DNA of 34,702 nucleotides from Bacteroidales bacterium. GTDB lineage: Bacteria; Bacteroidota; Bacteroidia; Bacteroidales; Salinivirgaceae. A program made the translations under genes and the position numbers. How positions within the stretch are numbered: position 1 is the first letter of the stretch; each line of letters begins with the position of its first letter. The notes under the pieces are model-generated. The model did no database searches and was not told where the DNA came from. It worked only from the letters and a program-made list of their open reading frames with translations. Shown here one piece after another: positions 1 to 34,702 of the stretch. The stretch is from the NCBI GenBank assembly GCA_012519055.1, contig JAAYQU010000011.1:1-34702 (forward strand). The letters are read 5' to 3'.

Positions 1-146
1 ATATTGTTGGACAAGTAGTTCAAACAATTGAAAATCCAACAGAAGTACAAACTATCTCTATTGCAAATTATACTACAGGAGTTTATATGGTTACATTGTT
101 TGATAACAACGGAAACTCAACAACACAACGATTTATTAAGCAATGA
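1..146 (+). CDS. 3' end of a T9SS-sorted secreted protein (partial)
   Basis: Only the last 47 codons are in the window, reading from position 3 to a TGA at 144-146. The encoded tail runs IVGQVVQTIE... to ...TTQRFIKQ. This is the end of a type IX secretion C-terminal sorting domain, which directs export through the outer membrane and is usually removed. It is almost identical to the last 47 residues of the next gene (508-2904), in both protein and DNA, so the two are tandem paralogues or have exchanged sequence. The stop codon lies inside a CAAT-rich repeat that starts at 141. The mature protein and its function cannot be inferred from this fragment. Confidence 0.85.
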   Translation, partial: IVGQVVQTIENPTEVQTISIANYTTGVYMVTLFDNNGNSTTQRFIKQ

Positions 147-173
147 ACAATGTGCAATGAGCAATTAACAATT
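141..173 (+). repeat. CAAT-rich dispersed repeat, copy A
   Basis: The segment is built of CAAT units joined by GAA, GTG and GAG steps. It shares an exact 20-nt core (AACAATGTGCAATGAGCAAT) with the minus strand of 16409-16442, and a looser version lies at 31474-31507. It begins at the last sense codon of the upstream gene and supplies that gene's TGA. A 28-bp palindrome of the same family as the one beside copy B lies about 170 bp downstream. Confidence 0.75.
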
Positions 174-298
174 TTCTTAGGAGCGAGAGCAGAGCCAAGC
201 TTGCTTGAGCTCTGCCGAGTGACGAAAGCTGTGTGTTGGGCGCAGTCGAAGTAAAAAGATAATAGAACTGGATTAATCAGCTGAATATTAGCTTGTTG

Positions 299-325
299 TA
301 GAGACGTCATATTATGGCGTCTCTA
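299..325. repeat. Imperfect palindrome, TAGAGACG family
   Basis: The arms TAGAGACG (299-306) and CGTCTCTA (318-325) are exact complements. Inside them CAT/ATG also pairs around a short centre, with one T/G mismatch. The outer arms match those of the perfect 28-bp palindrome 19 bp downstream, so this is a diverged member of the same family. Confidence 0.8.
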
Positions 326-343
326 TTGCAATATCGACACATT

Positions 344-371
344 GTAGAGACGGAGCATGCTCCGTCTCTAC
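344..371. repeat. 28-bp perfect palindrome, copy 1
   Basis: Positions 344-357 read GTAGAGACGGAGCA and 358-371 are the exact reverse complement. The same 28 bp recurs without change at 16379-16406, and a degenerate form with five differences is at 31509-31536. Such palindromes form strong hairpins in RNA. They resemble REP-type elements, but no mobilising gene is in the window. Confidence 0.9.
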
Positions 372-465
372 TTAAAGCCTTTAGGTAATAGAAGTTGCGG
401 AGCACTAGCTCGATGCAACTTTTTTCATAAAAACAGTTGCATTTACTCTTTAAAAGTGATATATT

Positions 466-473
466 TACATTTG
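466..473 (+). promoter_or_regulatory. Candidate Bacteroidota -7 element for the T9SS gene
   Basis: TACATTTG fits the TAnnTTTG consensus, 34 nt before the ATG at 508. The -33 side is weak: the nearest candidates are TTGC at 437-440 and ATTT at 441-444. Confidence 0.5.
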
Positions 474-507
474 GCTTTGCTTGTATCAACTTAAATAACT
501 GCTGATT

Positions 508-2904
508 ATGAAAAAATTCACACTAATTATTGGAATGTTAGTAGTAAGCTTTTCGCTTTTTGCACAACGATTAGCCGAACCTCAACCACGTTTGTCGAAA
601 ATGACAGACGCACCGCAAAACAACGAACAGAGAATTACCTCCAAAACAGGGGAAATAGAGGGTGATATTATTTTTGAAGAGTACTTTAATGCATCAGAGT
701 GGAGCGCAGCCAGCGTTGATGGCGTCGCTGTTCCTGAGAATATGCCCGAAGGATGGAGTGTATTTGACGCTACAGGAAACAACTTCTTCTGGCGTTGGTC
801 AACGGAAGGACCACGAGGTCCATATACCAGTATTCCCTGGAATGTTCCTAACGATCGCATAAAAATTAAATCAACCAGCGATACTCAGTATTGGTGGAGT
901 GAAAAAGGGTTTTTGATGTTCGAGCTTGACTTCTATAACACTACTTCTGAAGGAGAATCAACTGATATAATAATGGATTCGTATATTCAGTTTCCACCTA
1001 TTGAGACTACAGAGAACAATGCAGTAAACGTTCGTTTCGAACAGTATCACCGATTCTGTTGTGCTAGTTACGATATTGGAATAGGACCAAAATTGTACAT
1101 CAGTAGTGACAACACTACCTGGACTGAATTTGATGTAGAACAAGCATCTATTAATGCCACACCTGTAACAAACCCAAGTGTATATGAAATGTCTGTTAGT
1201 AATGTTGCAGCCAATCTATCAACTGTTTATGTTCGACTACACATAAAAGGACTATCTCATTACTATTGGATGGTTGACGATTTTATATTATATGAACCAT
1301 ATTCATACGATGTCAGGTTAAACGGATATTGGGTTGACTATAAAAAAGATAAATGGGCAAATTATTTCACATCCGGATATAATAAAAGATTTACAGGTAC
1401 CCCATATTACAATCCATACTATGCATTTCAAAAAATTTTAACCTCAAGAGCTATTGTTCAAAACTACGGTGCTCTTCCATTTTCAGATGTCCAAATTACT
1501 ACAAAAGTTGTAAAAGAAGATGGAACTATTCTTGATGAAAAATCATCAGTAGTTGTAAGCAGTATTGCACCAGGAGAGATTGACACCTCTTTTGTAGCAA
1601 TACATAATTATCAAATTCCAAAAACAATTGAAAGTGTGGGATCATACTATTACGATGGAGTTGTTTCCGGCTCAGTTGAGGACCAAGTACCTGAAAACAA
1701 CTTATATCGTTACGATTTTAATATTACTGAAAATGTTTTTGGTTATGCAAATCCTTTAACAGCTGGCACCAGTCGCCAAAGCCCATTCATCTCTTATGGT
1801 GCCGTTGATGGCGATGGTGTTGCTGTTGAGTTTTTCTTAAATCCACCAATAGATACTATTCCCGGCACAGAAATACCTGCTCCTTACGTATTTAGAGGTA
1901 TTAACACATATATAAGTAACGATGGGTATAACTGGGACATCTGGAATTCAGAAGATGTAGCTTATCTAACTGCAGAGATTTATGAGTCTGACACTGCGGG
2001 AAATTACGATTTGACTGCACCAATTATATCAAGTGCTTCAACTCCTATCTATTCAACTATGGCTGACACGTGGGTATTCCTGCCGTTTATTTCTGATGGT
2101 GCTTCTGAAAATATTACACCAACAGTTGAGGGTCAAGCATATCTTGCTGTGATTCGTTTTTTCACTGGTAATCAAAAATTCTTTATCGGTGGTGACAAAG
2201 TGACACAACCCTCCTTTCATAGTAATTTTCTTATTATCGGAGAAGAGATGGGTTGGATAGGAACGGAAATAAATATTTCGATGGAGTTAATAGTTGACAA
2301 ATATTTGTCGAATCCGAGGGGTAGCGTAAAAGTTACGGTGCTTGGACCCATACATTGCTATCCAATAGTACCAATGTATAATAGTCCTGTTGAAATTAGA
2401 GTTCCGAATATCAATGAAAATGGCGAACTTATAGGAATTGATATATTAACACAAACTACTGATTTCAATGGGGTTGTTACTTTTGACAACTTAAGAGCAG
2501 GTTCATACACTGTTGCCGCAGCCTTAGTAGTAGAAGGCGGTCAAGCGATTGCTACCGACACAGATGGCAACGAAATATGGGGAAGAACAGGTGTAACCGT
2601 TCAGGGTTCAGGCACTTATGACGTAACTATTATACTTAATTATCCCATCAACATTAATGAACCAAACTTGTTGCGTAATGTTAAATTGTACCCTGTTCCA
2701 TCAAACAACACAGTTACTATCGAAAGCCCTGTAAATATTTCAAGAATAGTTATTAGCAATATTGTTGGACAAGTGGTTCAAACAATTGAAAATCCAACAC
2801 AAATACAAACTATCTCTGTTGCAAACTATGCTACAGGAGTTTACATGGTTACATTGTTTGATAACAACGGAAATTCGGCAACACAACGCTTAATCAAACA
2901 TTAA
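508..2904 (+). CDS. T9SS type A sorting domain protein with adhesin-like jelly-roll region
   Basis: A 798-residue exported protein. The signal peptide (MKKFTLIIGMLVVSFSLFAQ) ends at about residue 20. Residues about 50-270 look like a cleaved-adhesin / choice-of-anchor-J jelly-roll: EEYFN near the start, MPEGWSVFDATG, and WMVDDFILYEP closing the domain. A CARDB-like beta region follows (about 310-410), then a region of unknown fold, and a CarboxypepD_reg-like or SdrD-B-like segment (about 600-710). The last 80 residues are a T9SS C-terminal domain (NVKLYPVPSNNTVTIES, ATGVYMVTLFDNNG). It is probably secreted or surface-anchored. The substrate is unknown and no catalytic motif was recognised. 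The C-terminus is nearly identical to that of the truncated gene at 1-146. A terminator follows at 2929. Confidence 0.9.
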   Translation: MKKFTLIIGMLVVSFSLFAQRLAEPQPRLSKMTDAPQNNEQRITSKTGEIEGDIIFEEYFNASEWSAASVDGVAVPENMPEGWSVFDATGNNFFWRWSTEGPRGPYTSIPWNVPNDRIKIKSTSDTQYWWSEKGFLMFELDFYNTTSEGESTDIIMDSYIQFPPIETTENNAVNVRFEQYHRFCCASYDIGIGPKLYISSDNTTWTEFDVEQASINATPVTNPSVYEMSVSNVAANLSTVYVRLHIKGLSHYYWMVDDFILYEPYSYDVRLNGYWVDYKKDKWANYFTSGYNKRFTGTPYYNPYYAFQKILTSRAIVQNYGALPFSDVQITTKVVKEDGTILDEKSSVVVSSIAPGEIDTSFVAIHNYQIPKTIESVGSYYYDGVVSGSVEDQVPENNLYRYDFNITENVFGYANPLTAGTSRQSPFISYGAVDGDGVAVEFFLNPPIDTIPGTEIPAPYVFRGINTYISNDGYNWDIWNSEDVAYLTAEIYESDTAGNYDLTAPIISSASTPIYSTMADTWVFLPFISDGASENITPTVEGQAYLAVIRFFTGNQKFFIGGDKVTQPSFHSNFLIIGEEMGWIGTEINISMELIVDKYLSNPRGSVKVTVLGPIHCYPIVPMYNSPVEIRVPNINENGELIGIDILTQTTDFNGVVTFDNLRAGSYTVAAALVVEGGQAIATDTDGNEIWGRTGVTVQGSGTYDVTIILNYPININEPNLLRNVKLYPVPSNNTVTIESPVNISRIVISNIVGQVVQTIENPTQIQTISVANYATGVYMVTLFDNNGNSATQRLIKH

Positions 2905-2928
2905 TTTAGCAAACTAATAAATTATTAT

Positions 2929-2962
2929 AAAAAAGGGGTGGCTTTAAAGTCTCCCCTTTTTT
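2929..2962 (+). terminator. Intrinsic terminator after the T9SS gene
   Basis: AAAAAAGGGG (2929-2938) pairs with CCCCTTTTTT (2953-2962) across a 14-nt loop, giving a stem that ends in a T run. It lies 25 bp after the stop codon. Confidence 0.85.
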
Positions 2963-2966
2963 ATTC

Positions 2967-2992
2967 ACGGTCACTGAGTTTATCGAAGTGAC
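2967..2992. repeat. GGTCACT...AGTGAC inverted repeat, copy 1
   Basis: A 26-bp segment (core GGTCACTGAGTTTATCGAAG) recurs at 25395-25420 with one base changed. GTCACT and AGTGAC form a small hairpin. It lies between converging genes; at the other site it lies between two plus-strand genes. Confidence 0.75.
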
Positions 2993-3053
2993 AGACATAA
3001 GCCCCTGGTGGTGGCTTCGATTGCTGCGCACTCAGCCACCAAAACACAAAAAA

Positions 3054-3086
3054 GAGGCTGTCTCTTTGTAATTTCGAGACAGCCTC
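3054..3086. terminator. Hairpin at the korB 3' end
   Basis: GAGGCTGTCTC (3054-3064) and GAGACAGCCTC (3076-3086) form a perfect 11-bp stem with an 11-nt loop, 24 bp beyond the korB stop. Short A/T runs flank it (TTTTTTGTG on the minus side), so it probably ends korAB transcription and may also block read-through from the left. Confidence 0.8.
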
Positions 3087-3110
3087 CATTTTATAAAACA
3101 AATAATAAAT

Positions 3111-4124
3111 TTATTTCACTACCCACGTATTGCCTGAATTAAGCAAATCGTCCATATTTTTAATTTTTGCTTTTTGCTTAACTTCTGCAATCTGATCTGT
3201 AACTCTTTGATCATAAGATTCTCCTTTAACTGAGCGAATTACTCCAAGAGCAACGGGCAGATCAGGATACGCCATATTGCTTAACATCAAATGTATCCCG
3301 GGATGTTTCTGATGTGCATCATGTACAAGAATATCATCTATGGTATAGCCATCTTTACCAATAGTAACCGCTTTTAGTTTAAGTCCTTCAAGTACCAAAC
3401 CTTTATCCTTGTCTTTGCCAAAAATCATCTTCTCACCATGTTTCAAAACAATTGTTCTATCGTCTCTGAATTCTTTAGAAGTGAACATTTCATGTGTTCC
3501 GTCATTGAAAATCACGCAGTTCACCAACGACTCGATAACAGCCGCTCCTTTAAAACGAGCTGCCTCCTCGAAAATTTCGCTTGAAAGCTGTACCATTACA
3601 TCAATTGTTCTGGCAAAAAAGTGTCCTTGAGCACCAATAACCAATTCACCGGGTCTAAATGGAGCCTCGACTGTTCCATATGGAGATGTTTTAGTTATTG
3701 CACCAAATTTTGATGTTGGTGAATATTGACCTTTTGTTAGTCCATATATTTCGTTGTTAAACAAAACGATGTTTAAGTCGATATTACGTCTCACTTCGTG
3801 TATAAAGTGGTTCCCTCCTATGGCGAGGGCATCTCCGTCGCCGGTTATTTGCCATATACATAGGTCTGGATTAGCTGTTTTTAAGCCCGAAGCAATTGCC
3901 GAGGCTCTACCGTGTATTCCGTGAAATCCGTATGTTGATACATAGTAAGGGAATCTTGACGAGCAACCTATACCCGATACAACGACTACTTTCTCTTTGG
4001 GACAACCCACGTTAGCCATTGCTTTAAGAATTGAGTTTAATATTGCGTGGTCTCCACAACCGGGACACCAACGAACCTCTTGGTCACTTTTAAAATCTGC
4101 TGGTTTATATTGTATATCTGCCAT
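3111..4124 (-). CDS. korB: 2-oxoglutarate (2-oxoacid):ferredoxin oxidoreductase, beta subunit
   Basis: A 337-residue thiamine-diphosphate-binding subunit. With the alpha/gamma subunit it oxidatively decarboxylates a 2-oxoacid (most likely 2-oxoglutarate) to the acyl-CoA and reduces ferredoxin in the cytoplasm. RWCPGCGDHAIL (residues 19-30) is the characteristic N-terminal motif, and GDGDALAIGGNH is the TPP/Mg signature. VLFNNEIYGLTKGQ is the conserved segment seen in KorB proteins. The length is normal for the family. It starts 2 nt after the korA stop, so the two are translated as a unit. The lack of a 4Fe-4S ferredoxin domain is usual for this subgroup. Substrate choice (2-oxoglutarate rather than pyruvate or branched-chain oxoacids) rests on overall resemblance. 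Confidence 0.93.
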   Translation of the reverse strand: MADIQYKPADFKSDQEVRWCPGCGDHAILNSILKAMANVGCPKEKVVVVSGIGCSSRFPYYVSTYGFHGIHGRASAIASGLKTANPDLCIWQITGDGDALAIGGNHFIHEVRRNIDLNIVLFNNEIYGLTKGQYSPTSKFGAITKTSPYGTVEAPFRPGELVIGAQGHFFARTIDVMVQLSSEIFEEAARFKGAAVIESLVNCVIFNDGTHEMFTSKEFRDDRTIVLKHGEKMIFGKDKDKGLVLEGLKLKAVTIGKDGYTIDDILVHDAHQKHPGIHLMLSNMAYPDLPVALGVIRSVKGESYDQRVTDQIAEVKQKAKIKNMDDLLNSGNTWVVK

Positions 4125-4126
4125 GA

Positions 4127-5974
4127 TTATTTCTCCTCTAATATTTTTATGAAGTGTTCCTCCAATTCGTGTACTGTAAATGGTAGTCCCGCTAATTTAT
4201 TGTATTGCAAATAGTTAAATTGCGGATATTTTATTCTCAAGAAGTTTGCGAATTGACCAAAGTTTAATTCACAAACAACTATTCGTTTGAAATTTGCAAA
4301 TATCTCTGCCACGTTAGTCGGTAGCGGATTGATATAGTTAAAATGACATAAGCTAACATCTTTTCCTGCTTTACGCATATTTTTCACTGCATTATACAGG
4401 TGACCATATGTTCCTCCCCATCCTACTACTAACAAGTCACCTTTCTCTGCTCCGTAAACAGTTTGCTTAGGAATAACGTTCTGCACGCGCTCTACCTTTT
4501 CATTACGGAGGTTGCTCATTATTTGGTGATTTTCAGGAACATAAGACACAGTTCCAGTAATGTTCATTTTTTCTAATCCTCCAACACGGTGTTCCATTCC
4601 TGGTGTTCCTGGTATTGCCCAATAGCGATTTAAGAACTCTTCATTACGTGCATAGGGTTGATATTTTTCACCTTTTTTTGCGTAAGGAGGTTTTATTTCT
4701 GGATAATCCTTCATTGAAGGTATTCTCCATGGCTCACTTCCGTTAGCAAGGAAACCGTCAGTAAGTAAAATTACTGGCGTCATATGTTCGAGGGCTATTT
4801 TTGCCGATTCGAAAGCGTATTGGAAACAGTTACTTGGCGTAGATGCAGCAATTACAACTACAGGACACTCTCCATTACGACCATATAATGCTTGCATCAA
4901 ATCTGACTGCTCTGTTTTTGTTGGTAATCCAGTTGATGGACCTCCACGCTGAACGTCAACGATAACTAATGGCAACTCTGTAATTACAGCTAATCCAATA
5001 GCCTCGGATTTAAGTGACAATCCGGGTCCTGATGTTGATGTCGCTGCCAAATCGCCTCCATATGCTGCTCCAATAGCTGTACAAATACCCGCGATTTCGT
5101 CTTCAGCTTGGAAAGTCTTAACACCTAAGTCTTTGCGCATTGAAAGTTCTGCAAGAATTTCTGTAGCAGGAGTGATAGGATATGATCCAAGGAAAAGTTC
5201 CAAACCGGCTTTTTCTGCTGCAGCAAGAAGTCCCCAGGCAGTTGCTGTATTACCATTAATATTTCTGTATGTACCAGGCTTTTGTTTAGCAGGGGCAACG
5301 TTTACACGTCTGCTTGCAAGTGCCTCAATTGTTTCTGCGTAGTGATATCCTGCTTCTAAAACTTTCTTATTTGAATTCATTACATCAGGCTTTTTCCCAA
5401 ACTTATCTTTCAAATAAGTAAAAGTGTGTTCAAGAGGAAGGTTAAACATAAAGTATGTCATTCCCAGAGCAAACATATTACGCGTACGCAAAACACTTTT
5501 GTTATCAGTAGTAATATCTTTTATTGCTTCTTGTGTTAATGTTGTAATGGGAGCTTCAACAATATTAAAATCTCCTTTTTTGAACTCGGGAAGTGGATTT
5601 TCTTTATAGCCCGCTCTTTCTATGTTTTTATCGATGAATGCATCACTATTAACAATGATTGTTCCTCCCGGTTTTATCCAGCGTGTATTTGCTTTAAGTG
5701 CTGCGGGGTTCATTGCTACTAAAACGTCGCAAAAATCGCCTGGGGTTGTAACTTGATCATTGCCAAAATGCAATTGAAATCCTGACACACCTCCAACTGT
5801 GCCTTGAGGGGCTCTAATCTCCGCTGGATAATCAGGAAAGGTTGAAACATCGTTACCTAAAAGGGCTGATGTGTTCGAGAATTGCGTTCCGGTTAGCTGC
5901 ATCCCATCACCTGAGTCGCCTGAAAACCGGATTACTACACTCTCCTTCTCAATTAATTTCTTTTTTTCTGCCAT
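4127..5974 (-). CDS. korA: 2-oxoglutarate (2-oxoacid):ferredoxin oxidoreductase, fused gamma-alpha subunit
   Basis: A 615-residue fusion. Residues about 10-190 are the gamma domain, beginning VVIRFSGDSGDGMQLTG and including PAEIRAPQGTVGGVSGFQ. Residues about 240-615 are the alpha domain (pyrimidine-binding), with GLELFLGSYPITPATEILAE, QAEDEIAGICTAIGAAYGG and TSGPGLSLKSEAIGLAV. This gene order and fusion are typical of the Bacteroidota and of actinobacterial KorAB. It partners KorB, encoded 2 nt downstream. A promoter with full -33 and -7 elements lies at 6137-6168, giving an untranslated leader of about 150 nt. The enzyme works in the reductive or oxidative TCA segment and implies a ferredoxin-based, low-potential metabolism. 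Confidence 0.93.
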   Translation of the reverse strand: MAEKKKLIEKESVVIRFSGDSGDGMQLTGTQFSNTSALLGNDVSTFPDYPAEIRAPQGTVGGVSGFQLHFGNDQVTTPGDFCDVLVAMNPAALKANTRWIKPGGTIIVNSDAFIDKNIERAGYKENPLPEFKKGDFNIVEAPITTLTQEAIKDITTDNKSVLRTRNMFALGMTYFMFNLPLEHTFTYLKDKFGKKPDVMNSNKKVLEAGYHYAETIEALASRRVNVAPAKQKPGTYRNINGNTATAWGLLAAAEKAGLELFLGSYPITPATEILAELSMRKDLGVKTFQAEDEIAGICTAIGAAYGGDLAATSTSGPGLSLKSEAIGLAVITELPLVIVDVQRGGPSTGLPTKTEQSDLMQALYGRNGECPVVVIAASTPSNCFQYAFESAKIALEHMTPVILLTDGFLANGSEPWRIPSMKDYPEIKPPYAKKGEKYQPYARNEEFLNRYWAIPGTPGMEHRVGGLEKMNITGTVSYVPENHQIMSNLRNEKVERVQNVIPKQTVYGAEKGDLLVVGWGGTYGHLYNAVKNMRKAGKDVSLCHFNYINPLPTNVAEIFANFKRIVVCELNFGQFANFLRIKYPQFNYLQYNKLAGLPFTVHELEEHFIKILEEK

Positions 5975-6341
5975 AACTGACTCTATTTAATTGTAAAAAA
6001 AACTGCTTAAAGTATTTTTTCGCCTATTCTCAGGTATTTGTTGAAATTGTATTTACCTGATAATTTTTGCTATAAAAAACCTTATGCAGCTTCCTATTTT
6101 ATTTTATTCAATAGTTTGTTTTATTCAATTCAAAAACAAAATTACTCAATATTTTGCCATAAGCCAAACTCTTTTACAATTTAATTCAACACATTACTGA
6201 TCATCAATACTTTAGTTTAGAATAAAGGTTGTTGTAATGCATAGTAAAAGCGAACCGGCGTATTAAACCATTATTTGCCATTTGCAAAACTGTTTTATCG
6301 ATGATTACGCATGTTTGAGTTGTTTACTCTCAAACTTTAGA
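5975..6341. other. Intergenic region: korAB leader and promoter
   Basis: This 367-bp gap carries the korAB promoter (6137-6168) and its leader. The leader has a weak CAGGTA...TACCTG pairing at 6031-6059. Between 6170 and 6341 nothing beyond AT-rich sequence is recognised; it must hold the 3' end of the sensor transcript, but no clear terminator is visible. Confidence 0.6.
6137..6168 (-). promoter_or_regulatory. korAB promoter
   Basis: Read on the minus strand: TTTG (6168-6165), a 20-nt spacer, then TAATTTTG (6144-6137). This is a complete match to the Bacteroidota TTTG-N19-21-TAnnTTTG pattern. Transcription would begin near 6130. Confidence 0.75.
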
Positions 6342-7949
6342 TTATTTCCCTGTAGATTTAAGCGTATTTATTGTTTCTTCAAGTTTTTGGTTTTCTACCT
6401 TTATTAGTTCTAGCTCTTCGATTAGTATTTCTTCTCTGGCTCTCATCTGCTCTTGAGTTGATTGCATTTCTTCCATATTTTGACGCAACTCCTCCTCTTG
6501 TGCTTTCATTTGCATTGCCTGCTCGTTGGTTTGTTCAAGCAGTTTTTCTGTTCTTAGGTTTGCTTTCATCTTAATAATTGTCGAAGCAAGGGTTTCAGAT
6601 ACCTTTTCTACGAGTTCTATCGAATGTGACTCAATTTCATTAAGGCTCGCTAATTCAATAGCGCCTACAACTTCGTTGTCGGTTTTTAAGGGTATTATTA
6701 GTAATTCTTTAGGACTGCTTTCTCCTAAGCCGGATACTATGTTAATGTAGTCGTCAGGAAGTTTTTTTATATATATTTTTTCTTTTTCTAATATGCATTC
6801 CCCAACAAGTCCTTCGCCAGGCATTAAGGTCTTTTTTTCTAATCTCCTGCGGTTGTATGCATAACAGGCTACCATTTCAATAAATATATCGTCTGTTTCA
6901 TTATTTACCATAAAAACCCCACCCATATTTGCCCCAACATAAGTTACAAGATTGCTTACTATTTTGTATGAAAGCTCATCAATATTATTGATATCTTGCC
7001 GCAATATATCCGAAATAGCTGTTACACCTCTGTTAACCCAGTTTTGTTGCTCAATTTCTACTTGTTGCTGCTTTTCAATTTCTTGTGTAGAGGCGAGTTT
7101 GTCTCGCATGTTTATCAGTGATTTCCCTAAAACATCTTCGTCGCTTATGAGTGGTAGCTGGGCATTTAGATCCCCTTTTGCTATTTCGTCCGCGAAAAGT
7201 GCTTTTCTCTCAATCTCAACAATAAGTTGATCTATTGATTGCGTCATTTCTCCTATTTCATCGTGACGGTGCTCATTTATTTTATTAGTTGCTTTCCCGT
7301 TTGCAATGTCGCCAATTATTGTTTTTACTTTTTTTATTGCTTCGAATATTGGGTTTACAATGTACCTATTGCTGAGTAAAAACAGTATTATTCCTAATAT
7401 AACAGATAAAACAATTGCTGTCCTTAATTTTGTAAGACCTCTAAATAACTCTTCTTCATAAAAATTTACAACTAAATAGGCATCGTATGGCTTAAAATAG
7501 CTGATATACTGCCACTTAACCCTATTGTCAACCGAAAAAAGATATTTAAAATACCCCGATCCTTCACCATAGGAGAGTCTTTTTATGTGATTTTCTGCAT
7601 TCAATTCATTAGTGCCTTCTTTCCACGGGTGTAATAGAAAATCTCCTTGCTGAGTTACAAGAAATGGATATCCCGTTTCGAAATACTTTCGTTCTTCAAA
7701 ATATGGCTTGAGCATTTCATAGTCGGTTTCTGTAAATCCACTGTCAGTCAGAATTGCCACCATAGACATAATTTCCGATATATCACGCAAGCTACTCATC
7801 ATCATACCGTGGGTATCATCTAATATTTTTTTAACTTGTTGACGGTACGTCCAATATAACGCTAGTACTGTAAAAGTTAAAAATATTAATAATAGTGACC
7901 TTACCTTGGTCTGTATGCTCAACTTTCTATAAAATTTTATCAATCTCAT
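6342..7949 (-). CDS. Membrane sensor: Cache - HAMP - GAF - coiled coil, no enzymatic output domain
   Basis: A 535-residue protein with two membrane helices (residues about 17-35 and 176-198). They flank a periplasmic Cache-like domain (GYPFLVTQQGDFLLHPW at 93-109). A HAMP segment follows (about 199-250), then a second HAMP-like stretch (FADEIAKGDLNAQ), a GAF domain (about 325-460: YVGANMGGVFMVNN, CYAYNRRRLEKK, PGEGLVGE) and a charged coiled coil (460-533). No histidine kinase, GGDEF, EAL, methyl-accepting or phosphatase domain follows, so the signal is probably passed to a partner. It lies 85 bp downstream of an SLC13 transporter gene on the same strand, which suggests that it senses the same anion. 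The GAF part is homologous to the open-ended gene at 33871. Confidence 0.85.
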   Translation of the reverse strand: MRLIKFYRKLSIQTKVRSLLLIFLTFTVLALYWTYRQQVKKILDDTHGMMMSSLRDISEIMSMVAILTDSGFTETDYEMLKPYFEERKYFETGYPFLVTQQGDFLLHPWKEGTNELNAENHIKRLSYGEGSGYFKYLFSVDNRVKWQYISYFKPYDAYLVVNFYEEELFRGLTKLRTAIVLSVILGIILFLLSNRYIVNPIFEAIKKVKTIIGDIANGKATNKINEHRHDEIGEMTQSIDQLIVEIERKALFADEIAKGDLNAQLPLISDEDVLGKSLINMRDKLASTQEIEKQQQVEIEQQNWVNRGVTAISDILRQDINNIDELSYKIVSNLVTYVGANMGGVFMVNNETDDIFIEMVACYAYNRRRLEKKTLMPGEGLVGECILEKEKIYIKKLPDDYINIVSGLGESSPKELLIIPLKTDNEVVGAIELASLNEIESHSIELVEKVSETLASTIIKMKANLRTEKLLEQTNEQAMQMKAQEEELRQNMEEMQSTQEQMRAREEILIEELELIKVENQKLEETINTLKSTGK

Positions 7950-8034
7950 CTTAACGCCGTATAACTATCTTTAAATAAGTCGTTTAATATAATAATGTTT
8001 ATGTTGATAAAAAACACATCTATTAATTTCATAT

Positions 8035-9657
8035 TCAAAACAAGCCAAATACACCATTGGGTGTAATTTCTAGATAGCGGTATAAGGTTTCTCCTGCAAT
8101 TATATTTATTACCCACGAAACTATCATCATTGTAAATCCGTATTTAAAAGAGTCTCCAATGCTGTATTGGTTGGTTTCGTATAACAATGCGGCAGGCTTA
8201 CTATTAAATGGAAGTACATATACGTGGTTTATCATAAAGGCAACAGGTAAAGCAAGACTTACTACACTAAAATTAAATCGTGTAGCAACTCCTATAGCAA
8301 TTGGTACAAAGACCATTGCCCGCATCGTTTTCGATTGGAAAAAAAGTGCACTCAATGTCATTAGTCCTGTTAATAATAGGTAAAGCATCCAAAATGGTGT
8401 TTCGCTTCCTATCCCTAAAAAGTTAAAAAAGGCACTTACCGCTAATGATGGCAAGTCTGTGTACGAAAAGGCTGTTCCTAAAGTATATGCTCCTGCCGAG
8501 AATAGCATCAAGTGCCACGGTATGTCAACTTCATTCCATTTTACTACACCTATGCGAGGCAAAAGTGCTACGATCCCCCCTACGAATGCTACAGCGGTTG
8601 GGCTTATACCGTGCAACTTATCGGTTGACCACAAAAGTAGTATGGATACAAATATAATAATTGCTTTTTTTTCAGAGAAGCTTACTTTTCCTAGTTTTTG
8701 GTACTCTTCTTTAAGGCGTTCCATACCACCTTCTATTTGTGGGACTCTTTCACTAGGTTTAAGTGGAAAAAATATTCTTGTGGCTACAATATATCCCAAA
8801 ATCACGATCACTATCATCACTGGGAATTGAGCTGATAGCCATTCCGAGTAAAAAATATTTCCACCTGTAGCTCCAACTATCAGAGCAACAGCGTATAGGT
8901 GAGCTCCTGCTCCTGTCAGAAATCCTGTGGCTCCAACGTTAATATAAAAGAGATTTTGCAATACTATGCTTCGTCCGAAATTATTTCTCGAATCACCACC
9001 GGTAGCACCAAATATGGCAGCAATAACCATAAAAATTGGTAGTAATATGGCAGCTTTTGCAGTTGTTGCCGAAATAAATGCTGATAATACGACATTAATT
9101 ACCAAAAAACTAATAAATATCGAGCTTGCATTTTTCCCAAACTTAATTATAAACCACAGTGCAAAACGTTTTGCAATACCCGTCGAAACTAACATACTTG
9201 CCAATATAAACGACATAATATTTAACCACATAACAGGATGCCCTAAATTGGCGTATGCCTCTTTTTCGGGTACAACATTGAAAAGTACAAGTGCGGCTAT
9301 TAAAATAAGTGAGGTTAAGTAGTTAGGTATTGCTTCAGTCATCCAAAGTATCAATCCAGCAAGGAATATACCTGCAAGAAATACGTTGCTGCGTATAAAT
9401 GCAACTTCACCTATTTTATCAAATGCTACTTTGGCGCTTTTCGATAGATGCGTGGGATCAATATTTTGCAAGAATGGCATATCTATGATAAACGCAAATA
9501 AAAAGAAGACTATCACTGCCAAAGGAGCCCCTATTTTAGCCAGTTGTCTCTCGAACTTACCCTTATTACGTTTTGGCAATTTATCGATACGGTAATGACT
9601 CATATCTAGAGGGTCAAATACCGCTTCATCTATTTGATCGGATACTTTAGTTGTCAT
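8035..9657 (-). CDS. SLC13/DASS family sodium-coupled anion symporter
   Basis: A 540-residue polytopic inner-membrane protein of the divalent anion:Na+ symporter family. The family transports di- and tricarboxylates, sulfate and, in yeast Pho87/90/91, phosphate. Hydrophobic helices run from about residue 41 to the C-terminus. The two substrate/sodium-binding hairpin motifs are present in modified form: S196-A-T-T in the first half (AFISATTAKAAILLPI) and S442-K-T in the second (FQSKTMRAMVFVPI), where characterised carboxylate carriers have SNT-like motifs. The N-terminal ~40 cytoplasmic residues are charged. The gene lies 127 bp after the CYTH gene and 85 bp before the Cache sensor. The substrate is not determined; phosphate or sulfate is as plausible as a carboxylate. 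Confidence 0.88.
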   Translation of the reverse strand: MTTKVSDQIDEAVFDPLDMSHYRIDKLPKRNKGKFERQLAKIGAPLAVIVFFLFAFIIDMPFLQNIDPTHLSKSAKVAFDKIGEVAFIRSNVFLAGIFLAGLILWMTEAIPNYLTSLILIAALVLFNVVPEKEAYANLGHPVMWLNIMSFILASMLVSTGIAKRFALWFIIKFGKNASSIFISFLVINVVLSAFISATTAKAAILLPIFMVIAAIFGATGGDSRNNFGRSIVLQNLFYINVGATGFLTGAGAHLYAVALIVGATGGNIFYSEWLSAQFPVMIVIVILGYIVATRIFFPLKPSERVPQIEGGMERLKEEYQKLGKVSFSEKKAIIIFVSILLLWSTDKLHGISPTAVAFVGGIVALLPRIGVVKWNEVDIPWHLMLFSAGAYTLGTAFSYTDLPSLAVSAFFNFLGIGSETPFWMLYLLLTGLMTLSALFFQSKTMRAMVFVPIAIGVATRFNFSVVSLALPVAFMINHVYVLPFNSKPAALLYETNQYSIGDSFKYGFTMMIVSWVINIIAGETLYRYLEITPNGVFGLF

Positions 9658-9784
9658 TATCTGTGTTTAGGCTTTATGTTTTGCTCTGTAGTTGAAGATA
9701 AAAATTTCCGCCAATTGGCTTATGCTTATACTACAAGCATGCCAGTTGTTGCGTTGTTTTAACAATATATTTTAGTTGAAATAT

Positions 9785-10252
9785 TTACCACTTTGTGTAT
9801 GGTTTTTTCATTAACATTGAGTTGTAGTATTTTACATCTCCTGTTACTTCTTGTCCCAACCATTGTGGTTTTTCAAATTTGTCTGATTCTGATTTGAGTT
9901 CAATTTCGGCAACTATTAGTCCCTGATTTTCACCATAAAATTCGTCAACTTCGAATACAAAGTTACCCATCGGTACTTCGTAACGTGTTTTGTCTATTAC
10001 TCCGGGTTCGCATATTTTCAGCAACTCTTTAACTTCTGCCACAGGTATCTCTTTCTCCCATTCATAACGGCTTGCTCCGCTTTCACTGCCAATGCCTTTG
10101 ATTGTAATATATCCTTTTTCGCCCTTAACTCTAACTCTAACAGTTCTTTCAGGTACCGATGAAAGGTAGCCTTGTGTTATTCGGGTCTGCTTTACAGCAT
10201 CTTTTTTAAAATCACCTTTAACAAGGAATTTTCTCTCTATTTCTTGTGCCAT
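9785..10252 (-). CDS. CYTH domain protein, probable inorganic triphosphatase
   Basis: A 155-residue single-domain protein of the CYTH / triphosphate tunnel metalloenzyme family. The N-terminal signature E4-x-E6-x-K8 (EIERKFLVKG) is intact. The expected basic and acidic tunnel strands follow: VRVRVKGEKGYITIKG, SRYEWEKEI, DKTRYEVP, FEVDEF and VAEIELKSE. Short stand-alone bacterial members hydrolyse inorganic triphosphate (PPPi) with a divalent metal; others are class IV adenylate cyclases or thiamine triphosphatases. The length and the EIERKFLV opening favour the triphosphatase. It lies 32 bp after a CYTH-like protein gene and upstream of the SLC13 symporter, in a run that also encodes a phosphate-type porin. 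The activity is inferred, not shown. Confidence 0.85.
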   Translation of the reverse strand: MAQEIERKFLVKGDFKKDAVKQTRITQGYLSSVPERTVRVRVKGEKGYITIKGIGSESGASRYEWEKEIPVAEVKELLKICEPGVIDKTRYEVPMGNFVFEVDEFYGENQGLIVAEIELKSESDKFEKPQWLGQEVTGDVKYYNSMLMKKPYTKW

Positions 10253-10284
10253 TTTTTACGTTGTTGTGGATTTATAGATATTAT

Positions 10285-10926
10285 TTAGTTTGCCAATGGC
10301 TTGTTAATCATGCCTATGACCCTTTTTATTGCTTGTAAATAGTTGATATTTTCGACGCCTTCAAGCCCAACCTCTTTTATTGTTTTTTTAATGTCTTCTA
10401 TTTCTGTCGATTCCGAGTTTATAGTTACCACACGTGCCCCATTAATCAACACTTCTCCATATTCGCAAATTGTGTTGTTTACCATATATCCGAATCGCTG
10501 TTTATGTACTTTTACTGCTGCTAAATCGGGGTGATTATATATTATTTCCATAAACTCATCGAAGGTGTATGTCTCTTTTTTAAGCTCAGGCATTTTCACT
10601 TGGAAAGCCGGAAATACCTCATTTTTCAGCACAGAAGCCTTTATCGGAAATTCGCCTTTCATAAGTGGATTCCACTGTTCAAGTCCGTCAACGGTTTTGA
10701 TATATGTTTTTATATCCATCTTCCCGTCGCGTATTTTTGTGTTGTTTATGTCGTTAGTTCGAGAGAGAATATATATTTCGTCTGAATATCTTTCCCAAAC
10801 TTTTTCTGGAACGGGCATTGACAAACGTGCCATGCGTTTAGCCGAGTTATCGAAATTTTGCCCGAACGACCTGAATTCAAATCGTGGTTTTGATTCTTCT
10901 CCGATTTTAAGTTCTTCTTTGCTCAT
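10285..10926 (-). CDS. CYTH-like protein of unknown function
   Basis: A 213-residue soluble protein with no signal peptide and no membrane helix, from a family I cannot name. Several segments line up by eye with CYTH strands: EIYILSR where EIERK would be, TKIRDGKMDIKTYI like the VRVR-ITIK pair, GLEQWNPLMKGEFPI, and CEYGEVLINGARVVTINSES like the acidic AEIEL strand. It ends in a helical tail (NINYLQAIKRVIGMIN). The ExExK metal motif is not conserved, so if it shares the fold the chemistry must differ. It is encoded directly upstream of the true CYTH gene (32-bp gap), and a hairpin separates it from the lipoprotein gene before it. Its place beside CYTH and SLC13 genes suggests a role in anion or polyphosphate handling. 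That is inference. Confidence 0.6.
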   Translation of the reverse strand: MSKEELKIGEESKPRFEFRSFGQNFDNSAKRMARLSMPVPEKVWERYSDEIYILSRTNDINNTKIRDGKMDIKTYIKTVDGLEQWNPLMKGEFPIKASVLKNEVFPAFQVKMPELKKETYTFDEFMEIIYNHPDLAAVKVHKQRFGYMVNNTICEYGEVLINGARVVTINSESTEIEDIKKTIKEVGLEGVENINYLQAIKRVIGMINKPLAN

Positions 10927-10943
10927 TGTTTAATGTTTATAAG

Positions 10944-10976
10944 ATAGGGTGTCGATTATACTACCCGACACCCTAT
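10944..10976 (-). terminator. Perfect 11-bp hairpin inside the gene run
   Basis: ATAGGGTGTCG (10944-10954) pairs with CGACACCCTAT (10966-10976) across an 11-nt loop. It lies between the lipoprotein stop and the CYTH-like start. There is no good T run on the minus strand after the stem, so it may attenuate transcription, process the transcript or protect its 3' end instead of fully terminating it. Confidence 0.6.
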
Positions 10977-11020
10977 TGTTTGATTTTAATTATTTAACTA
11001 ACATTTAACTGTTACGCAGA

Positions 11021-11911
11021 CTATTCGTTTGGAATATCTGCTGCGCCTGTTGCATCGTTTTCAGCACGAAGTGTAGGATTATCAACAACTTTCCAATCAC
11101 CTGTACCGTTAGGTATTCTGCAGAATGAGCCTGGTGCCAAGTCACTTATAGTTACATCAAGATTGTCTTCAGCACCGCGTAAGAACATATCTATTAAAGC
11201 TCCTGATGGACTAAACATTTTTAAACGAACTGATTTTTTTGCCGAGAAACCAGATGAAATTGAATGATCGTATGGTTCAGCTGGATTGCCTGGATTTTCA
11301 GTGTTGTTTTTAGTTCCTAAAATGTAATATTTTCCGGCAGCTAAAATAGTATTATTGGGGATTATTCCAACGGTGTCTTGGTTGTTCCTTTCAAAATATA
11401 CACCCGAAATATCAATATCTGCACTGGAATAATTGTAAAGCTCAATGAACTTTTCGTTGTCTGATGGTGCTCCAGCCCATATTTCGTTAATTACAAAGCC
11501 ATCAAAACTTGGTCCTCCAACTGTAAATTCAGCTGTTGTTGTTGGAGCACCTGCAGGGTAATAAGTTATTAAATTAACCGAGTTAACAGCCTTTACGTAA
11601 TATTGTATTACATCACCTTCTGTTTGTGCAGGTATTTCTCCTGAATAAGCAGTTCCTGTCGTATTTTCCATTTTTACTGTAGCAAATTCCGACTCTGTGC
11701 TTTTTTTGTAAAAAAGGTCAACGCTTTTTAATGCTCCGTTATCGTCAACGATATTTGCGGTAACGGTATACGGTCCTGTTCCTAGTACTTCAACACCTTG
11801 TATAAGTGGCGGGTTATCCTTTTTTTCTTTTTTACAAGATGTTAAAACTGCTGCTGTGCTCAAAAGAGCAATAGCCATTACACTTAAAATTGTTCTCTTC
11901 ATAGTATTCAT
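11021..11911 (-). CDS. Lipoprotein with lamin-tail domain
   Basis: A 296-residue lipoprotein. The signal peptide ends in the lipobox LTSC with C26 as the acylated residue, so it is a membrane-anchored envelope protein. Residues about 34-132 form an Ig/Fn3-like beta domain (VTANIVDDNGALKSVDLFYKK). Residues about 137-260 form a lamin-tail domain (FVINEIWAGAP, NEKFIELYNYSSADIDISG, LAAGKYYILG), a beta sandwich common in secreted Bacteroidota proteins. The methionine at residue 4 (MKRTILS) is an equally good start. It follows the porin gene by 30 bp and almost certainly shares its transcript, so it may be an accessory of that porin. No catalytic residues are evident. Confidence 0.85.
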   Translation of the reverse strand: MNTMKRTILSVMAIALLSTAAVLTSCKKEKKDNPPLIQGVEVLGTGPYTVTANIVDDNGALKSVDLFYKKSTESEFATVKMENTTGTAYSGEIPAQTEGDVIQYYVKAVNSVNLITYYPAGAPTTTAEFTVGGPSFDGFVINEIWAGAPSDNEKFIELYNYSSADIDISGVYFERNNQDTVGIIPNNTILAAGKYYILGTKNNTENPGNPAEPYDHSISSGFSAKKSVRLKMFSPSGALIDMFLRGAEDNLDVTISDLAPGSFCRIPNGTGDWKVVDNPTLRAENDATGAADIPNE

Positions 11912-11941
11912 TTTTTTTAGTTAATATAAAGGTTTATTTAA

Positions 11942-13531
11942 TTAAAAATCAATTTCAAAACGTGTTCCAACCCAATAATAATCAAATCCGCCTTTTGGAA
12001 CATTCCAATTATATTTTGATGAGGCATTTTCATCGTGATCAACGTAAGCTGCATTAAGGATTATTCGCACGTTTTTCTTAGCCCAATAAGTTACTGCAAG
12101 CGAAGTTACTTTACCCTCACCTCCTTTAACATTTGCCTCTTCATCATTCAAGCTTAGATAGCTGTATCGAGCAGCTATTTCAACTGAACCTTTTTTAGAT
12201 TTAGGATTGATACGTGTAAACTCCCCATCAAGGTAATTAAAATTTTGACGATCTCCAAATAGATAATATGATGCCTCAATATAGTATCCTCCGAAATTCG
12301 CATCTTCTAGATTTTGACCTGTGTAGTTAATGTCGTCATATATTTGACCACGTCTTAATGTCATAATTTTGTATTCACTTTGTATTCTGAACGATTTATA
12401 TGCAAAAGCAAGTTCTGCATTGGCAATTAAAATATTTTGCACGTTTGTAACTGCGTCTGTGTCTAAGAAACGTTTTTGTGAAGTGCGGTTTTCGTCATAT
12501 GTCCTGAAACGAACAGTATTATATCCTTCGTCGGTAATTTGTGGTGTGCGATACGAACCTCCTGCTCCGATTCCTAAGACAATGTCATTACCCTTAACCG
12601 GGTATCCCATTATACGACCTGTAACTGCCTTACTTGCCTCAGTACCGGTGCGTTGTTTGCGGCGTACGTCTTTAGCATCCTTATCGAACGCTTCATCAGA
12701 AAATAGACCTAATCCTGCATAAAACCATGGATGTGAGTATTTTGCTCCAATACCCATATGACGACTTGGGTCGAGCTCGCAACTCATAGGACGTTCCATA
12801 AATGACACATAGCGAGAAGTGGTGTTTGTCATCATGCCCATTGGCTCACGAAATTGTCCTACTTGGAAACTAAGAGCATCATTTACGCTGTATTGTAGGT
12901 AAGCATCATTAATGTCAACTTCGAGATCACGGAAGTCGAAGTCTATCTCACCGTACCACTTTTCACTAACTTGCGCTTTGAAAGCAAAACGCGCTCTACG
13001 TATATGTGCACCATCACTAAGCTGTATGGCATCTGCCGGATTTCCAGTTAAGGTATTCTGGGAAAGATTGTTGTCATAGTTGTCAAAAAACTTTGTAAAA
13101 TCAACATTGATTCTAAAGTCTGTCCATATTTTAAATTTTTCATCTTTAGACTCAAAAGTTAGCACTCCGTCTCTCGCTTCGGTTACAAGGGGCTCTCTTT
13201 CAACTGTTTGTCCATATTGATTTAGACGTGTATTACTACTAAGAGTAAGGTCAATGCTATTTTTCCCAATCACCACAACTTCCATTTCTTCGAAGTCCGG
13301 GTGCGAAAAAATTAGGGTTTCAGTAGATTTTTGTTCAACAGCAATGCTGTAATTGCCATTTTCGTTCGATTTTGCTGTTACATCATCGCCCTTTAATCTA
13401 ACTTCTACCCCTTCAATAGGTTTTCCGTCAATGTTTGACTTAATGACACCAGTAACATTTCTGGTTTGAGCCTGCACTACACATGACATAGAAATAAGCA
13501 AGCTCACGATTAATAGTCTCTGTTTTTTCAT
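11942..13531 (-). CDS. Outer-membrane porin of the OprO/OprP type with N-terminal CarboxypepD_reg-like domain
   Basis: A 529-residue exported protein. The signal peptide is residues 1-21 (ending VVQA). Residues about 24-100 are a CarboxypepD_reg-like plug or spacer domain (VTGVIKSNIDGKPIEGVEV, SNENGNYSI). Residues about 125-529 are a beta-barrel of the phosphate-selective porin O/P family, with ARFAFKAQVSEKWYGEIDFDF, DAYLQYSVNDALSFQVGQF, REPMGM and the C-terminal ...WVGTRFEIDF ending in Phe, as expected for Bam-inserted barrels. Members of this family pass phosphate, polyphosphate or other solutes, so the name does not prove specificity. It is the first gene of the six-gene minus-strand run. 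No consensus promoter was identified upstream. Confidence 0.88.
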   Translation of the reverse strand: MKKQRLLIVSLLISMSCVVQAQTRNVTGVIKSNIDGKPIEGVEVRLKGDDVTAKSNENGNYSIAVEQKSTETLIFSHPDFEEMEVVVIGKNSIDLTLSSNTRLNQYGQTVEREPLVTEARDGVLTFESKDEKFKIWTDFRINVDFTKFFDNYDNNLSQNTLTGNPADAIQLSDGAHIRRARFAFKAQVSEKWYGEIDFDFRDLEVDINDAYLQYSVNDALSFQVGQFREPMGMMTNTTSRYVSFMERPMSCELDPSRHMGIGAKYSHPWFYAGLGLFSDEAFDKDAKDVRRKQRTGTEASKAVTGRIMGYPVKGNDIVLGIGAGGSYRTPQITDEGYNTVRFRTYDENRTSQKRFLDTDAVTNVQNILIANAELAFAYKSFRIQSEYKIMTLRRGQIYDDINYTGQNLEDANFGGYYIEASYYLFGDRQNFNYLDGEFTRINPKSKKGSVEIAARYSYLSLNDEEANVKGGEGKVTSLAVTYWAKKNVRIILNAAYVDHDENASSKYNWNVPKGGFDYYWVGTRFEIDF

Positions 13532-13896
13532 TCTCTCTCTAAGTTAAAAATTGTTTATTATTATTTGAGTTATTAATTGTTAGTAAAAATAGAAAAACTA
13601 TTGCAAAAAAAAAATTTGCTTGTTTAAATCTACATCAATACGACTGATATTCAATATGTTAGAGGAATAATCACACAAATCTCTCTATAAAAAATGGCAG
13701 TCGAGATTTCAAAAGTAAGCAATTAGCTGCAGTTTTAAAAGAAAATAGCAAAAAAAAATGAGTTGGAAATAAATAAAATTGAGTTTAGGGCAAACTGCAA
13801 GAGCAATTCTCGCTTCTAATTGCACATTAAATATCAGAATGATGTAGCTTATTTAGTGTATCAAAAAAGCTACCCTACTGAGTGCAGATATACAAT
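13532..13896. other. Intergenic region upstream of the porin
   Basis: This 365-bp AT-rich gap between the murF-alr 3' end and the porin start has long A tracts but no open frame, no clear terminator and no consensus promoter on either strand. AGCAATTCTCGCTTCTAATTGCACATT near 13802-13828 vaguely resembles the CAAT repeat but is too degraded to call. Confidence 0.5.
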
Positions 13897-16353
13897 CTAT
13901 TCACGATAATAAACTCGTTTTATTCTACTTGATATTCCTGTAAGCACCTCGTATGGTATTGTTCCCATGCTTTCAGCAATTTCATAAATGGGCAAATCTT
14001 CTCCAAATATTAATACTTCGTCTCCCTCTTTAGCATCTAATCCTGTTACGTCTAACATGCACATATCCATGCATATATTACCTATTGTGTACGCAATCTT
14101 GCCATTCACAAGCATTTTCCCTTTGCCGTTTCCTAATATCCGTCTATAGCCGTCTGCATAACCAATAGGGATAGTTGCAATAGTCGATTTTCTATTTACA
14201 ACACCTTTACGGCTGTATCCGACTGTTTCGTTTGCTTCAATCTCCTTTATTTGCATTATTTGCGAACGCAAGGTAACTACCTGTTTTATTGACGGATTGT
14301 TCTCGAAACTAATTCCATAAAGTCCTATTCCTAAGCGCACGGCATCAAACTGAAATTGTGGAAATCGCTCTGTTCCTGCCGTATTTAATATGTGTCTGAA
14401 AAAACTATAGTTTAATTCGGCGCTTATCCGTTCGCTTATTTGTTTGAAATCAGCTATTTGTTGCAATGTAAAACTGTCGAATTGAGGGTCATCAGCTGCT
14501 GCGAGATGACTAAAAACTGACATCACTCTAACATTCTTAAAGTTTTTTAAAACCTTGCACAGTTTCTCAATCTCAAAAGGCTTAAATCCTGAACGATTCA
14601 TACCGCTGTCTATTTTAATGTGGATAGGGTAATTTTGAATTGAGATTTTTGCTAAGTAGTTATTAAAATTCTCTAAAAAATCGAAACCAAATACTTCGGG
14701 ACCTAAGTTGTATTCAACAATCTCAGGAAAAGTTTCTATTCCGGGGTTCATTACCATAATAGGTGTTTTAATTCCGCTTTCACGCAACTGAACAGCCTCG
14801 TCTGTAAAGGCAACTGCCAGATAATCAACTCTGTGGTGTTGTAAAACTGTTGCCAATTCGTGTGAACCACTACCGTAACCAAACGCTTTTAACATTGCAA
14901 TTACTTTGGTATCTTTATTCAATGTAGAACGGAAATAGCGCAAATTGGAAATCAAAGCATCGAGATTTACCTCCATTATTGTACGGTGTCGCCGTTCTTG
15001 TAACATTCTGTCAACACGCTCAAAACGGAATGTGCGACTTCCTTTTAATAAAATCACACTGTTTGATGGGGGAAACTTGTCGAAGTATTCTATAAGGTTG
15101 TCAGTATTAGGAAAAAACAGCGAGTTTTCACTAAATAGATGCCGATACTGTAAAATATGATTGCCAACGCCGATAAACTTGTCGATAGAGTGGAATTTTA
15201 CCATATCGGCAACCTTTTGGTATAGCTCTTTATGAGGCAATCCGCTTTGCAAAATATCGCTCACAACAACCATTTTGTGTTCAACTTGATTTTGGGCTGC
15301 CAAATACTCTAACGAAGTGCTTAAGGAGACTAAATCAGAGTTGTAACTATCGTTAATAATGGTGCAGTTTCTACGACCAGCTTTAATTTCAAGGCGCATA
15401 TCGACGGCTTGCAACTGTCCAATTTTTTCAGCTATTTCGCTGGCTCTATAACCCCAAACAGACATAAACGTAACAACGTTCATTGCATTCTGAAAAGAGG
15501 CACCGTCAAGGAATTGGATAGTAAACTGAAGCTCACTATTATTGAACTCTGCTACAACTTTTTGTCCGTTTGCAACATTAGTTTTTGACACTATCTTTAC
15601 TCTGTCGCTATTTGAATATCCCCACGTAATAAGCTCTTTGTCAGGATACGTAGAACGAAAAACATCAACAACCTCTCCGTTTTCTGAAGATGTTATTACC
15701 TTTTCTGAGTATTTGAAAAGCAACAACTTTTCCCTTAGCTTCTGCTCATGATTTTGAAAATTCTCCTGATGCGCGTCTCCGATATTGGTAAAAATGCCAA
15801 TGTTGGGTTTTATTATCTCGGCGAGTTTACCCATTTCATTCGGTTGCGACATTCCAGCTTCAAATATTCCTACCTCCGTTTGGTCGTTAAGTTCCCAAAC
15901 AGAAAGTGGCACTCCTATTTGCGAATTATAGCTTTTGGGACTTCGTGTAATCGTATATTTATCTTGTAAACAAAAGTTTAGCCACTCTTTAACAATAGTT
16001 TTTCCATTACTACCTGTTATTCCGACAATGGGAAATGAAAAATTATTTCTGTGATAAATTGCAATTTTTTGGAGTGATTCTAATGAATTTTCAACCACAA
16101 CAAAGCCAATATCTCCATCAAAATCAATGTCTTGCGGTAATGACTCAACCAAAAAGGCTTTAACTCCCTTTTCAATAAGATCTCTTATATATTTATGTCC
16201 ATTACCCGAATCTCCGCTAAGCGCAATAAACATAACCGATTTAGTAAACTTCAACGACCTTGAGTCGATAAGCAAAGTCTCTACTTCAATTTTCGAATTG
16301 CCGTAGAGCGTTCCATTTGTAATTTCAGCTATATTTTCAAGTATATATCTCAT
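13897..16353 (-). CDS. murF-alr: Bifunctional MurF (UDP-MurNAc-tripeptide:D-Ala-D-Ala ligase) / alanine racemase
   Basis: Counted from the ATG at 16353, an 818-residue fusion typical of the Bacteroidota. Residues 1-450 are MurF, with the ATP P-loop GITGSNGKT at 111-119 and the Mur ligase segment FEAGMSQPNEMGKLAEI. It adds D-Ala-D-Ala to UDP-MurNAc-tripeptide. Residues about 455-818 are a PLP-dependent alanine racemase, with the Schiff-base lysine at K489 (MLKAFGYGSG), GMNRSGF and IGYADGYRR near the catalytic Tyr. It makes the D-Ala that MurF's substrate needs. An upstream in-frame ATG at 16425 would add 24 residues, but these are a translation of the palindromic repeat and overlap the tdk stop. 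I therefore reject it in favour of MRYILENIAEI. Confidence 0.93.
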   Translation of the reverse strand: MRYILENIAEITNGTLYGNSKIEVETLLIDSRSLKFTKSVMFIALSGDSGNGHKYIRDLIEKGVKAFLVESLPQDIDFDGDIGFVVVENSLESLQKIAIYHRNNFSFPIVGITGSNGKTIVKEWLNFCLQDKYTITRSPKSYNSQIGVPLSVWELNDQTEVGIFEAGMSQPNEMGKLAEIIKPNIGIFTNIGDAHQENFQNHEQKLREKLLLFKYSEKVITSSENGEVVDVFRSTYPDKELITWGYSNSDRVKIVSKTNVANGQKVVAEFNNSELQFTIQFLDGASFQNAMNVVTFMSVWGYRASEIAEKIGQLQAVDMRLEIKAGRRNCTIINDSYNSDLVSLSTSLEYLAAQNQVEHKMVVVSDILQSGLPHKELYQKVADMVKFHSIDKFIGVGNHILQYRHLFSENSLFFPNTDNLIEYFDKFPPSNSVILLKGSRTFRFERVDRMLQERRHRTIMEVNLDALISNLRYFRSTLNKDTKVIAMLKAFGYGSGSHELATVLQHHRVDYLAVAFTDEAVQLRESGIKTPIMVMNPGIETFPEIVEYNLGPEVFGFDFLENFNNYLAKISIQNYPIHIKIDSGMNRSGFKPFEIEKLCKVLKNFKNVRVMSVFSHLAAADDPQFDSFTLQQIADFKQISERISAELNYSFFRHILNTAGTERFPQFQFDAVRLGIGLYGISFENNPSIKQVVTLRSQIMQIKEIEANETVGYSRKGVVNRKSTIATIPIGYADGYRRILGNGKGKMLVNGKIAYTIGNICMDMCMLDVTGLDAKEGDEVLIFGEDLPIYEIAESMGTIPYEVLTGISSRIKRVYYRE

Positions 16354-16378
16354 AACAGTTGAGTTAAAAAGTTGTAAA

Positions 16379-16406
16379 GTAGAGACGGAGCATGCTCCGT
16401 CTCTAC
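16379..16406. repeat. 28-bp perfect palindrome, copy 2
   Basis: This is identical to 344-371 over all 28 bp. It lies in the 68-bp gap between tdk and murF-alr. It would form a hairpin in a shared transcript just before the murF-alr start. Confidence 0.9.
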
Positions 16407-16408
16407 AT

Positions 16409-16442
16409 AATTGTACATTGCTCATTGCACATTGTTAATTGC
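16409..16442 (-). repeat. CAAT-rich dispersed repeat, copy B
   Basis: On the minus strand this reads GCAATTAACAATGTGCAATG followed by AGCAATGTACAATT. It shares an exact 20-nt core with copy A at 141-173. It supplies the last codons (Ile-Asn-Asn-Val-Gln) and the TGA stop of tdk, and leads within two bases into the 28-bp palindrome. Confidence 0.8.
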
Positions 16443-17012
16443 TTTTGTTCGATTATAGCAATTACGACACAACGGCTCATATTGATCGGCCTCACCAAGT
16501 TGAACCAATTTATCGCCACCATCAAAACGGTGCGAAAAACTTGCTAAGCTCCCACAACGGACACAAATGGCATGAACCTTAGTAACATATTCAGCCTTAG
16601 CCATAAGGTCGGGTATCGGACCAAAAGGACGTCCTAAAAAATCCATATCTAACCCTGCAACAATTACTCTTACGCCGTTGTTAGCCAGCGTTTCGCATAC
16701 ATCGACAATGTTTTTATCGAAAAACTGGGCTTCATCAATCCCAACCACATCAACATCGGAGGCTAACAGCAAAATACTCCCCGACGAATCTACTGCTGTT
16801 GAGCGTATTGAAGTGGAGTTGTGCGAAACAACCTCCTCTTCAGAGTAACGAACATCAATCCGTGGTTTAAAAATCTCGACCTTTAACTTGGCATATTGCG
16901 CCCTACGCAATCGCCTGATAAGTTCTTCGGTTTTTCCGGAAAACATACTGCCGACAATTACCTCAATGCAGCCCTGTCTTATTGTTTCGCCAGATTGTAT
17001 GTCGTGTTGCAT
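16422..17012 (-). CDS. tdk: Thymidine kinase (type II)
   Basis: A 196-residue cytoplasmic enzyme that phosphorylates thymidine to dTMP with ATP in the salvage pathway. The P-loop GSMFSGKT is at residues 21-28, the Walker B-like/active-site segment [11 protein letters not shown] follows, and a zinc ribbon carries CVRCG and CRNC near the C-terminus. The length is normal. The last few residues (INNVQ) and the stop are encoded by a dispersed repeat, so the native C-terminus has probably been slightly changed. A promoter lies at 17037-17068. The gene is followed by murF-alr after a 68-bp gap and probably shares its transcript. Confidence 0.95.
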
Positions 17013-17036
17013 AAAAGTAAGTCATTGTTTATTTCT

Positions 17037-17068
17037 CAAATGTACAAATATGCTTTAAATTGACCGAA
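17037..17068 (-). promoter_or_regulatory. tdk promoter
   Basis: Read on the minus strand: TTCG (17068-17065), a 20-nt spacer, then TACATTTG (17044-17037). This is one mismatch from the Bacteroidota consensus, 25 nt before the tdk ATG. Confidence 0.65.
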
Positions 17069-17128
17069 AATACAAGGGAAAATAAACAAACAAAAAGTAT
17101 AAACAATTGATAATATGACTATTGTTTT

Positions 17129-18100
17129 TTACAATGCTAACAAGCTACAACCACGAATTTCGCTGTAATCAAGTCGTCCTAAAACCTCAAATTGGTTGTT
17201 TGAGCTAATTCTGCCAATATCAGCAGTTTGAATAAATGCACATGAGTGCTTATTAGCAAGATCAATAATATTTATACCTCCAGTTGCTGTTTGGCTCAGT
17301 GCCAAAGGATTGTGTGTATTGTAAAATAAAACTCGCATCCACGGTGGAGTGCTGAAAAGACCATCTCCTTTGGAATAGGCCTGACTTAAAAGCTCTGCCA
17401 TTCCGTATTCACTATAAATATGTTTAAGACCAAAGGCATTAGAAAGAATTTGGTGTACCTCTTCGCGAACAATCTCTCTCTTTCGCCCTTTCATTCCTCC
17501 GGTTTCTATTATAATGGTTGATTTTAAAGGTATTTGGTACTCCTCAGCAAAATCAAGTAGGGCAAATGTTACTCCGAACAGTATTGTAGGGATTTTCTGC
17601 TTCTCGTTTTCTAACAATTGATTGTAAAGGTCTTGAAAATCATATAAATAGAATCCACTTTGTTTATAGGAACTTATATTAATCAACTCTTGAGCCATAA
17701 AAACCAATGATGAGCCTTCACGCTCAAGATAAGACGGTAGCAAAAACAAAAAGCAGTATTTCTGAGGGTCTCCAAAAAAGTGAGAAAAGCTATTTATAAA
17801 AGCCTTTTTATAAAGCTCTATGCTCGAAACCAAGTGCCTCGATTGACCTGTGTTTGTCGTAGAGCTGCTTGTAAAAATTATTTCGGGCTGATTTTCACCA
17901 CAATAAACATCAAAATTCTTAAAAAACTCGACAGGTAGGAAAGGGATTTTTTCTATCGAATCTACGCTACGACTATCTATATTTAAGTTCTCGATAAATG
18001 TTTTGTAAACTTCAACACTTTCAGCCTGTTTATGAAAAAGCTCGAGAGCTGTTTTTTCAAAATCAATATTATTAAATATGTCATTATTAACGCTTTGCAT
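17129..18100 (-). CDS. LuxE/PaaK-like acyl-adenylating protein
   Basis: A 323-residue cytoplasmic protein of the ANL-related LuxE (acyl-protein synthetase) family, the group that activates fatty acids as acyl-AMP. Recognisable segments are KIPFLPVEFFKNFDV near the N-terminus, the Ser/Thr/Gly-rich nucleotide loop FTSSSTTNTGQSRH, and IIIETGGMKGRKRE with HIYSEYGMAELLSQAYS, which resembles the YG(M/A)TE adenylation motif. The C-terminal DIGRISSNNQFEVLGRLD resembles the hinge region. The protein is shorter than PaaK and close to LuxE in length. No luxC/luxD, acyl carrier protein or ketosynthase gene is nearby, so the acyl substrate and acceptor are unknown. The gene lies 116 bp upstream of tdk, which has its own promoter. 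Confidence 0.8.
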   Translation of the reverse strand: MQSVNNDIFNNIDFEKTALELFHKQAESVEVYKTFIENLNIDSRSVDSIEKIPFLPVEFFKNFDVYCGENQPEIIFTSSSTTNTGQSRHLVSSIELYKKAFINSFSHFFGDPQKYCFLFLLPSYLEREGSSLVFMAQELINISSYKQSGFYLYDFQDLYNQLLENEKQKIPTILFGVTFALLDFAEEYQIPLKSTIIIETGGMKGRKREIVREEVHQILSNAFGLKHIYSEYGMAELLSQAYSKGDGLFSTPPWMRVLFYNTHNPLALSQTATGGINIIDLANKHSCAFIQTADIGRISSNNQFEVLGRLDYSEIRGCSLLAL

Positions 18101-18159
18101 ATTACTTTACTTTGTCAATATTTCGAAAGTAAATATCTATAATTGTGCCAAAAAACAAA

Positions 18160-18179
18160 AAACCGGATAAATCCGGTTT
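18160..18179 (-). terminator. tRNA-Val terminator
   Basis: AAACCGGAT and ATCCGGTTT form a tight 9-bp inverted repeat followed on the minus strand by TTTTGTTTTTTGG, directly after the tRNA-Val 3' end. Confidence 0.8.
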
Positions 18180-18181
18180 AG

Positions 18182-18256
18182 TGGGTCGTACTGGATTCGA
18201 ACCAGTGACTTCTACCCTGTCAAGGTAACACTCTGAACCAACTGAGTTAACGACCC
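18182..18256 (-). tRNA. tRNA-Val (GAC)
   Basis: A 75-nt cloverleaf on the minus strand. The acceptor stem is GGGTCGT/ACGACCC with discriminator A, the anticodon arm is TTACC-TTGACAG-GGTAG (anticodon GAC), and the T arm carries GGTTCGAATCC. CCA is not encoded. A full promoter lies just upstream and a hairpin terminator just downstream, so it is a single-gene unit. Confidence 0.93.
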
Positions 18257-18265
18257 AAAGGAGTG

Positions 18266-18298
18266 CAAATATACGAAATTATTAAAAACTATACCAAA
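18266..18298 (-). promoter_or_regulatory. tRNA-Val promoter
   Basis: Minus strand: TTTG (18298-18295), a 21-nt spacer, then TATATTTG (18273-18266). Both elements match the Bacteroidota consensus, about 10 nt before the tRNA. Confidence 0.8.
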
Positions 18299-18377
18299 CT
18301 ATTGTTCAAAATAACAATTGGTAGATTCAACCTGCAATAACCTATGGATGTTATGCGTTTAATATTTGCAAATGTCT

Positions 18378-18385
18378 TATATTTG
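18378..18385 (+). promoter_or_regulatory. Candidate -7 element for the tandem lipoproteins
   Basis: TATATTTG matches the -7 consensus about 100 nt before the first lipoprotein ATG. No TTTG is correctly spaced upstream, so the assignment is tentative. The resulting leader would include the duplicated segment at 18409-18484. Confidence 0.5.
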
Positions 18386-18484
18386 TTTTGTAAAGTGTAC
18401 GTTGGAGCAATTTTGACGGACAGCACAGTGAAAAACGGAAAAGCCGAAAGCCGAAAGTGGAGGCAAATTTAATTTTTATAAAAA

Positions 18485-19228
18485 ATGAAAAAGAGATTTT
18501 TAAATTTTGGGCTACTTTTAGCCTTGGGGCTAACAACTGCCTTGTTTAATTCTTGTGGCAGAGATGATGACAATAACGGAGACACTATTGATAATGCTTC
18601 AAAGATTACAGCTACAAATGTAAACAATGGCTCTACTCAAATCAAAACAGTAAAAGCTATTGTTTTTTGGGAAAGTGGCAATAATTATGAAAGTGAAGCA
18701 ATTGCACAAGCACCTTATCAAAACAATGGTTTTACATTGGAACTTCCGGCAACACTACAAGACAAATACTTGGAAACGATTGATACGGATGATTTGGAAG
18801 GAATTTTCGTAAGCGATAAAAATTTCAAGTCGTGTTTTCTTGAAGACCTAAGAGGTTACAACGGAGATGATAATGTAATTGGCTATTTTTATTTGGAGGA
18901 AGATAATGAGAACTGGGAGCATTACACTTCTTGGATATATGTTGATAGAAATGTAACCATAAAAGGAGAAGTCGTGGATGACGAAGAACAAGGAAATTTT
19001 GATTTAACACTTAAAAAAGGTTGGAACATTGTGTATGAAAGTTACATTGAGATGGAAAATGGTATAGTTATGGATTCTTTTACAATTTCAAGCAAAAAAC
19101 CGTCAGGAGTATATTTTACTTGGAATTTTTATGATGATTATGACTGTAGTTCAACAAGCGTTGCATCAAAATCTGTTAAAAACTCAAAATCGTTCTTTTC
19201 AAAATTGAAAGAAAACAAAAAGAAATAA
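18485..19228 (+). CDS. Lipoprotein of unknown function, tandem copy 1
   Basis: A 247-residue lipoprotein. The signal peptide ends LFNSC with C24 as the acylated cysteine, followed by an Asp/Asn-rich linker (GRDDDNNGDT) of the kind that often accompanies lipoprotein surface exposure in the Bacteroidota. The mature part is beta-rich with alternating aromatic and acidic residues (GYNGDDNVIGYFYLEED, VDRNVTIKGEVVDD, LTLKKGWNIVYESY). I recognise the general type from Bacteroidota genomes but know no function. The C-terminus is lysine-rich. It is closely related to the next gene and shares a leader sequence with it. Confidence 0.85.
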   Translation: MKKRFLNFGLLLALGLTTALFNSCGRDDDNNGDTIDNASKITATNVNNGSTQIKTVKAIVFWESGNNYESEAIAQAPYQNNGFTLELPATLQDKYLETIDTDDLEGIFVSDKNFKSCFLEDLRGYNGDDNVIGYFYLEEDNENWEHYTSWIYVDRNVTIKGEVVDDEEQGNFDLTLKKGWNIVYESYIEMENGIVMDSFTISSKKPSGVYFTWNFYDDYDCSSTSVASKSVKNSKSFFSKLKENKKK

Positions 19229-19319
19229 TATTATGTTGTCGTCAATTTTTGCAGACAGTACTGCGAAAAAACGGAGAAGCCGAGAGCCGAAAGTGGAGGC
19301 AAATTTAATATTGAAAAAA

Positions 19320-20084
19320 ATGAAAAAGAAATTTTTAAATTTTGGACTACTTTTAGCCTTGGGATTGACAACTACCGTGTTAAATTCTTGCGACAAAGAT
19401 GATGACAATAACGGAAGCGCTAATAGTGATAACGCTTCAAAGATTACAGCTACAAATGTAGCCTGTAGCTCTACTCAAATCAAAACAGCAAAAGCTACTG
19501 CTTATTGGGAAAGTGGCGATGATTATAGTAGCGATGTAATTGCACAAGCACCTTATCAAAACAATGGTTTTATATTGGAACTTCCTGCAACACTAGGAGA
19601 CAAATACTTGTTTACGATTGACATGGATGACATGGAAGGAATTTACGTAAGCGAAAATAATTTCAAGTCGAGTTTTCCTGTAATCCTTAGAGGTTACAAC
19701 GGAGATGATAATGAAATTGGCTATTTTTATTTGGCGGAAATAAATTGGAGCTGGCACGAAACTTCTTGGATATTTGTTGATAGAGATGTAACCATAAAAG
19801 GAGAAAATGTTGACGAGATATATGGCTATAAATACATAGAAAAATATGATTTAACACTTAAAAAAGGTTGGAACATTATGTATAGCAATGATGAAGATAA
19901 GGCGGAAGGTTATAATATGTATATGCATGTATCTACATATTCAAGCAAAAAACCGTCAGAAGTAAATTATACTTGGTATTTTTATCATAATTGTTATGAC
20001 AATAGTTCAGCGAACGTTGTGTTAAAACCTGCTAAAAACTCAAAATTGTTTTCTTCAAAATTGAGAGGAAACAAAGGGAAATAA
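19320..20084 (+). CDS. Lipoprotein of unknown function, tandem copy 2
   Basis: A 254-residue lipoprotein and close paralogue of the previous gene, roughly two-thirds identical by eye. The lipobox is LNSC with C24. The same motifs occur (IAQAPYQNNGF, ILELPATLGDKYL, LRGYNGDDNEIGYFYL, LTLKKGWNIMY). The most divergent part is the loop after VTIKGENVDE, which is longer here. An in-frame ATG at 19233 would add 29 charged residues before the signal peptide, but these translate the duplicated leader. The ATG at 19320 matches the start of copy 1 and leaves a normal signal peptide, so it is preferred. Confidence 0.85.
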   Translation: MKKKFLNFGLLLALGLTTTVLNSCDKDDDNNGSANSDNASKITATNVACSSTQIKTAKATAYWESGDDYSSDVIAQAPYQNNGFILELPATLGDKYLFTIDMDDMEGIYVSENNFKSSFPVILRGYNGDDNEIGYFYLAEINWSWHETSWIFVDRDVTIKGENVDEIYGYKYIEKYDLTLKKGWNIMYSNDEDKAEGYNMYMHVSTYSSKKPSEVNYTWYFYHNCYDNSSANVVLKPAKNSKLFSSKLRGNKGK

Positions 20085-20108
20085 TAAAAAAATGTCTGCA
20101 ACATGCGG

Positions 20109-20242
20109 TATAATACCAATTGGACATCTACTATTGTCCAAACTTCAATGTCGTTTGTTTGGATAATCTATCTGAAACATCGGTATTTACAATTGTAAAA
20201 TTTAAAAAAATTGGACTATCTTTAAATTACAATTGGTATAAT
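20109..20242. repeat. Inverted-repeat-bounded segment of about 133 bp
   Basis: ATAATACCAATTG (20110-20122) and CAATTGGTATAAT (20230-20242) are inverted repeats matching at 12 of 13 positions. Inside, TTGGACA...TGTCCAA forms a hairpin at 20120-20141. A second pairing (AATTGTAAAATTTAAA with TTTAAATTACAATT) lies next to the right end. There is no coding capacity. It could be a MITE-like remnant or a structured non-coding transcript. No clear target-site duplication was seen. Confidence 0.5.
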
Positions 20243-20352
20243 TTGCATTGTATAAGCCCCTTAAATAGTCGGACGAAATTATAGAAAATAAGCTATAAAC
20301 TTGCAGAGATGAAAAAGAGAGCTTTTTGCAAAAACAATAAAACATTAACAAA

Positions 20353-21057
20353 ATGATGAAGAAAATATTACCTTTCACCCTTATGGTTTTAGTTGCTTGC
20401 GAGAAAGAATCAAACGAATTCCAGTTCGATTATAAGATTTCACGAAGTTGCACCGTTAACGATATGTTCGAAGATAGTCTGGGTTATTATTATAATGCTA
20501 AACATCAACTTTTGAGAGTCGATAGGTTTTATTCTTCCAACATATCTTCGTATTATTACGTTGAATACCATGATAATTATATTAAAAATTGGAATGGCAA
20601 CTTTATATTTGACTCAAACGGATTGATAACTTCAATAAACAATTCCGGCAATTTAACAGAAATGGAATACGAGTCAAACAATATTGTTTACAAAAAAGAA
20701 TCCGTTAACAACAATATTGTTAGGGAGAGTTTTTTTAAATATCAAAATGGTAATCTTATCAAAGATTCAACTATTGTTTATCACGAGGATTCAGAACCGG
20801 CTATTACTGTTTATGAATATGAGTACACGGATTCTTTAATAAAAGATTTCATGTTAGATTATTCGGGATTATATGAAATGCCAGTCACATCAAAAAATCT
20901 ATTAAGACAGGCAGAATCAGCAGAACACGGCATTTTATATAAATTTTCATACGAAATTTCAGAAAATGAGTTAGTCCAATACGCTAACCTTTATGATACA
21001 TTTCATAATACAAAGAATGAAACTACAAAGACAATATATAAATTGATTAAGAAATAA
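20353..21057 (+). CDS. Small lipoprotein of unknown function
   Basis: A 234-residue lipoprotein with a short signal peptide and the lipobox LVAC (C16); a start at the second Met (20356) is equally possible. The mature part consists of repeated short beta hairpins rich in Tyr, Asn and Ser (YYYVEYHDNYIKNWNGNFIF, NGLITSINNSGN, ITVYEYEYTDSLIKDF). This resembles RHS-like or YD-like strands in Bacteroidota lipoproteins, without a firm family match. The gene ends 6 nt before the TTG start of a radical SAM gene in the same frame, so the two are probably translated together. Function unknown. Confidence 0.8.
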   Translation: MMKKILPFTLMVLVACEKESNEFQFDYKISRSCTVNDMFEDSLGYYYNAKHQLLRVDRFYSSNISSYYYVEYHDNYIKNWNGNFIFDSNGLITSINNSGNLTEMEYESNNIVYKKESVNNNIVRESFFKYQNGNLIKDSTIVYHEDSEPAITVYEYEYTDSLIKDFMLDYSGLYEMPVTSKNLLRQAESAEHGILYKFSYEISENELVQYANLYDTFHNTKNETTKTIYKLIKK

Positions 21058-21063
21058 ATTGCA

Positions 21064-22452
21064 TTGAGAGTAGGATTAATTTTTCCAAATAAAGACAGAA
21101 AGGACAAAACTATTCATGTTGGATTGGGATATATTGCTTCTTATGCAAGAACAGAACATCCAGATATTGAATTCTCTTTGCTAGATACCAGAGTTGCAAC
21201 TAAAAAAGAAACAAGAAAATTTTATCAATCTGATTTTGATTTGATTGGTATTACCGTTTTATCACCCGTTTATTATGAGGTTATTGACGTATTTAAGTTC
21301 ATACGTACTACTAAACCCAATACCCCGATATGCTTAGGAGGAGCCTATGTAACAACAATAATGGAGGAGATATTTGAGGAAACTCCGGCTGACTTTGTTG
21401 TATATGGAGAAGGTGAAATAACATTCTCTAATTTACTGAACCATTTAAAAGGTAAAATGCCAATAGAACAGATTCATGGCATAATGTATAAAAAAGATGA
21501 AGCGATAATAACCAATCCACCACAAGAACAAATACAGAATTTAGACTCAATTCCTTATCCAGCCTACGATTTGTTTAAGATGGAACGGTATCCTGTGCAT
21601 CGAGTTGTGACAAGCAGGGGATGTCCATATAAATGCGTTTTTTGCAACTCATCATCTATTTGGTTAGGAAAATGGAGAAAACGAGAACCAGAAAAAGTTG
21701 CTGAAGAAATTGAGTATTTAATAAAAAATTACAAAAAGAAAACATTCATCTTTAGTGACAATAGTTTTAATGTTGATTTAAAAAGAGTTGAAATTTTTTG
21801 CAATACGATACTGCAAAAAAAACTGAAATTTCTTTGGTCAACTCCTGTGCGAGTTGAAATAATAACAAGCGAGATTGCCCGGTTAATGAAAAAATCGGGG
21901 TGTTATAATGTCGGGATTGGAATTGAGTCTGCCAACAACTCGATTTTAGAGAAAATGCAGAAAAAAAACAGTATCGAAGCCATTCAAAAGGGTATTAGAA
22001 TTTTTAGAGAAGCCGGAATTGAAGTGATGGGACAATTTGTAATCGGCAGTCCTGGTGATACATTGGAAACTGTTAAAGAATCAATTGAGTTTGCAAAAAA
22101 CTCTGAGTTGGATTTCGTAATGTTTTATTCAATTTTACCATTTAAAGGCACTGCACAATGGGATTATGTTTTGAACCATGGAAAGCTTTATAATACAAAA
22201 ATACATGAATATCATAAAATAAAGCCAAGGATTGTATTTGAAACACCTGAATTCCCGTACGCAGACAGATTAAAGGCGATAGAACTCGCAAAAAAAGAAG
22301 GTTTCTATTCTGATTCAAATGATAAAAATCTACTTTTTGATATAGGTAAAGATATAGCAACTAAAATACAACAATTTTTACCTCACAAAATTTCGCAAAA
22401 ATTGTATATTGCCATGAAAAATGTGTATAGAAAGCGATTTTGGAAAGGTTGA
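21064..22452 (+). CDS. B12-binding domain / radical SAM protein
   Basis: A 462-residue cytoplasmic enzyme. Residues about 1-145 form a cobalamin-binding-type Rossmann domain (MRVGLIFPNKD, DLIGITVLSPVYYEV, CLGGAYVT, VVYGEGE). Residues about 178-400 form a radical SAM barrel with C187-x3-C191-x2-C194 (GCPYKCVFC), VGIGIESAN and GQFVIGSPGD. This class B architecture covers methyltransferases, cyclases and other enzymes in lipid, cofactor and natural-product pathways; the reaction here is unknown. The start must be TTG at 21064. The in-frame sequence upstream is TAA-ATT-GCA-TTG, so no ATG is possible without losing the first beta strand. The next gene upstream is a small lipoprotein 6 nt away. Confidence 0.85.
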   Translation: MRVGLIFPNKDRKDKTIHVGLGYIASYARTEHPDIEFSLLDTRVATKKETRKFYQSDFDLIGITVLSPVYYEVIDVFKFIRTTKPNTPICLGGAYVTTIMEEIFEETPADFVVYGEGEITFSNLLNHLKGKMPIEQIHGIMYKKDEAIITNPPQEQIQNLDSIPYPAYDLFKMERYPVHRVVTSRGCPYKCVFCNSSSIWLGKWRKREPEKVAEEIEYLIKNYKKKTFIFSDNSFNVDLKRVEIFCNTILQKKLKFLWSTPVRVEIITSEIARLMKKSGCYNVGIGIESANNSILEKMQKKNSIEAIQKGIRIFREAGIEVMGQFVIGSPGDTLETVKESIEFAKNSELDFVMFYSILPFKGTAQWDYVLNHGKLYNTKIHEYHKIKPRIVFETPEFPYADRLKAIELAKKEGFYSDSNDKNLLFDIGKDIATKIQQFLPHKISQKLYIAMKNVYRKRFWKG

Positions 22453-22605
22453 TTAAGATTGCCAACATCATGCAAAAACATGACGATTAGAGTGGACTTT
22501 CAGACGTTTACTCCAGCTCTAAGACTTGAAGCACCAAAGCAGAGTCGCATACTAAAACATCAAAATTGTTATTGATTAAACCCAGCTAATACAAAATATA
22601 CAAGT

Positions 22606-23157
22606 ATGACTATTAAAAATAAATTTTTGATATTGATATTAACATTTTTTGCTTGTCTGTCAGCGACAGTATGTATATCAAATACCATATGCATTAATGA
22701 TTCATTGGTTATAACTGGCAAATTAATTGATATCGAGCACAATAAAGAGATAATAGGAAAAGGATCTGTTGAGATAAAAGGGGAAAATTACTCTATAGGA
22801 GAGACTGGTGATTTTCAGATTAAGATTAAAAAAACGCCCGAAATAAATCTTTTATTCAAGACAATTGGATACAGACCACTTATAATTATTAATATTCGTC
22901 CAGATTCAGACTCAATTAATTTAGGAATAATTCCAATGTTCACAGACTCACATTACTTAATAAATTACGATTGTGAATGGTGGCAATTCATTTGCAAAAT
23001 ACGTAAAAACAAATATTTAAAAGGACTAGATAAATATTCCAAAAACGAAAGAATAAAAAGTAATAAAATTGTGGACAAATACAGATTTGAATTTAGAGAA
23101 AAAATTTATCCAATAAAACACAGCAGGAGAAACGATTTATTGACGATTGAATTGTAA
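22606..23157 (+). CDS. Exported CarboxypepD_reg-like domain protein
   Basis: A 183-residue protein with an N-terminal hydrophobic signal (FLILILTFFACLSATVC), which may be a signal peptide or an uncleaved anchor. Residues about 34-115 match a carboxypeptidase regulatory-like beta sandwich (VITGKLIDIEHNKEIIGKGS, GETGDFQIKI, LLFKTIGYRPLII, INLGIIPMF). The last 60 residues are strongly basic (CKIRKNKYLKGLDKYSKNER). In larger proteins this domain precedes a TonB-dependent receptor; here it stands alone, and no receptor gene follows. The 153-bp gap before the gene has no clear promoter. Function unknown. Confidence 0.75.
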   Translation: MTIKNKFLILILTFFACLSATVCISNTICINDSLVITGKLIDIEHNKEIIGKGSVEIKGENYSIGETGDFQIKIKKTPEINLLFKTIGYRPLIIINIRPDSDSINLGIIPMFTDSHYLINYDCEWWQFICKIRKNKYLKGLDKYSKNERIKSNKIVDKYRFEFREKIYPIKHSRRNDLLTIEL

Positions 23158-23305
23158 TCAATATCAGCTCCATAACTTATCAAACAAAGTTAAAAGTTGT
23201 CTTTTTATTCTTATAATACTTTGTAAAGTTAGTCTAAATAAAAAGTAGCAAAATTGCCTTATGTCTCATTTTACATTTGGTCTTACAAATAGTCAATTTT
23301 TTGTA

Positions 23306-23313
23306 TATATTTG
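23306..23313 (+). promoter_or_regulatory. Candidate -7 element for the branching enzyme gene
   Basis: TATATTTG lies 25 nt before the ATG at 23339. The -33 side is weak (TCTT at 23281-23284 with a 21-nt spacer). Confidence 0.55.
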
Positions 23314-23338
23314 CTGAAAGCATTTTTACTGAAAGCAT

Positions 23339-25351
23339 ATGTCAAAAGCACCAAATATCATTACTAGTGACCCACTTCTATCTCCTTATTCATACATAAT
23401 TGAGAGACGATTTAAAAAGGCTCAAAACAAAATAAGGGAGCTATGTGGCACGGAAGATAAACTTGTCGATTTTGCCAACGGGCACCACTATTACGGCCTG
23501 CACCGTGATGAGAACTTTTGGTATATGCGCGAATATGCACCAAACGCCACCGCAATTTACATGATTGGCGACTTTAACGACTGGTGCGAACTGCCTGAAT
23601 ATGAACTTGTAAGAATAAATCATCACGGCGACTGGCAAAGAACACTGCCACTAAGTGCGCTACAACACGGACAACAATATAAACTCTCTATTCACTGGAA
23701 AGGCGGACAAGGACTGAGAATCCCATCATACACAAGAGTTGCTATACAAGATGATAAAACAAAGTTGTTTGCAGCCCAAGTCTGGTACCCTCACACTCTA
23801 TACAAATGGGAAGCTCCGAAAATAAAAAAGGTTGAATATCCAATAATATACGAAGCACACGTAGGTATGGCAACCGAAGAAGAGCGGGTTGGCACTTTCA
23901 GAGAGTTTGCCGACAACTGCTTGCCAAATATCGCCAAAGGAGGATATAATACCATACAGTTAATGGCAATTCAGGAGCACCCCTACTATGGTTCCTTTGG
24001 CTATCACGTATCGAATTTTTTTGCTGTCTCATCGCGCTTTGGAACTCCTGACGATTTGAAATATTTAATCGACAAGGCTCACCAACTTGGAATTGCTGTA
24101 ATAATGGATTTGGTCCATTCTCACAGCGTTAAAAACACCGAAGAGGGGCTCGGAGAGTTTGACGGATCTAAAGGATTATACTTTCACGTTGACCACAGAC
24201 GTGAACACGTAGCGTGGGATTCACTATGTTTTGATTACGGAAAAAGACAGGTTCTTCACTTCCTGCTCTCTAACTGCAAATATTGGATTGAAGAGTACAA
24301 CTTCGATGGCTTCCGTTTCGACGGCATTACCAGCATGTTATATTACAATCATGGATTAGAGTCTAATTTCGTAAACTACGATATGTATTACGATGGAAAT
24401 CAAGACGAAGACGCAATTGTTTATCTTACGTTAGCCAACTGCTTGATACATCATCTTAAACCAGAAGCTATTGTGGTAGCAGAAGATATGAGCGGCATGC
24501 CCGGACTTGCCGCTCCGTTCGATAAATGGGGCATTGGATTTGACTACCGACTTGCAATGGGGATACCCGATTACTGGATAAAAATAATAAAAGAACTATC
24601 TGACGAGCAGTGGCGCGTAGGCGACATATATTATCAACTAACAAATAAAAGAGACGAAGAAAAAACAATAAGCTATGCCGAATCACATGACCAGGCGTTG
24701 GTTGGAGATCAAACAATCATTTTCAGGTTGATAAAAGATGCAATGTACACCAAAATGAGCAAAGACATCGAAAGCCTTGATGTTGACAGAGGTATAGCAT
24801 TACACAAGTTAATTCGCCTGATCACTCTTGCATGTTCTGGCGGTGGATATCTGAACTTTATGGGCAACGAGTTTGGTCACCCCGAATGGATAGATTTTCC
24901 ACGTCAGGGAAATGGGTGGTCGTATTTGTATGCCCGTCGTCAATGGAGTTTGCGAGACAATCAGCTTTTACGATACCATTTCCTATCTGACTTTGACAGA
25001 GAAATGATAAAAGTTATTAAAGATAACGATGCCTTTGAAAATCACTATGCACATAAAATCCATGAAAATGCTGATAATCAGATATTAGCATTTATTAGGA
25101 AAAATCTCGTTTTTATATTTAATTTCAATCCTTCCAAGGCTATCAACAACTATCCTATTGAAATAGAGGGTGGGGAATATGAACTTGTGCTAAACAGTGA
25201 TTCGAAGAAGTTTGGAGGCTTCAGTTCTGTTAAGGACAACCAAATATTCTACACTACACCATTAGTATTTGAAAACAGACGTAAAGCTTTGGCAATTCAA
25301 GTGTACGTTCCTCCAAGAGTAGTAATAGTTTTACGAAAAAAAGAGAATTAA
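23339..25351 (+). CDS. glgB: 1,4-alpha-glucan branching enzyme (GH13, eukaryote-like type)
   Basis: A 670-residue cytoplasmic glycogen branching enzyme that transfers alpha-1,4 chains to form alpha-1,6 branches. An N-terminal CBM48-like domain (about 40-145: AIYMIGDFNDW) precedes the GH13 barrel (IYEAHVGM, YYGSFGYHVSNFFAVSSRFG, VIMDLVHSHSVKN). The catalytic residues are visible: nucleophile D328 (GFRFDGITSM), acid/base E382 (VVAEDMSGMP) and D451 (YAESHDQALVG). The FFAVSSRFGTPDDLK segment and the short N-terminus fit the eukaryote/Bacteroidota type, not the E. coli type. No other glycogen genes are adjacent. A repeat, not a clear terminator, follows at 25395. Confidence 0.92.
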   Translation: MSKAPNIITSDPLLSPYSYIIERRFKKAQNKIRELCGTEDKLVDFANGHHYYGLHRDENFWYMREYAPNATAIYMIGDFNDWCELPEYELVRINHHGDWQRTLPLSALQHGQQYKLSIHWKGGQGLRIPSYTRVAIQDDKTKLFAAQVWYPHTLYKWEAPKIKKVEYPIIYEAHVGMATEEERVGTFREFADNCLPNIAKGGYNTIQLMAIQEHPYYGSFGYHVSNFFAVSSRFGTPDDLKYLIDKAHQLGIAVIMDLVHSHSVKNTEEGLGEFDGSKGLYFHVDHRREHVAWDSLCFDYGKRQVLHFLLSNCKYWIEEYNFDGFRFDGITSMLYYNHGLESNFVNYDMYYDGNQDEDAIVYLTLANCLIHHLKPEAIVVAEDMSGMPGLAAPFDKWGIGFDYRLAMGIPDYWIKIIKELSDEQWRVGDIYYQLTNKRDEEKTISYAESHDQALVGDQTIIFRLIKDAMYTKMSKDIESLDVDRGIALHKLIRLITLACSGGGYLNFMGNEFGHPEWIDFPRQGNGWSYLYARRQWSLRDNQLLRYHFLSDFDREMIKVIKDNDAFENHYAHKIHENADNQILAFIRKNLVFIFNFNPSKAINNYPIEIEGGEYELVLNSDSKKFGGFSSVKDNQIFYTTPLVFENRRKALAIQVYVPPRVVIVLRKKEN

Positions 25352-25394
25352 CTATAAATAAACGAATCCTGCGGTCATGGGGCGGAGTCGAACT

Positions 25395-25420
25395 ACGGTC
25401 ACTGAATTTATCGAAGTGAC
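25395..25420. repeat. GGTCACT...AGTGAC inverted repeat, copy 2
   Basis: This matches 2967-2992 over 26 bp with a single change (G to A). Here GGTCACT and AGTGACC pair over 7 bp. It lies in the gap between the branching enzyme and the decarboxylase-like gene. Confidence 0.75.
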
Positions 25421-25461
25421 CATATAAAACACATTAAAACTTTTAACTCAATTTTTTTTTG

Positions 25462-25469
25462 TATTTTTG
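25462..25469 (+). promoter_or_regulatory. Candidate -7 element for the decarboxylase-like gene
   Basis: TATTTTTG fits TAnnTTTG, 23 nt before the ATG at 25493. The upstream side is a T-rich tract without a clear TTTG. Confidence 0.5.
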
Positions 25470-25492
25470 AAAGAATAAAAACAGATCACATC

Positions 25493-26521
25493 ATGCAAGG
25501 AATTATTTCATACAGTTGTCCGGCAAATATTTCGCTGATAAAAAACTTTGGGGGCTATCGTAAGCGCACTCAGGGGAACCCCTCTTTTAGCATGACATTG
25601 GATAAAGCGAAATCTGAAACAACAGTTAAATATACTCATAGCAAAGAGCAAAAATTCTCATTTACTGTTACTATCAATGGTGTAGAATCGGAATATTTAA
25701 AAAAGCGTATTTCGCATTGGTTTGAAAAAGTGGTCCCTGTTTTTCCATGGATTAACCAGACAAGTTTAGAAATTTCAGTAACAATCGAAGACTCATTAAT
25801 TCCTTTTGTTGGGATATACACAGTAATGTGCTCATTAACATTCTGTTTAAGCGTTATAGCCAATCATTTAGGGAAACTTGATGCACAACCACAACTTCAA
25901 ACTGTAAGCAGCATAGCACTGCTAGACTCTGAAAATGCGGCTCGCTCAACCTACGGCGGCTTTGTTGGATTAGGTAAAAATGCGGCTATATCTTGGTCAT
26001 CAGATAAATACGCCTCACAATATCAACGTGAAGCAATGATATATAGCAAACTGAACGACACTATATTAAGCTTTGACAACTCCTCACACAACCTTAGTGA
26101 GTTAAATCCAGAGGATTTATATAATCACCCGTATTTGGAATCTAGAATAAAACATGCACAAATCAACACCAATCAATTTTTACGAGCTTTAGACGACGGG
26201 CATTGGGATTTATTTGAACATATTGTCGAAAATGAAGCATTAACAATGTGTGCGCTATTTTTATCTTCTGGAACAAGCAAATTTTTGCCAAGCAGCAATC
26301 TTATAGAATGGGCACAATATATCCGTGACAAACGTGAAGAGATTGAGTGTCCTGTTACATTTACTTTCGATCGTGAACTACGTTTACACCTTATCTATCC
26401 ACCGATAGCCAAAGAAAAAGTAATCAAACTTTTAGAAGAATCTCCATTAACTTACGATAAATTATTGCACGATAACGTGGGTAAGGGACCGAAAATGCTG
26501 AAGGACAGTTTTGAACAATAA
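25493..26521 (+). CDS. Divergent diphosphomevalonate decarboxylase-like protein (GHMP superfamily)
   Basis: A 342-residue protein with the layout of mevalonate-5-diphosphate decarboxylase. The N-terminal SCPANISLIKNFGG (7-21) corresponds to the family's CPxNIALxKYWGK, NPSFSMTL (29-36) to NxSLSxTL, and AARSTYGGFVGLG to the CRSxxGGF segment. The C-terminal GKGPKML also resembles relatives. However, the GHMP phosphate loop (PxxxGLASSA) is replaced by P104-FVGIYTVMCS-114, and the DAGPN segment near the catalytic Asp reads FTFD293RELR. It may therefore have lost or changed its ATP-dependent decarboxylase activity, or may be a structural paralogue. No other mevalonate-pathway gene is in the window. 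The reading frame is intact and the length is normal. Confidence 0.75.
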   Translation: MQGIISYSCPANISLIKNFGGYRKRTQGNPSFSMTLDKAKSETTVKYTHSKEQKFSFTVTINGVESEYLKKRISHWFEKVVPVFPWINQTSLEISVTIEDSLIPFVGIYTVMCSLTFCLSVIANHLGKLDAQPQLQTVSSIALLDSENAARSTYGGFVGLGKNAAISWSSDKYASQYQREAMIYSKLNDTILSFDNSSHNLSELNPEDLYNHPYLESRIKHAQINTNQFLRALDDGHWDLFEHIVENEALTMCALFLSSGTSKFLPSSNLIEWAQYIRDKREEIECPVTFTFDRELRLHLIYPPIAKEKVIKLLEESPLTYDKLLHDNVGKGPKMLKDSFEQ

Positions 26522-26550
26522 AAGCCCTGAATTACAAGGCTTTCTTCTTT
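26520..26550. terminator. Bidirectional terminator
   Basis: AAAGCC (26521-26526) pairs with GGCTTT (26538-26543), followed on plus by CTTCTTTT and on minus by TATTG. It overlaps the stop of the decarboxylase-like gene and lies just beyond the tRNA-Leu 3' end on the minus strand, so it serves converging units. Confidence 0.65.
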
Positions 26551-26552
26551 TG

Positions 26553-26638
26553 TGCCCCGGACCGGAATCGAACCGGTACGAGCTTTTCGGCTCACAGGAT
26601 TTTAAGTCCTGCGTGTCTACCAATTCCACCACCAGGGC
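26553..26638 (-). tRNA. tRNA-Leu (TAA)
   Basis: An 86-nt type II tRNA on the minus strand. The acceptor stem is GCCCTGG/CCGGGGC with discriminator A. The anticodon arm is CAGGA-CTTAAAA-TCCTG (anticodon TAA), a long variable arm is built on GAGCCGAAAAGCTC, and the T arm carries GGTTCGATTCC. CCA is not encoded. It lies 25 bp after tRNA-Gly and shares its promoter. Confidence 0.94.
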
Positions 26639-26662
26639 TACATCTTAATTATTTTGTGTAGA

Positions 26663-26736
<74 letters not shown>

Positions 26737-26747
26737 TTTTGAGACTG

Positions 26748-26778
26748 CAAATATAAAACTTATTCCAAAACTGACAAA
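26748..26778 (-). promoter_or_regulatory. tRNA-Gly/tRNA-Leu promoter
   Basis: Minus strand: TTTG (26778-26775), a 19-nt spacer, TATATTTG (26755-26748). A full consensus match, 12 nt before tRNA-Gly. Confidence 0.8.
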
Positions 26779-26966
26779 ATATAAAATAATAATTGTAATT
26801 TTTTTTTACTTGTTCGAGCGGAAAACATAATACGAAGTAAATAAAAAAGGCTTTAAACAAACTCAATATGTTAAAATGCAAACAAATACAGCCCAGATTA
26901 AGCAAATTTGTATATAGTATGTAAAATAAATGATAAATATTTATAAATGCTTTTTTTCTTATTAGT

Positions 26967-26997
26967 ATTGCTGATAATTAAAAAATATCTATATTTG
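26967..26997 (+). promoter_or_regulatory. tRNA-Phe promoter
   Basis: ATTG (26967-26970), a 19-nt spacer, then TATATTTG (26990-26997), 20 nt before the tRNA. One mismatch in the -33 element. Confidence 0.75.
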
Positions 26998-27016
26998 CAG
27001 CGCTAAAACAGCAAGG

Positions 27017-27089
27017 GGTGCCATAGCTCAGTAGGTAGAGCACAGGACTGAAAATCCTGGTGTCCTTGGTTCGATCCCGAGTGGCACCA
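27017..27089 (+). tRNA. tRNA-Phe (GAA)
   Basis: A 73-nt cloverleaf. The acceptor stem is GGTGCCA/TGGCACC with discriminator A. The anticodon arm is CAGGA-CTGAAAA-TCCTG (anticodon GAA), and the T arm carries GGTTCGATCCC. CCA is not encoded. A terminator follows. Confidence 0.94.
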
Positions 27090-27097
27090 CTTCTTTT

Positions 27098-27131
27098 AAA
27101 AAAGCTTGTACTTTATGTACAGGCTTTTTTT
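27098..27131 (+). terminator. tRNA-Phe terminator
   Basis: AAAAAAGCTTGTAC pairs with GTACAGGCTTTTTT across the loop TTTAT. The stem has one G-T pair and ends in a seven-T run. Confidence 0.85.
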
Positions 27132-27208
27132 GTTTGTACCGCAGTAGAACACAGATGACGCGGATTATTTATAATATTTCATCGTTTCAAATAATCAAAT
27201 TTGAACTA

Positions 27209-27240
27209 TTTGTAAAATTAACTGTTTGTATGTAAGTTTG
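27209..27240 (+). promoter_or_regulatory. Promoter of the MBL-fold hydrolase gene
   Basis: TTTG (27209-27212), a 20-nt spacer, TAAGTTTG (27233-27240). It is only 18 nt before the ATG at 27259, so the untranslated leader is very short. Confidence 0.75.
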
Positions 27241-27258
27241 TGTACAAAAAAATAGAGT

Positions 27259-27915
27259 ATGATTTCAATTAAAAATTTTGTTTTTAATCCTTGGCAGGAG
27301 AATACATTTGTTGTATATGACGAAACCGGACAATGTGTAATAATAGACGCAGGATGTTTTAATCAACAGGAAGAGAGTGAACTGTCATCATTTATTAAAA
27401 ATAATAACCTTACCCTAAAATATGTGTTAAACACGCATTTACACATAGACCACATTATGGGTAATGCTTTCCTTTACAAGGAGTTTGGGTTGGCTCCTTG
27501 TGCACACGAAAACGATGAGTTCCTAATTGACCAAACAATGTCTTATGCATCACAATTAGGAATAAAACTCTCTGCAGAACCCCCTTATCCTGGTAAATAT
27601 ATTGAAGATGGACAAACAATTAAGTTTGGAAATTCAAGCCTAAAAATAATGCACATTCCGGGACACACCCCTGGTCATGTTGTATTTTATAATGAAAACG
27701 CAAAAGTGGTTTTTTCTGGGGATGTGCTTTTTTATGAGTCAATTGGTAGAACCGACCTTATTTACGGTAATTACGAAACTTTAATCAGAGGGATAAATCA
27801 AAAGCTACTTACATTGCCTGATGATACAAAGGTTCTTCCCGGTCACGGTGAATCAACGACTATTGGGCATGAAAGAGCACACAATCCATTTATTAGACAC
27901 ATGAATTTCAATTAG
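27259..27915 (+). CDS. MBL-fold metallohydrolase, glyoxalase II-like
   Basis: A 218-residue cytoplasmic metallo-beta-lactamase-fold hydrolase. The metal motif H60-L-H62-I-D64-H65 (THLHIDHIMGN) is intact. The further ligands lie in IPGHTPGHVVFY, VFSGDVLF and VLPGHGEST. The length and the ESIGRTDLIYGN segment fit the YcbL/glyoxalase-II-like group, which hydrolyses thioesters such as S-lactoylglutathione or other acyl thiols. The natural substrate cannot be told from sequence, because many Bacteroidota lack glutathione. Its 3' end overlaps the converging LPP20-like gene by 8 nt. Confidence 0.88.
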   Translation: MISIKNFVFNPWQENTFVVYDETGQCVIIDAGCFNQQEESELSSFIKNNNLTLKYVLNTHLHIDHIMGNAFLYKEFGLAPCAHENDEFLIDQTMSYASQLGIKLSAEPPYPGKYIEDGQTIKFGNSSLKIMHIPGHTPGHVVFYNENAKVVFSGDVLFYESIGRTDLIYGNYETLIRGINQKLLTLPDDTKVLPGHGESTTIGHERAHNPFIRHMNFN

Positions 27916-28336
27916 TCTCAGCACTTTTACGAACCTCCTTTTTTAAGCTTTTCTTATTATAAGAGACCAATACATAAACCTCAAATAATCCTTCATCAGT
28001 TTGTCGTGAGGCTTTTTCTATTATACTGACATCAGACAATATAACCTCAGTTTTTTTCTCTTCTGATTTGGTATTACTGTTAGGCTCATTAGAGATTTCT
28101 TTCAATGTGACTGTAGTAGGTCCAAGAATTTCAGCAAGTTCTGTAAAAGCGTTTGCGCGAGCTTTGTCATAAGCAACCGACTGGTTTGCCGATTGTCCAT
28201 ATCCAACCGAATAAATCTTGTTTTTAGATTTTGGGAGTTTGTTTGCCCATTTTGGAGGAAATTGCTCTCTACTTTGAGCTGATGTGCAAGCCATCAGACC
28301 AAATAATAGCGTTAATATAAATATTTGTCTGTTCAT
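27908..28336 (-). CDS. LPP20-like lipoprotein
   Basis: A 142-residue lipoprotein with the lipobox LMAC (C17). The mature sequence fits the LPP20 family: PPKWANKLPK near the start, a YSVGYGQSANQSVAYDKARANAFTELAEIL helix-strand segment and a final VYVLVSYNKKSLKKEV strand. Family members are envelope lipoproteins of ill-defined role. It converges on the MBL gene with an 8-nt overlap of the 3' ends, so the two transcripts are complementary there. No terminator is visible between them. Confidence 0.8.
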   Translation of the reverse strand: MNRQIFILTLLFGLMACTSAQSREQFPPKWANKLPKSKNKIYSVGYGQSANQSVAYDKARANAFTELAEILGPTTVTLKEISNEPNSNTKSEEKKTEVILSDVSIIEKASRQTDEGLFEVYVLVSYNKKSLKKEVRKSAETN

Positions 28337-28484
28337 TTTTTATGTTTTTTTACTTTTGTCAGCAAGATATAGGTAATGTTTTCAACATTAGACACAATTT
28401 TATCTAAAAATTCTTAACCATAAGTTAATTAATGTAAATCACATATAATTCAGGAAAAGTAACCTATCTAGAAATAAAAACAAC

Positions 28485-28492
28485 TAACTTTG
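28485..28492 (+). promoter_or_regulatory. Candidate -7 element for the sodium:solute symporter gene
   Basis: TAACTTTG fits the consensus, 72 nt before the ATG at 28565. No well-placed TTTG is seen upstream. Confidence 0.45.
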
Positions 28493-28564
28493 TCAGCTTA
28501 ATATAGCAAATTAGGTTGTTTATTTGAAATTCGAACAATTACAACAATTGATAACAAACTACGT

Positions 28565-30028
28565 ATGAAACCCGAACTCGTAATTATACTGTTAATTGGT
28601 TACTTTTTGCTTCTCTATTTTATTTCCAAATTAACATCAAAAAATACAAATAATAAGGCTTTCTATCTTGCAGGGAAAAAAGCACCTTGGTACATAATAG
28701 CCTTTGGAATGATCGGCTCATCAATAAGTGGTGTTACTTTTATTTCAGTGCCGGGCTGGGTTGTAACCAGTAATTTTTCTTATATGCAAATGGTACTCGG
28801 CTATTTTATTGGTTATCTTGTAATTGCATACGTATTATTACCCATATATTACAAATTAAACGTAACCTCTATATACACTTATCTTGAGCATCGATTTGGC
28901 GTAGCAGCCTATAAAACAGGGGCTGTGCTTTTTTTGGTAAGCAGAACTATCGGCTCGGCATTCCGCCTTTTTATTGTAAGTGTTGTTTTACAAGTTGCGG
29001 TTTTCGACCATTTCAATATTCCTTTTTATATTACCGTAATAATCACTATACTACTTATTTGGCTCTATACCTACAGAGGAGGAATAGGCACAATTATTTG
29101 GACTGATGTACTCCAAACTACACTATTGATATTAGCAGTAATCCTCACGATAGTTGAGATAGGACAATCATTAAACCTAAATTTTACAGAGATGATTAAA
29201 TCAGTTGCCGATAATCCACTCAGTAAAACCTTTTATTTTGATGATTGGCGTTCCGACAAATATTTCTTCAAGCACTTTTTTAGTGGAATGTTTATAACCA
29301 TTGTAATGACAGGGCTAGATCAAGATTTAATGCAGAAAAATCTAAGTTGTAAAAATCTGAAAGATGCTCAAAAAAATGTTGTCTCGTATGGAATGGCATT
29401 TGTGCCAATTAATTTATTGTTTTTGACTTTGGGCGTGCTTTTAGTTATGTACGCACAAGCAAACCATATTGAAATTCCCCTTAAAACCGATGAACTGTAC
29501 CCGACAATAGCTTTTGGAGGCACTTTAAGTCCTATAGTAGCTATTTCGTTTATTATTGGATTGATAGCTGCAGCTTATTCATCAGCAGACTCTGCTTTAA
29601 CAGCTTTAACCACCTCTTTTACAGTAGATATATTAGGTTACAATCACAAAAACATTGATTCGCCAAAGGCTGTAAAAGTTCGCAAAATTGTTCATGTCGG
29701 TATTTCTGTACTAATGGTTATTGTAATTGTTGTATTCAGAGCTATTTCTGATGATAGCATAATTAGCAACATATTTAGAGTTGCTGGATATACCTACGGA
29801 CCGCTCTTAGGAATGTTTGCCTTTGGTATTTTTACTAAACATAACGTTAAACCTATCATGATTCCAATAATTGGAGTCCTTGCACCTATAATTTGTTATC
29901 TCATTCAAATTAACGCAGAAAGGTTGTTCGATGGCTATCAAGTAGGGTATGAACTACTTATTATTAATGGTTTAATTACATATTTAGGTTTATATTTTTC
30001 CCGATTTAGAAAACAAGCTCACAAGTGA
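28565..30028 (+). CDS. Sodium:solute symporter (SSS family)
   Basis: A 487-residue polytopic inner-membrane protein with about 13 predicted helices, starting with an outside N-terminus (ELVIILLIGYFLLLYFI). Family landmarks are the N-terminal KAPWYIIAFGMIGSSISGVTFISVPG region, YRGGIGTIIWTDVLQT, and the sodium-site helix AAYSSADSALTALTTSF. Such carriers import sugars, amino acids, carboxylates or nucleosides with Na+. Nothing adjacent identifies the solute. It is a single-gene unit between the LPP20-like gene (diverging) and tRNA-Asn. A short CAAGGTACAAGGCACAAG-like stretch follows its stop. Confidence 0.9.
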   Translation: MKPELVIILLIGYFLLLYFISKLTSKNTNNKAFYLAGKKAPWYIIAFGMIGSSISGVTFISVPGWVVTSNFSYMQMVLGYFIGYLVIAYVLLPIYYKLNVTSIYTYLEHRFGVAAYKTGAVLFLVSRTIGSAFRLFIVSVVLQVAVFDHFNIPFYITVIITILLIWLYTYRGGIGTIIWTDVLQTTLLILAVILTIVEIGQSLNLNFTEMIKSVADNPLSKTFYFDDWRSDKYFFKHFFSGMFITIVMTGLDQDLMQKNLSCKNLKDAQKNVVSYGMAFVPINLLFLTLGVLLVMYAQANHIEIPLKTDELYPTIAFGGTLSPIVAISFIIGLIAAAYSSADSALTALTTSFTVDILGYNHKNIDSPKAVKVRKIVHVGISVLMVIVIVVFRAISDDSIISNIFRVAGYTYGPLLGMFAFGIFTKHNVKPIMIPIIGVLAPIICYLIQINAERLFDGYQVGYELLIINGLITYLGLYFSRFRKQAHK

Positions 30029-30151
30029 AAAGTACAAAGGAAAAGGTACAAGGCACAAGTGTATTGTCCTGTTTTTAAAGCATATGGACTATTTGATACC
30101 TCAAAAAAAATTGTTGTTTAAAATAATTGTCCGTTTTTCTTTGAAAAATGT

Positions 30152-30182
30152 TTTGTCAAATCAAAAAGAGCAACTATATTTG
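30152..30182 (+). promoter_or_regulatory. tRNA-Asn promoter
   Basis: TTTG (30152-30155), a 19-nt spacer, TATATTTG (30175-30182), 16 nt before the tRNA. A perfect consensus match. Confidence 0.82.
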
Positions 30183-30198
30183 CATCTCTTTTTGGAAT

Positions 30199-30272
30199 TC
30201 CTCCTTAGCTCAGTTGGTTAGAGCACCTGACTGTTAATCAGGGGGTCCTTGGTTCAAGTCCAAGAGGGGGAG
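30199..30272 (+). tRNA. tRNA-Asn (GTT)
   Basis: A 74-nt cloverleaf. The acceptor stem is TCCTCCT/AGGGGGA (two T-G pairs) with discriminator G. The anticodon arm is CCTGA-CTGTTAA-TCAGG (anticodon GTT), and the T arm carries GGTTCAAGTCC. CCA is not encoded. Confidence 0.93.
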
Positions 30273-30278
30273 CAAAAC

Positions 30279-30308
30279 AAAACCACTTACAATATTGTAA
30301 GTGGTTTT
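30279..30308 (+). terminator. tRNA-Asn terminator
   Basis: AAAACCACTTACAAT and ATTGTAAGTGGTTTT form a perfect 30-bp palindrome, followed by TC and TTTTG. It is symmetrical and would work in both directions. Confidence 0.85.
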
Positions 30309-30340
30309 TCTTTTGTCCTCATTTATAAATATTTCAATGA

Positions 30341-30370
30341 TTGGTTTCTATGTAAAAATGAATATATTTG
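30341..30370 (+). promoter_or_regulatory. Promoter of the VOC-protein gene
   Basis: TTGG (30341-30344), an 18-nt spacer, then TATATTTG (30363-30370), 28 nt before the ATG at 30399. Confidence 0.65.
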
Positions 30371-30398
30371 CCCACAGTAATCATATAAATCAATCAAA

Positions 30399-31466
30399 AT
30401 GCAAAAATTTACTATAGGCGGTATCCAACAAATGGGAGTTGGCGTTCCAAATTTTGCTGAATCGTGGAATTGGTATATTGAACACTTTGGAATGGATGTC
30501 CGGATATTTGATGAAAAGGCAGTCGCTGAGTTAATGCTTCCACACACTGATGGGAAGCCGCGTGAACGACACGCTGCTTTAGCTGTAAATATGGGCGGAG
30601 GCGGTGGTTTTGAAATCTGGCAACACACAGGGAAAGAGCCAACAATGTCTTTGTTCGACGTACAATTGGGCGACTTAGGCATTTATGTTACCAAACTAAA
30701 ATGTCGTTCAATAGAGAAAGCCTACAAATATCAACAGAAAGTAAAAACTGAAATCCTTAGTTCTATTACAACTATGCCTAATGGAACAAAACACTTTTTT
30801 GTTCGGGATTTAAACAAAAATATTTTCGAGTTTGTCGAAGAGCCAAGCTGTTTTAACAAAACAAGACGTGTGCCATCAGGTGGTGTTTTCGGTGCAATCA
30901 TTGGTGTTCAGAATATGGAAGAGAGTTTGGTTGTTTATCGTGACATCTTAGGATACGATAAAATAGGTTATGACATCACTCAAACTTTTGATGATTTCGC
31001 AGATTTACCCGGAGGTAAAAAACAGTTCCGTCGTATTCTATTGCAACACACTGAAGCCCGAAGAGGTCCTTTCTCCCCACTTTTGGGGTCATCTCAAATA
31101 GAGCTGGTGCAAGTTATTGATAGAGTACCACAAAAAATCTATGATGGACGAATCTGGGGCGACCCCGGTTTTATTCACATTTGCTATGATGTTCAGGGAA
31201 TGAATGAAATCCGCCAACTATGTGCTTCCAAAGGTTTCCCGTTTACCGTTGACAGCAGTTCATCGTTTGATATGGGAGATGCCGCAGGACATTTCTGCTA
31301 TATTCAAGCTCCAGAGGGCACTTTAATTGAATTTACCGAAGCTCACCGCGTACCTATTATGAAAAAAATAGGCTGGTTTATCGATTTGAAAAAACGTAAT
31401 CCCAATAAACCATTACCACGATTTTTACTTAAAGCGATGAGTATAAATAGAATAAAAAGGGTGTAG
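30399..31466 (+). CDS. Two-domain VOC (glyoxalase/dioxygenase-like) protein
   Basis: A 355-residue cytoplasmic protein with two vicinal-oxygen-chelate domains. The first is about residues 6-152 (IGGIQQMGVGVPNFAESWNWY, FEIWQHTG, NIFEFVEE) and the second about 163-320 (GAIIGVQNMEESLVVYRDIL, QIELVQVIDR, GFIHICYDV, FCYIQAPEGTLIEFTEAH). The fold chelates a metal through His and Glu residues at those strands. The layout resembles 4-hydroxyphenylpyruvate dioxygenase or extradiol-type enzymes, but no reaction can be assigned. The last 30 residues are basic. A CAAT-type repeat region separates it from converging lepA. Confidence 0.82.
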   Translation: MQKFTIGGIQQMGVGVPNFAESWNWYIEHFGMDVRIFDEKAVAELMLPHTDGKPRERHAALAVNMGGGGGFEIWQHTGKEPTMSLFDVQLGDLGIYVTKLKCRSIEKAYKYQQKVKTEILSSITTMPNGTKHFFVRDLNKNIFEFVEEPSCFNKTRRVPSGGVFGAIIGVQNMEESLVVYRDILGYDKIGYDITQTFDDFADLPGGKKQFRRILLQHTEARRGPFSPLLGSSQIELVQVIDRVPQKIYDGRIWGDPGFIHICYDVQGMNEIRQLCASKGFPFTVDSSSSFDMGDAAGHFCYIQAPEGTLIEFTEAHRVPIMKKIGWFIDLKKRNPNKPLPRFLLKAMSINRIKRV

Positions 31467-31473
31467 AATAAAG

Positions 31474-31507
31474 CAATGTGCAATTAACAATGAACAATTA
31501 ACAATTG
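31474..31507 (+). repeat. CAAT-rich dispersed repeat, copy C (left arm)
   Basis: CAATGTGCAATTAACAATG is followed by AACAATTAACAATTG. It begins 8 bp after the VOC stop. Its right part (from 31488) pairs with the inverted arm at 31562-31588. Confidence 0.7.
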
Positions 31508-31508
31508 A

Positions 31509-31536
31509 GTGGAAACGAAGCATACTCAGTCTCTAC
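31509..31536. repeat. Degenerate copy of the 28-bp palindrome
   Basis: This aligns with the 28-bp palindrome at 344 and 16379 with five differences (GTGGAAACGAAGCA in place of GTAGAGACGGAGCA on the left arm). Its own palindromic symmetry is partly lost. Confidence 0.7.
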
Positions 31537-31561
31537 AGTAAAACCTGTGTATTCTGCATTC

Positions 31562-31588
31562 CAATTGATAATTGCTAATTGTTCATTG
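31562..31588 (-). repeat. CAAT-rich dispersed repeat, copy C (right arm, inverted)
   Basis: The reverse complement reads CAATGAACAATTAGCAATTA then TCAATTG, matching the left arm at 31488-31507 apart from a small insertion. The pair could fold into a long hairpin enclosing the degenerate palindrome, between two converging genes, and may serve as a terminator. Confidence 0.65.
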
Positions 31589-31596
31589 TTCTGAGG

Positions 31597-33387
31597 CTAA
31601 TCGAGTTTCAATATCGCAAGGAAAGCCTTTTGTGGAACCTCCACATTACCAACCTGCCTCATTCGCTTTTTCCCTTTTTTCTGTTTCTCTAACAGTTTTC
31701 TCTTACGAGAAATATCCCCACCATAACATTTTGCGGTAACATCTTTACGAACAGCTTTCACTGTCTCACGTGCAATAATTTTAGATCCAATTGCCGCCTG
31801 TATTGCAACATCAAATTGTTGACGTGGAATAAGCTCCTTAAGTTTTTCACAAATTCTTCGACCGAAATCATACGCATTGTCAACATGTAACAGTGCTGAA
31901 AGTGCGTCAACATTCTCTCCATTTAAAAGAATATCCAGCCTGACAAGCTTGGCAGGTCGATAATCTGTAATATGATAATCAAACGAAGCATAACCTTTTG
32001 ATACGCTCTTTAACTTGTCGTAAAAGTCGATAACAATCTCAGACAGAGGCATATCAAAATTTATTTCAACACGATTGCCCGTTAAAAAAATCTGATTTTT
32101 CAGTTCGCCCCTTTTGCCAATACAAAGTGTCATTATAGAGCCTAAAAACTCTGTAGATGTAATAATTTGTGCACTTATGAATGGTTCCTCAATGTGTTCA
32201 ATATGATTTACCGGTGGTAAGCCTGCAGGATTATGTACTTCTATAATTTCACCTTTTGTTGTATGCACCTTATAACTAACGTTTGGAACTGTTGTAATAA
32301 CGTCCATGTCGAATTCCCGCTCTAACCGTTCTTGCACAATTTCCATATGTAAAAGTCCAAGAAATCCGCAACGAAATCCAAATCCCAATGCCATTGAAGA
32401 TTCAGGTTCAAACGTAAGAGAAGCGTCATTAAGCTGCAACTTTTCTATAGATGCCCTCAAGTCTTCATAATCATCAGGATCAACGGGATAAAGACCTGCA
32501 AATACCATAGGTTTCACATCTTCGAATCCTGCAATTGCTTTTGCACATGGCCTATCAACATGGGTAATTGTGTCGCCAACTTTAACTTCACGAGCCGCTT
32601 TAATGCCACTTATTAAATAACCCACATCTCCTGCACTTAGCTTATCTGTAGGTGAATATCCAAGTTTAAGAACCCCTATCTCGTCGGCATAATACTCTCT
32701 TTTGGTATTATAAAATTTCACATGGTCTTTTGCTTTAATTGTTCCGTTTAGAATCTTAAAATAAGTGACAATTCCTCTAAACTGATTGAATACACTGTCA
32801 AAAATCAATGCTTCTAATGGAGCATTAGGATCGCCGACAGGTGCGGGTACGCGTTCTACTATTGCAGATAAAATCAACTCAACCCCTAATCCTGTTTTTC
32901 CAGAGGCTTCAATTATTTCATCGCGCTTGCAACCAAGTAAATCAACTATTTGATCTTTAACTTCTTCGGGCATCGCATTGGGAAGATCCATTTTATTCAA
33001 AATTGGAATAATCTCAAGATCATGCTCTATGGCCATGTACAAATTACTAATGGTTTGAGCTTGAATCCCTTGAGTTGCATCTACGATAAGTAAAGCTCCC
33101 TCACATGCAGCTATTGAACGAGAAACCTCGTATGAAAAATCAACGTGTCCCGGTGTATCAATCAAATTTAAAATATAATCCTGATTATCGGCGTGTTTGT
33201 AGTTCATTTGAATGGCGTGACTTTTAATTGTTATCCCACGCTCACGTTCAAGATCCATGCTATCTAACACCTGACTACGTTGTTCACGTTCAGATATTGA
33301 GTTTGTTGATTGTAATAATCTATCAGCCAAAGTACTCTTACCATGGTCGATGTGTGCAATAATGCAAAAGTTGCGGATCTTGTTCAT
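31597..33387 (-). CDS. lepA: Elongation factor 4 (back-translocating GTPase)
   Basis: A 596-residue ribosome-associated GTPase that acts on stalled or misregistered elongation complexes. G1 is [15 protein letters not shown] near residue 9, G3 is DTPGH, G4 is NKMD, and the effector segment is [12 protein letters not shown]. The EF4-specific C-terminal domain is present (TYRP-like [66 protein letters not shown]). The length is typical. A candidate -7 element on the minus strand is at 33489-33496. Confidence 0.97.
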
Positions 33388-33488
33388 TTAATTACCGGTT
33401 TTTATATGTTCTAAAATCGGGGTAAATAGTTGTTCTGTAATTTACTAAGAATATCTATCAAATCCAATCAATAACTTTGATCGGAGCG

Positions 33489-33496
33489 CAAAATTA
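33489..33496 (-). promoter_or_regulatory. Candidate lepA -7 element
   Basis: The minus strand reads TAATTTTG, about 100 nt before the lepA ATG. No correctly spaced TTTG is present, so confidence is low. Confidence 0.4.
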
Positions 33497-33722
33497 CAAA
33501 AAAAATAAATAAGGTTAATAATATTTGGAAATTAGACAAAAAGCAATCAAATAAAATATAGATAAATATTATTACATATCTTTTAACATTTGAATAATAT
33601 TCAGGCAAAATTATCCTTACAAGTTATACGCTACATACGTGCATTTTGCTGATACAAAGTGCATAGAAAAACATGTTAAGCAATAACACTATTATATCTT
33701 TTTATTATAATTTAAGTGTTCG

Positions 33723-33754
33723 TTTTAAAAACCAAGCAAAAATTAATATATTTG
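33723..33754 (+). promoter_or_regulatory. Promoter of the GAF sensor gene
   Basis: TTTT (33723-33726), a 20-nt spacer, TATATTTG (33747-33754). The ATG at 33871 is about 115 nt downstream, leaving a long leader. Confidence 0.6.
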
Positions 33755-33870
33755 GTACTTTAAAGTATTAACTTGGCAAAACAAATTAATCAAGTAGGTA
33801 TTAATCACCAAGCTGATTTACAGGTAGAAAATAAAACTGTAACCATATTTGATTCAAAACAGAACCTGTT

Positions 33871-34702
33871 ATGGCAAATAAAAATCGTCTTACTCACACA
33901 TTTACAATTGGAGGAGTTGTTTTAGGTCTTATTCTAACCTTTTTTATAATTAAGGGTGTTCTTGATTATCAGAACCAGACCATGACTTTTTCTAATATTA
34001 AAGCTCTCCATAGGTATTCAATATTTTTCCTTGTTGACTTACTACCAGTCATTTTGGGGCTATTTGCACGTTTCTGCGGGCTGTTTTTTGAGGGCAGAAT
34101 TAATCTGCTTTCCGAACAGCTTCACGTACTCAATCAACGTTCAGCAAAATTACAAACTTTTGCAGAGGATATTCTTCAAGGTAAAATCGATTCGGACTAC
34201 GACACAAAATTGTTTACCGACAAGTTGGGTCAAACTTTAGTTAACATTGTTGAAAACATAAAAAGCAATAAAGATGCTGAAGAACAACGCAAAAAAGAGG
34301 ATTTTGAGAGAAATTGGATTGCTGAAGGATTAGCACGTTTTGGAGAAATTTTAAGGCGCAATAACGACAACATAGAGTTGCTGTCGTTAGAAGTTATAAG
34401 CAATATGTGTAAATATGTAGGAACTGCTCAAGGAGGCTTTTACATATTAAATGACGAGGATGAACATGATGTTCATTTCCAACTAACAGCTCATTTTGCA
34501 TATGATCGCCAAAAATACAATAAGAAAAGAATAGAGTGGAATGAAGGTCTTATTGGACGTTCGGCATTCGAAAAGCGAATACTTGTACTGGATGACGTCC
34601 CCGATGATTATCTGGAAATAACAAGCGGGTTAGGTCAGTCAAATCCACGAAACTTATTAATAGCTCCTTTAAAATACAATGATGAAGTGCACGGCGTTAT
34701 TG
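33871..34702 (+). CDS. Membrane-anchored GAF-domain sensor (partial, runs off the window)
   Basis: The frame is open from the ATG at 33871 to the last base, giving 277 codons without a stop. Two hydrophobic helices lie at residues about 11-33 (FTIGGVVLGLILTFFIIKGV) and 49-70 (RYSIFFLVDLLPVILGLFAR), with only a short loop between them and so no periplasmic sensing domain. A HAMP-like stretch follows (FAEDILQGKIDSDY), then a helical linker with NWIAEGLARFGEILRR and a GAF domain (YVGTAQGGFYILND, HFAYDRQKYNKK, NEGLIGRS). From the HAMP-like part on it is homologous to residues 250-430 of the sensor at 6342-7949. The output domain lies beyond the window, so the signalling mode is unknown. Confidence 0.85.
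   Translation, partial: MANKNRLTHTFTIGGVVLGLILTFFIIKGVLDYQNQTMTFSNIKALHRYSIFFLVDLLPVILGLFARFCGLFFEGRINLLSEQLHVLNQRSAKLQTFAEDILQGKIDSDYDTKLFTDKLGQTLVNIVENIKSNKDAEEQRKKEDFERNWIAEGLARFGEILRRNNDNIELLSLEVISNMCKYVGTAQGGFYILNDEDEHDVHFQLTAHFAYDRQKYNKKRIEWNEGLIGRSAFEKRILVLDDVPDDYLEITSGLGQSNPRNLLIAPLKYNDEVHGVI

Follow-up and report, generated by a model that had tools for sequence, protein, structure and literature searches.

The window, by which we mean the whole 34,702 nt stretch of Salinivirgaceae DNA that was analyzed, contains a plus-strand ORF of 342 amino acids at 25493..26521 that starts with ATG and has an intact reading frame. A preliminary description had recognized in it a homolog of diphosphomevalonate decarboxylase (MVD), and the family segments on which it relied (CPANISLIK, NPSFSMTL, and AARSTYGGF) are all present in the translation. 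Based on the ORF, the Pfam and TIGR matches, and the predicted fold, we describe the product as an MVD-family protein with a remodeled active site. It scores 39.6 bits against Pfam MVD-like_N (cut-off 27) and 38.6 bits against TIGR01240 (mevDPdecarb), far under the curated cut-off of 171.35; the canonical protein of genome G003, from the sister genus, scores 179.8 bits with the latter model. The phosphomevalonate decarboxylase model MvaD (NF040704) yields 25.9 bits and does not reach its cut-off of 475. The best sequence match in the PDB is the MVD of Sulfolobus solfataricus (5gmd, E 6.3e-8).

Two further species of the same genus (G001 and G002; the genome of the window is G000) encode intact copies with 60% and 52% identity to the window protein, on contigs JAQVXQ010000013.1 (Salinivirgaceae bacterium STF2_13) and CALJOM010000011.1 (uncultured Bacteroidales), both from draft MAGs. 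The altered motifs described below reflect neither chance nor a sequencing error or frameshift, because both of these species share the loop start and the DREhR segment. A second MVD was searched for in the genome of the window, and none, canonical or otherwise, was found. Among genome contigs, a single-protein search returned no relative, and a search with the three-row alignment returned only the G001 and G002 genus members. Carriage by a virus or plasmid was rejected: no relative occurred among viral contigs, and the plasmid search gave one Bernardetia MVD (26.8%).

Upstream, the sequence TATTTTTG at 25462..25469 (plus strand), 31 bases before the ATG, is a TAnnTTTG box, the pattern of the −7 element of Bacteroidota. 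G001 has this box at −30 and G002 at −28, so that it is present in all three species despite their differing neighbors; its probability of occurring by chance between −36 and −24, estimated by shuffling each upstream 100 bases, is 0.008, 0.003, and 0.03. The promoter that had been called plausible is supported in part, by this box; the full promoter pattern is not matched, because TTTG is absent at the usual distance upstream of the box in G000. An alpha-amylase-family gene, which by reading looks branching-enzyme-like, precedes the MVD-like gene in G000 (by 141 bases) and G001 (by 820 bases), and a histidine kinase gene precedes it in G002. The neighbors therefore differ between the species and the context gives no function; with no operon conserved across the three, we rejected an assignment of function from neighboring genes. 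An inverted repeat, GGTCACT...AGTGACC, lies between the upstream and MVD-like genes at 25397-25421 and was noted by eye as a possible terminator. Directly after the MVD-like gene, tRNA-Leu and tRNA-Gly (minus strand) and tRNA-Phe (plus strand) lie at 26552-26736 and 27017-27090. Elsewhere in the window, 18485-19228 and 19233-20084 encode neighboring paralogous proteins with N-termini that by eye resemble those of lipoproteins, and with no Pfam match at E 1e-5.

Active-site residues and predicted fold

The preliminary description had reported PFVGIYTVMCS where PxxxGLASSA was expected. Alignment confirms this replacement of the GHMP phosphate loop at 25802..25834 (PHSxGIASSAS in relatives, plus strand as for the active-site features below) and adds that the loop is three residues shorter than theirs; its start reads PFVGIYT[VA]M in all three genus members. 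At 25919..25948, LLDSENAARS replaces RLGSGSAxRS, with Ser146 and Arg151 retained, the latter in 3/3 genus members and 80/80 canonical rows. The codon at 26087..26089 specifies His199, at a column that is Lys in 80/80 canonical rows (corresponding in the alignment to K187 of E. faecalis MDD) and that varies within the genus (H/A/I). At 26369..26383, DRELR stands in place of DAGPN. The reported exchange of this segment holds for AGPN; it does not extend to the Asp, which aligns with the catalytic Asp (Asp293) and is present in 3/3 genus members.

We defined as near-invariant the 62 columns in which at least 93% of the 80 canonical rows agree. In all three rows of the genus, 32 of these are lost and 25 kept, a number that is by itself no test for a retained pocket; the other 5 are mixed. 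Losses are dense between F102 and the SSA of the loop, where 8 of 10 near-invariant columns are gone. In window numbering they comprise most of the loop, Tyr18, Trp19, and Lys21 of KYWGK, Gly147 and Ser148 of SGS, Lys199, Ser203, Gly206-His207, and AGPN. Asn12, Lys17, Ser33, Ser146, Arg151, Glu248, Asp293, and His299 are among the residues kept. The new residues E147, N148, R294, E295, and R297 are invariant in the three species.

Residue numbers of E. faecalis MDD were matched to the window protein through alignments of other MVDs; by this route Arg151 is presumably R144 of that enzyme, and we take Asn12 to be a residue with a role in substrate binding. According to the report on E. faecalis MDD (PMC7414129), the loop serves ATP and S106 the metal; the diphosphate is assigned S191/R192 and K71, the carboxyl group of the substrate R144, and its 3′-hydroxyl D282, and K187 is catalytic. 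The pattern suggests that the side holding ATP, metal, and diphosphate has been lost and the carboxyl/hydroxyl end kept, although it is suggestive and not a statistical test. It lends no support to the idea, also raised in the preliminary description, of a different phosphorylated substrate: the residues that would hold ATP, metal, and diphosphate are the ones missing, and the Arg and Asp of the carboxylate/hydroxyl end are the ones retained.

The same residues raise the main rival to the interpretation developed below, namely that the protein is a new, ATP-independent enzyme in which Asp293, Arg151, and Asn12, together with the charged DREhR and SEN segments, would act on another hydroxy- or branched-chain carboxylate. 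Conservation of those three residues and Ser146 in 3/3 species, alongside the five invariant new residues, is what such an enzyme would display. We nevertheless regard it as unlikely: no conserved neighbor points to a substrate, and GHMP-fold enzymes are not known to us to function in the absence of a nucleotide.

An AlphaFold2 model of the window protein, computed from a 41-row alignment, has a mean pLDDT of 91.6 and a pTM of 0.90. All 50 rows listed by Foldseek are MVD-family entries, mevalonate 5-phosphate decarboxylase included (best E 7.5e-25). By VIA-align the predicted model matches solved MVD-family structures with Z scores of 34.1-30.2, with 317 residues aligned; mevalonate 3-kinase scores 28.2, mevalonate bisphosphate decarboxylase 26.8, and the other GHMP proteins among those listed at most 22.4. 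Because MVD-family structures lead both sets of matches, the predicted fold is that of an MVD over the whole length of the protein. Within this predicted fold, charged residues occupy the positions of the small AGPN and SGS residues. They would suit a pure scaffold or oligomer-surface protein, its old pocket filled by salt bridges between DREhR and E147/R151, and XOL-1, a GHMP-fold regulator with no detected ATP binding (PMC11349215), offers a precedent; of the readings weighed here, we hold this one to be the least probable.

Distribution of the altered gene and of isoprenoid pathway genes

Homologs were read in 112 Bacteroidales genomes, made up of the 111 genomes with a match out of 393 sampled, plus G005. 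The 111 ORF matches came down to 84 rows, each standing for one genome, once overlapping copies and L024, a 120-aa fragment from G043, had been taken out; 28 genomes were added to these. A recognizable loop and Asp-x-Gly core are present in 108 of the 112, counting as canonical the DAGPN variants DAGAA (L016), DTGPN (L084), DAGSN (L171), and DAGAN (L153, L158, L164) and the loop variants PHGAG (L159), GMASS (L160), and PHSDGVASTS (L114). The altered loop is accordingly uncommon, occurring in 4/112 genomes: all three sampled species from the genus of the window, and G034, of another family. All six genomes sampled from the window's family carry the gene, altered in G000-G002 and canonical in the sister genus (G003-G005).

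In the G034 homolog (row L023, family f30), the loop is replaced by CSRQSIRSMTAA and the DAGPN segment by DVHACLH. As in the window protein, neither the loop nor AGPN is retained, and its genome has Dxr but no HMG-CoA reductase; it differs in the replacement residues and in still lying beside Idi-2 and a GHMP kinase with an altered loop. At this locus (L034, G034:C18, 9176-11157), the GYDIA GHMP kinase and MVD homolog are adjacent, both with altered phosphate loops, near Idi-2. The kinase reads GFGNATT and EASNYDIA at sites where the other rows that extend this far show a GxG[ST]S loop and, ahead of the Asp, GS[GA]; it nevertheless exceeds its family cut-off (247.7 versus 225 bits). Within the family of G034, 43/71 genomes have a match, and the 19 other rows read are all canonical. 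The G034 tip is long (3.82). A tree that unites the window's genus and G034 in one clade is better by 1.78 log units (p-AU 0.511), although long branches may pull together. The G034 change is probably a separate event; because the one-clade tree is not rejected, a shared origin by transfer is also possible. The G034 copy could be either a relic or the product of a second repurposing.

Isoprenoid genes were also compared, across 60 genomes for HMG-CoA synthase and Dxr. HMG-CoA reductase is absent from G000, G001, G002, and G034 in profile searches with TIGR00533 and TIGR00532; the TIGR00532 search found it in all six other genomes that it covered, including the sister genus G003-G005, and recovered the reductase of G053 that TIGR00533 alone had missed. 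A divergent but complete mevalonate pathway in the window's genus was rejected on the absence of the reductase by both models. HMG-CoA synthase gave no match over cut-off in the 60 genomes, the sister genus included; because genomes with a canonical MVD also lack one, its absence does not set the window's genus apart. The matches to this model were mostly partial (18-54 bits) and would appear to be FabH-type proteins; another two, at 105-109 bits, came from genomes that have no MVD match. Dxr was found in 59/60 genomes, all three of the genus included (in G002 as a partial, sub-cut-off match where a contig ends); only G051 lacks it, and that genome has a canonical MVD. Idi-2 does not discriminate, because the partial matches of 20-27 bits in G000-G002 are of the same kind as those in G003-G005 and G053. 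No complete mevalonate pathway was thus found in the genus, and the MEP enzyme Dxr is present.

A mevalonate-kinase model matched a single 227-aa piece in G000 and nothing in G001 or G002. We rejected this match as a mevalonate kinase since it is closest to the heptose kinase HddA (302 bits to NF049969, cut-off 600). This bears on the reading in which the window protein has remained ATP-dependent and acts, despite its odd loop and on mevalonate supplied from outside, as an aberrant MVD or mevalonate kinase. The predicted MVD fold and the retained catalytic Asp would accord with such an activity, but with the phosphate loop and its serines, the Lys187 equivalent, Tyr18/Lys21, and AGPN all lost, we consider it very unlikely.

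Flanking genes were read at 57 loci (54 canonical plus those of G001, G002, and G034), short contigs included. Near the MVD gene we found HMG-CoA reductase at 44, a GYDIA-type GHMP kinase at 49, a second GHMP kinase at 50, and Idi-2 at 28. All 44 reductase-bearing loci are canonical, and 10 of the 54 canonical loci have no reductase close by; for five of these ten, the flanks were read over the full 17 kb. As had been noted for the window, no other mevalonate gene accompanies the MVD-like gene there, and HMG-CoA reductase, GHMP kinases, and Idi-2 are likewise missing beside it at the two other loci of the genus.

A side result concerns 14 of the 57 loci (L027, L028, L029, L030, L032, L036, L043, L083, L086, L088, L095, L098, L112, and L113), where the mevalonate genes (HMG-CoA reductase, two GHMP kinases, MVD, and usually Idi-2) adjoin genes for acyl-CoA dehydrogenase, carboxyltransferase, biotin carboxylase, and enoyl-CoA hydratase; the profile scan of neighbor proteins covered ten proteins, from L027, L042, and L034. 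Seven of these 14 genomes were among the 60, with Dxr in 7/7 and HMG-CoA synthase over cut-off in 0/7. It looks as though leucine degradation may feed mevalonate at these loci, and mevalonate genes beside leucine-degradation-like genes without a recognized HMG-CoA synthase may interest readers equally. A literature search combining the mevalonate pathway in Bacteroidetes or Bacteroidales with leucine found no paper, a review of bacterial isoprenoid pathways (PMC13001223) mentions neither "Bacteroid" nor "leucine", and the titles and abstract openings searched held nothing on the window protein. The mevalonate pathway is described in Elizabethkingia in PMC4026382.

Selection and the probable fate of the gene

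Pairwise comparisons among the three copies of the window's genus, the only species on which the selection and genus comparisons rest, gave pS of 0.75-0.81 (saturated) and pN of 0.25-0.33, with pN/pS of 0.33-0.41. These values are close to those of the canonical MVDs of the sister genus (pS 0.77-0.82, pN 0.25-0.29); the upstream alpha-amylase-family gene gave pS 0.89 and pN 0.19. The gene is under purifying selection, and at 52-60% identity a freely drifting gene would not have kept an open frame. In the tree, the stem of the genus measures 2.88 changes per column and the tips 0.30-0.50, the place of the stem being unsure and the bootstrap not settled; a quick tree gave 3.2 and 0.29-0.51. Rapid change followed by restraint on this branch fits the pattern expected from a change of function.

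Given purifying selection on the gene in all three species, it is unlikely to be dead. The loss of HMG-CoA reductase and of 32/62 near-invariant columns might suggest a decaying relic caught before stop codons had appeared, and the G034 copy, with its tip of 3.82 and the altered GHMP kinase beside it, could be one. For the window's genus we give this reading little credence, ranking it just below the ATP-using one, given three intact species with saturated synonymous sites, the pN/pS values above, and shared new residues.

The suggestion that the gene encodes a repurposed or pseudo-enzyme proved the best reading, with its motifs lost, its predicted fold kept, and purifying selection in three species. 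The protein is a conserved pathway orphan within one genus. We consider it probable that it is a former MVD, orphaned from its pathway and re-tooled into what is likely an ATP-independent binding protein, not a decarboxylase. From its sequence we infer that it would neither bind ATP nor have MVD activity and would have a ligand- or protein-binding role. The host genus would have lost the mevalonate pathway and would make isoprenoids by the MEP route. The stranded MVD would have kept its fold and the mevalonyl-end residues Arg151, Asp293, and probably Asn12 while losing AGPN, the catalytic Lys, and the loop for ATP and metal. New purifying selection would then have set in on the remodeled protein; its pocket re-tooled, it may now serve without ATP as a sensor, a regulator, or a scaffold. 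Against this stand the facts that the kept Asp and Arg could equally serve an enzyme, that the neighbors differ, that the comparison covers three species, two of them draft MAGs, and that 10/54 canonical loci also have no reductase nearby. More tentatively, and with considerable doubt on our part, orphan MVDs of Bacteroidales may have been re-tooled, perhaps twice, into ATP-free proteins with a mevalonyl-end pocket (e.g., sensors of branched-chain hydroxy acids) after loss of a leucine-linked mevalonate operon, with a fixed, selected function in the window's genus.

The gene would be a clear example from nature of an enzyme that survived the loss of its pathway, and it allows a before-and-after comparison, as the sister genus keeps HMG-CoA reductase and the canonical enzyme. 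Such orphans make transitions from enzyme to nonenzyme testable. On the strength of similarity, they are also liable to be annotated as diphosphomevalonate decarboxylase and so to become false evidence for an absent mevalonate pathway.

Comparison with known systems

With MVD (TIGR01240; E. faecalis MDD, 6e2t and 6e2u), the window protein shares the predicted fold, the catalytic Asp, and an Arg that aligns with the carboxylate-binding residue (PMC7414129). Unlike MVD, it lacks the phosphate loop, K187, and AGPN, falls under the family cut-off, and is encoded in a genome without HMG-CoA reductase. Mevalonate 3-kinase (Thermoplasma, 4rkp), which uses ATP, and mevalonate 3,5-bisphosphate decarboxylase (7t71) have an MVD-like fold with changed chemistry, as would be the case here; both match the window model more weakly than MVDs do, and the ATP loop is gone here. 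XOL-1 and Gal3p illustrate the use of the GHMP fold in regulation; they are eukaryotic, and the likeness is one of working only. The closest working analogy is XOL-1, a GHMP-fold regulator without detected ATP binding (PMC11349215).
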